From Pedobacter steynii (GTDB taxonomy: Bacteria; Bacteroidota; Bacteroidia; Sphingobacteriales; Sphingobacteriaceae), in assembly GCF_001721645.1 (NCBI RefSeq), contig NZ_CP017141.1:4588001-4652000 (forward strand): a stretch of DNA of 64,000 bases, read 5' to 3'. Made by a program: the position numbers and the translations under genes. Positions 1 to 64,000 of the stretch are shown piece by piece. The notes beneath the pieces are model-generated. The model was not told where the DNA came from. It ran no database searches and worked only from the letters and a program-made list of their open reading frames with translations. The stretch's first letter is position 1; every line of letters starts with the position of its first letter.

Positions 1-107
1 CCCAGACAGCAAAAAGTCTTGTTATCCAGTACGTAAGGGCTTTTTGGGAGCTCGTCACCACAATGATAACATTGGGTTTCCTGGGCTATGGTTTTCTGTG
101 CTAACAT
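1..107 (-). CDS. ccoI: CcoI/FixI-type copper-translocating P-type ATPase, N-terminal fragment
   Basis: Only the first 35 codons lie in the window; the gene runs off the left edge. The translation starts MLAQKT, then shows CYHCG at residues 13-17 and FCCLG at residues 31-35. This spacing is the N-terminal metal-binding module of CcoI/FixI heavy-metal P-type ATPases, which supply copper for cbb3 cytochrome oxidase assembly at the inner membrane. The ATG at 107-105 is the only start that leaves the module intact. In Bacteroidota this gene usually heads a cco operon, which would lie left of the window. The family call rests on a short stretch, so it is good but not certain. The ATPase core and the CPC motif cannot be seen here. 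Confidence 0.75.
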   Translation of the reverse strand, partial: MLAQKTIAQETQCYHCGDELPKSPYVLDNKTFCCL

Positions 108-156
108 AAGGAAATTCTATATTTCCAAAGTTCCCGCTTCCCCCTAAGTATAAATA

Positions 157-191
157 TGACGACGGTCACCTTCCTGCCTGATACAGATCAG
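157..191. promoter_or_regulatory. Two adjacent dyads upstream of ccoI (FNR/CRP-like operator candidates)
   Basis: The divergent gap between ccoI and the HD-domain gene holds two short inverted repeats with the same geometry. They are TGAC-GACG-GTCA at 157-168 and CTGAT-ACAG-ATCAG at 178-191, with centres about 22 bp (two helical turns) apart. The second resembles the FNR consensus TTGAT-N4-ATCAA. Oxygen-sensing CRP/FNR proteins commonly control cbb3 oxidase genes, so control of ccoI is the natural reading. This is inferred from sequence alone. Confidence 0.45.
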
Positions 192-260
192 AAACCATCA
201 TGAAAAATAGAAGTTATGACATCTTTTAAAGTAATTTTAAATATGAAAATTAAAACACCC

Positions 261-365
261 ATATTTACTAAAGAAAAGGGCACAGGTCTGAAGCCTCCAA
301 AATCATCTAAAACAGGCTTGTGATCGCTTCTCAAACCCTTGAAAAACAATATTTACTAAAGAAAA
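261..365. repeat. 17-bp direct repeat in the leader of the HD-PycTM gene
   Basis: ATATTTACTAAAGAAAA occurs at 261-277 and again, identically, at 349-365, ending 15 bp before the start codon at 381. The 71 bp between the copies has no recognizable content. The repeats could be a regulator or RNA-binding site, or a simple duplication. Confidence 0.5.
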
Positions 366-380
366 ACAATAGGATACCAG

Positions 381-1607
381 ATGAATTATAGGGAAATATT
401 AGACCAGTTGAGGTCGCATGTAGCCAACGTATTCCACGCTAAAAGCGATGCCAGACTTATATATCATAACCTAAACCATACCGAGCAGGTCGTAGAGAAT
501 GCAGTGAAAATTGCCAACCATTACCAGCTTTCTGATGAAGACTTTTTCATCGTTACCGCGGCCAGTTGGTTCCATGATCTGGGCTACTTTTTTGACTGCC
601 AGCATCATGAAGCAAGTGGAGCAGGACTGGCAACAGAATTCCTGAAGGAAAAAGGAGTTAAAGCAGAGGTCATCGATAAAGTGGTGAACTGTATCCTGGC
701 TACTAAAATGCCACAAAACCCGGAAGGTCTGCTGGAGCAGATTGTTTGTGATGCCGATCTGTATCATTTGGGAAGTAACAGTTTTAAAGAACGAAACAAA
801 CTGATGCGGAAGGAAGCCGAAGCTTTCTGTAACCGGGTATTGGATAAAGATGAATGGAGATTAAAAACAATCGCCCTTTTTAAAGCGCACCATTACCATA
901 CTGCGTATTGTCAGAATTTGCTGAACGCGAAAAAAGCAGAGAACCTGGCCGATCTGGAACACAAAGCGGAGGAGGCACAAAAGGAGACGGCTCTTATGCC
1001 TGTAGCAGACAAACCGGTATCGCTGGAACCTGAAGTGGCTGCGGAAAGCAAAAAAGATAAAAAGAAAAAGAGCGAGCGGCCGGAAAGGGGAATTGAAACC
1101 ATGTTCCGGATCACTTCTACCAATCACCAGCGATTGAGCGATATGGCCGATAATAAGGCGCACATCATGATCTCTACCAATTCTATCATTTTATCCGTGA
1201 TTCTGAGTATCCTGCTGAGAAAGCTGGAAGATAACCCACACCTGATTATCCCGACCTTAATCCTGTTGGTGATTTGCGTCGTGACCATGGTTTTCTCTAT
1301 CCTGGCTACACGTCCATCCATTCCGGAAGGGGTATTTACCCCGCAAGACATTACCAATAAAAAGGTAAATCTCTTGTTCTTCGGTAACTTTTACCGCATG
1401 AGCCTTCCGGATTATGAAGGTGGAATGATCAAAATGATGGAAGACCGGGATTTCCTTTATGGAAGTCTGATCAAAGATCTTTACTCGCAGGGAGTAGTCC
1501 TTGGCCGCAAATACCGTCTTTTAAGAATTGCCTATAACGTTTTTATGTTCGGGATTGTGATCTCTGTAGTGGCCTTTATCCTGGCGTCATTCCTGGTTAC
1601 CTTATAA
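381..1607 (+). CDS. HD-domain phosphohydrolase fused to a PycTM (Pycsar-effector-type) membrane domain
   Basis: The 408-residue protein has two parts. Residues 1-180 are an HD phosphohydrolase domain, with metal-ligand candidates H33 (NHT), H65-D66 (FHDLGY) and D124/D126 (CDAD). A charged Lys-rich linker spans about 185-235. Residues 240-408 match the PycTM/DUF5706 pattern, with MFRITSTNHQRLSDMADNKA followed by two membrane helices (about 264-281 and 287-309) and a third at 383-407. HD domains hydrolyse phosphate esters, often nucleotides. PycTM is the membrane effector of Pycsar cyclase immunity, but it also occurs outside defence. No cyclase gene is adjacent. The stop codon is one base before the ppk1 ATG, so the two genes are probably translationally coupled, which suggests a nucleotide or polyphosphate-linked role rather than phage defence. 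The substrate is unknown. Confidence 0.8.
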   Translation: MNYREILDQLRSHVANVFHAKSDARLIYHNLNHTEQVVENAVKIANHYQLSDEDFFIVTAASWFHDLGYFFDCQHHEASGAGLATEFLKEKGVKAEVIDKVVNCILATKMPQNPEGLLEQIVCDADLYHLGSNSFKERNKLMRKEAEAFCNRVLDKDEWRLKTIALFKAHHYHTAYCQNLLNAKKAENLADLEHKAEEAQKETALMPVADKPVSLEPEVAAESKKDKKKKSERPERGIETMFRITSTNHQRLSDMADNKAHIMISTNSIILSVILSILLRKLEDNPHLIIPTLILLVICVVTMVFSILATRPSIPEGVFTPQDITNKKVNLLFFGNFYRMSLPDYEGGMIKMMEDRDFLYGSLIKDLYSQGVVLGRKYRLLRIAYNVFMFGIVISVVAFILASFLVTL

Positions 1608-1608
1608 T

Positions 1609-3606
1609 ATGGAGTCTGCTGTTTTTTTTAACCGGGATTTAAGCTGGCTGAGCTTTAATGAGCGTGTGCTGATGGAAGCCTCAAGGCCTGCTGTGCCAAT
1701 CCTGGAACGCATTAAATTTCTTTCTATCTATTCCTCCAATCTGGATGAATTTTACAGAGTGAGGATGCCGGTGCTGATGTGGGATTTTGAACTCGCGAAA
1801 AACAAGATCAACCAGCAGCAGCAAAAGTTTGGCGAGATCATGGTGGAACAGATCCTGCCGGAACTGGAAGCTCAAAAGGTTCATTGGTTATACAATAAAC
1901 CTATTCCTGCCACCATTTCTGATCAGATTTCCGATATTTTCTTCAATGAAGTGCTCGCCTATATCCACTCGGTTTGTATTGACCGGGACCTGACGGATTT
2001 TTTTGCCGAGAATAATAAACTCTACCAGGTGATCATTTTAAGAGATAAAGAAGGGAAAGAACGCCTGGAGTTAATCAGTATTCCTTCGGAAGTCCTGCAG
2101 CGTCTGTATGCCATCCACTTGGGAGAGGAACAGTATGTGGTATTTTTGGAAGACATCATTAAACATAATTTAGCTTACCTCTTTCCTCATGATGTGATTC
2201 ATGGTGCCTATAACCTGAAGATCACCAGAAATGCCGCTTTAAAAATAGGGCAGGAGTATGCGGAAGACATTACCAGTGCCCTGGAAAAGCAACTGGAGGT
2301 GCGTGATTTTGGTTTTGCTACCCGTTTTCTTTATGAACCAGGGATACCTCTTAGAAACTTATACCGCGTAATTCATGCCCTGAACCTGAATAAGGCTGCA
2401 GTGGTAGAAGGTGGAACTTATCATAATTTAAAAGACCTCAATAACTTTCCTTTAGACAGTAAGCAATTCGGATATCCGAAATGGCCGGCTGCCCTGGCGG
2501 AGCGGGTTGCTGAAAAGGATACGCTTTTTAACCATATCCTCCGCAAAGACATCCTGATCAATGTACCTTATCAGAATTACGATCCGGTACTTCGCTTTTT
2601 CAATGAAGCTTCAAATGATGTGTCGGTGGAAGAGATCTTTGTGACCCTTTACCGGGTGGCCAGCAATTCCAGAATTGTCAATGCACTGATGACTGCCGCC
2701 AAAAACGGTAAGAAGGTGGTGGTGCTGGTAGAGCTGAAAGCAAGATTTGATGAAGCAAATAACATCAAATGGGCCAAACAGATGAAAGCTGCAGGGGTGC
2801 GGATTGTTTACAGCAACCTCGACCTGAAGGTACATGCTAAAGTAGGCCTGGTGAAAAGAAATATCGAAGGGGAAACGCAATACCTGGGTTTACTGGCTAC
2901 GGGCAACCTGAATGAAAGCACCGCGAAATTTTACACGGATCATATTTTACTTACTGCCCATCAGCCGATGTTACAGGAGCTCGAGTCTTTATTTGGCTTT
3001 TTAAGCAAGAAAAAGAAAACTCCCGGCCTGGAGGACCAGATCTCTTTTGAGCACCTGCTTGTTGCACAGTTTAACCTGCAAAAAACCTTTCTGGATCTGA
3101 TCCAGAGAGAAATTGACCATGCAAAGGCGGGCCTTCCTTCGGGAATCATCATCAAAATGAACAACCTGGAAGAACAGGTACTCATCGCTAAATTATATGA
3201 AGCTGCTCAGGCAGGAGTGAAAATACAACTCCTCATTCGTGGCATTTGCTGCCTCATTCCCGGGCAAGCAGGATTGAGTGAAAACATTACGGTGAGAAGG
3301 ATTGTGGACCGCTACCTGGAACATGGACGGATCTTTATCTTCCATAATAAGGGGGCAGATGATACCTATCTTGGCTCCGCAGATTGGATGAACAGAAACA
3401 TTTATAGCCGTATTGAGGTATGTTTTCCGTTATATGACGCTGAGTTGAAACGTCTGATTATGGAAATTATTACCTTGCAGCTTCAAGATAATGTGCAGGC
3501 GGTAAATATCAGTTCCACCATGCAGAATGAAGAGATCAGTGCCCTGCCGGCATTGCGCTCTCAGGAAGCCATTTATCAGTTGTTAAAAAGGTTTAACGCT
3601 AATTAA
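1609..3606 (+). CDS. ppk1: Polyphosphate kinase 1
   Basis: This enzyme reversibly transfers the gamma phosphate of ATP onto a polyphosphate chain in the cytoplasm or at the membrane. The 665 residues cover the whole family length. The N domain starts with FFNRDLSWLSFNERVL (residues 6-21). The two phospholipase-D-like catalytic domains show ARFDE (378-382), the phosphorylated histidine in KVHAK (H409), FYTDHILLTA (441-450) and the second active histidine in LEHGRIFIF (H572). The gene follows the HD-PycTM gene after one base and precedes a lipoprotein gene by 12 bp, so it is inside an operon. No key residue seems to be missing. Confidence 0.96.
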   Translation: MESAVFFNRDLSWLSFNERVLMEASRPAVPILERIKFLSIYSSNLDEFYRVRMPVLMWDFELAKNKINQQQQKFGEIMVEQILPELEAQKVHWLYNKPIPATISDQISDIFFNEVLAYIHSVCIDRDLTDFFAENNKLYQVIILRDKEGKERLELISIPSEVLQRLYAIHLGEEQYVVFLEDIIKHNLAYLFPHDVIHGAYNLKITRNAALKIGQEYAEDITSALEKQLEVRDFGFATRFLYEPGIPLRNLYRVIHALNLNKAAVVEGGTYHNLKDLNNFPLDSKQFGYPKWPAALAERVAEKDTLFNHILRKDILINVPYQNYDPVLRFFNEASNDVSVEEIFVTLYRVASNSRIVNALMTAAKNGKKVVVLVELKARFDEANNIKWAKQMKAAGVRIVYSNLDLKVHAKVGLVKRNIEGETQYLGLLATGNLNESTAKFYTDHILLTAHQPMLQELESLFGFLSKKKKTPGLEDQISFEHLLVAQFNLQKTFLDLIQREIDHAKAGLPSGIIIKMNNLEEQVLIAKLYEAAQAGVKIQLLIRGICCLIPGQAGLSENITVRRIVDRYLEHGRIFIFHNKGADDTYLGSADWMNRNIYSRIEVCFPLYDAELKRLIMEIITLQLQDNVQAVNISSTMQNEEISALPALRSQEAIYQLLKRFNAN

Positions 3607-3618
3607 TGAACGTATTTT

Positions 3619-4497
3619 ATGAAAAAAGTCTATACTAAACTATTCTATATTCTTCCGGTTCTGGCACTTTTTGTTTTTTATGCCTGCAAACCCATAGCTT
3701 CCAAATTCAGCAGCCCTGCGGGTTATGACCTGGAGAAACCCGACAAATTCAATATGCCGGAAAGCCTCCTGGAGATCTCGGGGATTACATTTTATAAGGG
3801 ACAGCCGGATACTGTTTATTCGATTCAGGATGAAGATGGAAAAGTATTCCGTCAGAAGTGGGACATTAAAGACCAGAAGAATGTTCGTTTTGCCGCTAAA
3901 GGTGATTATGAAGACCTGGCAATCTTTAAAGAAAAGATCTTTGTTTTGAAAAGTAACGGACACCTTTTTTCTTTCCCTTTTGCAGAAGCCGTTAAGGAAG
4001 ATGCAGAACAGGTGAAACATAATAAAGGATTGGTGCCGAAAGGGGAATACGAAAGCTTATATGCAGACGAGGAAAACAGCAAGGTATATATCTTATGTAA
4101 ATCATGTCCGGTAGATAAAAAGAAGAAAACCGTAACAGGATATGTACTTAACTATCAGTCTGAGATTGACAGCCTGGTTCCTGAAAGCTCTTTCAGCATT
4201 GACCTGGAGCAGATCAAAACAATGAATCCTAAGCTGAAAGCAAGTCTGAGCCCTTCTGCACTAACTAAAAATCCAAAAACCAAAGAATGGTATATTCTGG
4301 CGTCAGCCAATAAGTTGTTATTGGTTGCAGATGAAAACTGGAAGGTGAAAACCATCCACCGCCTGAGCTCCGGACTCTACAATCAGCCGGAGGGAATCGC
4401 CTTCGACAAAGACCTGAACCTGTATATTTCTAACGAGGGGGATGAGCTGACCAATGGCAACATCCTCAAGTTTAAATATACGCCTGCAGGTAAATAG
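3619..4497 (+). CDS. SdiA-regulated-type lipoprotein with predicted beta-propeller
   Basis: The 292-residue product starts with a lipoprotein signal (MKKVYTKLFYILPVLALFVF, then YAC with the lipidated cysteine at 23). The body has repeating strand segments such as ISGITF, DTVYSIQDEDGKVF and QPEGIAFDKDLNLYISNEGD, typical of the SdiA-regulated (YjiK-like) six-bladed propeller family. Such proteins are periplasmic or surface-attached; their biochemical activity is not established. The gene sits 12 bp after ppk1 and 25 bp before the GAF-like gene, so it is probably cotranscribed with both. The family call rests on pattern and on the terminal NEG motif. Confidence 0.7.
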   Translation: MKKVYTKLFYILPVLALFVFYACKPIASKFSSPAGYDLEKPDKFNMPESLLEISGITFYKGQPDTVYSIQDEDGKVFRQKWDIKDQKNVRFAAKGDYEDLAIFKEKIFVLKSNGHLFSFPFAEAVKEDAEQVKHNKGLVPKGEYESLYADEENSKVYILCKSCPVDKKKKTVTGYVLNYQSEIDSLVPESSFSIDLEQIKTMNPKLKASLSPSALTKNPKTKEWYILASANKLLLVADENWKVKTIHRLSSGLYNQPEGIAFDKDLNLYISNEGDELTNGNILKFKYTPAGK

Positions 4498-4522
4498 TAC
4501 TGAAAAATAAATAATACAACAG

Positions 4523-6883
4523 ATGCAAGCGATCACGCTGGATTTAAATAATAGTATTGTTGGAACGGGCGAGAGGCCGGTTGGCGCAGACATAAAGCTG
4601 TCGCTGAGGCCATTTATTGCTTATGTGGAGAACATGGCAAATACGGAGAAAACCGCCAAAATCAATTTTTATAAATACATTCTGGAGCAGTTTAAGCAAT
4701 TCCCTGAATTGCAGGAGCCCATACCAATGGAGAATGTCCAGCGGTACAATGTGCTTTTTGAATTGATCTATACGGCATTATCGCCAATTATAAATGAAGA
4801 GAAAGAGCATTTATGGGCCATTAGTACACCACTGATGCCCTGTTTTCATTATGGAACAAATGCTTTTTATAATGTATTGATGGAGCCCTCCACCTGCACC
4901 TTGAAAGCGGATTTGAGTCTGCCTTCAAAGCTGGAAATGGAAAAAAGCCTCTTGTCAGCATTTTATAACCTGGTGCTCCGCCGCTTTTATAATTTCTCCC
5001 TTACTGCCAATGAGTTTACCGTTAAATCAATTATCGATCCGGAGACAAAACTCCCTAAGTATTATCGTTTAATTATAGATACCAGGTTTCTGGACATTAC
5101 CGCGAATGTGGAAATGCCGGTATATGACCTCAATATTGTGAAAGATTATATTCAGGATGAAACCAATACGATAGACATTTTAACCAAGTTAATTCCACCT
5201 GAAATCTTTACCATAGAAGGGATTTCTATTGTGACCATGGTGGATGTGACCGGTGAATATGTGTTGGAATCGATCAAGAACATCATCATTGAACACCATG
5301 AGTCCAAGAATGTAAGCCATAGTAAAGAAATTGCTACTGCCTTAAAGACCCTTGTGGGAACTGAAAAGCTGGAATTTGGCATGTTACCTTATACTAAGCT
5401 GAACAATAAGCTCCTGGTGAATGAGAAATCAGGTTTTTACAGCAAGCTGATCAAACTGGCCGAAGAAGATGGTTGGAAATATGAGGATGAGTTAAATCTT
5501 ATTGAAGAATACCTGAGCAATCCGCGGACCATGATCTTTCCGGAAATTACAGAGGAAGATCAGGAAAAATATCCGATGCTCCGCCTCCTTTGGGCGAAAG
5601 GAATCAAAGCCTATGGCCTCTTTCCTTTGTACTACAACGCGAAATTGGTAGGATGCCTGGAATTGTATACCGAAGATCCGACCAAATTTAACGGAAGTAC
5701 CCTGACGAAAATTGACCTTGCCTTTCCATTACTGGCGCAGCTATATCAGGATATCATCACTGATTTCAATCAGGAGATCTCGGAAATTGTAACCGATAAA
5801 TTCACGGCATTGCAGCCTTCGGTTGAATGGCGGTTTCATCAGGCGGCATATCGTTATCTACAATCCGGAGGTAAAGCTAGAAATCTGCCTGTTGAACCGG
5901 TTTTCTTTAAAGAGGTACATCCTTTTTATGGGGCGGTAGACATCCGGAATTCCAGTGTGCTCCGTAATATGGCCATCAGGAAGGACTTGTATGTGCATTT
6001 CGAGATCCTGGAAAAAACATTGGATGCAGTGAAAGATAAAGTCTGTCAACTGCAGGATGGAGAAATGCCTCAGCAATATCAAATCTGGAACAAAGAACAG
6101 TTTGAAGAACTTTCAGACCGTGAAATTCTAAAAACTGAAGATTATCTGCAACGCCAGATTCCTTATGCCCTGACTCATTTGATGGAGACTTATCCGGAAC
6201 TTACTGAAACGGTTGATGATTATTTCAGACTCACTGCCGTTGATGGAAAAAGCTATGAACACCGGGACCGTTATGAAAAAAGTCTTCAGATGATCAACCT
6301 GTCGGTCACCAGGCACCTGGATGAGTTTAACAGAGAGATTCAACGCATTTATCCCTGCTATTTTGAGAAATTCAGAACCGATGGGGTAGAGTTTGATATT
6401 TACCTGGGCCGTTCTATCGCTCCGGATAAAGCGTTTTCAGAGGAGATCCTTCATGAGTTCCGCCTGAAACAATTAAAAGTCCTGGCAGAAATTGCCCAGA
6501 CCACCTTTAGTCTGGCGCCTTATTTCTCTTTACCATTGGAAACTACGCAGCTGATTTTCGTGTATGAAAAGCTGATCGACATTAGTTTCAGAATCGATGA
6601 ACAGCGCTTTGATGTGGAAGGAAGTTATAATATCCGATACCAGATGGTGAAGAAAAGGATCGATAAAGCACATATCAAAGACACCACAGAACGCATTACC
6701 CAACCTGGAAAGATCGCAATTGTATACTTTAACAGTTGGGAAGCACATGAATATGTAGGATATATTAAAACTCTTCAGGATATTGGTCTTTTAAATGACG
6801 ACCTTGAGTATCTTGATATTGAGGAACTACAGGGAGTTGAAGGATTAAAAGCCCTCAGAATAGGGGTAACGCTTAAAAATTAA
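4523..6883 (+). CDS. GAF-domain-like cytoplasmic protein of unknown function
   Basis: The product is 786 residues, with no signal peptide or membrane segment. The part around residues 340-410, with GIKAYGLFPLYYNAKLVGCL and a following acidic stretch, has the strand pattern of the second half of a GAF domain, a small-ligand sensing fold. The rest is helical and not recognized. I see no kinase, cyclase, GGDEF or HTH output domain. It lies between the propeller lipoprotein and the kinase-like outer-membrane gene, with gaps of 25 and 8 bp, so it belongs to the ppk1 operon. A role in sensing or scaffolding is possible, but nothing in the sequence shows it. Confidence 0.6.
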   Translation: MQAITLDLNNSIVGTGERPVGADIKLSLRPFIAYVENMANTEKTAKINFYKYILEQFKQFPELQEPIPMENVQRYNVLFELIYTALSPIINEEKEHLWAISTPLMPCFHYGTNAFYNVLMEPSTCTLKADLSLPSKLEMEKSLLSAFYNLVLRRFYNFSLTANEFTVKSIIDPETKLPKYYRLIIDTRFLDITANVEMPVYDLNIVKDYIQDETNTIDILTKLIPPEIFTIEGISIVTMVDVTGEYVLESIKNIIIEHHESKNVSHSKEIATALKTLVGTEKLEFGMLPYTKLNNKLLVNEKSGFYSKLIKLAEEDGWKYEDELNLIEEYLSNPRTMIFPEITEEDQEKYPMLRLLWAKGIKAYGLFPLYYNAKLVGCLELYTEDPTKFNGSTLTKIDLAFPLLAQLYQDIITDFNQEISEIVTDKFTALQPSVEWRFHQAAYRYLQSGGKARNLPVEPVFFKEVHPFYGAVDIRNSSVLRNMAIRKDLYVHFEILEKTLDAVKDKVCQLQDGEMPQQYQIWNKEQFEELSDREILKTEDYLQRQIPYALTHLMETYPELTETVDDYFRLTAVDGKSYEHRDRYEKSLQMINLSVTRHLDEFNREIQRIYPCYFEKFRTDGVEFDIYLGRSIAPDKAFSEEILHEFRLKQLKVLAEIAQTTFSLAPYFSLPLETTQLIFVYEKLIDISFRIDEQRFDVEGSYNIRYQMVKKRIDKAHIKDTTERITQPGKIAIVYFNSWEAHEYVGYIKTLQDIGLLNDDLEYLDIEELQGVEGLKALRIGVTLKN

Positions 6884-6891
6884 AATAAACC

Positions 6892-9510
6892 ATGCGTTTT
6901 AAAAAGGAGCTGCAAGCTGCATTATTAGTAAAACTGGCTCTTGTAGCCATTCCTTCGCCTGGCATTGCACAGCATGTCGGGCAAACGGATTCCATTACAG
7001 TAGCGATTGCACCGGAATATGATAAAGTAGGTGGTTTTCACCGTTTCTGGTTGGGAGAAAGCTATCGTAAAATATGGGCTACCCCTGTGAAATTGAGAAT
7101 CATGGACCTTCAGAAAGAAAAGGGAGGACTTACGATCATTAAACTGGGAGGAGGGATGCAGACCCGTTCCCTGCGTCTGAAAGATGCTGCGGGAAAAGAA
7201 TGGGTGCTGAGAACCGTTCAGAAATATGCCGATAGAAGTCTGCCGGAGAACCTGAGGGCTACCATTGCAAGAGATATTACTCAGGATCAGGTATCTACCA
7301 ACCATCCTTTTGCTTCCCTGATTGTTCCGACATTGGCCGGAGCACTCGACCTCGCACATGCAAAACCCGAAATCGTGTATGTAGGCGATGATCCCGGATT
7401 GGGAGAATACCGTAAGGATTTCGCAAATGCCGCTTATGTGTTTGAAGAAAGGTCTCCTTTTGAAGAGAAAACAGACAATACCGAGAAAGCCCAGAAGAAA
7501 ATCCTGAAAGATAATGATACCCGTGCAGATCAAAAAATGACCCTTAGGGCGCGTTTGCTGGACTTCCTGCTGGGAGATTGGGACAGGCATGAAGACAACT
7601 GGCGCTGGTCTGTAGAGAAAACCAAAGACGGTACCACTTATAGCCCGGTTCCAAGAGACCGCGATAAAGTGTTTTATAAAACTTCAGGCGTTTTCCCATG
7701 GGTATTGACCCATCAGTGGCTAAAATCTCACCTGCAACCTTATTCCCCAACCATCCGGGATGTGGAACATTGGAACTTTAACGAAAGGTATTTTGACCGT
7801 TTCTTCTTAAATGAGCTGACGGAGCAGGACTGGAAAGAGGAAGTGAAGGTAGTACAGTCTAAGATGACCGACGAACTGATTGCTAAATCTTTCAGGGAAA
7901 TGCCGGATCCTATCTTTAAACAGTGTGGAGCGGAGCTGATTGCTAACTTTACTTCAAGAAGAAATCAGCTGGAAACACTGGCTTTGAAATATTATAGGTT
8001 TTTATCTATAAATGTCGATGTGCCTGCTTCAGACAAGACCGAATATTTCGATGTAAAACATCAGGATGATGGAACGGTAAGGCTGCACGTATATAATATT
8101 AAGAAGGATGGAAGTAAAGGACGCCTGTTCTTTGACCGTACTTTTAACCCGGAGGTAACCAAAGAAATCAGGTTATTCGGATTGGGTGGTAAAGATGTTT
8201 TTGATGTTCATGGTAAAGCCAGCTCTCCGATAAAAGTGAGGATGATTGGTGGGGATGAAGAGGATCAGTTTAAGGTAGCAGAGGAGGTCAGCAATAAATC
8301 AGGACTCTTTATTTACGACCGTAAGGACGAAACAAATGAGCTCCCTCAGAAAGGTTTTGCCAAGTTAAGGCTTGCAAAAGATACTGCCGTTAACCAGTTT
8401 AATAAAACCGGATTCCTGTACGACAGGTCTGGGGTTTTATTCGACCTGAACTATAATATTGATCAGGGAGTGCAGATTGGATTGGGCTATATCATCGAAA
8501 AACAAGGATTCAGAAAGTCGCCATATGCTTCAAAACAGGAGTTCTGGGCGCATTATTCTACCGGAAGAAAGTCTTTTATCCTCGATTATGCCGGAGATTT
8601 TAAGAAAGCAATCGGTAACAATGACCTGAAGGTAACGGTAAATATGTTGGGCCCTAATAATTTGAGTAACTTCTTTGGCCTGGGGAACAATACAGATTAT
8701 ATAAAAGATGATGACCATCATGAGGAGAATGAGGAAGAGAACGATAAAGAAGATGGAATTTCTTACTACAGGAACCGGTATAATTATTTAAATGCCAGTC
8801 TGAAACTCAAAAGAGACCTCGATAAATTCTGGAGTGTGGAAGGAGGATTGCTCTTGTCTTATTATGCAAGTAACCGATCGGAGAATGAGGAACGTTTTCT
8901 TTTTGATTATGATTTAGCCAATCCCGGGCAGGATGTATTTTCTAATCGCTTTTATGCGGGACTAACTGCGGGCTGGTCTTATGATACACGCGATCATATT
9001 GCCATTCCTAAAAAAGGAGTGTTCTGGAAAACTACAATTTCTGCGCAGCAACGCGTAACAGGGGAGGATCAGCGCTATGGGATTGTAACTTCGGAATTCC
9101 GTTTTTACCTCAATCCATGGAAATCCGGCCTGGTAATCGCCAACAGAATTGGTGGCGGGACTACAGTTGGTAACCCGGCATTCTTTCAGCACATTCAGCT
9201 GGGCGGAGTAAACAGCCTTCGTGGCTTCAATAGCAGAAGATTTACCGGTCGCACGGGAGCATACCATAACCTGGACCTGCGACTAAAGTTGTTCAATTTC
9301 ACCTCATACCTGGTTCCCGGAACAGTGGGGATGATCGGGTTTAATGATGTGGGCAGAGTCTGGCAACCTGGAGAATCCAGTGGAAGATGGCACCATGGCT
9401 ATGGTGGTGGTTTATACATCATGCCGGGAGATCAGATCCTCATCCAGGGTACATTGGGTTTCTCTAAGGAAGCGACAATGCCCTATTTCTCAGTAGGTTT
9501 CAATTTTTAG
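6892..9510 (+). CDS. Outer-membrane beta-barrel protein with an N-terminal kinase-like domain
   Basis: The 872-residue protein has a signal peptide (cleavage near PGIAQ, residue 27). Residues 80-270 look like a protein-kinase-like fold. They have a glycine-rich loop [12 protein letters not shown] (85-96), a following strand WVLRT (104-108), the catalytic-loop-like [10 protein letters not shown] (228-237), and a metal-site-like PRDRDKVF (254-261), as in HipA/FAM20-type kinases. A beta-rich linker with GGDEEDQF follows. The last 350 or so residues form a BamA/TamA-like surface-antigen barrel, with [15 protein letters not shown] and terminal phenylalanine (YFSVGFNF). The barrel call is firm. The kinase likeness is pattern reading, and periplasmic ATP is absent, so it may be a pseudokinase. 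The gene begins 8 bp after the GAF-like gene. Confidence 0.7.
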
Positions 9511-9592
9511 CCCGAAATCCCTTTCTATTTCTGAGAGCGAGGGAAACAAAGTCTGCCTGAAAACGTTCTATTATTACAAATTATATCATCAA

Positions 9593-10261
9593 ATGAGATT
9601 ATTAAAAAGCTTTTTGCCCCTTAATTTATTGTTGCTTGGCACGCAGGTGGTAAGCGCTCAATTTAAATTGCCGACACTTCCTTATGCAACCAACGCACTG
9701 GAACCTGCTATTGATAAGCAGACAATGGAAATTCACTACGGTAAACACCATGCTGCCTACGTAAACAACCTGAATGGTGCCTTAAAAACTGCTTCAGCTG
9801 AAGGAAAGTCATTGGCCGAACTGTTGGCACAGGTTTCCAAATACCCTGCTGTAATTAGAAATAATGCCGGTGGTCATTTTAACCACAGCCTCTTCTGGCT
9901 GATCATGACACCTAAACCAAAACCGGTTTCTGCCGGGTTTTTGAAGGAAATTAATGCCAATTTCGGATCAATAGAGAAATTTAAAGCTGCTTTTGCCGAT
10001 TCAGCAGCCAAAAGGTTTGGATCAGGGTGGGCATGGCTGATTGTTCAGAATGGAAAACTGAAGATCAGTACGACAGCGAACCAGGACAATCCTTTAATGG
10101 ACGTGGTAGCAGAGAAAGGGAAACCAATTCTGGCACTGGATGTCTGGGAGCATGCGTATTACCTGAAGTATCAGAATAAACGCCCGGATTATATCAATGC
10201 ATGGTGGACAGTAGTCAACTGGGCAGAGGTAGAGAGAAGGTTTAATGAAGTTAAAAAGTAA
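9593..10261 (+). CDS. Exported superoxide dismutase, Mn/Fe family
   Basis: The 222-residue enzyme converts superoxide to oxygen and hydrogen peroxide. The four metal ligands are visible: H48 (EIHYGKHH), H98 (FNHSLFW), D183 and H187 (DVWEHAYY). GGHFNH before the second ligand favours a manganese or cambialistic enzyme over a strict iron type. Residues 1-22 ([20 protein letters not shown]) form a signal peptide ending SAQ, so the enzyme should act in the periplasm; most bacterial family members are cytoplasmic. It follows the barrel gene by 82 bp and may have its own promoter. A strong terminator follows at 10376. Confidence 0.93.
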
Positions 10262-10375
10262 GCATGTCTGTTCGCAGACGGAAATCCTTGCCCTGAAAAA
10301 GGGCAAATATTTCTAGGTCTGCTCACAGAACGCATACTTTTTTTGGGTGCTAAACCCGGGAGGAGTATAAAAAAA

Positions 10376-10400
10376 GCCGCATCATTTTAAATGATGCGGC
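10376..10400 (+). terminator. Intrinsic terminator after the superoxide dismutase gene
   Basis: A perfect stem, GCCGCATCATTT pairing with AAATGATGCGGC, is preceded by seven A and followed by seven T. It closes the superoxide dismutase transcript and separates it from the Sus locus. The symmetric A/T tracts would let it work in both directions. Confidence 0.9.
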
Positions 10401-10490
10401 TTTTTTTATACGATGAATATAAGCTTTTTGGGACGCGTTGAAATAAAGTTTGGGATCTGTTAAAATGTTTATATGTTTGTGTTATACTAG

Positions 10491-10512
10491 AACAGTATAG
10501 AATAGTACTGTT
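10491..10512. promoter_or_regulatory. Inverted repeat upstream of susC, candidate GntR operator
   Basis: AACAGTA and TACTGTT form a perfect 7-bp inverted repeat around an 8-bp spacer, 97 bp before the SusC start. A shorter AACAG...CTGTT pair (16474-16489) lies before the glycosidase gene. The locus encodes its own GntR-type regulator, which would be the likely binder. The two sites have different spacers, so the link is weak. Confidence 0.4.
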
Positions 10513-10532
10513 GCTTTGGTTTGAGTGATAAT

Positions 10533-10586
10533 CAACCGAATGATACAACCGAATGATACAACCAAATAATATCAACCAAATAATAT
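10533..10586 (+). repeat. Four short tandem repeats in the susC leader
   Basis: Two copies of CAACCGAATGATA (10533-10558) are followed by two copies of CAACCAAATAATAT (10559-10586), then a purine/C-rich AAACCAAACCAAC run just before the start codon. The unit is about 13-14 bp and C/A-rich, with no G in the last units. This probably lies in the 5' untranslated region and looks like an unstructured leader. Confidence 0.75.
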
Positions 10587-10608
10587 AAACCAAACCAACT
10601 AAACAAAA

Positions 10609-13600
10609 ATGCGTATGAAATTAAAAATGACCCTTAAAGTATTCATGCTATTCTCTGTATGCGGGGGGCAGATGGGGATGATCAATGCCGTTAATGCCCA
10701 GTCTGTGGTGCAAACAACAGATCGGGTAACGGGGAAAATAACCGACGAAACAGGTGGGGGCCTGCCGGGAGTTTCGGTTACAGTTAAAGGCAAAGGAACT
10801 GCTGTTTCTTCAGATGGATCAGGCAATTACAGCATCAATATTTCCGGGAAGGAGATATTGGTTTTTTCATTTACCGGTTATACCACAAAGGAAGTAGCCG
10901 TAAATGGGACCACCAGAGTTAACGTACAATTGCAGGTGGATCAAAAAGTTTTGGAAGAGATTGTGGTGGTGGGCTATGGGGTTCAGAAGAAGGTAACGGT
11001 TACCGGGTCTGTAGCTTCAATAAAAGGGGACGTACTCAGACAAAGTCCGGCGGCGAATTTAAGTAATGCCATTGCAGGGCGTGTTCCCGGGGTAATTGCT
11101 TCCAATCGGTCCGGAGAGCCGGGCAATGATTTTTCTACTTTACTGATCCGTGGTAAGGGGACATTGAACGACAATAGTCCGCTGATCGTGATTGACGGAG
11201 TTGCCAATAGGGGCGCATTTGAAAGGATTAATCCCGATGATGTAGAAAGTATCAGTGTATTGAAAGATGCTTCCGCTGCTATATACGGTGCTCAGGCTGC
11301 AAATGGTGTTATTTTAATTACCACGAAACGGGGGAAAACCGGAAAGCCGGTCATTACTTATACCGGGAGTTATGGACTTACCCAACCTACACAATTGCCT
11401 AAACTGGTAGATGCCGGGCAGTATGCCACGTATATTAATGAGGTAAATGACCGTTTGGGACAACCTCATCAGTATTCTGATGCAGATGTGCAGAAGTATA
11501 AAGATGGCAGCGACCCTTTGAATTTTCCCAATACCGACTGGTACGATGCGGTATTGAAAGATTTGTCGCCACAATACCGCCATGCCATTAGTCTGAGCGG
11601 TGGAAACGAAAAAACAGATCATTTTATTTCCGGCGAGTATTTAAATCAGGATGGTATTTTTCATAAATCTGCCACCAATTACAAACAATATAACCTGCGC
11701 TCCAATATCGGTTCTCAGGTAACAAACGACCTGAAAGTATCTTTGAATGTTTCGGGAAGGCTCGAGGACAGGCATTATTCTAATTATAGCAGCGGGAGTA
11801 TTTTTGCAGAGGTACTTTCCGCTTATCCTACTTTACCGGCCTATTATCCAAACGGGCTTCCCGGACCAGGACTTGCCGGTGGGCGCAATCCCGTGTTGAT
11901 GGCTTCCGGAGCGACAGGGTATAACAAAACAAAGGATTATTCCCTGATTTCTGATGCCTCATTTCATCTTAAATTGCCTTATGTTACCGAAGGACTTTAC
12001 CTTTCCGGACTTGCAGCCTTTGATTTCCGCTTTCGCAATGGAAAGAAACTGTATGACAACTGGGATGCCTATCGCTATAATAAAACCAGTAATGAATATG
12101 TGAACCTGCGGGATACGGAAGGGCCGATTAACCTCAATGAAGACTTCAGAAATTACCAGCTGCAAACTTATAACCTGAAATTAGGTTATGAAAGACGCTT
12201 TGCGGCCCACCTGATCACTGCATTTGTGGCTTTTGAACAAAGCGAAAACTATGATGAAGGAATCAGTGCCTACCGTACAGGGTACCTGAGCAGTAAGATC
12301 GATCAGATTTTTATTGGAGGGGATAAGGACAAGAACAATGGAAGTGTGGCCTCACAATCTGCACGCAGGAATTTCTTTGGCCGTTTTACGTATGGTTATA
12401 AGGATCGCTATCTGGCAGAGGTTATTTTACGCCATGATGGTTCGTTTAACTTTCCTAAGGGTAAACAATGGGGAACTTTTCCCGGTATCTCCCTGGGATG
12501 GAGAATTTCTGAAGAGGACTTCTTTAAGCAGCAGGTCAGCTTTGTAAACCAGTTGAAAATCAAGGCTTCATGGGGTAAGTTAGGGAATGATAAAATTGCG
12601 CCTTACCAGAATTTGCAACAATATTACCTGGATGGGGGATTCTATTTCGGCCCGGATAGCGAGAAACAACAGGGCTTGTCGGCAGGCGTGGCCCCAAATC
12701 CGGGAGTGACCTGGGAAGTGGCAAATAATATGAATATCGGGATAGAATCTGCTTTCTTTAACGGTGAGCTGAGCATCAATGCCGATTATTTTATTTCTAA
12801 ACGTAACCGCATTCTGATTGCCCGCAATGCTTCTGTTCCTTCCAGCACCGGATTGAGTGGCAAGTTGCCCGTAGAAAATATTGGAAAAGTAGACAACAGG
12901 GGCCTGGAGCTGGAACTGATGTACAGGCACAGCATCAATAAGGATTTTTCTTACCAGGTTGGTGGGAACTATACCTATACCAGGAACAAGGTGGTATTCA
13001 TGGACGAGGCAGCGAATGTTCCCGAATGGCAGAAAATTCAGGGACATTCCATGGATTCCTGGCTGGTATATAAGAGTACAGGGATTTATAAGACACAGGC
13101 AGAAATTGATAATTCTGTACATCTGGCTGGTACAAAACCTGGTGATATTGGCTATGAAGACATTAATGGAGATAAAAAAATCACTTCTGATGATCGGGTC
13201 CGCATATTTGAAACGCCAACTCCCAGCAGTGTTTTCGCATTGACTGCCGGTTTTCAGTATAAAGGATTTGGATTGGACATCCTTTTGCAGGGGCAGGGGA
13301 AAGCAAGGCAATTGATCCTGCCACAGCAGGGAAATGCCATTACTCCTCCGGTTTGGTTATTTGAAGACCGTTGGAGCGTAAATAACCCTGAGGGCACATA
13401 TCCAGCTTCTTTTGACCGGAATGATCCGGTAAACAACAGGTATTCAGATTTCTGGCTTCGCAATGCTGCATTTTTAAGGCTCAAAAATGTAGAAATCTCT
13501 TACACCTTCCCGAAAACATTCATCTCCCGTTTAAGCCTGCAAAACCTACGTGTTTTTGTAAATGGAAGCAATCTGCTGGTGATGAGCAAAATTAAGGACT

Positions 13601-13683
13601 ACGATCCTGAGCTCAATGCGGTGACCGGAAGCTATTACCCGCAAACCAGAATCATGAGTGCCGGAATCAATATTTCTCTTTAA
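10609..13683 (+). CDS. SusC/RagA-family TonB-linked outer-membrane transporter
   Basis: The 1024-residue protein imports oligosaccharide or another large nutrient across the outer membrane with TonB energy. It has a signal peptide ending near NAVNAQS (residues 25-31), a carboxypeptidase-regulatory-like domain (about 40-118) with GGGLPGVSVTVKGKGTAVSS, and the TonB-box region EEIVVVGYG (about 119-127). The plug has LSNAIAGRVPGV, PLIVIDGV and ISVLKDASAAIYGAQAANGV, and is followed by a long beta-barrel. A second in-frame ATG two codons later is an equally possible start. The SusD gene follows after 22 bp. A GntR regulator and a glycosidase downstream point to a carbohydrate ligand. Confidence 0.95.
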   Translation: MRMKLKMTLKVFMLFSVCGGQMGMINAVNAQSVVQTTDRVTGKITDETGGGLPGVSVTVKGKGTAVSSDGSGNYSINISGKEILVFSFTGYTTKEVAVNGTTRVNVQLQVDQKVLEEIVVVGYGVQKKVTVTGSVASIKGDVLRQSPAANLSNAIAGRVPGVIASNRSGEPGNDFSTLLIRGKGTLNDNSPLIVIDGVANRGAFERINPDDVESISVLKDASAAIYGAQAANGVILITTKRGKTGKPVITYTGSYGLTQPTQLPKLVDAGQYATYINEVNDRLGQPHQYSDADVQKYKDGSDPLNFPNTDWYDAVLKDLSPQYRHAISLSGGNEKTDHFISGEYLNQDGIFHKSATNYKQYNLRSNIGSQVTNDLKVSLNVSGRLEDRHYSNYSSGSIFAEVLSAYPTLPAYYPNGLPGPGLAGGRNPVLMASGATGYNKTKDYSLISDASFHLKLPYVTEGLYLSGLAAFDFRFRNGKKLYDNWDAYRYNKTSNEYVNLRDTEGPINLNEDFRNYQLQTYNLKLGYERRFAAHLITAFVAFEQSENYDEGISAYRTGYLSSKIDQIFIGGDKDKNNGSVASQSARRNFFGRFTYGYKDRYLAEVILRHDGSFNFPKGKQWGTFPGISLGWRISEEDFFKQQVSFVNQLKIKASWGKLGNDKIAPYQNLQQYYLDGGFYFGPDSEKQQGLSAGVAPNPGVTWEVANNMNIGIESAFFNGELSINADYFISKRNRILIARNASVPSSTGLSGKLPVENIGKVDNRGLELELMYRHSINKDFSYQVGGNYTYTRNKVVFMDEAANVPEWQKIQGHSMDSWLVYKSTGIYKTQAEIDNSVHLAGTKPGDIGYEDINGDKKITSDDRVRIFETPTPSSVFALTAGFQYKGFGLDILLQGQGKARQLILPQQGNAITPPVWLFEDRWSVNNPEGTYPASFDRNDPVNNRYSDFWLRNAAFLRLKNVEISYTFPKTFISRLSLQNLRVFVNGSNLLVMSKIKDYDPELNAVTGSYYPQTRIMSAGINISL

Positions 13684-13705
13684 TCCTAAATGAAAAAATA
13701 AGAAA

Positions 13706-15328
13706 ATGAAAACTATATCTATATGCTTTTTCAGCCTGCTGCTTTTGTTGAACATCAGCTCCTGCAAAAAGGGGTTTCTGGAAAGAAAACCGCTGGATAC
13801 CTATTCAGAGCAGGATGTCTGGACAGATCTGAACCTGATACAGACCTTTATCAATTCTAAATACCGCGCTTTGCCACATTTTTATAACTGGGGCGCTGCA
13901 GTGAACGGGCCGGGATTGTCTGCTGCCTCTGATGAAGGTTATTCCAAATTTAATTATGAAAGTGTCTTTTTATGGAATAAAGGAGAAGTAAACCCGGATA
14001 ACCTTTCTATGGACAGCTGGTCGGCCGACTATGGCTTTATCAGGGATTGCAATTCTTTTTTTCTGAAGATCGCGGAAGTAAAAGGGGAGGAGGCGATAAA
14101 GAACAGGATGATCGGGGAAATGAAGTTTATCAGGGCATGGTGCTACTTTAACCTTATTTCCCGCTATGGCGGCGTACCCCTGATTACAAAAGTCTACCAG
14201 CTTTCTGATCCTGATTTTTTAACCTTAAGAAACTCCTACGACGAATGCATGACCTTTGTGATCAGGGAGCTGGACGATGCCATTGCCTTATTACCTGATA
14301 GTTATACCGGGAAAGACCTGGGAAGGATCACCAAAGGAGCGGTGCTGGCCTTGAAATCCAGGGCTTTGTTATATGCGGCAAGTCCTTTGAATAACCCATC
14401 CAACAACAGGGCCAAATGGCAGGCCGCAGCAGATGCCACCAAAGCCATGCTGGATGCGCCGGGATTTTCCCTTTACCAGGGCGCAGACTACAAGCAGCTG
14501 TTTCTGGAGAAGTTTAATCCCGAAATCATCCTGTCTTATGGGATGAACGGAACCGATTGGGAATCTTCTCTGGATGTGATGATTGCGCCAAATGGATACC
14601 ATGGCTGGTCGGTGTACGCCCCTTCTCAGAACCTGGTAGATGATTTCGAAATGAAAAATGGAAAGATGATCACTGATCCGGCTTCCGGATACGATCCCGC
14701 GAATCCTTATCAAAACAGGGATCCGCGTTTCAATGCCACCATTATTTATAATGGAACACCGTTTAAAGGCAGGAATGCGGAATATTTTAAGGGTGGGCTT
14801 GATAGCCCGCAGAGTCCTGTAGAAAACTGGAATGCCAGTCTGACGGGCTATAACTGGCGTAAATACGCAGATGAATCCCATGATATGGATGCTACAGGAA
14901 GTACACAGAACTGGGTGATTTTTCGTCTGGCAGAAATCTATTTGAATTATGCCGAAGCCCAGTATGAACTGGGAAATGAAGCCGAGGCAAGAAATTACCT
15001 GAACCTCGTTCGCAGTAGGTCGTCTGTAAATATGCCTCCTGTTACTGCAGGGTCAACTGCTCTTTTGCAGGCCATCAGGCATGAACGTGAAATCGAACTG
15101 TGCTTCGAAGGTCATCGTTTTTATGATGTACGCAGGTGGAAAATTGCAATGGTTACCGAGAATAAACCACTTCGGGGAGTAAACATTACTAAAAATGCTA
15201 ACGGCTCCCTGAGCTATGATTATTTCAATCTGCAGCCAAGGAAATTCCTGGAAGCCAATTATTTATTTCCTATTCCTGCTTATGAAATGCAAAAGAATAC
15301 ATTACTGATCCAGAACCCCGGATATTAA
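13706..15328 (+). CDS. SusD/RagB-family surface nutrient-binding lipoprotein
   Basis: The product has 540 residues and a lipoprotein signal with NISSC (lipidated cysteine at 20). KKGFLERKPLDTYSEQDVW follows, the usual N-terminus of SusD proteins. Later blocks include MKFIRAWCYFNLISRYGGVPLI and, near the end, a C-terminal block with RHEREIELCFEGHRFYDVRRW. SusD caps the SusC barrel at the cell surface and captures glycan. It is cotranscribed with the SusC gene 22 bp upstream, and a terminator follows right after the stop. Confidence 0.95.
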   Translation: MKTISICFFSLLLLLNISSCKKGFLERKPLDTYSEQDVWTDLNLIQTFINSKYRALPHFYNWGAAVNGPGLSAASDEGYSKFNYESVFLWNKGEVNPDNLSMDSWSADYGFIRDCNSFFLKIAEVKGEEAIKNRMIGEMKFIRAWCYFNLISRYGGVPLITKVYQLSDPDFLTLRNSYDECMTFVIRELDDAIALLPDSYTGKDLGRITKGAVLALKSRALLYAASPLNNPSNNRAKWQAAADATKAMLDAPGFSLYQGADYKQLFLEKFNPEIILSYGMNGTDWESSLDVMIAPNGYHGWSVYAPSQNLVDDFEMKNGKMITDPASGYDPANPYQNRDPRFNATIIYNGTPFKGRNAEYFKGGLDSPQSPVENWNASLTGYNWRKYADESHDMDATGSTQNWVIFRLAEIYLNYAEAQYELGNEAEARNYLNLVRSRSSVNMPPVTAGSTALLQAIRHEREIELCFEGHRFYDVRRWKIAMVTENKPLRGVNITKNANGSLSYDYFNLQPRKFLEANYLFPIPAYEMQKNTLLIQNPGY

Positions 15329-15335
15329 TCAAAAG

Positions 15336-15369
15336 AAAACCGTACAGTGTGCAAATGCTGTACGGTTTT
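15336..15369 (+). terminator. Terminator after susD
   Basis: AAAACCGTACAG pairs with CTGTACGGTTTT across a 10-nt loop, eight bases past the SusD stop. This limits the SusC/SusD transcript and implies that the GntR and glycosidase genes are transcribed separately or by read-through. Confidence 0.85.
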
Positions 15370-15428
15370 AAGAATTGGAATGTTAAATTTGTTTTCCTGA
15401 TCTTCAGGCAGGCAATTAGATAAGATAT

Positions 15429-16445
15429 ATGAGGAATGTTTTTGAGAAAATACAAGAACTGGAAGTGATTCCGGGTTATTCTAAACACGAGCAACTGGTT
15501 CAGGGCTTTATTAACTCAATTGATGAAAAGATTCTGGTGAAAGGCGACCAGCTTCCTTCTGTAAATATCATGATCAGAGAAACCGGATTTGCCCGGGAAA
15601 CCATCGTAAAAGGATATAAAGAGCTGATTGAACGGGGCATTATTGAGTCCAAAAGAGGCATGGGTTATTATATCTCCAATACTGATACCGGACAGCCGCT
15701 AAAGCTGGCCCTGGTTTTATATGCCTTCGATTCAATTCAGGAAACCTTTTATAATGCTTTCAGAGATCTTTTGCTGCCGGATATTCAGATCGACGTATTT
15801 TTTCACCATCAGAATATTGACACTTTCGGGAGCATCATCAACAACATCAGCGGAAAGTATGGCATGTATGTCGTTACACCAATGCCCCATCCCAGAACTG
15901 CAGAAATCCTGAAAGTTCTCCCGCTGAATAAATTCCTGATGATTGACCGTTTTGAGCCGATGCAGGGGGATTTTTCCTACCTCACTCAGGAATTTGAAGC
16001 ATCCAGTTATCGTGTGTTTGTGGAGTTATTGGATACCATCAGGAATTTTGACGAGATGATTTTCTTTTCCAGACCTAATTCAGACCTGCCTGTTGAAATC
16101 ATGAAAGCATTCAAAAGATTCGTAAAAGACTATAATATCAAATTTCAGGTAAAAAAGGAATATGTTCCCGGTGCTCTGGAAAAAGGAAAAGTCTATTTTG
16201 TGTGTAATGACAGGCAGCTTTGGACGATGTTAAAAGATTGTGAAGCACAAGGTTTCAAGCTTGGTCAGGACGTTGGTATTCTGGCTCAGGATGATGATCC
16301 CATAAAGGAAATCATCTTTGGTGGCATCACTACGTATTCTACAGATTTCCAGTTGATGGCAGAGAAAGCAGCAGCGTTTGTACTCAGCCAGGAAAAAATA
16401 CAGGAAGTGATTCCCACGGTTTTGAAAAGACGTACTTCTCTTTAA
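15429..16445 (+). CDS. GntR-family regulator with a LacI-like sugar-binding sensor domain
   Basis: Residues 1-85 are a GntR winged helix, with GDQLPSVNIMIRETGFARETIVKGYKEL (about 38-65) and RGIIESKRGMGYYI. The remaining 250 residues resemble the type-1 periplasmic-binding fold of LacI-like sensors, ending with VGILAQDDDPIKEIIFGGIT. This architecture (338 residues) is common in regulators of carbohydrate loci in Bacteroidota. Its place between the Sus pair and a glycosidase suggests it senses a product of that glycan. The start is well set because the HTH begins soon after it. Confidence 0.88.
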   Translation: MRNVFEKIQELEVIPGYSKHEQLVQGFINSIDEKILVKGDQLPSVNIMIRETGFARETIVKGYKELIERGIIESKRGMGYYISNTDTGQPLKLALVLYAFDSIQETFYNAFRDLLLPDIQIDVFFHHQNIDTFGSIINNISGKYGMYVVTPMPHPRTAEILKVLPLNKFLMIDRFEPMQGDFSYLTQEFEASSYRVFVELLDTIRNFDEMIFFSRPNSDLPVEIMKAFKRFVKDYNIKFQVKKEYVPGALEKGKVYFVCNDRQLWTMLKDCEAQGFKLGQDVGILAQDDDPIKEIIFGGITTYSTDFQLMAEKAAAFVLSQEKIQEVIPTVLKRRTSL

Positions 16446-16556
16446 CAATTTCATTTCACAGATCAGTTCCGGTAACAGATTAACCTGTTGCAGCACTATT
16501 TCTATGGTCTTTAAGGCCATTAAATCTGATTTTAATCCAGCATAAATAAAATAACC

Positions 16557-18623
16557 ATGAAAGGTAAATTAAAGATACTAAGGATAGGTTTGATCCTGTC
16601 CATATTGATGACCATTTGGAATCTGGTCAATGCCCAGCAGCTCAACCTTCCCGTTCAGAATGATCGTTGGAAGATCAGTAAAGAAGGAGGGATCCTTTGG
16701 GAAATTAAGGACCGCCTGTCTCATTCCGATCATATTGAAATGAGCGGGCAACGTGTTTCTCTATGGCTTCAATATGAAGTGGATAAAGAAAAAAAGCTTC
16801 ATTTAAAGCGAACGGTAGTCTTCCCCGGCTTCCGGATGAAACCAAATGATACCCATTCCAGTCTCATGCAGGTGATTAAAGATGAGGAACTTCCTCAGGT
16901 TTTTATAGATGGAAAGCCCATGAAGACAGAGTTGTTTAACGGGCGTCAGCTTCCTGGTTTTTCGGAAAAAGTGACGGCCATCCGGCTTGACGGCAAAATG
17001 GAGATCTATAGTAAACTGGGTGAAAAAGGAGAAGTCAGCCTAAAAAGAACCCTGTTTCCCTCCGTAGATCAGGCAATGGCCATTGAAAAACTGGTTTTTG
17101 TAAACGAGGGTAAGAAAGCCCTGAAAATTTCAATGGATCATCAGATCAGGAACATTCAGGTAGCCCCTTCCAGAAGTCATCTGCAAACCCATCATTTGAT
17201 ATTAAAGTCGGCCGGAGGAGACAGACAAACGGTTGAACCTGGTGATTCCATTACCTTTTCCATCACCTATCAGGCAGTGGATAAACCAAGCTCTATACTC
17301 GATGTGGAGGTATTGGCTGAAGAACAGGCCCGTTATTCCCGGGTTCAGGAGATTTCCGGAAAACTGCAGCTGATCACACCTGACCCGGTTTTAAATACTG
17401 CTTTTACCTTTGCAAAGCTGCGTGCCACAGAGAGTGTTTTTAAGACTAAAGGTGGATTGATGCATGGTCCCGGCGGACTTTCCTACTATGCTGCCATCTG
17501 GGCAAATGACCAGGCCGAGTATGTAAACCCATTTTTTGCGTTTTTAGGCGATGAAATGGGAAATAAATCGGCTATGAATGCTTATCGTATGTTTGCCGCG
17601 TATATGAACCCTGAATATAAACCTATTCCCAGTTCAATCATTGCGGAAGGAGAAGGGTTTTGGAATGGTGCCGGCGATCGTGGGGATCAGGCAATGATTG
17701 CCTACGGGGCATCCCGGTATGCATTAGCGAACGGAAATATAGATTCCGCAAGGGTATTATGGCCATTAATAGAGTGGTGCCTTGAATATTGTAGAAGAAA
17801 ACTGAATGCGGAAGGAGTGGTAGCCTCGCAAAGCGATGAACTGGAAGGACGTTTTCCTGCCGGAACAGCGAACTTATCGACCAGCTGTTTATATTATGAC
17901 GCCCTGCTGTCTGCCGAAAAACTGAGCCGTCTACTGGGAAAATCTTCAGGTCTCGCAGATGGGTATGGGCTACAGGCAAAAGCACTCCGGCTGGCCATAA
18001 ACCGTTATTTCTCTGCTAATATAGACGGTTTTGAGACTTATCGCTATTATAAGGAGAACACGGTATTGCGTTCCTGGATTTGCATGCCCCTGACTGTTGG
18101 CATTCTGGAGCGTAAATCCGGGACAATTAAAGCCTTGTTCTCTCCAAAATTATTTACTCAGGATGGATTACTGACACAGGCGGGTGATAAGACATTCTGG
18201 GATCGTTCCACACTTTATGCTTTGCGTGGGATTCTGGAGGCCGGAGATACAGAAACTGCCATGCATTACCTCAGGTATTATTCCAGAAGAAGATTACTGG
18301 GAGAACATGTTCCCTATCCGGTAGAAGCCTTTCCGGAAGGAGGGCAGCGGCATTTATCCGCAGAAAGTGGCTTATACTGCCGGGTTTTTACGGAAGGCCT
18401 GTTTGGCATACGTCCTATAGGTTTCGACCGCTTCAACTGTACCCCAAGACTACCCGAAGGATGGAATGAGATGGCTTTGCGTAACATTCATTCCTTTGGA
18501 AACGTATTTGACCTCGAGATCTCCAGGTCAGGTCATAACAGATTAAAGATCAAAGTAAGAAAAGGTGGTAAAGTCAAACAATATCTCCTTAAAAATGGGG
18601 CCACAGCCTTAGTAAAAGTATAG
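16557..18623 (+). CDS. Exported six-hairpin glycosidase-like enzyme
   Basis: The 688-residue protein has a signal peptide (cleavage near NLVNAQ, residue 27), a beta-sandwich N-terminal part to about 270, and an alpha/alpha barrel from about 275 to 620. Blocks such as GGLSYYAAIWANDQAEYV, GEGFWNGAGDRGDQAM, FWDRSTLYALRGILEAGD and PVEAFPEGGQRHLSAESGLY are typical of six-hairpin glycosidases. A short beta domain follows. Acidic residues in the WANDQAE and GDRGDQ blocks could be catalytic, but I cannot assign a CAZy family or a substrate. It should act in the periplasm or at the surface on the glycan taken up by the neighbouring Sus pair. Confidence 0.75.
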   Translation: MKGKLKILRIGLILSILMTIWNLVNAQQLNLPVQNDRWKISKEGGILWEIKDRLSHSDHIEMSGQRVSLWLQYEVDKEKKLHLKRTVVFPGFRMKPNDTHSSLMQVIKDEELPQVFIDGKPMKTELFNGRQLPGFSEKVTAIRLDGKMEIYSKLGEKGEVSLKRTLFPSVDQAMAIEKLVFVNEGKKALKISMDHQIRNIQVAPSRSHLQTHHLILKSAGGDRQTVEPGDSITFSITYQAVDKPSSILDVEVLAEEQARYSRVQEISGKLQLITPDPVLNTAFTFAKLRATESVFKTKGGLMHGPGGLSYYAAIWANDQAEYVNPFFAFLGDEMGNKSAMNAYRMFAAYMNPEYKPIPSSIIAEGEGFWNGAGDRGDQAMIAYGASRYALANGNIDSARVLWPLIEWCLEYCRRKLNAEGVVASQSDELEGRFPAGTANLSTSCLYYDALLSAEKLSRLLGKSSGLADGYGLQAKALRLAINRYFSANIDGFETYRYYKENTVLRSWICMPLTVGILERKSGTIKALFSPKLFTQDGLLTQAGDKTFWDRSTLYALRGILEAGDTETAMHYLRYYSRRRLLGEHVPYPVEAFPEGGQRHLSAESGLYCRVFTEGLFGIRPIGFDRFNCTPRLPEGWNEMALRNIHSFGNVFDLEISRSGHNRLKIKVRKGGKVKQYLLKNGATALVKV

Positions 18624-18736
18624 GTATTCCATTGCTTGTCTTGGTTGATCCACTCAACCAGGACAAATGCTTGCATAGCTAAAAGGTTTTTTAAATATTA
18701 TTAGGATAGTAAATGGGTTTTAGCTTTCTTTGCGCT

Positions 18737-18753
18737 CTATTTGTAATTAATCT
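18737..18753 (+). promoter_or_regulatory. 17-bp element shared by two TonB-receptor/PepSY operons, copy 1
   Basis: CTATTTGTAATTAATCT is identical to 54449-54465, upstream of the other receptor/PepSY operon. Here it ends 16 bp before the receptor start codon. A shared A/T-rich block before two related iron-type operons suggests a common promoter/operator, perhaps for Fur or another iron regulator. Confidence 0.55.
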
Positions 18754-18768
18754 TAATAAGTATAGCGC

Positions 18769-21168
18769 ATGCGAAAACTCTTACCTACTCTTTTATTTTT
18801 CCTTCTATTCAGCTCCAGTATTTTTGCGCAGCAAACCAGCAGCATTAAAGGACGGATCACTACGGCAGATGGTCGTGTGGCCAGTAACATCTCCGTAAAA
18901 TTGAAAGGAACCTCGCTGGGAGGGATCACTACTGAAGACGGTGAATATCAGATCCGAAAAGTCCCTGTAGGGGAATATACCATTGTCGTTTCCGGAGTTG
19001 GGCTTTTTACCAAAGAAAAAGAAGTCACCGTAACCGGTAAATCCAGTGTTATTGCCGATTTCTCTTTGAAAGAGAACCTGTCTCAGCTGGATGATGTTCA
19101 GATATCAGGTCGTAAAAAGAAGTTTAAAGTGGATAAAGTATCTCCTTCATTACGTCTGCAGACCCCATTATTGGAATTACCGCAGAACATTCGCGTGGTC
19201 ACCAGCCAGGTCATGGCCGATCAGATGGCTTTTGATATTGTGGATGGGGTAACCAGAAATGTAAGCGGTGCGATCAGGGTAGGCCACTGGGATGCTCAGT
19301 ATGCCAATATCTTTATGCGTGGTACCAGCATTCCTGCGTTTCGGAATGGCATGAATATGAAAACACCCTGGGGACCTCTTGCAGACGATGCAGCTACGAT
19401 AGACCGTATAGAGTTTGTAAAAGGACCTGCCGGATTTATGATGGCCAATGGCGAACCGGGAGGGATGTATAACATTGTAACCAAGAAGCCTACCGGTCAG
19501 AACAACAGTTCAGTGAGTGTGAGCGCCGGCGGTTATAACCTTGCCCGTGCTGCGGTAGACCTGGATACTAAACTCAGCTCAGATGGTAAACTGTTATTCC
19601 GTCTGAATGTAGCCGGACAAACAAAAGGCAGTTTTAACAAATACAATTACAATGATAAATATGTGGTTGCACCGGTAATCAGTTACCAGATAGACAGCAA
19701 CACTAAAATTACAGCCGAATATACCCATCAGCATGTGGAAGCACAGGCACTGGGAAACTACAGCTTTTCTAAAAAAGGGTTTGGTGACGTTCCCCCAAGC
19801 TTTTTCCTGGGCGATCCCTCATTGAATCCGGCCAAGCTGAACGACCATAACCTTACTTTATATCTGAACCATAAGCTCAATAAAGACTGGACGTTCAATG
19901 CCCAGCTGGCTTACCTGAATTACTCCCTGGAGGGTGGTTCGGTATGGCTTTCTTCTTTGGACGATGCCGGCAATATGAGAAGGTATTACAATATTGGAGA
20001 TGAACTGGCGATCAATAAGAACGCGCAGTTCAGTTTACAGGGAGAATTGAAAACCGGACAGGTGGTTCACCGGATCCTGGGTGGTTTAGATATGGGTAAC
20101 TTAAAGACCTGGGGAGATTTCTCCAGTTCAGGAACACCTGATCTTCAGCTGGCCAATAATGCTCCTTTTAATATTTATAACCCGGTTTACGGCATTCCTA
20201 CGGCAAACATCCCTGTATTTGACCGGTCAAAAAGCATACAGGTACGTTCCGGATCCAATGTATATGCAACCAACCTGACGTATACCGGAATTTACCTGCA
20301 GGATGAACTTCGTTTCCTGGAAGAAAAACTGAGGTTAACCCTGGCCGGACGCTTTACCCATACGGTAACGGTTGGAAAGACCAATGCCACGCAGCTATCA
20401 GATAATGTATTTTCTCCAAGAGTAGGATTAAGTTATTCCATTACCAAAGACCTGTCTGTATATTCTTTATACGACCAGAGCTTTTTGCCTCAGTCTGGCG
20501 CAGATAAGGAAGGAAATGTATTTAAGCCGGTAAGGGGAAACAACATCGAGATCGGTTTCAAAAAAGACTGGTTTGACGGAAAATGGAATACCTCTATTAC
20601 GGCCTTCAAAATCACCAAGAAGAACGTGCTGACCCAGGATCCGAGATATCCTAACGATCCGGCTAACTGGAGGGTGCAACTGGGAGAAATTCAATCAAAA
20701 GGACTGGAATTTGATGTGGTCGGAGAAGTTGTGGAAGGACTAAATGTGACCTTGAATTATGCCTATACCGATCCAAAGGTAACCAAAGACGAGTCGGTGA
20801 TCAAAAACCTTAAAGGGACTTATATTGCCAATGCGGCTAAGCATATTACCAATGGCTGGTTGTCTTACAGCTTTAAAAAACAGGGTGCTCTTTTAAATGG
20901 TTTTGGCCTGAGTGGCGGATATCAGTTTCAGTTTGAGCGTGTTGCGGGATCAGGTTTTACCAAATCAAACCTTCCTGATTACCTGCGCTTTGATGCCGGT
21001 CTTTCCTATGCAAAAGGGAAGTTTAGCCTGTCTGCGGTAGTGAATAACCTGTTCGACCGCAAGTTGTTTACCCAGGGAACTGCTCCTGCAAATGCTTCCG
21101 GATACTATACCTGGATTTATGAAATGCCTAGAAATGCAAGGATAACAGCGCTTTACAAGTTTAAATAA
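18769..21168 (+). CDS. TonB-dependent siderophore-type receptor
   Basis: The 799-residue outer-membrane receptor has a signal peptide (cleavage near SIFAQQ, residue 21) and a carboxypeptidase-regulatory-like domain (about 25-108). The plug has PQNIRVVTSQVMADQM, IFMRGTSIPAFRNGM and RIEFVKGPAGFMMANGEPGG, the last a hallmark of ferric-siderophore receptors (FhuE/FptA-like). A barrel follows, ending with an aromatic-Lys-Phe motif. The last base of the stop codon is the first base of the PepSY gene, so translation is coupled. The ligand is probably a ferric siderophore, but its type cannot be told. Confidence 0.92.
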   Translation: MRKLLPTLLFFLLFSSSIFAQQTSSIKGRITTADGRVASNISVKLKGTSLGGITTEDGEYQIRKVPVGEYTIVVSGVGLFTKEKEVTVTGKSSVIADFSLKENLSQLDDVQISGRKKKFKVDKVSPSLRLQTPLLELPQNIRVVTSQVMADQMAFDIVDGVTRNVSGAIRVGHWDAQYANIFMRGTSIPAFRNGMNMKTPWGPLADDAATIDRIEFVKGPAGFMMANGEPGGMYNIVTKKPTGQNNSSVSVSAGGYNLARAAVDLDTKLSSDGKLLFRLNVAGQTKGSFNKYNYNDKYVVAPVISYQIDSNTKITAEYTHQHVEAQALGNYSFSKKGFGDVPPSFFLGDPSLNPAKLNDHNLTLYLNHKLNKDWTFNAQLAYLNYSLEGGSVWLSSLDDAGNMRRYYNIGDELAINKNAQFSLQGELKTGQVVHRILGGLDMGNLKTWGDFSSSGTPDLQLANNAPFNIYNPVYGIPTANIPVFDRSKSIQVRSGSNVYATNLTYTGIYLQDELRFLEEKLRLTLAGRFTHTVTVGKTNATQLSDNVFSPRVGLSYSITKDLSVYSLYDQSFLPQSGADKEGNVFKPVRGNNIEIGFKKDWFDGKWNTSITAFKITKKNVLTQDPRYPNDPANWRVQLGEIQSKGLEFDVVGEVVEGLNVTLNYAYTDPKVTKDESVIKNLKGTYIANAAKHITNGWLSYSFKKQGALLNGFGLSGGYQFQFERVAGSGFTKSNLPDYLRFDAGLSYAKGKFSLSAVVNNLFDRKLFTQGTAPANASGYYTWIYEMPRNARITALYKFK

Positions 21169-22391
21169 TGAATTTTAAAAAGATCAATGCTTTTTTACAT
21201 TTATGGCTCGGACTTGGTTCGGGCCTGATTGTATTTATAGTCAGCATAACGGGTTGTATTTACGTATTTGAAAAGGAAATCAGAAGTTTATATGAGCCCT
21301 GGCAATATGTAAAACCTCAGCAAGAGGCTTTCCTGCTTCCTACACAACTGGCCGGTCTGGCCGGGCCGAACATGGGAGGAGTGAAGCCTAATTCCATCCG
21401 GTACGGGCAAAAAGACGAGGCCGTTACGGTCAGCAATTTTAACCGGAAAAAGGGCACAAGTGTCGTTGTTTTTATGAATCCCTATAACGGAAAAGTAATC
21501 CATACGGAAAAGAAAAACAGGAAGAGCAACTCTGATTTCTTCCGCTTCATTCTGAACGGACACCGGGCACTATGGCTTCCTTATCCTATTGGAAGGCCTA
21601 TTGTAGGCGCTGCTGTACTGATTTTTGTCCTCTTACTCCTTTCCGGAATCATTTTATGGTGGCCAAAGAAATGGATCAGGTCTATCCGGGATAAAAGCTT
21701 TAAAATCAAGTGGAATGCCAGCTTTAAGCGTAAAAATTACGACCTGCACAATGTGCTGGGCTTTTATACCTTTCTCTTTTTACTGATCATTTCCTTAACA
21801 GGACTGGTTTACAGCTATAAGTGGTATAGTAAATCTTTATACTGGTTAAGCTCCGGAGGTAAATCCATGAAGGAATTTAAACGGGCAGTATCGGATACCA
21901 CTGCAACAGGAACCTTTAAACCAGGCGATATTGACCAGCTTTACCATAGTATTGTTGCTGCCGATAAAACAGAAAACATATTGGTATCACTGCCGGAAAA
22001 GCCATCTGATGCCATAGGATTTGTTGTTTACCTGAAAGCACGGACATTGTATAAAACCAACCGTTATAGCTTTGATCAGCTGAGCCTTAAGCCCATCACA
22101 GATGGTTCTCCTTTTTCAGGGAAATATGCCGATGCCAGTGCTGCCGACAAGCTCAGACGGATGAACTATGACCTCCATATCGGTGCGATATTTGGGATCC
22201 CAACTAAGATTCTTGCTTTTCTGGCCAGTTTGATTTCAGCAAGTTTACCCATTACTGGATTTATCATCTGGTATGGCCGAAAATTCAAAAAGAAGAAAAA
22301 AGGCGGGAAGCCATCCATACCGGGAGCAAAGAAAACTGTTGTTCCTGTCCCGCAGAAAATAAAACGGGTAGAGGAGGAGCTCGTCCTTTAA
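21168..22391 (+). CDS. PepSY-associated membrane protein, likely ferric-siderophore reductase
   Basis: The 407-residue inner-membrane protein starts INAFLHLWLGLGSGLIVFIVS and contains ITGCIYVFEKEI, the first helix of the PepSY-TM family. Further helices lie around 140-165, 195-215 (NVLGFYTFLFLLIISLTGLV) and 350-370 (ASLISASLPITGFIIWYG). Conserved histidines (FLHLWLG, YDLHNVLGF, NYDLHIGAIFG) could bind heme. Such proteins reduce or release iron from siderophores after import. The gene overlaps the receptor by one base and is followed by a strong terminator. Confidence 0.88.
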   Translation: MNFKKINAFLHLWLGLGSGLIVFIVSITGCIYVFEKEIRSLYEPWQYVKPQQEAFLLPTQLAGLAGPNMGGVKPNSIRYGQKDEAVTVSNFNRKKGTSVVVFMNPYNGKVIHTEKKNRKSNSDFFRFILNGHRALWLPYPIGRPIVGAAVLIFVLLLLSGIILWWPKKWIRSIRDKSFKIKWNASFKRKNYDLHNVLGFYTFLFLLIISLTGLVYSYKWYSKSLYWLSSGGKSMKEFKRAVSDTTATGTFKPGDIDQLYHSIVAADKTENILVSLPEKPSDAIGFVVYLKARTLYKTNRYSFDQLSLKPITDGSPFSGKYADASAADKLRRMNYDLHIGAIFGIPTKILAFLASLISASLPITGFIIWYGRKFKKKKKGGKPSIPGAKKTVVPVPQKIKRVEEELVL

Positions 22392-22395
22392 AATT

Positions 22396-22431
22396 AAAAA
22401 GCCGTAAACACTTTAATGTTTACGGCTTTTT
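22396..22431. terminator. Bidirectional terminator between PepSY and CvfB-like genes
   Basis: AAAAAGCCGTAAACA pairs with TGTTTACGGCTTTTT around a CTTTAA loop. It lies between two convergent genes and has A and T tracts on both sides, so it can serve both. Confidence 0.9.
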
Positions 22432-22466
22432 TTATGGTAAGACCTTAAAACAGGCCTGATCTGCGG

Positions 22467-23312
22467 TTATTCCGCTTCGTTGTCCACAAATAACTTGATC
22501 TCATGATCCGAAACCGTGATTAAGCGATCTTTGTATAGTCCGCCAATAACCTTTTTAAAAGCACTTTTACTGATCTTAAAACGCTCATAAATGGCATCAG
22601 GAGAGCTTTTGTCACCAAGATAGATGATCCCTCCGCATTCCTTTAATTCATCCAGGATGACATCTTTATTTTCGAGAATGTGGCCATAACCCATTGGTTG
22701 AAGACTCAAATCGATTTTGCCCTCTACGCGGATTTTTTTAATCCATCCTTTTCTGATTTCTCCCGGATTAAGCTGGTCAAATAGCTCATTGGTATATAAA
22801 AGACCGATATATTTATTGTCTACAATGGCATTGTAACCCAGATCAGAGCGGTCTACAATCAATAAACTCACCTCATCACCCTCTTCCAGATCGATATCCT
22901 GATCTTCTACATAATTGGTTAAACGGGAAGAAGCAACCATACGGTCATTGCTTCCGTCCAGATACACATAAACGACATGGCTGTCTCCTTTAAACATCGG
23001 GCGTTTCTGTTCACGCTGAGGAACATAGATGTCTTTATCCAGGCCAAGATCCATAAAAGCACCGTCTTCGCTATCGTCAACTACCGTCAGGTAGGCAAAA
23101 TCTCCTACACAGGCCAAAGGCTTTTTGGTGGTTCCGATGAGTCTGCCCTCTTTACCCATATATACGAAAACGTTAATGTTATCCCCGATTTCGATGTTTT
23201 TAGGGACATCGACATAAGGTAGCAGCACTTCGTTTTCACCTTCGGTAAGGATCAGGCCGTTTTCAGTTTTATTTATAATTCGCAGATCGTTATATCTTCC
23301 TATTTCTATCAT
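22467..23312 (-). CDS. CvfB/YitL-like S1-domain RNA-binding protein
   Basis: The 281-residue cytoplasmic protein has three or four S1-like OB segments: LLPYVDVPKNIEIGDNINVF, GAFMDLGLDKDIYVPQREQK and LGYNAIVDNKYIGLLYTNEL. It ends with a winged-helix module (SPDAIYERFKISKSAFKKVI, about 245-265). This order matches CvfB of Gram-positive bacteria and the widespread Bacteroidota homologue. CvfB binds RNA and affects gene expression; the targets here are unknown. It stands alone between a convergent PepSY gene and a divergent ABC gene. Confidence 0.88.
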   Translation of the reverse strand: MIEIGRYNDLRIINKTENGLILTEGENEVLLPYVDVPKNIEIGDNINVFVYMGKEGRLIGTTKKPLACVGDFAYLTVVDDSEDGAFMDLGLDKDIYVPQREQKRPMFKGDSHVVYVYLDGSNDRMVASSRLTNYVEDQDIDLEEGDEVSLLIVDRSDLGYNAIVDNKYIGLLYTNELFDQLNPGEIRKGWIKKIRVEGKIDLSLQPMGYGHILENKDVILDELKECGGIIYLGDKSSPDAIYERFKISKSAFKKVIGGLYKDRLITVSDHEIKLFVDNEAE

Positions 23313-23396
23313 GTTCTTGCAGGCATTTTTGCAAAGGTAACGATATCAGCAGTAACATATCGGTGCACGAGGTATCTAAATGTAAAAATAAACCAA

Positions 23397-24029
23397 TTGC
23401 GCAGCCTGGATTTACAACATATCGTTAAGAAATACGGTAACCATACCATTTTCTCTTTTGAAAAATGGAGCCTGGACCAGGGTATTTACTGGGTTAAAGG
23501 AGGAAATGGAACCGGGAAGACCACACTCTTTAAAGTGATTTCCGGACAGACCCCCTTTGAGGGAACGCTCAGTCTGAATGAGATCAGCATTAAAACAGCG
23601 CCTGTTGCCTACAGGGCAATGATCTCCTATGCAGAAGCGGAACCTCAATATCCCTCGTTTATCACCGGAAATGAACTCTTAAACTACCATATCTCCGTTA
23701 GAAAAGCCGATCCACTGATGGTAAAGGACGTGACAGAGCAGTTCGGGATGACTCCCTTTATGGACAATAAGATCGGCAGTTATTCCAGTGGAATGCTCAA
23801 AAAACTCTCATTGATATGCGCTTTTACCGGTGATATTCAGCTGTACATACTGGATGAGCCGCTCATTACCATAGATACACATTCCGCGGAAGTACTTTAT
23901 GGATTGATCAGAAAGTACCATGAACAGGGGAGCAGCTTTTTGCTTTCTTCCCATCAGGAGCTGGAACCCGGCCAGCTGACACTTAAGGGCGTATTTCAAA
24001 TTAAGGACCAACAGATAGCCGCATGTTGA
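23397..24029 (+). CDS. ABC transporter ATP-binding protein
   Basis: The product has 210 residues. It has Walker A GGNGTGKTT (35-43), a degenerate signature YSSGMLKK (128-135) in place of LSGGQ, Walker B LYILDEP (148-154) and the H-loop histidine H185. The only start before Walker A is TTG (23397); no ATG or GTG lies in frame upstream before the gene loses its beta strand. It overlaps the permease gene by 7 bp. The pair is a simple two-gene exporter of the type used for lipids, peptides or bacteriocins. No substrate can be named. Confidence 0.88.
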   Translation: MRSLDLQHIVKKYGNHTIFSFEKWSLDQGIYWVKGGNGTGKTTLFKVISGQTPFEGTLSLNEISIKTAPVAYRAMISYAEAEPQYPSFITGNELLNYHISVRKADPLMVKDVTEQFGMTPFMDNKIGSYSSGMLKKLSLICAFTGDIQLYILDEPLITIDTHSAEVLYGLIRKYHEQGSSFLLSSHQELEPGQLTLKGVFQIKDQQIAAC

Positions 24030-25114
24030 AGCTATTTTTGAAAACCCTGAGTAAAGAATTTTTTGCGGCACATGCAGGTCTTTTTCTATTTGGGTTTTAC
24101 CTGTTATTCGGCATTGTGGAGGCCGCACAGCTGATTAGCTATCATAAAACCCTGATGCTGCTCATTTATTCCTCTCCACTTATTCTTTTCCTTGTCGTCC
24201 TCTGTTGGGCTTTATATGCCATAAAATGCTTCTTTTTTGTGAAAAAGCAGTTGAAGCTGGAATCCTACCGTTTTGTATTTCTGATTGGCGCATCTGAACG
24301 TAAAATCCAGTTCAGGTTATGGTTAAAGCTGTATGCGGTATTGTTTCTTCCGGTATTGCTATACCTCGTACCTTTAGTATACGTAGGACTTAGTTATGGC
24401 TATTATGGCAGTGTTTTTGCAGTTTTTCTCAGCGTTTTGGGCATATTGTCTGCCGTTTCCGGCTATATGTTCCGGATCATCAATTATAGTCATGTTCCAG
24501 TTAAGGTTTATTTAAAAACCTCCCTCCCCCAATGGAGTAAGCCTTACTGGACATGGCCTTTTTATTATCTGCTGAAAGAACAGACGCTGATGCTTGTGGC
24601 CAGTAAAGTGCTCTCATTTGCCCTTTTTAATGCCACCATGTGGGTGTTTGCAGATGTTGCCGGAGATGTTCGTGTGGCCATGATCGGGATTCTGGCCGCT
24701 GTTTTGTCTCACGGTATGCTGATCCATGCTTTAATGAAAAATGAGCTCGACCGCCTTTCTTTTACCCGAAGCCTTCCCATTACCCTGGCCTCCAGGCTGG
24801 GACATCAGGTGATGGTATTGCTATTGCTTTTTGTTCCCGAGATCATTTTTTACATCCTCAAATCAGATGGACAGCTGTTGCACATTGCCTATGGTTTAGG
24901 CTTTGGCTTGTCTGGTCTGATGGGTTTACAAATGATCTTATACTGGATAAATCTCGATCAGGACGAATACCTGAAATGGTTACTCGGCTTCTTTTTTGTC
25001 AGCATGTTTGTCGTCCTTACCCACTATTATCTGCTCTATATCCTGCTGGTTTTCTTTAGCTATATCGGGTATTTTTCTTTCTTCTATTACAGGAAAGACT
25101 TAAAAGAGATTTAA
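24023..25114 (+). CDS. Polytopic membrane protein, ABC permease partner
   Basis: The 363-residue protein is very hydrophobic, with some ten predicted membrane helices, among them residues 18-40, 46-72, 103-125 and 330-355. It has no signal peptide and no recognized soluble domain. It starts inside the last codons of the ATPase gene (7-bp overlap), so the two are almost certainly one transporter. It resembles uncharacterized Bacteroidota permeases and not the FtsX/MacB or DrrB type. It ends 22 bp before the convergent thiF gene, and I see no terminator between them. Confidence 0.75.
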   Translation: MLKLFLKTLSKEFFAAHAGLFLFGFYLLFGIVEAAQLISYHKTLMLLIYSSPLILFLVVLCWALYAIKCFFFVKKQLKLESYRFVFLIGASERKIQFRLWLKLYAVLFLPVLLYLVPLVYVGLSYGYYGSVFAVFLSVLGILSAVSGYMFRIINYSHVPVKVYLKTSLPQWSKPYWTWPFYYLLKEQTLMLVASKVLSFALFNATMWVFADVAGDVRVAMIGILAAVLSHGMLIHALMKNELDRLSFTRSLPITLASRLGHQVMVLLLLFVPEIIFYILKSDGQLLHIAYGLGFGLSGLMGLQMILYWINLDQDEYLKWLLGFFFVSMFVVLTHYYLLYILLVFFSYIGYFSFFYYRKDLKEI

Positions 25115-25136
25115 AACCTAATATTAAATTTTAAGT

Positions 25137-26183
25137 TTATCTATTGCTATTTAATAGGCTGATTATAAATAGTTTTTCTTTTCTATTCTGGCTGATTAAT
25201 TTAGCCGCCATTCTGCTTTTCGCTCCCGAAGTGCAGCATAAAACCAATTTGTGATGGAATGGGATATCGGCTATTTTTTCTTTAAGATCATAAAGTGAAA
25301 TATGAGTTCCGCCGATATTGTACTCTTCAAATTCATAGGCTTCCCGGACATCGATCAGCAGGAAAGGTTCTTCCTTATCTTTCCAGTCCTGTAATTCCTG
25401 CTGTCCGATTTCCTGATAGATTGCTGTTTTGTCTGTGCCTTCGGTTGGGGGATCGCTTTTGGGATTTTCAGGTTGAATATTAAAGATCTGCATATCGTAA
25501 TTTAAAGCATTGAAGATAAGAAGTTTTCCGGATAGATGATCCCCAAAGCCACAGATGATCTTCATGCACTCATTAGCCATCATGCTTCCGATAATACCCG
25601 GTAAGGGGCCGGTTACACCGCTCTCGCCGCAGTTAGGCTGTTCTTCGGGCAAAGGACTTTCCGGATAACAACTTCTGTAATCCGGTCCGCCCTGGTAATT
25701 AAACACCGATACCTGTCCCTCAAATTTAAAGATGGAGCCAAATACCAGCGGTTTATTCAGTGCAACACAACTATCGTTTACCAGATAGCGGGTAGGGAAG
25801 TTATCAGATCCATCAATCACCAGATCGTATGCAGCGATGATTGCCATTGCATTTTCAGGACTTAAATGATGCGGATAAGCCTGTAGCTGAATCCCGGGAT
25901 TGAGCCTGCTGAGCTTGTCGGCAGCAGTTTGCGCTTTGTTTTTTCCGATGTCATTCATCTGATAAAGCACTTGTCTGTGCAGGTTACTTTCTTCTACCAC
26001 ATCCCCGTCAATGATGCCTATTTTTCCCAGTCCGGCTCCCGCCAGGTAGAGTAGGAGCGGGCAACCTAAGCCTCCTGCACCAATTACGAGTACCGAAGTC
26101 TGATGTAGCTTTTCCTGCCCCTCAAAGCCTATTTCTTCCAGTAACAGCTGTCGGTCGTATCTTTTAAGTTCCTGATTATTCAT
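25137..26183 (-). CDS. thiF: ThiF/MoeB-type adenylyltransferase with C-terminal rhodanese domain
   Basis: This enzyme adenylates the C-terminal glycine of ThiS so that it can be thiocarboxylated. The 348 residues have an E1-like domain (1-240) with nucleotide-loop VLVIGAGGLGCPLL, DLVIDGSDNFPTRY and the Cys of PNCGESGVTGPLPG. A rhodanese domain (260-348) has LLIDVREAYEFEEYNIGG and the active loop CCTSGAKSR. The ThiF-rhodanese fusion is common in Bacteroidota and lets one protein both activate and sulfurate ThiS. It is the last gene of the operon, 4 bp after thiH. Confidence 0.9.
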   Translation of the reverse strand: MNNQELKRYDRQLLLEEIGFEGQEKLHQTSVLVIGAGGLGCPLLLYLAGAGLGKIGIIDGDVVEESNLHRQVLYQMNDIGKNKAQTAADKLSRLNPGIQLQAYPHHLSPENAMAIIAAYDLVIDGSDNFPTRYLVNDSCVALNKPLVFGSIFKFEGQVSVFNYQGGPDYRSCYPESPLPEEQPNCGESGVTGPLPGIIGSMMANECMKIICGFGDHLSGKLLIFNALNYDMQIFNIQPENPKSDPPTEGTDKTAIYQEIGQQELQDWKDKEEPFLLIDVREAYEFEEYNIGGTHISLYDLKEKIADIPFHHKLVLCCTSGAKSRMAAKLISQNRKEKLFIISLLNSNR

Positions 26184-26187
26184 TTTT

Positions 26188-27306
26188 TCACTTCGTTAAG
26201 CTCATGTCCCAGTCTTTCCAGACTGCTTCATATCCTTGTTTATGAATCATTTCTGCAATCTCAGCTGCCGTTCTTTCGTCCGAGATTTCAAACTGTTCCA
26301 GGGATTGAGGCTCTACAGCATAACCTCCCGGATTGGTTTTTGAGCCTGCACTGATGGAGGTAATCCCGAGTTTGATGACGTTGTCCCGGAAAGCGACAGA
26401 CTCCCTTGTAGAGATCGACAATTCTATTTCCTCATTAAACAGACGGTAGGCGCAGATGAGTTGCACCAGCTCTCTGTCGTTCATAGCCACCTTAGGTTCC
26501 AGGCCACCACTAAAGGGACGAAGTCTGGGGAAGGAGATGCTGTATTTGCTCTGCCAGTATTTTTTTTCCAGGTAATTCAGGTGCAGGGCCGTAAAAAAGG
26601 AATCTGTCCTCCAGTCTTCCAGACCAATTAATACCCCAAGTCCCATTTTGTGGATACCGGCCTGTCCAAGGCGGTCGGGCGTATCCAGGCGGTATTGAAA
26701 ATTGGATTTTTTTCCCTTTGGGTGATGTTTTTTGTAATCCTCTTCATGGTAAGTCTCCTGATAAACAAGTACCGTATTTAGCCCGTATGGGGTTAATTCC
26801 TGATAATCTGAAAGGTCTAGTGGCTGGACTTCCATGGAAATATGGGCAAAATGTGGCCGGATCAGCTCCAATACTTTTTTGAAATAATCGGTATGCACAC
26901 TTTGATTGGCCTCTCCTGTGACCAGCAATACATGGTCATAGCCCATTTCTTTAATGACGGCGACCTCTTCCATAATCTCCATCGGCGACAATGTCTTGCG
27001 CCTCACTTTGTTATCGTAGCTAAATCCGCAATACGTACAGATGTTATTGCATTCATTAGACAGGTACAGCGGAACGTACATCTGTATCGTATTTCCAAAG
27101 CGCTTTAAAGTCAGCTGCTGGCTCAGCTGGGCCATTCTTTCCAGATAAGGTGCAGCTGCGGGAGAGATCAGCGCTTTAAAGTCCTCCAAAGTCCTTTTTG
27201 AAGCATTTAATGCCTGTTCTACATCTGCGCTGGTTTTTGCATAAATGCTCCTGCTGGTTTCCTCCCAGCTATGGCACTCAAAAATATCGTTAAAACTCAT
27301 CGTCAA
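26188..27306 (-). CDS. thiH: 2-iminoacetate synthase (tyrosine lyase) ThiH
   Basis: The 372-residue radical-SAM enzyme splits tyrosine to give dehydroglycine (2-iminoacetate) for the thiazole ring. The cluster motif is at C86, C90 and C93 ([11 protein letters not shown]). Later blocks such as [26 protein letters not shown] and [10 protein letters not shown] match ThiH. Its presence in place of ThiO fits an anaerobic-type thiazole pathway. The start codon lies 17 bp inside the end of thiG, so the two are translated together. Confidence 0.95.
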
Positions 27307-28060
27307 GGAATGCCGTTAAAGGGCTGCTGGCTACAGCCTGTGAATACACCTGACCTAATCTTGCCTCGTAGGCCATTCTGCCCGCCTGAACCGCTATTTT
27401 AAAGGCTTTGGCCATTTTTGTCGGGTTTCCGGAAACGGCAATCGCCGTGTTCACCAATACCGCATCTGCACCGATCTCCATTGCCTTTGCAGCGTCCGAA
27501 GGCGAGCCGATTCCGGCGTCAATGATCACCGGTACATTGCTCTGACTGATGATGATTTCCAGGAAATCTATGGTTTTCAGGCCTTTGTTGCTGCCAATAG
27601 GGGAGCCCAAGGGCATTACTGCTGCTGTCCCGGCGTCTTCCAGTCGTTTACACAAAACCGGGTCCGCATGGATGTAAGGAAGTACGATAAAACCCAGTTT
27701 AGCGAGTTCTTCCGTAGCTTTTAATGTTTCTATAGGGTCTGGCATCAGGTATTTAGGATCCGGGTGAATTTCCAGTTTCAACCAGTTCGTTTCCAGTGCT
27801 TCCCGCGCCATTTGGGCGGCAAAAACCGCTTCTTTGGCATTTCTGACGCCGGAAGTATTTGGCAACAGGTTGATGTGTGGGTAATTAAGGTGCTTTAAGA
27901 GGTCGTCGCTCTCATCCTGCAGGTCTACACGCTTCAGTGCAACCGTTACCAGTTCCGATTCTGAAGCAAGCAATGCACTTTCCATCGCGGCCGGAGAACT
28001 AAACTTTCCGGTGCCGGTGAAGAGGCGTGAGCTGAATATTTTGTCGGCTATTTTTAACAT
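27290..28060 (-). CDS. thiG: Thiazole synthase ThiG
   Basis: The 256-residue TIM-barrel enzyme makes thiazole phosphate from deoxyxylulose phosphate, 2-iminoacetate and ThiS thiocarboxylate. The Schiff-base lysine is K95 in [17 protein letters not shown]. Phosphate and ring contacts appear in [20 protein letters not shown] and [12 protein letters not shown]. Length and motifs are complete. It lies 5 bp after thiE and overlaps thiH. Confidence 0.96.
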
Positions 28061-28065
28061 CGTTT

Positions 28066-28719
28066 TTAAGAATTTAGGGTGGTTGAAAGTTGGTGTTTCT
28101 GAAGCTCGGAATACATCCTCTTTATCCGGTTTTCAGCATCGGTTTTTCCGGTTAATATCCCCGAAACGGCAACACCGTGAAGACCGGTTTTCAGGAGTTC
28201 CGGAAGGTCCGCTTCGGTGATTCCTCCGATGGCAATTATGGGTAAAGTAAAGCCTGACTTTTTGACTTGTTCCATGATTTTTGCATACCCTTCGAAGCCG
28301 ATAACCGGGCTTAAATTTTTCTTGGTACTGGTAAAGCGAAGGGGACCCAGTCCGATATAATCCGCACCTTCTGCAACTCTTTTTTGCAGGTCTGCAAAAG
28401 TGTTTGCCGTTCCGCCTATTTTTATTTTATTACCTGCTATTAATCTGGCTTTTGCAATGCTCATATCATTTAATCCTAGATGTAGTCCATAGGCAGAAAC
28501 AGCCTTTGAAACTTCCGGAAAATCATTGATGATTAAGCGGGCTGCAAATTTTTTGCAGAGCTCATTTGCAGCTTTAGCCAGTTCTAAAACCGTCGTTTCC
28601 GGCTGGTCTTTTACGCGGAGCTGAATCCACTTTCCGCCGGCCTGAAGGACCTGCTCGATGGCCTCCAGATGGCTCGTGTTTTCGGTGGATTGGGAGATGT
28701 AATGAAGTTGATCTATCAT
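28066..28719 (-). CDS. thiE: Thiamine-phosphate synthase ThiE
   Basis: The 217-residue TIM barrel joins HMP pyrophosphate to thiazole phosphate. It has WIQLRVKDQ (pyrophosphate binding), [37 protein letters not shown] and [17 protein letters not shown], all expected for a true ThiE. It overlaps thiD by 4 bp (ATGA type). A second, more divergent member of the same superfamily is encoded two genes upstream; this copy looks like the main synthase. Confidence 0.93.
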
Positions 28720-29495
28720 GAGGAATGGTAGCCCAGAAGGCTCGTGTTACTGTTTAAAAAATGTTCGATATATTTCTTGCCCTGAAGGCAGGATTCTTCC
28801 AAGGAATTTCCCCTGGCCAGTGCTGCGGTGATGGCTGCCGAAAGCACGCAACCGGAACCGTGTTTCTGAAAGATTTCCGATACTCCTGGCTTGAGCTCCA
28901 GCTGTCCTTTTTTCCGGTACAGGTAATCCGTACCAGGGGCATCCGGATTGTGTCCGCCTTTGAGCAGTACGGCACAGGTTTCAGACCAGGACCGGCAAAG
29001 CTGATGGACATCCGGCCGGCCGCTCTCATCGCTTTCCTGTGCGCCAGCCAGGCTTTCCATTTCCTGAAAATTGGGTGTAATCAAATAAAGCTGTTTTAAG
29101 ACCTTATTTAATTTTTCCGGCGCTAGGTTCCATTCATGGAATTTATATCCTGCACTGGCCTTTAAAATGGGATCTACGACAATTTTAACCTCTGGGTTCA
29201 TTGATTTCAAAATAAGGCAGACTTCTTCCAGGGTATCCAGGTCTTTGATCAGTCCGATTTTAGCCAGGCCAACCGGAAACTTTTTCATCAGGGGCTGGAA
29301 CTGATCGATGATCTGCCCGGCATCCAGCCAGTCGTTTTTTAAAAACTCCGAGTCCGTCTGAACCGTCAGGGCAGAGCAGATGCCGAAGCCGTACACGCCC
29401 AGTGCTTCGAAACATTTCAGGTCCGACAACACTCCTGCACCGGCCGTAGGGTCGAAGCCGGCAATGCTGATTACGTAGGGTCTTTGTGATGACAT
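28716..29495 (-). CDS. thiD: Hydroxymethylpyrimidine (phosphate) kinase ThiD
   Basis: The 259-residue ribokinase-fold enzyme phosphorylates HMP and HMP phosphate. Motifs are SIAGFDPTAGAGVLSDLKCF near the start, VVDPILKASAGYKF, the ATP-site block AVLLKGGH and the catalytic-loop KHGSGCVLSAAITAALARG. It overlaps the TenI-like gene upstream by 25 bp and thiE by 4 bp, so all three are coupled. Confidence 0.95.
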   Translation of the reverse strand: MSSQRPYVISIAGFDPTAGAGVLSDLKCFEALGVYGFGICSALTVQTDSEFLKNDWLDAGQIIDQFQPLMKKFPVGLAKIGLIKDLDTLEEVCLILKSMNPEVKIVVDPILKASAGYKFHEWNLAPEKLNKVLKQLYLITPNFQEMESLAGAQESDESGRPDVHQLCRSWSETCAVLLKGGHNPDAPGTDYLYRKKGQLELKPGVSEIFQKHGSGCVLSAAITAALARGNSLEESCLQGKKYIEHFLNSNTSLLGYHSS

Positions 29496-30073
29496 TTTTC
29501 TAAGATCTTTTTAAAAGTTTTCAAGGCCTGTTCCGGTTCATTCCAAAGGCAGCCTAAAATGGCGATGCCATCGAAATTCATCTTCTTCAGCAGCGTTGTT
29601 TTTTCCTGGTCGATACCTCCCAGTGCGATCACCTTTAACCCGGGAACAGGAGGCAAACGGAAGTCTGAATCCACTGTTCCCGGATAGTCCTTTTTAGAGA
29701 TGCTCTGGAATACGGGGCCATAGAAAGTATATTTAAAATTTTCTAATTCAGTTAATTGTTCGGTTTGATGTATAGAAGTACTTAAAGTGAGGTATTTCGA
29801 TTGGCTGAAGGGGAGGTGTGCTCCTATCTTTCTTTTTGCTTCCGGAAAATGTAACCTTTGGATGCCAAAGTCCGGAGCTATTTCATGGAACTGGTGTAGG
29901 GCAACACGCTCCAGGTATTCCGGTTTGATATTGCCCAGCAGTTGTTCATACCCTCGTCTTTCCGAGCCTTCTTTTCTCAAATGAAAACGTTGCATTCCCG
30001 ACTCAAAGAGCTGGTTGATCAGCAAGGCCTCTCCTTTAAAAAAATCGGGTTTCGAAATTACGATCAGTTCCAT
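29471..30073 (-). CDS. TenI/ThiE-like thiamine-phosphate-synthase superfamily protein
   Basis: The product has 200 residues with a reduced ThiE/TenI barrel: RFHLRKEGSERRGYEQLL, IQRLHFPEAKR, LSTSIHQTEQL, FYGPVFQSISKKDYPGTV and LKVIALGGIDQEKTTLLK. It lacks the ThiE pyrophosphate motif QLRxK (here HLRKE), and the phosphate loop is changed, as in the TenI-like paralogues common in Bacteroidota thi operons. It may be a thiazole tautomerase or have another role; annotation as a second ThiE is less likely. It starts immediately before the thiC stop and overlaps thiD. Confidence 0.8.
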   Translation of the reverse strand: MELIVISKPDFFKGEALLINQLFESGMQRFHLRKEGSERRGYEQLLGNIKPEYLERVALHQFHEIAPDFGIQRLHFPEAKRKIGAHLPFSQSKYLTLSTSIHQTEQLTELENFKYTFYGPVFQSISKKDYPGTVDSDFRLPPVPGLKVIALGGIDQEKTTLLKKMNFDGIAILGCLWNEPEQALKTFKKILEKCHHKDPT

Positions 30074-31984
<1,911 letters not shown>

Positions 31985-32017
31985 TTATGTTGGATGGATT
32001 GGTATGTTTCGATGGGT

Positions 32018-32221
32018 TTAACCGCCCTGGGTGGCTTTGATCACCGTGATGCGGTCGCCATGCTGGACTTCTCGTCCGGGCCAGTCGGTTTTAGGAATGA
32101 TGGTCTGGTTAATGGCCACAGCAATCCCCTGAACAGGGATTTTTAAGACCTCTGCAAGCATTTGTTCTACGGAACAATTATCGTTAAGCTGGTAGTTTTT
32201 TTGATTTACAGTTATTTCCAT
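32018..32221 (-). CDS. thiS: Sulfur-carrier protein ThiS
   Basis: The 67-residue ubiquitin-like carrier starts MEITVNQKNYQL and ends in GG, the residues that become adenylated and thiocarboxylated by ThiF. HGDRITVIKATQGG is the typical tail. I chose the ATG at 32221, not the TTG at 32281, because homologues start there and the longer form would put the coding region into the riboswitch platform. It is the first gene after the TPP riboswitch; thiC follows after 60 bp. Confidence 0.92.
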   Translation of the reverse strand: MEITVNQKNYQLNDNCSVEQMLAEVLKIPVQGIAVAINQTIIPKTDWPGREVQHGDRITVIKATQGG

Positions 32222-32289
32222 ATTTTGAAAAATTGGAAAAACTATAGGCATGACCTTTTTACAGGCATGAAAAGACGGCAACTTAAGTT

Positions 32290-32370
32290 GCTTCTACTTT
32301 TCCCTTCGGCAGTACTAACTGCATCAGGTTCAAAGGGTATTTCTCAGCGCAAGGCACCCCTAAAGTTTTT
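32290..32370 (-). promoter_or_regulatory. TPP riboswitch (THI element)
   Basis: On the minus strand the segment carries the THI-box landmarks in order: GGGGTGCC, then GCTGAGA (pyrimidine-sensing), ACCCTTTGAACCTGAT, and GTTAGTACTGCCGAAGGGAA. These are the J2-3 and J4-5 elements that bind thiamine pyrophosphate. It lies about 70 bp before thiS and should repress the whole operon when TPP is plentiful. I see no clear terminator hairpin between it and the ATG, so control is probably at translation start. Confidence 0.96.
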
Positions 32371-32397
32371 TTGTAAAACTAGATTATTTTTTTGAAA

Positions 32398-32428
32398 AAA
32401 AGAAACCCCGGTTTTCGGGGTTTCTTTT
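32398..32428. terminator. Terminator between the DUF6266 gene and the thiamine riboswitch
   Basis: AAAAGAAACCCCG pairs with CGGGGTTTCTTTT around a GTTTT loop, a 13-bp stem flanked by A and T runs. On the minus strand it ends the DUF6266 transcript 47 bp past its stop and isolates the riboswitch. Confidence 0.88.
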
Positions 32429-32474
32429 CATTGTCATTTTTTAGTTTTCCAGTTAGGATAAAACGATCATGATG

Positions 32475-33305
32475 TTATTCTGATGTTGTCTCCTGGTTTG
32501 AAAGATCGTCCTGGTTTTTCGGTCTGAATCTAATTGCCGCATAATGCCAGCTGACATCCCAGGGTAGATTGAATTTTCCATTGCTAACTGTCGCATTTAC
32601 GATTACCGCGGGGTTAAATTCTTTATGATTAACCGGGACGGTTAGATTTCCCTGATTGCGATAATAGTGTAATGCCAGACCGGTAACACAGATGCATCCG
32701 TCCGGGATCTCTATTTTCCATTCCCTGGAAGGTACCATTTTTTGTGCATTGGAAATTTGCAACGCTTCCAGACGTATTTGTTGTTGGTAACAGGTTTCGA
32801 TAGAAAGAAGGTAGATACTTAATTCCACACTGCAGATGTTGCTGTGCGGTGGAAATTTGAAATCGGACGGGATTTCAAAATCAGGAATTCGGATCTGGAG
32901 CTCCTGCCCGACCAGTTGTACGGAAGGTTCCACCCATAAGCTATCCTTCAATGGTGATTTGGTGTTAAAATCAAAACCATTTAATCTTCTGAAACTATCC
33001 GGTTTAAATTCGTAACTTTCCGTTTCAGGCTGGTAGCATTGTTTAAAGATTGCGAAGTTTTCTTTATTCAGGCGGTTCACCATTCCTCCGTCGTAACGGT
33101 CTTCAATCAGGAAGCCGAAGCTCTGACGGAGACAATTAGAGAACCTGCTCGCTTTGCCAAATACAAGTGCTGCCTTTTTTGTTTCTTTAGTTTGTTTTAC
33201 GCCACCCTTTCCAGGTTTTGTCTGCACAATCTGTTCTTTTCTGTGTTTTTTGAATGTGAGGTTTCCTATTGCACCAATAAGAAATTTTCCTTTTAATCTT
33301 GCCAT
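32475..33305 (-). CDS. DUF6266-family protein
   Basis: The 276-residue product starts MARLKGKFLIGAIGNLTFKK with a basic QTKPGKGGVKQTKETKKAAL block, then a long beta-rich region. This layout matches DUF6266, a family found in many copies in Pedobacter and relatives, with no known function. There is no signal peptide, no membrane helix and no recognized catalytic motif. It is a single-gene unit between a repeat-containing intergenic region and a terminator. The family call is from memory of the N-terminal pattern. Confidence 0.6.
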   Translation of the reverse strand: MARLKGKFLIGAIGNLTFKKHRKEQIVQTKPGKGGVKQTKETKKAALVFGKASRFSNCLRQSFGFLIEDRYDGGMVNRLNKENFAIFKQCYQPETESYEFKPDSFRRLNGFDFNTKSPLKDSLWVEPSVQLVGQELQIRIPDFEIPSDFKFPPHSNICSVELSIYLLSIETCYQQQIRLEALQISNAQKMVPSREWKIEIPDGCICVTGLALHYYRNQGNLTVPVNHKEFNPAVIVNATVSNGKFNLPWDVSWHYAAIRFRPKNQDDLSNQETTSE

Positions 33306-33346
33306 ATTTATTTGAGTTTATTTAATTTGAAGTTAAGTATAATTCG

Positions 33347-33474
33347 GGACGCGTCCAAGTTACCTTCGTAATGAATCCACTGCTTGTCCAGGCCAGGTAC
33401 ACGGCTGGTTCAGGTTTTTCCGAAAAAAACGTGGACTCACTGTGGACTCAGTGTGGACTTACTGTGGACTCAGT
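33347..33474. repeat. Palindrome and four 11-bp tandem repeats upstream of the DUF6266 gene
   Basis: This is the main content of the 470-bp intergenic region 33306-33776. GGACGCGTCC (33347-33356) is a perfect palindrome. GTGGACTCACT, GTGGACTCAGT, GTGGACTTACT and GTGGACTCAGT follow each other at 33431-33474, 44 bp in all. The 11-bp period does not keep frame, and the strand toward the DUF6266 gene shows no open frame, so this is probably non-coding DNA or the leader RNA of that gene. The rest of the region to 33776 is A/T-rich, with nothing I recognize. Confidence 0.8.
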
Positions 33475-33776
33475 CCGGCGTCATATCGGGCTGAATACGG
33501 AGGATAACCTATGGATTATGGGGTAAAAAAAGGAAAGGACCGGGAAGGGTTTTTGGAAGAAACGATCTGTTTTCAGATTAAAACAAAGTACTTATTATTG
33601 ATAATTAATCTTCTTATGATTAATTTAATTGGCGAATAATGACTTTATTCCAACAAATTTAGTTTCATTTTCGATTTAGGGTCTGTACCATAAAGACTTA
33701 GCGCCTGTATCATAAAAAAGTACTTCTGTAAGCCTGGTTTGAACCGTCTTGATCGAAAGCAGTTTCTGTTGCAAAT

Positions 33777-34439
33777 TTAGTAATAGAAATATTTGTTTTT
33801 GCCCGGGATTTTGTGTTCCGTATTTCCGGGGGTAAATTCATCCATCCTGAGTATCTTTTTAAAAGGATAGCTGAAATTCAGGTACTCATCTTCTGGAGGT
33901 GTCCTGCCTTCATCACAATCTCCATACGTATACGCTACATTGACCTTTTTGGTGGAAAAATTGATGTCGTATTGAAAATCATACTCGCAGGTATCAAAAT
34001 CATTGTAGGTCGCGCCAATCAGGAACCAGTCTCCGTTTTGATAGCGGAAAATGTTTTTATACTTATGAGAATGTCTGGAATTGGAATTGAAAGTTTGTTC
34101 AACGATCAAAGTATTATTTTTAATGCTAATGGTCAGGTCCGGAACTTCTTCAAAGATACGGCCATAACGCTGGTACTCCCAGATCACAGAATGATTTTCC
34201 TTCCAGAGCCTGATGGTCCCATTTTGCCTTTTGCAGATATACAATACCCGGTAAAAGCCATTTTCTCCACTTTTGCGGTTGGTGTTGTAGATGTAGACGA
34301 TCTCATTAATCCCATCCTTATCCAGGTCCCCTTCGGCCTTCGTTACCTGTTTAAAGCCGGCAGGAGGGCGGAACTCTTTCCGTTCTTGTCCGTATCCGTT
34401 TAAACAAAAAAATAGCAGGAGGATGAGGATGTTTTTCAT
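33777..34439 (-). CDS. Secreted protein of unknown function with EF-hand-like motif
   Basis: From the ATG at 34439 the product is 220 residues. It has a signal peptide (MKNILILLLFFCLNGYGQ), which is the reason for preferring this start over the TTG 27 bp upstream. An acidic loop GDLDKDGINEIV (about 38-49) looks like a VCBS/FG-GAP or EF-hand calcium site, and YIYNTNRKSGENGFYRVLYI follows. The rest is beta-rich with many aromatics. I do not recognize a family. It is a lone gene transcribed in the same direction as the peroxidase operon upstream. Confidence 0.65.
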   Translation of the reverse strand: MKNILILLLFFCLNGYGQERKEFRPPAGFKQVTKAEGDLDKDGINEIVYIYNTNRKSGENGFYRVLYICKRQNGTIRLWKENHSVIWEYQRYGRIFEEVPDLTISIKNNTLIVEQTFNSNSRHSHKYKNIFRYQNGDWFLIGATYNDFDTCEYDFQYDINFSTKKVNVAYTYGDCDEGRTPPEDEYLNFSYPFKKILRMDEFTPGNTEHKIPGKNKYFYY

Positions 34440-34570
34440 TGGAACATTATTGTTGATGTTCCACAAACATAATATCTCCTGCTATAATTACACAAGTTAT
34501 TTGCTGATTGTCTTGTTTTAACTGTTTTTCGTTAACCGGAACTTCTTTTTTGCTAAAAATACGGACCGGT

Positions 34571-35710
34571 TTACTTTGGTAATTCAGGTGAACGCTCTTT
34601 CCAGGATTCTCCGGAAATGGCTTCCATAAAAGAAATCACCGCATCTTTTTCCATTTTGCTCAACATCAGGCCACGGAGTAATTTGTCATTTTTGGGATAG
34701 AGCGGATCATTTTCCTGTCCGGGTCTGCGTTTTTGATTTGGCATGCCCACATTGTACATGTTCATTACCCCATCCATATTGCCAAACAGGCCATTATGAA
34801 ACCAGGGCGCCGTACGCATCACGTTGCGTAATCCGGGAGTTCTGAACTTTCCTACATCTTCCGGTTTTTTGCTGATGTTGTACAGGCCGAGATCTTCGTA
34901 TTTACGGCCATAATAGGTCAGGCCCAGATTGTGAAATTCACCATCAGTAAATAAGGGGCCATTGTGGCAATTGACACAGCGGGCTTTGGTACGGAACAGG
35001 TGTAATCCCAGAATCTGCTGATCGGTCATTCTTTTCTTATTGCCTTCCAGGAAGTAATCAAAGTCCGATTTCCTGCTTACAATTGTCCGCTGATAGGTGG
35101 CAAGGGCAGAAAGGATTCTTTCCTCTGTGATTTTTTTATCGCCAAAGGCAGCATTAAACAAAGGCTGGTAGCCTTTGATCTTTTGCAGTTTGGAAGGGAG
35201 CTTCTTCAAATCCTGGTGCATCTCTATCGGGTTGGTAATTGGATTTACGGCCTGATCTTCCAATCCTTCCGCGCGGCCATCCCAGAATAGCTTACTGACC
35301 GACCATATGTTTTCCAGGGTAGGGGTATTCCTCTTCCCTGCGGCATGATCATGACCGATGGCGACCTCACGACCGTCCGCCCAGTTTAAATCCGATGCGT
35401 GGCAGCTGGAGCAGGAAATCTGATTTGAACCGGAAAGACGGGGATCGAAGAATAAAGTTTTTCCAAGTGAAATGATGCCTTTTAATTTTCCTTTTTGCCC
35501 TTCCAGAGGAGATGGAGGAAGTACACCCAGCTCCACAAAATTCACTCCTGAATCAATATTTGGTTTTGGCCATTGATCCGGAGATTTAGAATAGACCTTG
35601 CGCAGGGAATCTATTGGGATTTCATCATCAGGAAGGAACTCATAGGACCTGAAAGAGAGAAATAACAATATGCAGAACAATCCGCTAAGGACAGAAAATA
35701 CCTTTTTCAT
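34571..35710 (-). CDS. Di-heme cytochrome-c peroxidase (CcpA/MauG family)
   Basis: The 379-residue protein has an N-terminal membrane anchor or signal (residues 1-20). Heme sites are CSSCH (100-104) and CVNCH (245-249). LGKTLFFDPRLSGSNQISC, KRNTPTLENIW, FWDGRAEGL and FRTPGLRNVMRTAPWFHNG are typical of bacterial di-heme peroxidases, which reduce hydrogen peroxide in the periplasm with electrons from cytochrome c; some MauG-like members oxidize other substrates. It is the last gene of a four-gene operon behind a TonB receptor, 3 bp after the DUF6850 gene, so its job may be tied to iron import or release. Confidence 0.92.
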   Translation of the reverse strand: MKKVFSVLSGLFCILLFLSFRSYEFLPDDEIPIDSLRKVYSKSPDQWPKPNIDSGVNFVELGVLPPSPLEGQKGKLKGIISLGKTLFFDPRLSGSNQISCSSCHASDLNWADGREVAIGHDHAAGKRNTPTLENIWSVSKLFWDGRAEGLEDQAVNPITNPIEMHQDLKKLPSKLQKIKGYQPLFNAAFGDKKITEERILSALATYQRTIVSRKSDFDYFLEGNKKRMTDQQILGLHLFRTKARCVNCHNGPLFTDGEFHNLGLTYYGRKYEDLGLYNISKKPEDVGKFRTPGLRNVMRTAPWFHNGLFGNMDGVMNMYNVGMPNQKRRPGQENDPLYPKNDKLLRGLMLSKMEKDAVISFMEAISGESWKERSPELPK

Positions 35711-35713
35711 GAA

Positions 35714-37273
35714 TTAAAAATAGAGGTTTAAGGATAGATTGGTAGAAAACCTATTGTTTCCCGGAGTAGAAATGACCGTTCTGTCGAGGGTTTTAAACTT
35801 AAGCGCATCCATATAACTGAAACCAAGCCTGATGCCGGTCTGAATTTTTTTATAGGTAGGGAAGTTGTAATCTGCAGCTACAGAGCCACCAAAGAAATTG
35901 GAAGTATAATACAGATAATCGTTATAAATGACCATTCTGGCGAATACCGTTTCATTTCCCTGTGGCACATTGAACCGATCATTTAAGCTGATGGAATAAA
36001 TACCTTCTGCATGTACCCCCCAGCTTTGCTCTCCCTTAAGCCGTTTGTTAAAGCCAATTCCTGCGTTCACTTTTAAACGGTTATAGCCAAGGAGGTTTCC
36101 GGTGAGGCCATCCTGCCGTTCTTCCCCATCCTTGGTCAGCCCTAAAATATAGTTATAACTGGTTTTGCCCGGACGGTTCAAAAATGCTTTTGCAGCCCAT
36201 AGATTGTGGTTGTACAGGTAATTGTTGGCTTTGGCGGGATACTTAAAATCTGCTCCATCGGTATTCAGGTAATTAAAAGTAACGACCAGGTTGCTTCCCT
36301 GCATTTTCTTTTGCCACATCAAATCAAAATTATACGTCTTAAGCGTATAATCGTTCAGGTGTTCTCCGGTTTTGGCATCTTCAATCCGATTGACGAATTC
36401 CTGTTTCTCTTCGAGGTAATATCCGTTGAAACGAAGGGTTCCAAAATTGTTACCCTGATAAGAAAGGTAAGCATCGAAGCCAAATCTCGACATATCATTC
36501 CGAAAGTCTCTGCCCAGGGCTTTTTCTCCTTCTGTATTATAACCGCTGATCACATGGGTAATGAAGTCGAGGTATTCCAGGTTAGACACCTTATCTGGAT
36601 TTTTATAAGCAACATTAGTGGCCTCTTCACCATATCCATATCTGATTCCCAGACCGGCCTTTAGTTGTTCGGACAACCGATACCCAAGACTTCCCTGTAA
36701 GTTGAGCTGATAATCTTTCAAGGTACCCCTGGGATCATTTGTGGAATAATGGTCGCCGATTCTATAGTCGATACCAATGGCTATCGGTAGATTATTGCCC
36801 AGCATATTCCGTTCTGCAGTGGCATTCAGCTGGTAAACCGTTCGCTGGTAATTTACATTGGCCGCCGATCCGTAGTAATACGGGCTGCTCGGATTATTTC
36901 TGGTCTGGTGTGCCCATCGGGTACTGTCTTCAGCGATTCTGTGGTAGGAAAAGGCACCCCATAATGCAATGCCGGCTAATGTTGATTTACCTTCTGTTGT
37001 CAGGTAGTTGTCCTTGATTTTGCCTGCCGACTGAAGTGGGGTATAACCACCTTTAGAAAACTGATGGCCAATGCTAAGGGTATTGAAACCATCCGGAATA
37101 GTAGAACTGAAAAATGCTTTTTTTCTGGCAAACTGGTAGGCTGCGAAGGAGGCAGAATCAGCTGCAAATATTTTATTCTTCAGACTTAGAATCGCAGTGG
37201 TATCTGCCTTTTGCGCATAAAGACAAAAGGTAGATACCTGCAATATAAACAGCATTATATATTGTTTTTTCAT
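35714..37273 (-). CDS. DUF6850-type outer-membrane beta-barrel protein
   Basis: The 519-residue product has a signal peptide (cleavage near LYAQKA, residue 20), then an alternating strand pattern to the C-terminus, which ends with an aromatic-rich strand (NRFSTNLSLNLYF). FNTLSIGHQFSKGGYTPLQSAGK and LWGAFSYHRIAEDSTRWAHQTRNN look like the DUF6850 family found in Bacteroidota receptor operons. It probably forms a second outer-membrane barrel beside the TonB receptor encoded upstream. Function is unknown. Confidence 0.65.
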   Translation of the reverse strand: MKKQYIMLFILQVSTFCLYAQKADTTAILSLKNKIFAADSASFAAYQFARKKAFFSSTIPDGFNTLSIGHQFSKGGYTPLQSAGKIKDNYLTTEGKSTLAGIALWGAFSYHRIAEDSTRWAHQTRNNPSSPYYYGSAANVNYQRTVYQLNATAERNMLGNNLPIAIGIDYRIGDHYSTNDPRGTLKDYQLNLQGSLGYRLSEQLKAGLGIRYGYGEEATNVAYKNPDKVSNLEYLDFITHVISGYNTEGEKALGRDFRNDMSRFGFDAYLSYQGNNFGTLRFNGYYLEEKQEFVNRIEDAKTGEHLNDYTLKTYNFDLMWQKKMQGSNLVVTFNYLNTDGADFKYPAKANNYLYNHNLWAAKAFLNRPGKTSYNYILGLTKDGEERQDGLTGNLLGYNRLKVNAGIGFNKRLKGEQSWGVHAEGIYSISLNDRFNVPQGNETVFARMVIYNDYLYYTSNFFGGSVAADYNFPTYKKIQTGIRLGFSYMDALKFKTLDRTVISTPGNNRFSTNLSLNLYF

Positions 37274-37276
37274 CAG

Positions 37277-38599
37277 TTATTTAAAGCCTTTTGGCTCTGC
37301 TCTATCAAAAAAATCAAAATCTTCGGAAGAATTGTTGGTGTCTTTCAGCACCCTTTTCCCATTTGTGGTTTTTTGTGTTTTTCTAATTACTGATTGAGAA
37401 GAGTAAGCACCATTAGGAGAGAATACCAGTCCGGCGTCGATATTGGCCGGTAATTTTTTAGGAAAACGGTCGCTGGCGATGTTGGATTGAATTTCTACAC
37501 CATCGATTACATATTGTAGAGGAATCTGGTAATATTTTTTAGCTGTCGGGGCAGGTGTTGCCTTTGTAGGTTCATTATACTGAGGCCAGTTTCTTACTTT
37601 CTGAGTGCCGTCTACTTTAAAAATAACATAGCTATCACGTCCTTTATTGTCTAATATCAGGTCATTACCGGTATAGGAAAGCACTTCCATATTAGGAACC
37701 TGAGGGTTATCGATATCCGAGGCAAAAGGGGTTTCGCCTGGCAGGTTTCCATAATAAGCTTCAAAATCTGCTTTGCTCAGGTCTACTGTTAATTCCGGTT
37801 TTTTTACTGAAAATACTTTACCGTTATTGCCGGTGAAAGGAGATTTGTGATTTAAAGCAGTTTGGGCCAGAACAATGCTTTCTCCAGGTTGTACAGGATA
37901 TTGTTTTCCCGTTCCGGGAATCATCAATAAGGTTTTTACATAGATGTAATCCCTGTTTGCATTAATGTTGGAAGGCATGTTTACTGATTTACTCCAGTCC
38001 AATTGTCCACCTGCTAAAGTATGTATCGTCGTGTTGGCTGTAGATACCCTGCCAAAGACCTGGCCAAAATACAGGCTGTCTGCATAAAGCACTACATTGG
38101 TGTTGTTATAAAATTCGATAAACTGGTCTCTGAATCCTGCACCCTCTGAGGTATTCGATCCGGCATAATAGATTTGTTTAATCACCCAGTCGCCGGATTT
38201 TCCTGCGATCAGTTTTAGCTCCAGATTTCCGCTGAAATCTGAATTGATTTGTTTTCCTTTTTCAGACGCATTAAAGGTTACCGCATCTTCCGTAGGAATA
38301 CCAGTAATCCTGGAGTACTCAGCTGCAGGGATGCTTACTACGGCATCAATATCATAAGAGCCCACTGCAATGGCGGTAAAAAGTACTTTTCCATCGGTAC
38401 CAACAGGAAGTTCCTGCGAAGCTTTTGTCAGGATATTGGTGATTTTAACTTTGGCGTTGGTTAAAGGTAAAGTATACCCGGAGCTGATGTCATAAGCAAG
38501 GCTTACGCCAAGATCAACAGGTTTAATATCCGGGGTTTTATCTTTTTTACAGGCCAGCAGTATACTGGATAGGCAAAGGGTAAATAGTAGTTTTTTCAT
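37277..38599 (-). CDS. DUF4876 lipoprotein
   Basis: The 440-residue lipoprotein has the lipobox SSILLAC (cysteine 17), followed by KKDKTPDIKPVDLGVSLAYD. The middle part (VIKQIYYAGSNTSEGAGFRDQ and QFIEFYNNTNVVLYADSLYF) matches DUF4876, a family that sits after TonB receptors in Bacteroidota. It is probably at the outer membrane and may present a substrate to the receptor, as SusD does for SusC. It lies 10 bp after the receptor gene and 3 bp before the barrel gene. Confidence 0.75.
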   Translation of the reverse strand: MKKLLFTLCLSSILLACKKDKTPDIKPVDLGVSLAYDISSGYTLPLTNAKVKITNILTKASQELPVGTDGKVLFTAIAVGSYDIDAVVSIPAAEYSRITGIPTEDAVTFNASEKGKQINSDFSGNLELKLIAGKSGDWVIKQIYYAGSNTSEGAGFRDQFIEFYNNTNVVLYADSLYFGQVFGRVSTANTTIHTLAGGQLDWSKSVNMPSNINANRDYIYVKTLLMIPGTGKQYPVQPGESIVLAQTALNHKSPFTGNNGKVFSVKKPELTVDLSKADFEAYYGNLPGETPFASDIDNPQVPNMEVLSYTGNDLILDNKGRDSYVIFKVDGTQKVRNWPQYNEPTKATPAPTAKKYYQIPLQYVIDGVEIQSNIASDRFPKKLPANIDAGLVFSPNGAYSSQSVIRKTQKTTNGKRVLKDTNNSSEDFDFFDRAEPKGFK

Positions 38600-38609
38600 G
38601 AGAAATATA

Positions 38610-41387
38610 TTAGAGTTTTAATGATAATTCGGCGCCAAAAGTCGGACTAGGGTTAGGCATCATCAGGTTGCCTCCTGAAGTCAGATAGCTAGGCTGATAA
38701 TTGAAAACGTTGTACACGTTAAAGGAGAACTTAAAACGCTTTTTGATTTCTTTGCTCAGGCTTAAATGGTAATTGGGCAGGATCCGGGGAAGGTCATCTT
38801 CCTGAAAAGCGGATTCGGGTATTACCAACAGGCTGTGTATCGGATCATTCTTGTCGAAATGGCTGATGCTGATGTATTCCAGGTCATTGTTGTAATAACC
38901 TAAGGGGATCCCGGCGCTGATTCTTCTTTTTGTTTTCCTAAGGAATTTGAAATCTGCGGTGAACTGGGCGATCAGGCTGATTTTCGGGATATGGGTTGTT
39001 GCGGTAATGCGTCCATTGCTCTCGTAAGAAGTCTGATTGCTGGGTTCATAAAGGCCTGTTTTCGGATATTCAGGGTTGGTGTTGTTTCCTGCGGCAACAT
39101 CTCTTCTGGTCAGTTCAGTGGTACGGGAATTGGTTTTGAAAATCCCTCCGCTAATGTTAAAAGAGGTGGATATAGCTTCGATAGCCGGGGTACTTAACAT
39201 CAGTTCCAGGCCCGTGCTTTTCGACTGCAGGGTATTGCTGAACGTAAAATAGTTGAGCTGATATTTTTTTAATCCGCTAGTGATAACGGTAGGTTTCTCT
39301 CCGGGAACAGGAGTTACCGTATATGTTGGCAGGGAAATGTTTTTCAGGTTGCTTATGGTACTGATTCCATTTTTTGCTTCTTTATGGAAAGCGCTCAGGG
39401 AGAGGTTGAAATCTTTAAGTTTCACCTGGGTGGTAAATTCAAAAGTCTGGTTCTGAGATGATTTCAGGTTTTTATTAGTAGGGTCATAACGCTCCACGTA
39501 TAATAAATACAGGCTTTCGTTAACATTGCCATTGTAGCTAAGCAGGAGGGGAACCTCCATGAAAGTCGGACCTGGATATCGGTGTGCAAGACCTGGAGAT
39601 TTAAATGCGATGCCGTAAGCCAGTCCCATGCGGACCTTGTCGCTGAGCTGATAGTTGACATTCGTTCTTGGTGCAACTGAGGCATATCTATTCTGTACAT
39701 CCAGGCGGGCACCAGCACGCACATTGAGCTCTCTGTTTAAAACTTTTAACTTAAACATATCTTCCAGATAGGCTCCAACATCCTGTTGGGCAACTGCCAG
39801 CTTGAAATCATAGTAACGGTCTGAGCCATATCTTCCTCTGCTGAGGCTGGTTGGCAATTGTGCAGTAGTTTGAACCCTGGGCCTGTTGGGATCCGAGAGC
39901 TGTCCTTCTCCTTTATTGATGCTATAGTTATAACCAGCCCCGAAAGAGAAATAATGGATCAGTTTTCCGGTGTTAAATTCGGAGTTGAAATCAAGTCTGG
40001 CAGAAAGGCTGACCGGTCGTCCGTCTACCTGGTAAACTGAATTGTATATTCCTGTATCAAAAATACCTTCTGTGATCCCGGTACTGGTTGCATCAGAGTA
40101 AGCGATATAAGATTTATTGACAATCTCTTCTTTATAGGTCTGCTGATGGCCTTCGCTATATTTTACATTCAGGGCTATGTTTTTTAGAAAATCACCTTTC
40201 AAGCGATAGTTGAATCTGTTTCCTATTCCGAAATTCCAGCTGTCGAATCTGGTTTTAGTGCTTTTTGGATCGTCCGGGTCGTGTTTAATGCCATCTAGAT
40301 TTCGTCCGTAGTCAATGCTAAAGGTGTTTTTCAGTTGTTTCTCGCGGCCAAAAGAGTTGGTCCACATGGCATTGGTATTGATTCTTTTATAGGCTTTGAG
40401 TTTCTCTCTGTTATCGGCGTAGGAATTTACATAGTTAAGCCCCAGATTTAAGGATCCAAGCTGGTCACTTAGTTTAAATCCTTTGGACAAGCCGTAGGAG
40501 GTGGCATTGTCCCTGATCTGCATGCGCAGGTATCCGGGAGATTTTCCTGCCTGTCTTTCAATGATAATCGCTCCGTCGGTTAAGTCTCCATACTTTGCAG
40601 AGGGTACTCCGGCGATGACTTCAATACTTTCTATATTGTCGGCAGGAATTTGTCTGAGGTCAGTTCCTCCAAAGGCATAATCTCCTGAGTACTGCCTGTT
40701 TTTAGCCCCTGACAGGCCATAACTGGATGGGCTGTAAATATGAGCGTCAGATAATCCGGAGATACCTGGATTATAGCTTTGCATGTTTGCATTATTACTG
40801 ATCGCCTGTCCGTCCATGATGATCGCTACACCAAAAGCATTGTTAAGCTGGAAAGGATCTTTTGTCAGTCTTTCGGGGAAAGTCGCTCTTAAAGTCAGGT
40901 TCTGTACACTTTGAAGTGAAGGAGGGCTGATGGTCCGGTTTGGGATCTGGTTCAGCAAATCATTTATACTTAAAGCAGGGATCTGCTCGATCATGTCCCG
41001 GTCGATGATAAAGGAGGAGTTTGTAGAACCCTGATAATCTCTTTTTGCACTAATGGAGATTTCTTTAAGGCTAAGGTCCAGTGTTTTTAAGGTGATGATA
41101 CCCAGATCGAGTTTTGAAGCGGTGATGTTAACTTTTTTACTGAGTTTCTTGAAGCCAATAGAGGAGAACTCTAAAGTGACCTCCTGTCCTGTTGGTTTTG
41201 CACCTGGTATGGAGAAACTTCCATCGCTTTTGCTGACCGCATATTGATTCGTTTCTACCAGCTTAATATTGACCAGTTCAATGGCTTTTTGCTGTTCGTC
41301 ATAAACTTTCCCCGTTATGATGGCGCTATTTTGCGCATAGGTAGCCGTTGAGGCCACCATTAGAAGTGTAATGTAAAGTAATTTCAA
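38610..41387 (-). CDS. TonB-dependent receptor, first gene of an iron-type operon
   Basis: The 925-residue receptor has a signal peptide (residues 1-18, TYAQNS), a carboxypeptidase-regulatory-like domain (about 22-110) and a TonB plug with SFIIDRDMIEQIPALSINDL, VIAGVPSAKYGDLTDGAIII and a barrel ending GAELSLKL. It does not follow the SusC pattern, since the plug lacks IVVVGYG. With the downstream DUF4876, DUF6850 and peroxidase genes it forms an operon. A Fur-box-like dyad lies 58 bp upstream, so an iron or heme ligand is plausible. Confidence 0.9.
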   Translation of the reverse strand: MKLLYITLLMVASTATYAQNSAIITGKVYDEQQKAIELVNIKLVETNQYAVSKSDGSFSIPGAKPTGQEVTLEFSSIGFKKLSKKVNITASKLDLGIITLKTLDLSLKEISISAKRDYQGSTNSSFIIDRDMIEQIPALSINDLLNQIPNRTISPPSLQSVQNLTLRATFPERLTKDPFQLNNAFGVAIIMDGQAISNNANMQSYNPGISGLSDAHIYSPSSYGLSGAKNRQYSGDYAFGGTDLRQIPADNIESIEVIAGVPSAKYGDLTDGAIIIERQAGKSPGYLRMQIRDNATSYGLSKGFKLSDQLGSLNLGLNYVNSYADNREKLKAYKRINTNAMWTNSFGREKQLKNTFSIDYGRNLDGIKHDPDDPKSTKTRFDSWNFGIGNRFNYRLKGDFLKNIALNVKYSEGHQQTYKEEIVNKSYIAYSDATSTGITEGIFDTGIYNSVYQVDGRPVSLSARLDFNSEFNTGKLIHYFSFGAGYNYSINKGEGQLSDPNRPRVQTTAQLPTSLSRGRYGSDRYYDFKLAVAQQDVGAYLEDMFKLKVLNRELNVRAGARLDVQNRYASVAPRTNVNYQLSDKVRMGLAYGIAFKSPGLAHRYPGPTFMEVPLLLSYNGNVNESLYLLYVERYDPTNKNLKSSQNQTFEFTTQVKLKDFNLSLSAFHKEAKNGISTISNLKNISLPTYTVTPVPGEKPTVITSGLKKYQLNYFTFSNTLQSKSTGLELMLSTPAIEAISTSFNISGGIFKTNSRTTELTRRDVAAGNNTNPEYPKTGLYEPSNQTSYESNGRITATTHIPKISLIAQFTADFKFLRKTKRRISAGIPLGYYNNDLEYISISHFDKNDPIHSLLVIPESAFQEDDLPRILPNYHLSLSKEIKKRFKFSFNVYNVFNYQPSYLTSGGNLMMPNPSPTFGAELSLKL

Positions 41388-41444
41388 TTTAGACTGATTC
41401 TAATCCCTGCCGCAAAAGTGTAGATAATACACTAACAATGCAAG

Positions 41445-41467
41445 TTATTTAGAACAATTCTAGTTAA
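41445..41467. promoter_or_regulatory. Fur-box-like inverted repeat upstream of the receptor operon
   Basis: The arms TTATTTAGAA and TTCTAGTTAA flank a three-base centre; eight of ten positions match as an inverted repeat. This resembles the A/T-rich Fur box described in Bacteroidota. It sits 58 bp before the receptor start, a normal operator position. Confidence 0.65.
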
Positions 41468-41535
41468 GTAATAGAGTTTTTACTTAGGGAGAGGGGGTGT
41501 GTGAGTGTGGAGTAGGAAGAGACGGGATTTGTTTT

Positions 41536-41575
41536 TATAAAAAAGCGGCAATTTTCAATTTGAAAATTGCCGCTT
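41536..41575 (-). terminator. Terminator after the second SusD gene
   Basis: On the minus strand AAGCGGCAATTTTCA and TGAAAATTGCCGCTT form a 15-bp stem with a three-base loop, followed by a T run. It lies 42 bp past the SusD stop and ends the SusC/SusD operon. Confidence 0.9.
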
Positions 41576-41616
41576 AAGCATATTAATTGTCGCGGTTTTT
41601 AAGTGCTTATCAAATC

Positions 41617-43056
41617 CTAAAGTGGATTTTGCACAATTTTTGGATTGGCATCAATTTCCTCTTTTGGAATTGGCATTAAGAATTTAGGATCACCAGGAGC
41701 CATATTTACTTTAGACCAGTGCGAACCGCCGGTTCTTTTCAACGTCTCTTTTCTTCTTTGGATATCAAAGATTCTAAAGCCCTCACCGTAAAGCTCTTTT
41801 CTTCTTTCTATCTGGATTTCTTCCTTTAATGCATCACCAGTATTAGTCGATTTTACTGCACCGGTAATTGAACGGCGTTGTATTTCAAATAAAGCATTTT
41901 GTGCAGCAGGCCAGTTCCCCAGTTCCGCTTCAGCCTCAGCTTCATTTAAAAACATTTCAGCAGACCTCATCAATACCACTGAAGCGTCAAATCCGGGTTT
42001 AAAATAAAATTTATTCATCAAATAACCAGCTGCGTCTTTCACTTCATAATCACGAGTCAAGGCATCACCGTAGCCAGCGTCTGAAACGAAAAACTGTTGT
42101 TTACGGATGTCATTAGTTTTAAACAAGCGGTGGAAATTGGTATCTGCCCTAAAAGTACTGTAACCCACATCATAAGGCTCATGAAATGAAGCTGCACCTA
42201 CATATCCTGGAGTATTGTCCGGAGTGTATTCCATATCCCAGATCCATTCGCCTGAAGCTTTATAGAATCCATTCAGTAATGTGGCTTTATCATCTAAAGG
42301 ATGACCAGCTCTTGCCAGTTTAGCAAAGCTGCTCGCTTCTGCCCATTTATTACCCATGCTTAAATAAACCCTTGATAAAAGCCCCTGAACTGCCGGTAAG
42401 GTAAGTCTGGAGATTTTTGAAAGAGAAGGTGACATGTTTTGTACTGCATAATTCAGGTCTTCAAGAATAAAATCGTAAATCTCCTTTACGGTTGCTCTTC
42501 CAGGTAATTCCGAATCTACACCAAGAGGTGTATCTGATTTTGCAACTCCAAGAGCATTAGGATCAAGTGAATATGGTTTTCCATAACACCTCACCAGGTT
42601 AAAATAGGCAATTGCCCTCATTGCTCTGGCCTCTGCAAGATATTTCTTTTTATCTGCATCGGTAAGAGGGGCAAGTGGAACTTTTTGGATCGCCTGATTA
42701 CAGTTGGCAATCAATCTGTAGCCTTCTCTCCAAAATGTTTGTTGGAGACTGGTTGGAGTTTCCGCGTAACTATAAGCCTGCGCAAACCTGTTATAGTTTC
42801 CTGACCGTCTTACGTAAATATCTTCTCCTTTGATGTCTGCCTGTAATAGCATAGCGTTCATGTATGCACCAGAAGACAGAAGACTATACAAGCCTACCAT
42901 CGCTGCTTCAACCCTTCCCGGACTGGTGAAAGCGTCATCAGTATTGATAGCAGTGGTTGGAGTAGGGCTAAGGTCGCTTTTTTTACACCCGTTAAATAAT
43001 GTCGCGGATGCAATCAGCAATCCGAACGTGTAAATTGTTATATATCTGTTTTTCAT
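41617..43056 (-). CDS. SusD/RagB-family nutrient-binding lipoprotein
   Basis: The 479-residue lipoprotein has the lipobox TLFNGC (cysteine 24). EARAMRAIAYFNLVRCYGKPY, RLTLPAVQGLLSRVYLSMG, ASVVLMRSAEMFLNEAEAEA and ERRKELYGEGFRIFDIQRR are SusD landmarks. It ends with FLMPIPKEEIDANPKIVQNP, the usual C-terminus. It pairs with the SusC gene 11 bp upstream. No hydrolase is nearby, so the nutrient could be a glycan, a peptide or another polymer. Confidence 0.95.
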   Translation of the reverse strand: MKNRYITIYTFGLLIASATLFNGCKKSDLSPTPTTAINTDDAFTSPGRVEAAMVGLYSLLSSGAYMNAMLLQADIKGEDIYVRRSGNYNRFAQAYSYAETPTSLQQTFWREGYRLIANCNQAIQKVPLAPLTDADKKKYLAEARAMRAIAYFNLVRCYGKPYSLDPNALGVAKSDTPLGVDSELPGRATVKEIYDFILEDLNYAVQNMSPSLSKISRLTLPAVQGLLSRVYLSMGNKWAEASSFAKLARAGHPLDDKATLLNGFYKASGEWIWDMEYTPDNTPGYVGAASFHEPYDVGYSTFRADTNFHRLFKTNDIRKQQFFVSDAGYGDALTRDYEVKDAAGYLMNKFYFKPGFDASVVLMRSAEMFLNEAEAEAELGNWPAAQNALFEIQRRSITGAVKSTNTGDALKEEIQIERRKELYGEGFRIFDIQRRKETLKRTGGSHWSKVNMAPGDPKFLMPIPKEEIDANPKIVQNPL

Positions 43057-43067
43057 TTTTTTTAAGA

Positions 43068-46000
43068 CTAAAATCCTACATTAAGACCAAAAGAGAATGT
43101 TTTTACATTTGGAATCTCATTTCCTGCAACACCATCGAAATCAAATTCAGGATCTACTCCTTTATGTTTTGCCCAGGTTAGTATATTTTCTCCCATTACA
43201 TAAATCCTTGCATTTTGAAGTATTCCGGTTTTGCTGATTAAACTTTTAGGCAAAGAGTATCCTAAGGAAACCGTTTTTAACCTTGCGTAGGTTGCGTCAA
43301 ACAAATAACGGGTTGAACGTGAGTTGCTAAGGGTGTTGTTCGAAAGGATGAAACGAGGCATATTGGTATTGTCGCCTGGATTTTTCCAGGCATTCAGGGC
43401 ATCTCTTGATAATTGTTTACCAGGGCTTAAGCCGTCTCCTGTCAGAGATTGATAGTTATTGTCCATGATTTTTCCTCCAAGACTGAAATAAACCATAAAG
43501 CCAAGATCGAAATCTTTATAGGTAAATCTGTTGTTAAATGCACCTGTTAATTTTGGAAAGGCTGAACCTTGTTCGTATCTGGTTGCCTCACGATAATCTG
43601 ATGTGGTTACTTTTGTGGTAGTTCCATTTGCATCTGTTTGATCTTTGTACCATAGGGCATTTCCATTTGCAGGATCTACACCTGCATATTCTTCAATGTA
43701 ATAACGATAGATATCTACTCCGACACGGTATCTTTTCGATCCAACGATCACTTCCGGTTGACTAAGTTTAGTGATTTTGTTTGTATTTCTGGCGAAGTTC
43801 AAACCAACATTCCAGGTAAAATCTTTAGTTGTCACGGCATCTGCATTTAAGCCAACCTCTATACCGCTATTGTCTAATGACGCAAGGTTGGTATTGATGG
43901 AAGGGAAACCAGTAATCATAGATAATGGCTTAGCAAATAACAAGTCTTTCGAGGATCGTTTGTAATAAACAATCTCTCCGTTAAAGATGTTAAACAAACG
44001 GAATTCAAGGGCAACGTCAGTGTTGGTATTTCTTTCCCATTGTAATTTTCCGTTTCCAAGCTGGTTATAAGAGGTTCCGCCCTGGCCATTGTAATTGAAT
44101 CCAAGCTCATATAAATCCAGAGAGGCGTAACGGGATAATTCTGGATTGGTAGAAATGAATTTATCATTACCAACTGTTCCGTAATTAGCTCTTAATTTTA
44201 AATCAGTTAACCAATTCACGTTCTGTAAAAAGGCTTCTTGTTTTACTCTCCATGCTCCACCCACAGACCAGAAAGTACCCCATTTGCTATCTATTCCGAA
44301 AACGGATGAAGCATCTCGTCTGATACTGGCTGAGAAGAAATATTTGTTGTCATAAGAATAATTGAAACGGGAGAAATATCCGGTATTACGATAATCAGTC
44401 TGATAAGAATCAGCAGTTGCTGCTTTAGACGAAGATCTTAACTCATATACACCAGGAAAAGGAAAGCCTGTTCCCGCTGCATTTATCAGATCATAGTTTG
44501 TTTTGGATGCTTCATGACCAGCAAGGAATCCAAAAAGGTGTTTGTCAACACTTTTGCTGTAATTTAAGGTATTGGTGATGTTTAATCCCAGGTTTCTTGC
44601 AGAAAAGCGGGATGCTCTTCCGCCTACAGCAACACCGTCGCCATGCTCCATATTGTAGAACAATAGCTCACGGTTGGTCAGATAATCCACTGTGAACATG
44701 GATTTAAATTTAAAATCTTTAAGAAAAGAAATCTCGGCAAAAGCTGAGGAAAGTACCCTTGCAGTTTGTGTAGAGAATTTATCTTCTTTACTTAGGTAAA
44801 CCGGATTGTAGTCCTTAAACATATTGTTGTCAAAGTTGTAAACCGGTTGTCCTTTTGTATCATACTGAATCGAGCCATCTGCGTTTCTAGCGTATAAAGG
44901 ATATACATTTGATACGTTGTTGGTGAAGCCTAATAAACTTGAACCATTGGTGCCTCCGGATGGAGCATTCTGATCAGTGTAGGATAGTGTATTGTACATC
45001 CCTAAAGTAAGAAAATCAGTGGCTTTGTTCTCGAGGTTTGCTTTCGCTGTATAACGTTTAAAAGAAGAAGCTAAAGCAATACCTTCCTGGTCAAAATATC
45101 CACCAGATACGTAGAATTTGGTCGTTTCAGATCCTCCGCTAAAGCTTACATTGTAGTCTTCGTTTTTACCTGTACGCAATACTTCTTTTCTCCAGTCTGT
45201 ATCATAAAGCAATGCAGCACCATTGCTCAATACTCCCTGTGCCGCATATGGTTTAGGTGTATTGTATGGATTTACACTCAAAATGTCAATGGTTTCCGCA
45301 TTGGCATTGGTGGTGGCCAGGGCAGGGCTTTGTCCGGCATCAATGAAACCTTGATAACTGGCATCCCAGTAAACCTTGAAATATTCCGAAGCATTTAACA
45401 TTTTATGTTGTTTTACTGCAAGATCAGAATAACCAAATGTCGCACCGGCCTGAATTTTTGTTTTACCTGCTTTACCTTTTTTTGTCGTAATGATCACCAC
45501 ACCATTTGCAGCTCTTGATCCATATAAGGCTGCAGAAGCTGCATCTTTTAATACGGTAACTGATTCGATATCTTCTGAATTCAGAGAGGATAAAATGTTC
45601 GTAGTTTGGTTATTCGAGGCGCTCAACATACTGATGTCACCCTGAGTATCCATTGGAACCCCGTCAACAACATATAAAGGGGAGGCTTCAGAGTTAATTG
45701 ATCCAACCCCTCTGACCCTCACCTGGGCCACTGAGCCTGGTTGTCCCGAAGCACTTTTAACTACCAGACCTGGAACAGTACCCTGAAGTGCCTTATCCAC
45801 CGAAGTTACTGGTCTGTCTTTAAGATCTGCCGCTTTTACAACGCCCACTGAGCCGGTATAAGATTCCTTGGTAGCAGTACCGTAAGCAACAACGATGACT
45901 TCTCCAAGTTCCGTAGCATTTACCTGAAGTGCTACATTAATGACGTTCCCTGAAATGGCTTTTGTTTGGGCAGTGTATCCGATGTATGAAAACTCCAGTG

Positions 46001-46208
46001 TAGTCGCACCGTCTGGAACACTTAATGAATATTTTCCTTCCCCGTTGGTCTGGGAACCACCCACACCTCCTTTTACTCTAACACTTACTCCTGGCAGTGG
46101 TTTGCCATCGGATTGATCCGTAACTGTACCTGTGATTGTCCGGTTTTGTGCAACCGTGGTCCCGGCAATGAGCATGAACACAAACAAGCTTAGTAAGATT
46201 TTTTTCAT
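43068..46208 (-). CDS. SusC/RagA-family TonB-linked outer-membrane transporter
   Basis: The 1046-residue protein has a signal peptide (cleavage near TVAQNR, residue 21), a carboxypeptidase-regulatory-like domain (about 24-110), the ELGEVIVVAYGTA TonB-box region, and a plug with VDKALQGTVPGLVV, LYVVDGVPMDTQGD and SVTVLKDAASAALYGSRAANG. The barrel ends NVKTFSFGLNVGF. It is the first gene of a two-gene operon with the SusD gene. Its promoter region is shared with the divergent MFS gene. Unlike the first Sus pair, it has no regulator or glycosidase beside it. Confidence 0.95.
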   Translation of the reverse strand: MKKILLSLFVFMLIAGTTVAQNRTITGTVTDQSDGKPLPGVSVRVKGGVGGSQTNGEGKYSLSVPDGATTLEFSYIGYTAQTKAISGNVINVALQVNATELGEVIVVAYGTATKESYTGSVGVVKAADLKDRPVTSVDKALQGTVPGLVVKSASGQPGSVAQVRVRGVGSINSEASPLYVVDGVPMDTQGDISMLSASNNQTTNILSSLNSEDIESVTVLKDAASAALYGSRAANGVVIITTKKGKAGKTKIQAGATFGYSDLAVKQHKMLNASEYFKVYWDASYQGFIDAGQSPALATTNANAETIDILSVNPYNTPKPYAAQGVLSNGAALLYDTDWRKEVLRTGKNEDYNVSFSGGSETTKFYVSGGYFDQEGIALASSFKRYTAKANLENKATDFLTLGMYNTLSYTDQNAPSGGTNGSSLLGFTNNVSNVYPLYARNADGSIQYDTKGQPVYNFDNNMFKDYNPVYLSKEDKFSTQTARVLSSAFAEISFLKDFKFKSMFTVDYLTNRELLFYNMEHGDGVAVGGRASRFSARNLGLNITNTLNYSKSVDKHLFGFLAGHEASKTNYDLINAAGTGFPFPGVYELRSSSKAATADSYQTDYRNTGYFSRFNYSYDNKYFFSASIRRDASSVFGIDSKWGTFWSVGGAWRVKQEAFLQNVNWLTDLKLRANYGTVGNDKFISTNPELSRYASLDLYELGFNYNGQGGTSYNQLGNGKLQWERNTNTDVALEFRLFNIFNGEIVYYKRSSKDLLFAKPLSMITGFPSINTNLASLDNSGIEVGLNADAVTTKDFTWNVGLNFARNTNKITKLSQPEVIVGSKRYRVGVDIYRYYIEEYAGVDPANGNALWYKDQTDANGTTTKVTTSDYREATRYEQGSAFPKLTGAFNNRFTYKDFDLGFMVYFSLGGKIMDNNYQSLTGDGLSPGKQLSRDALNAWKNPGDNTNMPRFILSNNTLSNSRSTRYLFDATYARLKTVSLGYSLPKSLISKTGILQNARIYVMGENILTWAKHKGVDPEFDFDGVAGNEIPNVKTFSFGLNVGF

Positions 46209-46494
46209 AAAAAATAGTTTAGTTGTTAATAAAGTTACAAGATAAACAGAAAATTACATTTACACTACAAATTTGTTATCGTTTAGATAAGAATACCTGG
46301 TTCCAGGTAGATGGAGTTGTATTATTGAAAAAATATTGATTATCAGTTTTTTACAGGCCGTTAATCGTCCAATTATTTGGCTTATTTATAAAAATATTAC
46401 AGATATGTTGATAGACGATAAAATCCATATTCTATACCCGACTAAGGAGGTGGAACGAAAGGAATTGCTAAATTTGCAGAATAAAGATGATCTA

Positions 46495-47637
46495 ATGATT
46501 TCCAAGCAAAAGCACCGTTTCTTTTTAAGTCTGTTTTTTTTCATATCGGGTTTTAGCTTTGCTACCTGGGCATCCAGGATTCCGACGATTAAAACAACAT
46601 TCGACTTTAATGAGGCGGAGTTGGGAAGCATCTTACTGGCATTGCCTGTGGGATCATTATTAGGACTCCCAATTTCAGGCTGGTTAATTTCCCGTTTCAA
46701 TAGTAAAGTACCCCTGGCCGGGGGCTATGCCTTAAACGCGCTTTCTTTATCCCTGATCGGTTTTGCGCAAAATACGTTTAGCCTCATAGTAGCGGTTATT
46801 CTATTTGCTTTTACCACCAGGATATTCAATATCTCAGTGAATACCCAGGCATTGACCCTTCAGAAGCAATTTGAGAAGAAAATTATAGGTTCTTTCCATG
46901 GATACTGGAGTATTGGTGGAATTGCGGGAATCTTGCTTTCTACTTTCCTGCTAACCCTAAACGTGTCCATCCAGCTTCACTTTTCTATTGTAGCAGGAAT
47001 TATGTTACTGGTTACGGTATATTCTTATCAGTTCCTGCTTGGGGGAGACCGCTCCAAAACAGGAAATAAGCTCATTCTAAGCAAACCTGATCCGTATATC
47101 TTTTATCTAGGAGTGGTGGTATTCTTATGCGCCATCTGCGAGGGAGGGATGTTCGATTGGAGCGGAATCTATTTTCAGGAAATCATAAAAGTGGAGATCT
47201 TTACTTATGGTTACCTGATCTTTATGACCTTTATGGCAGCATCCAGATTCCTGTCAGATATTATTATTGCCAGATTTGGAATGCCTAAAACTTATATTAT
47301 GAGTGCGGCCTTTATTATATCCGGTATTAGTCTTGCGATTATCTTTCCAACTTTCTGGACGGCTATGGCGGGCTTTTCTCTGGTTGGTTTTGGTACTGCA
47401 TCGATTATCCCGATGTCTTATGCACTTGCAGGAGCTTCAAAAAAATATTCTCCGGGAATGGCGATTTCTATTATCGCTACTTATTCGATTACAGGAATGC
47501 TATTAGGGCCACCGTTGATTGGTTACCTGGCACATGCATTTAACCTAAGGGTATCTTTCATCATCTTCGCCCTTTGTGGTTTATTGTTGATCCCGATTAC
47601 CAGGTTATTCTTTAACCATCAGCAAAAAGTAGGGTAG
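46495..47637 (+). CDS. MFS transporter (YbjJ/FucP-like)
   Basis: From the ATG at 46495 the product is 380 residues with 12 predicted membrane helices, starting MISKQKHRFFLSLFFFISGF. A signature-like SRIPTIKTTFDFNEAELGSI and GYWSIGGIAGILLS resemble the YbjJ group, and the general plan is that of sugar/proton symporters or small-molecule exporters. I chose this start because the upstream in-frame segment to 46336 is not hydrophobic and opens with TTG; an ATG at 46405 is also possible. The substrate is unknown. Its stop is the last intact housekeeping boundary before the toxin remnant zone. Confidence 0.82.
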   Translation: MISKQKHRFFLSLFFFISGFSFATWASRIPTIKTTFDFNEAELGSILLALPVGSLLGLPISGWLISRFNSKVPLAGGYALNALSLSLIGFAQNTFSLIVAVILFAFTTRIFNISVNTQALTLQKQFEKKIIGSFHGYWSIGGIAGILLSTFLLTLNVSIQLHFSIVAGIMLLVTVYSYQFLLGGDRSKTGNKLILSKPDPYIFYLGVVVFLCAICEGGMFDWSGIYFQEIIKVEIFTYGYLIFMTFMAASRFLSDIIIARFGMPKTYIMSAAFIISGISLAIIFPTFWTAMAGFSLVGFGTASIIPMSYALAGASKKYSPGMAISIIATYSITGMLLGPPLIGYLAHAFNLRVSFIIFALCGLLLIPITRLFFNHQQKVG

Positions 47638-47763
47638 AACCGAAAGCTGAACGCAATTTTTTACAGGTGCTTTATAAGAAATATATCCACTAATGCAGCA
47701 CGGTTTTCAACGAGGGGAAGTTCATCAGAAGCTAGAGGATCTGTTTTAAGAGAACCTGCTGGA

Positions 47764-48240
47764 ATGGAAAACCAAGGGAGTGAAGTTAATGCTTTCCGAC
47801 ATGTATTATGGCAAGCAACAATTACCAGCGAGTTTGGAAGCGATGTAGCTAGTAAAGTAGGATTTGCTCATGAAGAGAACCCTAATAGTAATTGGAGTAC
47901 TGATTATACGAAAAAATCTTTTGGTACACTGGGCGGTGCAGATGAAAGAATCGACTTAACCAATAATGAAATCGGTAGATCAATTGGTGAAGAGAATAAA
48001 GGAATGGGTATGAAAGATCTTGCTTTAAAAGTTTTAGACGCTTTCAAAACCGACGGATTATGGACCGCTACTAGACAGAGTGATGGAACATTCCGAATGA
48101 CTCAAACTAAAATTAGTAATGAACAGCATAAATCCCTTCAGAAAGTCTTTAATAATTTGAATAACGATGGTTTTACTTTTGCTGAAGAAATGAAGCGTAT
48201 AGCAGAAGCCAGAAAGGAAACAGGAACTGCCATAAAATAA
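47764..48240 (+). CDS. Orphan DUF6973-type toxin domain, 5' truncated cassette
   Basis: The 158 residues from the first ATG contain NAFRHVLWQATITSEFGSDV and VGFAHEENPNSNW, the histidine-rich pattern of DUF6973, a C-terminal domain of Rhs-type and other polymorphic toxins. The same frame stays open back to the MFS stop at 47637 and includes the residues usual before the domain (RFSTRGSSSEARGSVLRE), but with no start codon. So this looks like a toxin tip cut off from its parent protein. Whether it is expressed is unclear. The next gene overlaps its stop by one base, as is normal for toxin-immunity pairs. Activity of the domain is not known for certain. Confidence 0.7.
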   Translation: MENQGSEVNAFRHVLWQATITSEFGSDVASKVGFAHEENPNSNWSTDYTKKSFGTLGGADERIDLTNNEIGRSIGEENKGMGMKDLALKVLDAFKTDGLWTATRQSDGTFRMTQTKISNEQHKSLQKVFNNLNNDGFTFAEEMKRIAEARKETGTAIK

Positions 48241-48635
48241 TGATGATTAGAATTAAGAATATGACCAAATTTACCGAAATTTCGTTTGATGTATTGTGCG
48301 TAATAGTAGTGGTGTTTTTTTTAACATCCTGTACTCAGGACATTAGTTTTGAGAAGACTAAATGGGCAGAGAAAGCTGATCCGATTTATCCTTCGGCATA
48401 CCGTTCTCAGATGCTTAAGGATTTAACAACTAATCATAAATTAATAGGGTTAAGTTATTCTCAGTTAATTGGATATTTAGGTTATCCCGATTCGAAAGAG
48501 GCTAATACCGTTGTTTATAGAATTGCTATTGATTATGGGAGTGATATTGATCCTGTCTATTCGAAAAATCTAGAATTCTCCTATTCAAAGGATTCAATAA
48601 TAACTTCTTTTAAAATATTAGAATGGAAGAAATAG
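48240..48635 (+). CDS. Lipoprotein, probable immunity protein to the DUF6973 toxin
   Basis: The 131-residue product has a membrane-targeting segment with lipobox FFLTSC (cysteine 31) and a small soluble part with KLIGLSYSQLIGYLGYPDSK and VVYRIAIDYGSDIDPVYSKN. Its start overlaps the toxin stop by one base (TAATG). Position, size and overlap indicate a cognate immunity protein held in the envelope; the family itself is known to me only as a neighbour of such toxins. Alternative starts at 48243 or 48261 are possible. Confidence 0.65.
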   Translation: MMIRIKNMTKFTEISFDVLCVIVVVFFLTSCTQDISFEKTKWAEKADPIYPSAYRSQMLKDLTTNHKLIGLSYSQLIGYLGYPDSKEANTVVYRIAIDYGSDIDPVYSKNLEFSYSKDSIITSFKILEWKK

Positions 48636-48665
48636 AGGGATACTTCAACAAAAAATGGTAGGTAG

Positions 48666-49554
48666 TACGATTACGGGGCGAGATTCTATGATCCGGCAAT
48701 AGGGAGGTGGAATGTTATAGATCCGAAAGCAGAAAAGGTACATGTTGTTATCCCTTATGTTTATACCGATAATAATCCCGTGAATAATATTGACCCTAAT
48801 GGTATGGAAACCTACTATGGCGGAGAAGTGAAGGAAATATTTGACCAGATTAAAAAATCCATGGCGTTTCAGCGACCATAGGATGAGTATTATGTTGACG
48901 CCTCAGGTAAAAAAATAAGGTTAGTAATAAAGGAGGCTCTACCTACGATTATTATAATTTTGCTGCTGGTACAAAAATGCGTTATCTGGAAAAAATTTAG
49001 CGGTAACAAGGTTAGGTTCGCAGTTTAAGGGCTTAGCTGATAAAGCTTCTGATTTGAACTTTTATGTACCTAGGAGGGCAAGTCGTGGTCGGGTAGATAT
49101 GAATCTGACCTTTGAGTCATTTTTATTCGGGGGCGATTCTCAAACCGGTAACGGGTGTAGTTGCTAAAGCAGTTGATTCTCTTTTTGGTAAATTGGTTGC
49201 TAGAGGAGAGGGAAATTTAGTTAACCTTAATGAGGAAACTTTCTCTCAAGCTTTGTTTAACGGAGCTGAGAATGTGGCAGGTTATTCTGTTTGGGGTACA
49301 AAAGGGCTAGTAGGTAATACATTTAATAGAAATGTTTTTTATTGGAAGCCTCAGGAGGTAAAAGTCTATCCGGTTTTAGGTCTCTAGTTATAAGCTTAGA
49401 ATCAGAGGCATTGGGGGCTGGCACAAATAAAATTTCTATTTACGGCTCATCTGTAATTAACAAAGGCTTCCTCAATCCAAATATTGCTAGGTGTTTTGGT
49501 TATTCTTTTGAGAAGTCAGGCAGTGGTGTTTTCTTGCAAAAAGTTTTAAGATAA
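48666..49554 (+). pseudogene. Rhs-core and toxin C-terminal remnant, multiply frameshifted
   Basis: The segment 48666-48881 translates as [20 protein letters not shown], then [17 protein letters not shown], the hallmark C-terminal core of Rhs/YD-repeat proteins. A stop precedes it and another ends it at 48879. Further pieces continue in shifted frames: DEYYVDASGKKIR (48882-48920), GSTYDYYNFAAGTKMRYLEK, LGSQFKGLADKASDLNFYVP, then a frame running to 49387 (VVAKAVDSLFGKLVARGEGN) and one from 49342 to 49554 (SLSGFRSLVISLESEALGAG and YGSSVINKGFLNPNIARCFG). At least four shifts are needed. The last part is a toxin domain I cannot classify. This is the tail of an Rhs toxin gene whose main body is absent. 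Confidence 0.8.
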
Positions 49555-49560
49555 TAGGTT

Positions 49561-50001
49561 ATGACAGAAATTAAAAGTAAATCATCAATATTACTGTCAA
49601 TCTTTAGACGGAAAGGGGGTGAAGGGGTATTAACTAAAATCATCAATGAGGATAATAAATTAAATTTTTCCAATCAGGTAGCATTGATAAAAGCTGATGA
49701 ACAACCATTATTATGTTTTAAAAAGGATGAATTAAATTGGTTGTTCATCACCAGTGATCGGATTATAGAATCAGAGGAAAGTATAATATTATCTATCCCT
49801 TATTGTGAACTAGTTGAGGTAAGCCTTGCTATACAAGAAGAGTTTAGAGACAGGGTAATGAATAAAGAAAATTTTACACGTCTTGTTTTGAAAGCTAGCA
49901 ATGGTCAAAGATATGTTCTAAAATTGGAAAAAGGAAAGCCTTACCAAGGGATTTATCAAATGTTACATCATGTAGTGACAAAGGGGGGAGATAATCACTG
50001 A
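49561..50001 (+). CDS. Probable immunity protein of the second toxin cassette
   Basis: The 146-residue protein has no signal peptide. WLFITSDRIIESEESIILSI, CELVEVSLAIQEEF and RLVLKASNGQRYVLKLEKGK look like a small beta-barrel of PH-like type with a terminal helix. It begins 6 bp after the decayed toxin tail, the usual position of an immunity gene, and unlike the toxin it is intact. Retained immunity next to a broken toxin fits protection against related cells. The family is not recognized. Confidence 0.6.
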   Translation: MTEIKSKSSILLSIFRRKGGEGVLTKIINEDNKLNFSNQVALIKADEQPLLCFKKDELNWLFITSDRIIESEESIILSIPYCELVEVSLAIQEEFRDRVMNKENFTRLVLKASNGQRYVLKLEKGKPYQGIYQMLHHVVTKGGDNH

Positions 50002-50229
50002 ACCTTCCAGTTAAGCGATCAGGAGCTTGAAGACATGGTATCGCATTTTGCGATACCATCAAACAGGCGCTAAAAGATGTTTTAACCTTATGTCTTCACT
50101 GAACATGGTGTATTAATGCGCTCCAATGTACTGAAAAGTGAAAGAGCAATACAGATGAATATCTGTTCTATAGAAATCTTTGTAACCCCCCAAAAACTAC
50201 TTTATCGTAAAATACGGCTTGATCTTTAA
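50002..50229 (+). pseudogene. ORF6N-domain gene remnant
   Basis: Directly after the immunity stop codon the sequence reads FQLSDQELEDMVSHFAIPSN, then shifts frame to PYVFTEHGVLMRSNVLKSER and AIQMNICSIEIFV. This is the core of the ORF6N DNA-binding domain found in phage and mobile-element genes. Both ends are lost and at least one shift and one stop are present. A perfect 11-bp inverted repeat (ATGGTATCGCA, 50035-50059) lies within it. It supports past insertion of foreign DNA here. Confidence 0.75.
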
Positions 50230-50272
50230 TAAAATCTATCTATTATATAGGTTAAATATTTTGTGTTTTCTG

Positions 50273-50287
50273 ATAACTTTTTGTTAT
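50273..50287. promoter_or_regulatory. LysR-type dyad upstream of the TsdA-like gene
   Basis: ATAAC-TTTTT-GTTAT is a perfect 5-bp inverted repeat of the T-N11-A type bound by LysR regulators. It lies 96 bp before the cytochrome start, with another GATAAC half-site at 50292-50297. The cluster encodes a LysR protein at its end, the likely binder. Confidence 0.5.
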
Positions 50288-50382
50288 AGGCGATAACATT
50301 ATTGAATTTCTTCTTCATTCCGGTTTCATCCATTTTTGTCAGGCAGTAAAAGCTATTAGCTGCTGTGATAACCCTAAAAATA

Positions 50383-51408
50383 ATGGAAGATATTTTAAAA
50401 CAGCTTCGTCGTGGACTGATTATAGTCATCTTACTTATCGTTGTAATGTTAGGCTTGATGGTCGCTATGGTGGTCGCTAATATACTCCCAGAATCTTCTC
50501 TATCGGCTAAAGTGGAAGGTATAGATTCTGCATCATCGTCCAAAGAAACTAAAAAAAATGCGATGTGGAAAGCTCCGGAAATTAGTTCCCTAACAGATAA
50601 GGATGAAAAGAAATTGGTGGAATATGGCAGGGACCTGATCGCCAATACCTCCAGGTATTTAGGACCAAATGGTACGGTTGGAAAACTGACTAATGGTATG
50701 AATTGTCAGAATTGCCATATGGATGCTGGCACTAAACCATTTGGAAATAATTATTCAGCTGTTTATTCGACCTATCCAAAGTTCAGGGCAAGATCAGGAA
50801 CTAAGGAAACGATCGTGAAGCGGATTTCAGATTGCTTTGAAAGAAGCCTTAATGGCAGCAGACCCGGAAATGAGGAAATGAACGCAATGGTTGCATACAT
50901 CAGGTTTTTGGGTACAGGCGTAAAAAAAGACAGCATTCCACAGGGGGCAGGACTGGAAAAGCTTGCGTATCTTGACCGGGCCGCTGATCCGGTAAGGGGA
51001 GCATTGATTTATCAGTCAAAATGCGCCTCTTGTCATGGTGCTAAGGGAGAGGGGATATTAACGGAAGATAAAAATTCCTTTGTGTATCCTCCTTTATGGG
51101 GACCGCAAAGTTATAATGATGCCGCAGGCTTGTATAGAATTTCCAATTTCGCAGGATACGTTAAAAATAATATGCCTTTTGGAGCATCTTACGAAAATCA
51201 GTTATTGACAGATGAGGAATCCTGGGACATCGCTGCCTTCGTAAATTCGCAACCCAGACCTCATAAGGATCAGGCGGGCGACTGGAAAGACATTTCGAAA
51301 AAACCGGTTGATTATCCCTATGGGCCCTATAGTGATGGATTTACAGAGCGCCAACACAAATACGGACCATTCAAGCCAATTGTACAACTTATCAAACACT
51401 CAAAATAA
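50383..51408 (+). CDS. tsdA: Di-heme c-type cytochrome, thiosulfate dehydrogenase (TsdA)-like
   Basis: From the ATG at 50383 (preferred over the GTG 18 bp upstream) the product is 341 residues. It has a membrane anchor (about 12-34) and heme sites CQNCH (108-112) and CASCH (214-218). RISDCFERSLNG places a cysteine at 151, the position where TsdA enzymes use cysteine as an unusual axial ligand of the active-site heme. TsdA oxidizes two thiosulfates to tetrathionate, or does the reverse, in the periplasm. The next genes encode a DsrE-like protein, a solute-binding protein and a LysR regulator, which fits sulfur chemistry. The enzyme's direction cannot be read from sequence. Confidence 0.8.
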   Translation: MEDILKQLRRGLIIVILLIVVMLGLMVAMVVANILPESSLSAKVEGIDSASSSKETKKNAMWKAPEISSLTDKDEKKLVEYGRDLIANTSRYLGPNGTVGKLTNGMNCQNCHMDAGTKPFGNNYSAVYSTYPKFRARSGTKETIVKRISDCFERSLNGSRPGNEEMNAMVAYIRFLGTGVKKDSIPQGAGLEKLAYLDRAADPVRGALIYQSKCASCHGAKGEGILTEDKNSFVYPPLWGPQSYNDAAGLYRISNFAGYVKNNMPFGASYENQLLTDEESWDIAAFVNSQPRPHKDQAGDWKDISKKPVDYPYGPYSDGFTERQHKYGPFKPIVQLIKHSK

Positions 51409-51420
51409 ACTAAAGATCAT

Positions 51421-51882
51421 ATGAAAAAGTTCAGATTACTGGCAGTTACAGCTGTTTTGCTGTTCAGCTTAAATGTGGTAGCTCAGGAAAAGCAAGAGGT
51501 ATCGAAACCCTTCCGCGGAGCCATTGCAGTAAAGAAAATCTATAAGGTGGTATATCAGTTGAATACAGAAGATGACAAGAAGATTGCTGCTACATTAAAG
51601 AATATAAACAATGCTTTACAAGACCCAAGGCTGGCAGGAAAGCTTAAGGTGGAATTGGTTGTTCATGGCGGAGGTGTGGTTGCATTTAAAAAAGGTTCAG
51701 CCTATGAACAGCAGCTGCTGGAACTCCAGAAAAAAGGTGTGCTACTTGCGCAGTGTGAGAATACGCTCAAAGAACGAAACATTGAAAAAGATGAACTTTA
51801 TAGCTTTATTTCCTTTGTGCCTAGCGGTAACGGAGAACTGATCATCCGCCAAAGTGAGGGTTGGGCAATTCTTCATCCTTAA
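51421..51882 (+). CDS. Exported DsrE-family protein
   Basis: The 153-residue product has a signal peptide (cleavage near NVVAQE, residue 22). The body, with KIYKVVYQLNTEDDKKIAAT, KVELVVHGGGVVAFKKG and QKKGVLLAQCENTLKERN, matches the DsrE/DsrF-like fold, including a cysteine (about 119) at the usual reactive site. Cytoplasmic relatives carry sulfur atoms between enzymes; this one would act in the periplasm beside the TsdA-like cytochrome 12 bp upstream. Confidence 0.85.
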   Translation: MKKFRLLAVTAVLLFSLNVVAQEKQEVSKPFRGAIAVKKIYKVVYQLNTEDDKKIAATLKNINNALQDPRLAGKLKVELVVHGGGVVAFKKGSAYEQQLLELQKKGVLLAQCENTLKERNIEKDELYSFISFVPSGNGELIIRQSEGWAILHP

Positions 51883-51904
51883 TTTTAATCTTATCTGAAA
51901 TAAC

Positions 51905-52825
51905 ATGAAACTGATTTATGCTGCTTTACTGGCAACCACGACAACGTTGCTGACCTTCAATACGCATGCCCAGGAATATAAATTCGACCCCCCATGGAAT
52001 AAGCCTTTCAATGATGGACTGAATTTTACGATCAAAGGAATTGACAATGTACCCGATCTTTATGGAGATATCACTGACCCGCAATTGGTCATTTTTTTTG
52101 CGGGGAACCAATTTATGGTGATCGATGATTTGCTTAAGGGCTTCAAAGAAACCTACCCTCAATATACCCGTATCTTTGCCGAAACACTTCCTCCGGGGAT
52201 CCTGGCGAAGCAAATACAGAGCGGTTCAATAACTATTGGTAATATGAGAATCTCACATCTACCAGATGTATATACAGCCGGCAAGTCAAGGATTGTGGAG
52301 TTTTCAGATTGGTTTTCCAGAACTGAAGTCTATGCTAAAAATAAGCTTGCAATCATGGTTCAAAAAGGAAACCCTGCCAGAATTGAGCGCTTACAGGATC
52401 TGGGTAGGGCTGATGTTAAAATTGCAATGCCAAATCCTGAATGGGAAGGAATTGGAAAAAGAATAGAGGAAGCCTATGTTAAAGCAGGAGGAGTAGCATT
52501 AAAAAAGAAGATTATGATGGATAAGGTGCAGGATAAATCTACTTATCTTACGCAAATACACCACCGGCAAACCCCGATGCGCATTCTTTATGGAGAATCG
52601 CAGGCCGGGCCGGTCTGGTACTCTGAAGCCTATTATCAGAAGATGATTAATCACCCTATAGAAATTATTGAAATCCCCGATAAAGAAAATATTCAGGCGA
52701 CCTATATGGCAGGGCAGTTAAAAAAAGCGCCACATAAACAGGCGGCGAAAGATTTTATGGACTTTATAATCAGTAAAAAAGGTAAGGAAATTTATCGTAA
52801 ATATGGTTTTACCACAAACGACTAA
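51905..52825 (+). CDS. Periplasmic solute-binding protein (ModA/PstS-like fold)
   Basis: The 306-residue protein has a signal peptide (cleavage near NTHAQE, residue 23). It has the type-2 periplasmic-binding plan, with VIFFAGNQFMVIDDLLKGFK, LPPGILAKQIQSGSITIGNM, LAIMVQKGNPARIERLQDLG and KQAAKDFMDFIISKKGKEIY, the last typical of anion- and molybdate-type binders. There is no permease or ATPase gene nearby. So it may sense or buffer an anion or feed a transporter encoded elsewhere. It starts 22 bp after the DsrE-like gene. Confidence 0.78.
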   Translation: MKLIYAALLATTTTLLTFNTHAQEYKFDPPWNKPFNDGLNFTIKGIDNVPDLYGDITDPQLVIFFAGNQFMVIDDLLKGFKETYPQYTRIFAETLPPGILAKQIQSGSITIGNMRISHLPDVYTAGKSRIVEFSDWFSRTEVYAKNKLAIMVQKGNPARIERLQDLGRADVKIAMPNPEWEGIGKRIEEAYVKAGGVALKKKIMMDKVQDKSTYLTQIHHRQTPMRILYGESQAGPVWYSEAYYQKMINHPIEIIEIPDKENIQATYMAGQLKKAPHKQAAKDFMDFIISKKGKEIYRKYGFTTND

Positions 52826-52904
52826 CTGTTAGAATCATTAGGCGAATTCTTAAGAAAAAGATACTTTTAAAGCATGAAAATGGAGAGGTTAGCAAAGGGA
52901 ATTT

Positions 52905-53804
52905 ATGTTTGATTTTAGACTCAAGGTTTTTTATATCGTAGCAAAGCGACTTAACTTTACCAGGGCAGCAGAAGAGTTGTTTATTACTCAGCCGGCAGTA
53001 AGCCGGCATATACACGAAATTGAGGTATTCTACAAAACTAAACTCTTTGAGCGCAATGGGACAAAAATTAAGTTAACGCAAGCGGGGATTTTGCTTTTGA
53101 AACATTCGGAAGAACTGCTTAATCTACACCGTAATATAGAGTCTGATCTCGCGGCACTTTCAAAGAATATTAAGGGATCGCTTAAGATCGGGGCGAGCAC
53201 AACGATTGCAAATTATTTTTTACCAAAATATCTTGCATCGTTCAAACTGAAGTTTCCTGAAGTGAAAATTGCACTTATCTCAAATAATACGGAAACGATT
53301 GAGAATTTGTTGTTAGGGAATAAAATAGATATTGGTTTAGTGGAGGGACAAACCAAACGTCAGTACATTAATTATAGATCGTTTGCCAGGGATGAAATTG
53401 TTCTATGTACAAGTAATGTCAATGCGGTCTCGAAAAAAACAACCATATCTACAGCTGAACTGCAAAAATTACCTATGGTGCTCAGAGAACCTGGTTCAGG
53501 CTCTTTGGAAGTCATCACCTCAGCACTAAAAAATGTAGATGTAAATCTATCAGATTTAAATATCGATATGGAATTGGAAAACACAGAGAGTATAAAATCT
53601 TATCTTCTGAATTCGCAATCATTTGCATTTCTTTCTATCCACTCGATGCTAAAGGAGCTTAAAAGCGGTGAATTAAAGGTTATTGATGTAAAAGGCCTTG
53701 ATATTAAAAGATGCTTCTACTTCATTACGCAAAAGGGCGATGAACATTATTTGAAGGAAACTTTTGTTAAACATCTGTTATCCGATAGTTTCAAGCTTCA
53801 ATAG
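52905..53804 (+). CDS. LysR-family transcriptional regulator (CysL-like)
   Basis: The 299-residue regulator has a winged HTH at residues 1-62 (KVFYIVAKRLNFTRAAEELF, ITQPAVSRHIHEIEVFYKTK) and a sensor domain with KGSLKIGASTTIANYFLPKY and MVLREPGSGSLEVITSALKN. The sensor part resembles CysL/CysB-type sulfur regulators. It lies 79 bp after the solute-binding gene in the same direction, and a LysR-type dyad precedes the cytochrome gene, so it probably controls this cluster. A hairpin follows it. Confidence 0.9.
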   Translation: MFDFRLKVFYIVAKRLNFTRAAEELFITQPAVSRHIHEIEVFYKTKLFERNGTKIKLTQAGILLLKHSEELLNLHRNIESDLAALSKNIKGSLKIGASTTIANYFLPKYLASFKLKFPEVKIALISNNTETIENLLLGNKIDIGLVEGQTKRQYINYRSFARDEIVLCTSNVNAVSKKTTISTAELQKLPMVLREPGSGSLEVITSALKNVDVNLSDLNIDMELENTESIKSYLLNSQSFAFLSIHSMLKELKSGELKVIDVKGLDIKRCFYFITQKGDEHYLKETFVKHLLSDSFKLQ

Positions 53805-53827
53805 GACATTATTTCTCACCATTAAGG

Positions 53828-53868
53828 GTATATACCTTATACAGGAAACTTCCTGATAAAGTATATAC
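53828..53868. terminator. Long imperfect hairpin between convergent LysR and YtxH genes
   Basis: GTATATAC...TTAT...CAGGAA pairs with TTCCTG...ATAA...GTATATAC around an AC centre, about 18 of 20 positions. There is no T run, so intrinsic termination is uncertain, but the position between two convergent gene ends suits a shared 3'-end structure. Confidence 0.5.
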
Positions 53869-53920
53869 TCTGGGGATCAATAGAAATACCCAATTCCGGT
53901 TTTACGCTATATGTTTTCGA

Positions 53921-54319
53921 CTAGCCGTTTGTTACCTTATCTGCAGCCGATTTAACCTCTTCTGAGATATCTTTTGCTTTAGATTTAGCCTCATCAACCA
54001 GCTCATCTTTAAGATCAGTTGCTTCTTTTGCTTTGGACTTTACTTTATCAACTACTTCGTCTTTTAGGTCAGTCAGTTCTTCCTCCTCGGTATGAAACTT
54101 GTTCTTTACAGCCCGGATTTTGTCTTTAGCAGTATCGGAAAGACCTTTAGCTTTATCTGAAATCCGTGTCCTGATGTCTGTGCCTCGTTCGGGGGCAAAC
54201 AAAACTCCAATTACTGCACCAACTGCAAGTCCGGCTAAAAGAGCTACCACGGGTAGGGTAGAATCTGATTTCTGAGAGGTTAAAGAAGAGAGTACTTTTC
54301 GATAATTATTGTATTTCAT
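53921..54319 (-). CDS. YtxH-domain membrane-anchored protein
   Basis: From the ATG at 54319 the product is 132 residues (a TTG 72 bp upstream would add an unlikely leader). One membrane helix with VVALLAGLAVGAVIGVLFAP is followed by ERGTDIRTRI, the YtxH pattern. The C-terminal half is a charged helical region with two near-repeats, DLKDEVVDKVKSKAKEATDL and DLKDELVDEAKSKAKDISEE, probably an amphipathic or coiled-coil rod. Such proteins are often stress-induced; function is unknown. It stands alone. Confidence 0.85.
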   Translation of the reverse strand: MKYNNYRKVLSSLTSQKSDSTLPVVALLAGLAVGAVIGVLFAPERGTDIRTRISDKAKGLSDTAKDKIRAVKNKFHTEEEELTDLKDEVVDKVKSKAKEATDLKDELVDEAKSKAKDISEEVKSAADKVTNG

Positions 54320-54448
54320 AAGATAAGGTTTTTGTAGGCGATAGCCAATGTGGTGATAGCCTGTATGATATAGCAACACCTGACTTTTCAAAGTGTTTGA
54401 AAAAAAATGAATTAGCAGAAAGCATGATACTTTTCTTCTTGTGGCAAT

Positions 54449-54482
54449 CTATTTGTAATTAATCTAAATTAATCTATATTTG
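54449..54482 (+). promoter_or_regulatory. Promoter/operator of the second receptor-PepSY operon; shared element, copy 2
   Basis: CTATTTGTAATTAATCT (54449-54465) is identical to 18737-18753. TTTG at 54452-54455 and TATATTTG at 54475-54482 match the -33 and -7 (TAnnTTTG) boxes of Bacteroidota promoters with a 19-bp gap, so the shared block overlaps the promoter. A repressor bound there would block it. Confidence 0.6.
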
Positions 54483-54501
54483 CCGCTCAAAACCTCCATA
54501 C

Positions 54502-56853
54502 ATGAAGCTTAGACCCTTATTTTTATTTGTCGCACTTTTTGCGTGCTTTTTGCCCTGGAATTTATTTGCTCAAACAGGCAAAGGAACAATTTCAGGTATA
54601 GTTACCGATTCATTAAATCAAAATATTCCTTTTTCTAATATCAGCATCAAAAAGCTGAACCTGAAAACAAGCTCAGATAAGAGCGGTAAGTTTACATTTA
54701 CCGGAGTTTCAGCAGGAAAGCATATCCTTAGCATTTCTATCACCGGATATGAGAAACAACAAAAAGAAGTATCTGTTTCAGCGGAGGGAACTACGGAAGT
54801 GGCGGTGGTTTTAAAAGAACAACAGGCAGATCTTTCAGAAGTGATCGTTTCTGCCAGCAGAAGGGCAGAATCTTTATCCCAAACCCCTTCTTCCGTAACT
54901 ATCCTTACAGCAAAAGATATCAATACCCAATCTATTATCAGTCCTAACCTGGCTAATATTCTATCTTATAGTGTTCCTGGACTTGGAATGGCGACCAATC
55001 AGACCGGAAACTCCGGACAAACCCTGCGCGGCAGAAGTGTCCTGGTTTTGATTGATGGAATTCCGCAATCTACTCCACTGAGAGCAGGAGGAAGGGATAT
55101 CCGAAGTATCGACCCTTCTGTTATTGAACGTGTAGAGGTGATTAAAGGTGCAACAGCCATTTACGGAAATGGGGCAGAGGGTGGATTGATCAACTACATT
55201 ACAAAAAAAGGGAATTCAGGAAAGGAATTCGGCGGTTACTCGCAGATCGGCCTGACAGGAAATACAAAAGGTGATAGTACCATTGGCTACCGTGCGACAC
55301 AACAGTTTTATGGTAAATTGAAAAAGTTCGACTATATCGTTAGCGGAATGTATGAAAAAACGGGTGTGTACCGTGACGCTAAAGGATTGGTGATCTCTCC
55401 GGAATACGGTCTTGGTGAAACCAAATCCTACAATGGTTATGCGAAATTAGGCTATGATATTTCTGAAACACAACGCCTGGACCTGATGTATAATTATTTT
55501 AGCTCCAGACAGGATTCCCGTTATGTGACTAAAGCAGGTGTTTACGGAGTTTCGCCAGCTATTGGTGTCAAAGGCGACAGACCTGGTGTGGACGAAGGAA
55601 CACGTTTTAATCACAATGCGAATCTTCAATATACCAATAAAAAAATAGCAGGAAATACAGACCTTACTGCCAATGTATACTATCAGGATTTTTATACCAT
55701 ATATTCCAACAGTACTTCTTTTTTAGGCGGCGGACAGTCAGCGCTTTTATCTACTAAAAAAGGAGCACGTTTAAACTTAAACACACCTTTCTCACTTTCA
55801 GAGCAGGTATTGATGCAGGTGAATTATGGTTTGGATGTACTGAATGATAAAACCGCGCAGAATCTGGTAGATGGCAGGGCATGGGTGCCAAAGATGAACA
55901 TGCTGAATCTTGCCCCTTATGTTCAGGCCAGCGCCAATATCATGACTGACCTGACGATTAAAGCCGGACTAAGATCGGAAAATATGGACATCAAGGTCAA
56001 TGACTTTACCACCCTTGCCGGTCCAAACGGAACCGGAAATGTGGATGTTAAAGGAGGGACCTTAAATTATAACGCTTTTGTATTCAATGCCGGAGCCAGG
56101 TATTCTGCCTGGAAGGTATTTAACCCTTTTATAAGCTATGCACAGTCATTTTCTGTTTTTGAAGTAGGACGGGTACTTAGGGTAGCAACGAGTAATACAT
56201 TGGCTCAGTTGGAAACAAAACCAATCATCGTGAATAATTATGAAGCTGGTTTCAGCAGTGCACTGGGAAAACTGAACCTGAGTGCTGCCTATTATTTGAG
56301 CACTTCGAAATTAGGTGCGAACCTGCTTGAAGTAGATGGAAGATACATCTCCCAAAGAATTCCGGAAAGAGTTTATGGATTTGAAGTTCAGGCGGATTAC
56401 CCGGTATTGGATGAGTTGTTGATCGGTGGTAATTATGCTAAAGTAGAAGGTAAAGGTGATGTAGATGACGATGGTAAATTTGACGGGCCAACAGATGTTT
56501 ACCTGAATACGACCAGAATCCCGCCTTCCAAAACCACGGCTTATATCCGTTATTCCGGCCTGAAAAACCTAAGTGTAGACCTGAACTGGGTGCATGTGGG
56601 AAGCAGAGACCGCTTTAAACGCAATGAAAAAACAGGTAAATATTTAATTGGGGAAGGCCCGGTTAAAGCTTACGATTTATTTAATTTCGCAGCCGCATAC
56701 AAAGTAAATGAGGCCATGAGATTGAATCTGGGAATTGAAAACTTATTGAATAAAAGCTATTACCCAAGTATATCTCAGTTCTATGGAAGTGATATCAACT
56801 ATGTGAGAGGTAACGGAAGAAGGTTTAATCTTGCTGTGGGATACGCTTTCTAA
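54502..56853 (+). CDS. TonB-dependent receptor, siderophore/ferric type
   Basis: The 783-residue receptor has a signal peptide (cleavage near LFAQTG, residue 24), a carboxypeptidase-regulatory-like domain (about 28-112), a TonB-box region with LSEVIVSASRRAESLSQTPS, and a plug with SGQTLRGRSVLVLIDGIPQS and VIERVEVIKGATAIYGNGAE, then a barrel ending RRFNLAVGYAF. The layout resembles FecA/BtuB-type receptors. The PepSY gene 8 bp downstream and the promoter element shared with the first receptor-PepSY operon point to iron uptake. Confidence 0.92.
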   Translation: MKLRPLFLFVALFACFLPWNLFAQTGKGTISGIVTDSLNQNIPFSNISIKKLNLKTSSDKSGKFTFTGVSAGKHILSISITGYEKQQKEVSVSAEGTTEVAVVLKEQQADLSEVIVSASRRAESLSQTPSSVTILTAKDINTQSIISPNLANILSYSVPGLGMATNQTGNSGQTLRGRSVLVLIDGIPQSTPLRAGGRDIRSIDPSVIERVEVIKGATAIYGNGAEGGLINYITKKGNSGKEFGGYSQIGLTGNTKGDSTIGYRATQQFYGKLKKFDYIVSGMYEKTGVYRDAKGLVISPEYGLGETKSYNGYAKLGYDISETQRLDLMYNYFSSRQDSRYVTKAGVYGVSPAIGVKGDRPGVDEGTRFNHNANLQYTNKKIAGNTDLTANVYYQDFYTIYSNSTSFLGGGQSALLSTKKGARLNLNTPFSLSEQVLMQVNYGLDVLNDKTAQNLVDGRAWVPKMNMLNLAPYVQASANIMTDLTIKAGLRSENMDIKVNDFTTLAGPNGTGNVDVKGGTLNYNAFVFNAGARYSAWKVFNPFISYAQSFSVFEVGRVLRVATSNTLAQLETKPIIVNNYEAGFSSALGKLNLSAAYYLSTSKLGANLLEVDGRYISQRIPERVYGFEVQADYPVLDELLIGGNYAKVEGKGDVDDDGKFDGPTDVYLNTTRIPPSKTTAYIRYSGLKNLSVDLNWVHVGSRDRFKRNEKTGKYLIGEGPVKAYDLFNFAAAYKVNEAMRLNLGIENLLNKSYYPSISQFYGSDINYVRGNGRRFNLAVGYAF

Positions 56854-56861
56854 CCCAACAT

Positions 56862-57995
56862 ATGAAAGCATTTAAAAACGCAATAAGGCAAATACACCTC
56901 TGGCTCGGTTTAGGTACCGGGCTAGTGGTGTTTATCATCAGTGTTACCGGTTGCCTGTATGTTTTTGAAGAAGAAATCAGGGATCTCACACAAAAGGAAT
57001 ACCTGTATGTACCGGTGCAGCAAAAGCCTTTTACAGGCCTGGATCAGATCATCAGGAACTTTGAACAGCTTGCCCCGAAAGAAAAAATAAGCGTGATCAG
57101 ACTGACGGAATCTGAACCGAATGCTACAGTATCCATTACCAGCAAGAAGAAAAAGGTGTATTATTTTAATCCTTATGATGGACAACTGGTGAATAAAGGC
57201 GGTGCCGACTGGTTGAGTGTTGTTCTGGACATACACATGACCCTGCTAATGGGAGAAACAGGAAAATTTATTCAACGCTGGTCGGTGGTGATCTTTGTCC
57301 TCATGTTGGTTACGGGACTGGTTTTATGGTTCCCGAACCAGATGCGTTTAGTAAAGCAATCGATCTCTGTGAAATGGAAGGCCTCTTTTAAAAGGGTAAA
57401 TTATGACCTTCATAATGTGCTTGGCTTTTATGCTTCCGGGATTTTAATCGTGGTCTCTTTATCCGGATTGTATTTCGCGTTTAAGGAAGTGAAAACAGGA
57501 GTTAGCTTTTTTACCGGATCAAAACTTGGAGATGGGAAAAAAGCTGCTGTAGCAACCGGAAAGGATAAACAGGAGCCAATAGCAGTCCGCTACAATGAAA
57601 TGTATCAATCCATATTGCATCAATACCCGGGGGTAAGCTCGACTTCAATATCCATCAGAAAAAATGGGGAATTAAGGTTGAGAACGATGTATCCCTATCG
57701 CTGGGCGAGAAATCAAAATACTTTCTTTTTTGAGGAGGCCAGTGGGCAAATGCTGCGCTACAAGTTGTATAAAGAATTCAATAAAGCGGATTTGGTGGAG
57801 GCAACCAATTACGACCTTCATACCGGACAGCTCTTTGGCTGGTTTGGTAAAATCATTGCCTGCATCGCGAGTCTGATCTCTGCAAGCTTACCGGTAACCG
57901 GATTTATCATCTGGTGGAAGAAAAGAAAAAAGAAAAAGAAACCAGCTCCGGTGCCAGTTCGATATGACCTAAGTACGACGAATGTGACTGTTTAA
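56862..57995 (+). CDS. PepSY-associated membrane protein, paralogue of the first
   Basis: The 377-residue protein starts with IRQIHLWLGLGTGLVVFIIS and VTGCLYVFEEEIRDL, has the YDLHNVLGFYASGILIVVSL block and ends NYDLHTGQLFGWFGKIIACI, then SLISASLPVTGFIIWWKKRK. Order and histidines match the copy at the first receptor operon, so the two are paralogues with the same role, likely reduction or handling of imported iron chelate. It lies 8 bp after the receptor gene. Confidence 0.88.
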   Translation: MKAFKNAIRQIHLWLGLGTGLVVFIISVTGCLYVFEEEIRDLTQKEYLYVPVQQKPFTGLDQIIRNFEQLAPKEKISVIRLTESEPNATVSITSKKKKVYYFNPYDGQLVNKGGADWLSVVLDIHMTLLMGETGKFIQRWSVVIFVLMLVTGLVLWFPNQMRLVKQSISVKWKASFKRVNYDLHNVLGFYASGILIVVSLSGLYFAFKEVKTGVSFFTGSKLGDGKKAAVATGKDKQEPIAVRYNEMYQSILHQYPGVSSTSISIRKNGELRLRTMYPYRWARNQNTFFFEEASGQMLRYKLYKEFNKADLVEATNYDLHTGQLFGWFGKIIACIASLISASLPVTGFIIWWKKRKKKKKPAPVPVRYDLSTTNVTV

Positions 57996-58001
57996 TTTTG
58001 C

Positions 58002-58009
58002 TAAATTTG
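58002..58009 (+). promoter_or_regulatory. Candidate -7 box of the MFS efflux gene
   Basis: TAAATTTG matches the TAnnTTTG -7 consensus and lies 35 bp before the start codon. A clear -33 TTTG is not visible. It suggests the MFS gene has its own promoter after the PepSY gene. Confidence 0.4.
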
Positions 58010-58044
58010 CGCGGTGTATTTTTTACACTAACTATTAGCGGATT

Positions 58045-59205
58045 ATGAAGAAAAGTTTACTCACTTTAACTCTCGGCGGACTCGGTATTGGCATCACTGA
58101 ATTTGTCATGATGGGCTTACTGCCGGATATTGCCAAAGACCTGAACATCACCATCCCTCAGGCAGGACACCTGATTTCCTCTTATGCTTTAGGCGTGGTA
58201 GTAGGTGCCCCCTTGCTGGTTGCGATTGCGGGGAGTTATCCTCCTAAAAAGATCCTCCTGGCTTTGATGATCATGTTTACGGCATTTAATGCCCTTTCTG
58301 CTTTTTCGCCGGACTATCATATGATGCTCGCTGCCCGTTTTCTGGCCGGGCTTCCGCATGGTGCTTTCTTTGGCGTAGGTTCTGTTGTAGCCAGCAGGAT
58401 TGCCGGAAAAGGGAAGGAAGCACAGGCGGTTTCATTGATGTTTGCCGGTTTAACGATCGCCAATGTGATCGGTGTCCCTCTGGGAACTTATATCGGACAC
58501 CATTATTCCTGGAGGTATACTTTCGTGATTATTGTCATCGTTGGTTTGATTACCCTTTTAAGTCTTAAACTCTGGATGCCTAATCTTCCGGCTACCAAAG
58601 ACCGGGATTTAAAGAAAGAACTCGCTTTTTTTAAGCTTCCTGAAGCCTGGCTGATCATCCTGATGATTGCCATTGGTACAGGTGGATTATTCTCCTGGTA
58701 TAGTTACATTGCACCACTATTGACGGATGTATCTGGTTTTTCTCCGGATTCAATTACCTATATCCTGGTTCTTGCAGGTCTGGGAATGCTGGTTGGAAAC
58801 TTTATTGGAGGGAAACTGGCAGACCGGTTTTCTCCGGCAAAAGCTTCCGTTTCTTTACTGATCGCGATGGCCATCACTTTATTTATCGTCCACTATATCT
58901 CCGAAAATCAGATTCTTTCCCTGGTGATGACCTTTATCACAGGTGCGGTTGCCTTTGCACTGGCTGCCCCGATTCAAATGCTGATGATCAATACCGCCAA
59001 AGGTTCTGAAATGATTGCGGCCTCGGTAAGTCAGGCGAGTTTCAATATCGGAAATGCATTGGGTGCATTTCTGGGAGGCCTGCCGCTGGCTGCGGGTTAT
59101 GACTACACCTCACCGGTATGGGTGGGTACAGTAATGGCATTAACAGGAGCACTGTTCGCCTGGATGTTGATCAGCAGAAATAAAAAGATGATTTTGGCTA
59201 AATAA
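58045..59205 (+). CDS. MFS transporter, DHA1 family (AraJ/YdhP-like efflux)
   Basis: The 386-residue protein has 12 predicted helices. Family marks are GIGITEFVMMGLLPDIAKDL, YALGVVVGAPLLVAIAG, RFLAGLPHGAFFGVGSVVAS, the last close to the DHA1 motif C region, and LGTYIGHHYSWRYTF. These proteins export sugars, arabinose analogues or drugs. Start and length are normal. It lies 49 bp after the PepSY gene with its own -7-like box and is followed by a DinB-like gene after 17 bp. Confidence 0.9.
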   Translation: MKKSLLTLTLGGLGIGITEFVMMGLLPDIAKDLNITIPQAGHLISSYALGVVVGAPLLVAIAGSYPPKKILLALMIMFTAFNALSAFSPDYHMMLAARFLAGLPHGAFFGVGSVVASRIAGKGKEAQAVSLMFAGLTIANVIGVPLGTYIGHHYSWRYTFVIIVIVGLITLLSLKLWMPNLPATKDRDLKKELAFFKLPEAWLIILMIAIGTGGLFSWYSYIAPLLTDVSGFSPDSITYILVLAGLGMLVGNFIGGKLADRFSPAKASVSLLIAMAITLFIVHYISENQILSLVMTFITGAVAFALAAPIQMLMINTAKGSEMIAASVSQASFNIGNALGAFLGGLPLAAGYDYTSPVWVGTVMALTGALFAWMLISRNKKMILAK

Positions 59206-59222
59206 TTCTATAATTTTATCCG

Positions 59223-59756
59223 ATGGCAAAAGACTATCTGGACAGCGTTAAACAGCAACTGGAATATTATAAGGCATTGGGCGAGAAAACCATTGCGCAG
59301 CTCTCTGACGAACAATTGTTCTGGCAATATGATGCTCAAAGCAATAGCATCGCCACCATTGTGAAGCACCTGTCGGGAAATATGATCTCCAGGTGGACTG
59401 ATTTTTTTACTGCAGACGGAGAGAAGAAAGACCGGAACCGGGATTCAGAATTTGAGAATGATTTGAAATCAAGGGTAGATTTGCTGGAACGCTGGAATGC
59501 CGGATGGAAATGTTTTCTGGATGTGATCTATGGTTTAAAAGAAGAGGACCTTGCTAAAGAAATCCTGATTCGTCATGAAACCCATTCTGTTACTGAAGCG
59601 GTTAATCGGCAGCTGGCACATTATCCTTACCATATCGGACAAATTGTATTTATAGGTAAAATGTTGTGCTCGGACAACTGGACTTCTTTATCCATTCCGA
59701 GAGGAGCCTCGGAAGCTTTTAACCAAGCAAAAGAAAATCAAAGTAAAAGATCATAG
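59223..59756 (+). CDS. DinB-superfamily protein (DUF1572)
   Basis: The 177-residue protein is a predicted four-helix bundle. Three metal-type histidines are visible: in VKHLSGNM (about 48) and in AHYPYHIGQI (about 132 and 136). IATIVKHLSGNMISRWTDFF and REL-like RQLAHYPYHIGQIVFIGKML match DUF1572. DinB-fold enzymes are often metal-dependent thiol transferases; the substrate is unknown. It follows the MFS gene by 17 bp. Confidence 0.85.
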   Translation: MAKDYLDSVKQQLEYYKALGEKTIAQLSDEQLFWQYDAQSNSIATIVKHLSGNMISRWTDFFTADGEKKDRNRDSEFENDLKSRVDLLERWNAGWKCFLDVIYGLKEEDLAKEILIRHETHSVTEAVNRQLAHYPYHIGQIVFIGKMLCSDNWTSLSIPRGASEAFNQAKENQSKRS

Positions 59757-59781
59757 GGACCCCTGAGCAGGAGAATGGCGA

Positions 59782-59822
59782 CTGTCCGGATCTGAACAGT
59801 GTTGCTGTCCGAATGTGAACAT
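59782..59822. promoter_or_regulatory. Two tandem CTGTCCG-type operator sites
   Basis: CTGTCCGGATCTGAACAG (59782-59799) and CTGTCCGAATGTGAACAT (59805-59822) share the plan CTGTCCG-N4-TGAACA, itself near-palindromic, with centres 23 bp apart, about two helical turns. They lie some 50-90 bp before a sigma-54-like promoter, as enhancer sites for an NtrC-type activator would. The regulator gene is not in the window. Confidence 0.6.
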
Positions 59823-59872
59823 CAGGGTTTTAAAGGAGGTTTCTTTTTACATTGATGGTGGTTTTTTAGCCT

Positions 59873-59888
59873 TGGCATGTAGATTGGC
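59873..59888 (+). promoter_or_regulatory. Sigma-54-like promoter of the FtsX-type permease gene
   Basis: TGGCATG, four bases, then TTGGC, close to the TGGCACG-N4-TTGC consensus with the -24 GG at 59874-59875. The -12 element is off by one base. It lies 25 bp before the start codon at 59914. Confidence 0.45.
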
Positions 59889-59913
59889 ATTAGAGGATAA
59901 AAGAATTATCATT

Positions 59914-62286
59914 ATGTTTCAACATCATCTGTTGCTGATTTACAGGAACTTCAAAAAATATAAGAGCTCATTCTTAATCAACCTGTTTGGGCTTTCTGCC
60001 GGTCTGTGTTGCGCCCTGATGATTTACCTCTGGGTTGCAGATGAGCTGGGTATGGATAGGTTTCACGCCAATAACAGCAGGCTTTACCAGGTGATGGAAA
60101 ATGAAAAGACGGTAGCAGGAATTAATACCGTAGATGCCACTTCGGGCTTGCTTGGTGAATCCCTGGCGAAAGAGATGCCGGAAGTAGCCATGGCGGTGAC
60201 GGCTTCGCCCACCTATTGGCTGGAAGAAAGCAGGGCCTATACCGGGAATAATCCGGCAATAAAAGTAGCAGGTAGATTTGCCGGCAAAGACTTTCTGAAA
60301 GTGTTTTCTTATCCCCTGATTTCGGGAAATATAGACCAGGTCCTTACGGGGGTTAATAAAATAGCCATTTCGGAAGAACTGGCGGAGAAGTTATTCCATA
60401 CTACAGATGTGGTTGGAAAGGAAATGACCTGGAGGAATGCTGAACTGAAAAATGAAAATCATGTGTTGATCTCCGGAGTTTTTAAAAATACTCCTGCTAA
60501 TTCTTCAGACCATTTTGATTTTCTTGTTCCACTGGAGTTTTTGCTTGCCAACTCCAACTATCAAAAATGGGGCAACCATGGGCCCAATACCTTTGTGGTT
60601 TTAAAGGAGGGCGCGGATCCTGATCAGTTTGCTAAGAAAATTAAAAATTATATGGTGGGAAAGGGCCAGCTTTACCGGGAGTTATTGATCAGGCCTTATG
60701 CTGATGGTTACCTATATGGGAAATATGAGAATGGAGTGATGACCGGAGGAAGAATCGATTATGTACAATTGTTTTCTTTAATCGCTGTGTTTATACTGCT
60801 GATTGCCTGTATCAATTTTATGAATTTATCTACGGCTAAAGCTTCCAGAAGGATGAAAGAAGTCGGGATTAAGAAAGTAATGGGAGCAAGCAGAAAGTCA
60901 TTGATCCTGCAATATATGTCGGAATCTGTATTGCTGACATTTCTGGCCTTATTCCTGGCATTATTAGGCGTAGAGCTTTTTATGCCGCAATTTAACCTGA
61001 TCACTGATAAGCATTTATCGCTTCATCTTAACCTGAACCTGGTACTGACATTTCTGGGAATAGCCTTGTTTACGGGATTGTTGTCTGGTAGTTATCCGGC
61101 CTTGTACCTTTCCGGATTTAATCCTGCGGCAGCTTTAAAAGGGAAATTGGGCTCTACTTTAAGCGAATTATGGACCCGGAGAGGTTTGGTGGTATTTCAG
61201 TTTACCCTTTCTGTGGTACTGATTGTATCTGTTTTTGTGATCTATAAACAAATAGAATTTGTGCAGACTAAAAGTCCGGGTTTTAAAAAGGATAATGTAC
61301 TGTATTTTGAAACGGAAGGCCGGGTAAAAGGAAATATAAATTCCTTTTTGTCGGAGGTAAAGAAAATTCCGGGAGTATTGAATGCTGCAGGAATAGATCG
61401 TAATTTTCTGGGTGACCTGAGCGCAACCGTAGGCGATTTCAGTTGGGAGGGGCGTAATCCAAAGGAAACCATCAAGTTCCAAAAAGGCAAAATTGGAAGT
61501 GGATTAATTGAAACACTGGGTATGAAAATGGCTGCCGGCCGCAGCTTTTCGGATCAATATGGATCTGATAGTGCTAAAATTATCCTCAATGAAGCGGGGA
61601 TAAAGGTGACGGGCCTGAAAAATCCAGTGGGCAAAATCTTTACACTATGGGGTAAAGATTATCAGATTGTTGGTGTGCTGAAAGATTTTAATTTTGAGTC
61701 TCTGCGTCAGGAGGTGAAGCCGATGTTCTTCAGGTATGAACCTAATGAGTTAACCAGGGTCATGATTAAGGTCAAAGCCGGAATGGAAAAGCAGACGGTA
61801 GGAGATCTTCAGCAGTTTTATAAGCGCTTCAATCCAGGTTTTGTGCTGGATTACAGGTTTCTGGACCAGGATTTTCAGTCGCAATATGTATCTGAGAACA
61901 GGGTGGCTATACTATCCCGTTATTTTTCTGCACTTGCGATCATCATTTCCTGTCTGGGTTTGTTCGGACTGGCCACATTTACGGCAGAGAGAAGGTTGAA
62001 AGAGATTGGCATCAGAAAAGTATTGGGAGCTTCTGAATTGAGTATCATTATGATCTTATCAAAAGATTTCACCAGGCCGGTAATCGGAGCAATCATAATC
62101 GCCCTTCCACTGAGTTACATCATGACCAAATACTGGCTCAACACTTTTGCTTATAGAATTGAACTGCAAGTCTGGTATTTTGTGGCTGCCGGCTTGCTGG
62201 CCTTACTGATATCCTGGCTAACAGTGGCTGTACAATCCATAAAGGCAGCAAATGTGGATCCGATCAAATGTCTTAAAGCAGAATGA
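59914..62286 (+). CDS. ABC transporter permease, FtsX/MacB type
   Basis: From the ATG at 59914 the protein is 790 residues. It has an N-terminal helix, then a periplasmic MacB-like domain starting near ELGMDRFHANNSRLYQVMEN, a cluster of three helices (about 285-400) with ASRRMKEVGIKKVMGASRKS, a second periplasmic domain, and a final FtsX block with RRLKEIGIRKVLGASELSII. This two-FtsX plan is the Bacteroidota type of MacB-like permease; its ATPase is usually encoded elsewhere. The GTG at 59815 would start inside the operator region, so I rejected it. Substrate unknown; envelope or efflux roles are usual. Confidence 0.9.
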   Translation: MFQHHLLLIYRNFKKYKSSFLINLFGLSAGLCCALMIYLWVADELGMDRFHANNSRLYQVMENEKTVAGINTVDATSGLLGESLAKEMPEVAMAVTASPTYWLEESRAYTGNNPAIKVAGRFAGKDFLKVFSYPLISGNIDQVLTGVNKIAISEELAEKLFHTTDVVGKEMTWRNAELKNENHVLISGVFKNTPANSSDHFDFLVPLEFLLANSNYQKWGNHGPNTFVVLKEGADPDQFAKKIKNYMVGKGQLYRELLIRPYADGYLYGKYENGVMTGGRIDYVQLFSLIAVFILLIACINFMNLSTAKASRRMKEVGIKKVMGASRKSLILQYMSESVLLTFLALFLALLGVELFMPQFNLITDKHLSLHLNLNLVLTFLGIALFTGLLSGSYPALYLSGFNPAAALKGKLGSTLSELWTRRGLVVFQFTLSVVLIVSVFVIYKQIEFVQTKSPGFKKDNVLYFETEGRVKGNINSFLSEVKKIPGVLNAAGIDRNFLGDLSATVGDFSWEGRNPKETIKFQKGKIGSGLIETLGMKMAAGRSFSDQYGSDSAKIILNEAGIKVTGLKNPVGKIFTLWGKDYQIVGVLKDFNFESLRQEVKPMFFRYEPNELTRVMIKVKAGMEKQTVGDLQQFYKRFNPGFVLDYRFLDQDFQSQYVSENRVAILSRYFSALAIIISCLGLFGLATFTAERRLKEIGIRKVLGASELSIIMILSKDFTRPVIGAIIIALPLSYIMTKYWLNTFAYRIELQVWYFVAAGLLALLISWLTVAVQSIKAANVDPIKCLKAE

Positions 62287-62309
62287 AATGAACTTAACTA
62301 AATTATCGT

Positions 62310-62801
62310 ATGAAAACAACATCCATTTACCTTATTGCAGCAACAACGTTGCTTTTTTGTAATCTGATCCTGGGTTCAGGACTGAAAGCACAAGGGAAAG
62401 CGTATGTAATCAAAGATCTTAAGTTGTATCAGACTATACTGCATATGGACAGTGTTTGTTTTGATGCATTTAATACACAGGATCTGAAAACACTGGGAAG
62501 TGTCTTTGCGGAGAATGTAGAATTTTACAACGATGGAGGTAAGGTGACGAATTACCAGCAAACAATGGAGAGTTTTAAAAATATGTTTGCGAGCAATAGC
62601 CGCTCTCCCTTAAAAAGAACATTGATCGGAACGCCTGAAGTCTATCCGCTTAAAGATTATGGAGCGATAGAAGTGGGAGTACATCAGTTTACCCATATGG
62701 AAAATGGTAAAGAAGAGATCGGGATTTTTAAATTTGTTCAGGTTTGGGAACATAAAGAAGGGATATGGAAAATGACGAGAGTCATCAGCTATGATCATTG
62801 A
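62310..62801 (+). CDS. Exported SnoaL/NTF2-like (DUF4440-type) protein
   Basis: The 163-residue product has a signal peptide (cleavage near GLKAQG, residue 28) and a small alpha+beta cone: CFDAFNTQDLKTLGSVFAEN, VEFYNDGGKVTNYQQTMESF and FKFVQVWEHKEGIWKMTRVI. This is the NTF2/SnoaL-like pattern. No active site can be assigned. It lies 23 bp after the permease gene. Confidence 0.8.
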   Translation: MKTTSIYLIAATTLLFCNLILGSGLKAQGKAYVIKDLKLYQTILHMDSVCFDAFNTQDLKTLGSVFAENVEFYNDGGKVTNYQQTMESFKNMFASNSRSPLKRTLIGTPEVYPLKDYGAIEVGVHQFTHMENGKEEIGIFKFVQVWEHKEGIWKMTRVISYDH

Positions 62802-62827
62802 TTTTTATATTTCAGCTCTGAATTGTT

Positions 62828-62872
62828 ATATTTGAAACACGCGTTCCCTTGAGGATTACGTGTTTCAAATAT
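62828..62872 (+). promoter_or_regulatory. Perfect hairpin that contains the start codon of the next gene
   Basis: ATATTTGAAACACG (62828-62841) pairs perfectly with CGTGTTTCAAATAT (62859-62872) over a 17-nt loop. The A and T of the ATG start at 62871 are in the right arm. If the RNA folds this way, translation of the small membrane protein is blocked until the hairpin opens. It may also end the preceding transcript. Confidence 0.65.
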
Positions 62873-63086
62873 GCCCGAATTACTCCTGATATGTGTTTTA
62901 CTAATTCCACAGACCGTGGCTGGAATTCTTGCTAAAAGTATGGGAAGGAGTTTCTTCTTCTGGTTTTTTATCTCCTTTCTGATTCCAATCATTTCTCTGA
63001 TCGTGTTGCTCTTCCTGGATGATAAAGGAGAGTCAGGCGGTTACGAGCTTGCAGATCATGTGACAAAAAGGGACAACATTTCCTAA
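62871..63086 (+). CDS. Small membrane protein, 71 residues
   Basis: Two predicted helices, MPELLLICVLLIPQTVAGIL and SFFFWFFISFLIPIISLIVL, are followed by an acidic/basic tail (DDKGESGGYELADHVTKRD). Codon use looks normal and the hydrophobic pattern is plausible for a real protein, but I do not recognize a family. Its start is inside a perfect hairpin, so it may be regulated at translation or may not be expressed. Confidence 0.45.
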   Translation: MPELLLICVLLIPQTVAGILAKSMGRSFFFWFFISFLIPIISLIVLLFLDDKGESGGYELADHVTKRDNIS

Positions 63087-63295
63087 CCCAGTTTTTTAAC
63101 TTCATTTAGTAAGGTAGCGAGTTCATTTACTTCCTGAATGTTCAGGGGCTTTAACGGCCCTCTTAGTTCGCCACCTTCTTCGCCCAGAATCTCCAGACCC
63201 GATTTGATCGCTCTTGGAAGTCCCTTAGCCAGAATATATTTTAATAAATTCAATTGCTGATAAAAAATGTCCTGTGCCTTGTGCAGGTCGTTTTT
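63083..63295 (-). pseudogene. C-terminal fragment of a DapA-family (dihydrodipicolinate synthase-like) gene
   Basis: On the minus strand about 70 codons end at TAG (63085-63083). They read DLHKAQDIFYQQLNLLKYIL, then AKGLPRAIKSGLEILGEEGG and ELRGPLKPLNIQEVNELATL, the typical C-terminal helices of dihydrodipicolinate-synthase-type aldolases. An in-frame stop (63298-63296) lies just before it and no start exists, so the first three quarters of the gene are missing. It marks a deletion or rearrangement beside the MocR-type gene. Confidence 0.8.
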
Positions 63296-63319
63296 TTAAT
63301 GGTGATAAAAATTATTAAA

Positions 63320-63359
63320 TGTCAATTCCTTTTGACAGGACAGATTTTGCGTATTTTTG
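63320..63359 (+). promoter_or_regulatory. Promoter and dyad of the MocR-type gene
   Basis: TGTCAA-N6-TTGACA (63320-63337) is a perfect 6-bp inverted repeat, followed by TATTTTTG (63352-63359), a good -7 box. The dyad overlaps the -33 region, as an autoregulatory operator would. Confidence 0.55.
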
Positions 63360-63393
63360 GAGGATTGAAATCATCCAGTTTTTACTTAAACTA

Positions 63394-64000
63394 ATGGGCC
63401 AGATGCTGAGACCTTGGAAAACCATATTGAACATCGAATTGGGGAGTCATAAGGCTGTTTTTCAGCAGATTGCCGATGGAATTATCGGAGAGATCAGAAA
63501 AGGAAGGTTAAAACCGGGAATGTCCCTGCCCGGAAGCAGGATCCTGGCTGCTGATATCGGTGTAAACCGTAAAACAGTAGTCCTGGCCTATGAAGAACTG
63601 ATCGCGGAAGGCTGGTTGGAAACAGCCTATAAGAAAGGGACTTTTGTTTCAGAAAAGCTGCCAAAACAAAAGGAAAGACGGAGGCAGAGAAATGAAGAAA
63701 GCATTTCTTCTGTGAAGAACTTCTCCTTTACTGCATTTGGTTCCGGCATGCCGGCAAGTGTGAGTGCTGAGGTTCCATTAATTGTGTTTAACGACGGATT
63801 GCCTGATGTTAAGCTGGCCCCATTGGATGAATTAGCACGGGCTTATAAACGGATTTTTCAGCAAAAGGCGAGATGGAGGATGTTGGGTTATGCCAATGAA
63901 AGGGGAGAGGAGCGGTTGCGGACCGCCATTTCTACGATGCTCAGGATGGACCGGGGGGTAAGTTTTGATATTAATCAGATTTGCGTCACCAGGGGGAGCC
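63394..64000 (+). CDS. MocR/PdxR-type regulator, N-terminal part
   Basis: The gene runs off the right edge; 202 codons are visible. Residues 10-95 are a GntR winged helix, with HKAVFQQIADGIIGEIRKGR, SLPGSRILAADIGVNRKTVV and AEGWLETAYKKGTFVSEKLP. After a basic linker comes the start of an aminotransferase-like domain (FNDGLPDVKLAPLDELARAY, MLGYANERGEERLRTAISTM). This is the MocR layout; PdxR members control vitamin B6 synthesis. The start at 63394 fits the HTH. Confidence 0.9.
   Translation, partial: MGQMLRPWKTILNIELGSHKAVFQQIADGIIGEIRKGRLKPGMSLPGSRILAADIGVNRKTVVLAYEELIAEGWLETAYKKGTFVSEKLPKQKERRRQRNEESISSVKNFSFTAFGSGMPASVSAEVPLIVFNDGLPDVKLAPLDELARAYKRIFQQKARWRMLGYANERGEERLRTAISTMLRMDRGVSFDINQICVTRGS

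Follow-up and report, generated by a model that had tools for sequence, protein, structure and literature searches.

A predicted protein-kinase-like domain joined to a BamA/TamA-like outer-membrane barrel in Pedobacter steynii, with phosphatase-bearing relatives

What might a kinase-like domain do at the bacterial outer membrane, beside a periplasm in which ATP is not expected? The question is raised by an open reading frame of Pedobacter steynii (6892-9510, plus strand, ATG start) in the window, here the whole stretch of 64,000 nucleotides that was analysed. The initial annotation had described its 872-aa product as an exported protein combining kinase-like motifs with a surface-antigen barrel. 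Both motifs were located in the frame, the barrel was matched to Omp85, and the predicted order of the product is signal peptide, kinase-like domain, all-beta region and 16-strand BamA/TamA-like barrel, as follows.

6892..6969, plus strand: predicted signal peptide over about the first 26 residues, with ...GIAQ at its end, from the hydrophobic N-terminus
7087..8010, plus strand: predicted kinase-like (PKL) domain, about residues 66-373, from the AlphaFold2 model and structural matches
7573..7602, plus strand: ten-residue GDWDRH-type motif, putative catalytic loop (D231), residues 228-237, from conservation and hhalign placement onto CotH WD
7651..7674, plus strand: PRDRDKVF, putative metal-binding loop (D256, D258), residues 254-261, from conservation and hhalign placement onto CotH DxD
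8011..8331, plus strand: all-beta region, residues 374-480, from the secondary structure of the models, without a Pfam match
8425..9501, plus strand: predicted 16-strand outer-membrane barrel, residues 512-870, from the full-length model, Foldseek and Pfam Omp85
9217..9228, plus strand: LRGF, resembling the Omp85 loop-6 motif, residues 776-779, from conservation in alignment A3

The fold and the barrel are of known kinds, and the kinase-like domain is without a match in Pfam or NCBIfam, the N-terminal ~500 residues giving zero matches to either. No fusion of such a domain to a barrel was described in the titles or abstract openings of the open-access papers that the literature searches returned. 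A minus-strand frame overlapping the kinase domain (6925-7590, 221 aa) was presumed to be a shadow frame and not a gene in its own right.

An AlphaFold2 model of residues 29-481, built with 62 aligned sequences (mean pLDDT 91.5, pTM 0.91), has a two-lobed protein-kinase-like fold, which was also recognised by Foldseek and VIA-align. The region around residues 80-270, where such a fold had been proposed from the motifs, was modelled and fold-searched, and the kinase fold is there; the structural matches cover model residues 38-345, equivalent to protein residues 66-373. Foldseek against the PDB returned RIO2 (E 1.1e-5), CtkA (3.7e-5), PI4K-II-alpha (4.4e-5) and 7vkb, a bacterial kinase complex by its title (5.7e-4), with low TM-scores of 0.29-0.36 by query over the 11 rows at E <= 0.001 and a best value by target of 0.53, for CtkA. 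VIA-align 2, applied to Foldseek's best 1000 chains, gave PI4K-II-beta (Z 14.3, rmsd 4.4, 259 aligned) and CotH (Z 14.0, rmsd 4.0, 242 aligned), followed by CtkA (Z 12.8), HipA (Z 11.0) and HipT (8ezr, Z 10.6). By title, its best 50 rows were kinases, HipA proteins or kinase-inhibitor entries with few exceptions, one of them 4jw1 (LepB fragment). The earlier comparison with HipA therefore holds at the level of fold, below PI4K-II and CotH; FAM20C was absent among the matches listed by either program, which carries no exclusion. Since PI4K-II and CotH are tied, the fold does not decide between a lipid kinase and a protein kinase.

Ties to known kinases by sequence profile are weak. Aligned with hhalign against 18 CotH domains, the family gave E 0.001 but a probability of only 21%, with GDWDRH...PRDRD placed onto the WD...DxD of CotH, and alignment A2 against CotH gave E 0.0046 and 7.5%. 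The CotH profile (PF08757) matched 0 of the 29 members of alignment A1 at E <= 1, and a CotH match was absent in the P. steynii genome itself. HipA_C (PF07804) does not serve as a profile for the family, matching one of the 29 members at E 0.21, and two hhalign runs against it gave E 0.011 and 0.18. The best Pfam result on these 29 members was DUF1598 (E 0.0014, two members), below cut-off where the score was seen. From profile searches of the PDB, CtkA, found with A2 (E 0.063), did not recur with A1, and two EF-hand proteins found with A1 (E 0.078 and 0.23) were taken as chance. According to PMC7821199, CotH of B. subtilis is a distant relative of Fam20C and is inactive as D228Q or D251A, so that both Asp are needed. 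Judged by their spacing, 23 residues in CotH and 25 here, these two Asp probably correspond to D231 and D256 in the two motifs of the family.

Conservation was counted in 75 kinase-domain sequences that were retrieved by whole-protein similarity or lay in stretches around such matches; loci retrieved by a pattern over the GDWDRH-type motif were excluded. In this set, not chosen by motif, D229 and D256 are each kept in 74 of 75 sequences, D258 and E185 in 73, K111 in 72 (two of the other three being gaps), and D231 and H233 in 71. The two motifs of the initial annotation are thus no chance occurrence, their four Asp being kept in 71-74 of the 75. K111, D231 and D256/D258 are candidates for the N-lobe Lys, the catalytic Asp and the metal-binding Asp, roles that were placed by profile alignment, and N236, a possible metal ligand, is Gln in 58/75 and Asn in 15/75. 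Conservation is not confined to the motifs: R356, P338, G266, P139 and D132, all outside them, are kept in 38/38 of the rows below 70% identity, above D231.

One alternative, which we judge unlikely, is an exported pseudokinase in which the fold would be kept to bind nucleotide, polyphosphate or a glycan and would gate or feed the barrel without phosphotransfer. Such a role would suit a compartment in which ATP is not expected, the prevalence of Gln at the N236 position and the degenerate members that lack D231 (L064:4436, L066:5469, L067:3476 and L069:4642), some copies probably being inactive because of this loss. However, even in the 38 rows below 70% identity D256 is kept in 37, D258 and E185 in 36, K111 in 35 and D231 in 34, as is H233. 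That the putative catalytic residues are conserved speaks for an active enzyme rather than a pseudokinase, and catalysis by the domain appears likely. The pseudokinase suggested by the initial annotation is accordingly less likely for most members, given that 71-74 of the 75 sequences retain the putative catalytic Asp and Lys, though D231 is missing from four.

The C-terminal half of the protein is an Omp85 superfamily barrel by both structure and profile. Pfam Omp85 matched residues 617-838 above cut-off (E 1.3e-14), NCBIfam Omp85_fam matched residues 518-872 below its cut-off (E 7.7e-36), and a Pfam ShlB match was also below cut-off. The full-length model (pLDDT 89.9, pTM 0.84) has 16 barrel strands at residues 512-870, and Foldseek matched this part to BamA and TamA. 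LRGF at 776-779, which resembles the Omp85 loop-6 motif, has an invariant G778 and a nearly invariant L776 in alignment A3. POTRA domains have a beta-alpha-alpha-beta-beta pattern; none was matched by Pfam, and residues 374-480, where they might be expected, are all beta in the models.

That the N-terminal part is exported, as first proposed, agrees with the signal peptide predicted by hydrophobicity, the maximum 10-residue mean of the N-terminus being 2.78 vs 0.63-1.27 for the HD-PycTM, ppk1 and 786-aa proteins encoded upstream. By a crude test, a hydrophobic N-terminal segment is present in 65 of the 73 family ORFs that begin with Met (two of the 75 ORFs were excluded for having none in the available stretch), and several of the eight that failed resemble weaker signal peptides or mis-set starts. 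The usual topology of Omp85 proteins has the N-terminus in the periplasm. Because a signal peptide, an Omp85 barrel and an LRGF loop occur together, the kinase-like domain would by this topology face the periplasm; its exposure at the cell surface is a possible alternative.

The same features could describe a TamA/BamA-type assembly or lipid-transfer factor with the kinase-like domain as a client-binding module in place of POTRA. Although the barrel, the LRGF motif and the absence of a POTRA-like region would all fit, we hold this to be quite unlikely, as the kinase-like domain is conserved in the manner of an active site. Two properties of the relatives, namely that a phosphatase-type domain fused to many of them keeps its motifs and that kinase domains occur in short frames without the barrel (judged by frame length, at 9 of the 111 places), also count against it.

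Matches, including those to the barrel alone, were found in 38 of 59 genomes in the relatives search and in 147 of 247 in a sample of the phylum. The kinase domain itself was matched at no fewer than 111 places in at least 90 of these 247 genomes. The 111 places listed comprise 69 long frames, 33 of kinase plus barrel length and 9 shorter, with classes assigned by open-frame length and weaker matches outside these uncounted. Four long examples were scanned, and PF00149 was above cut-off in three (L017, L036, L149) and 0.1 bit below it in L138; an Omp85 match was not seen for L036 in that scan. Of 38 long relatives, 33 carry the complete purple-acid-phosphatase-type set of motifs, GDxG, GDxxY, GNHD, HH and GHxH; relatives with such an N-terminal phosphatase-type domain had not been available to the initial annotation. 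This domain is absent from the P. steynii 872-aa protein, and a separate phosphatase gene was not found in its genome at E 0.001 with the phosphatase part of L017 as query, in a search run with no positive control.

In a tree built by a quick method, the 872-aa protein falls in a clade of 28 kinase plus barrel rows (support 98), separate from the phosphatase-bearing clades, with Pedobacter ginsengisoli as its nearest named row. The P. steynii genome holds a second kinase plus barrel gene (G000:C1:37361-39832; L060:7356-9887, minus strand), whose 843-aa product is without a phosphatase domain and lies in a mixed clade with phosphatase-bearing relatives. One contig of the pattern-retrieved set (L129) carries a Chlorobiota label, and the other named records are Bacteroidota. 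Among five plasmid records with a match, four genes are annotated as hypothetical protein and one place has no feature. On a Parabacteroides distasonis plasmid, a distant kinase-like relative (L201:5641-8100, 25% identity, annotated hypothetical protein) has sugar-metabolism genes on one side and an ABC transporter permease on the other. Adjoining kinase-like genes without a barrel occur at L066:2129-7148 and L064:4436-7775, and in each locus one gene has its DWDRH replaced by DWSRR and may encode a pseudokinase next to copies that look active.

In P. steynii the gene is preceded by four others.

381..1607, plus strand: protein with HD and PycTM (PF18967) domains, opening the cluster, both Pfam matches above cut-off (PycTM E 3.4e-36, HD E 2.8e-5)
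1609..3606, plus strand: ppk1, polyphosphate kinase 1, TIGR03705 E 6.3e-188, 626 bits vs a cut-off of 466
3619..4497, plus strand: propeller-type (SdiA-regulated) protein with a lipoprotein-like N-terminus, PF06977 E 7e-6, above cut-off
4523..6883, plus strand: 786-aa protein, tentatively GAF-like, for which neither Pfam nor NCBIfam gave a credible match

The five genes (381-9510) share a strand and are separated by 1, 12, 25 and 8 bases, for which reasons they probably form one transcript. Scans gave 17 promoter-like sites vs 22.2 in shuffles and 20 terminator-like sites vs 10.4, including one on the plus strand at 10288-10306, beyond the superoxide dismutase gene; the extent of the transcript is not settled by the scan. 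This Fe/Mn superoxide dismutase (9593-10261, directly downstream) is probably exported, because its N-terminus resembles a signal peptide, and a SusC/SusD-type outer-membrane pair lies further downstream (10609-15328). A second ppk1, with 40% identity to that of the cluster, is found elsewhere in the genome (G000:C1:140594-142561).

Across 15 orthologous loci of the genus, of about 20 kb each, ppk1 and PycTM are each present in 12 and the propeller and 786-aa genes each in 13. L215 and L216 have none of the four neighbours, L206 is without ppk1, and L214 stops about where PycTM would be expected. Between the propeller and 786-aa genes, L208 and L214 have a phosphatase-kinase-barrel arrangement, and L204 (~6043) has a phosphatase domain alone with the kinase-barrel part not adjoining, which suggests that the fused protein was lost or split there. 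Because these three loci carry phosphatase arrangements at this position, P. steynii has probably lost a phosphatase-kinase-barrel copy from it.

Over the phylum the steady neighbour is PycTM, linked to the kinase-like domain in at least 67 of 90 genomes, vs at least 10 of 90 for ppk1. Among the matches listed, PycTM lies within 12 kb of 58/69 long, 12/33 kinase plus barrel and 0/9 short places, counted down to E 3.6e-33; with G273, where a weaker-scoring, broken PycTM lies some 1.3 kb away from the kinase gene, 58/69 would become 59. Within the same distance ppk1 was found at a minimum of 4 long, 6 kinase plus barrel and 1 short place (from 47 places, the further listed matches being checked by eye with no more links), and the propeller gene at 22 of 111 (13 long, 9 kinase plus barrel, 0 short). 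For a 4 Mb genome and a reach of 12 kb to each side, chance linkage is estimated by arithmetic at below 1% per gene copy. In many flavobacterial-type genomes the PycTM match spans the C-terminal half of the query only, so that this neighbour does not everywhere include the HD domain. PycTM is named for the effector of Pycsar, a phage-defence system, and its occurrence here as a fusion to HD, within a chromosomal cluster that is conserved, points to a function other than defence.

The initial annotation had placed the gene in a ppk1 operon and offered polyphosphate as donor. The link to ppk1 holds in the genus, where the gene is in the same cluster in 12 of 15 loci, but in the phylum sample a linked ppk1 was found in no more than a minority of genomes (at least 10 of 90), and we have cut back a polyphosphate account of the whole family. 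Polyphosphate as donor stays a speculative idea, open to test. A kinase that uses polyphosphate in place of ATP, made by PPK1 and reaching the envelope, strikes us as improbable. It would explain ppk1 in the cluster and within 12 kb of the family elsewhere in the phylum, and all ten linked genomes show two or more ppk1 matches, some possibly pieces, because of which the linked ppk1 may be an extra, specialised copy. Against it, among the matches listed ppk1 was located close to a minority of the family, and PPK1 is taken to be a cytoplasmic enzyme.

The reading we prefer, and think probable on balance, is an active, metal-dependent envelope phosphotransferase on the periplasmic side of the outer membrane, paired with a phosphatase in relatives. 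The protein would be exported and its TamA/BamA-like barrel inserted in the outer membrane, holding the protein-kinase-like domain on the periplasmic side, where it would phosphorylate an envelope protein, glycan or lipid in a metal-dependent reaction. In many relatives the purple-acid-phosphatase-type domain of the same chain may make this a kinase-phosphatase pair at the outer membrane, with the two domains presumably opposing each other. The system may be tied to polyphosphate through the adjoining ppk1 in the genus Pedobacter, and, over a large part of the phylum, to a membrane protein of the HD-PycTM or PycTM type. The donor could be ATP, if it reaches the periplasm, or polyphosphate, or some other compound. 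A fuller scheme, an extracytoplasmic phosphorylation machine of the Bacteroidota in which an outer-membrane kinase and phosphatase family would be powered by PPK1 polyphosphate, with HD-PycTM as its link to the inner membrane, is a long shot. With a conserved outer-membrane kinase-like domain across the phylum, often with a phosphatase-type domain on the chain and in some genera beside ppk1, regulated periplasmic phosphorylation and its donor become testable, and a large set of proteins, including the four annotated plasmid copies now named hypothetical protein, would gain a lead to function.

Among known systems, CotH (PF08757; PDB 5jda, 5jd9) shares the atypical kinase fold and has a motif pair onto which a profile alignment of low probability sets that of the family, whereas the present protein is exported and joined to an outer-membrane barrel, its loop reads PRDRD, and its 29 aligned members lack a PF08757 match. 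Type II PI4K lipid kinases have the top VIA-align Z (14.3, tied with CotH) but only 11% identity to the domain, and they are eukaryotic and without a barrel. HipA/HipT and CtkA resemble it in fold, CtkA also by its weak sequence match (E 0.063), but the HipA_C profile matches just the one member (E 0.21), and HipA is a cytoplasmic toxin. The FAM20 secretory-pathway kinases have a kinase fold and work outside the cytosol; the matches listed do not include FAM20C, which says nothing against a relation. BamA and TamA have a similar 16-strand barrel, but here the N-terminal domain is kinase-like and a POTRA-like region is absent. The patatin-barrel proteins PlpD and FplA, in which an N-terminal enzyme is fused to an Omp85 barrel, have the same arrangement, and differ in that the enzyme domain of the present protein is kinase-like.
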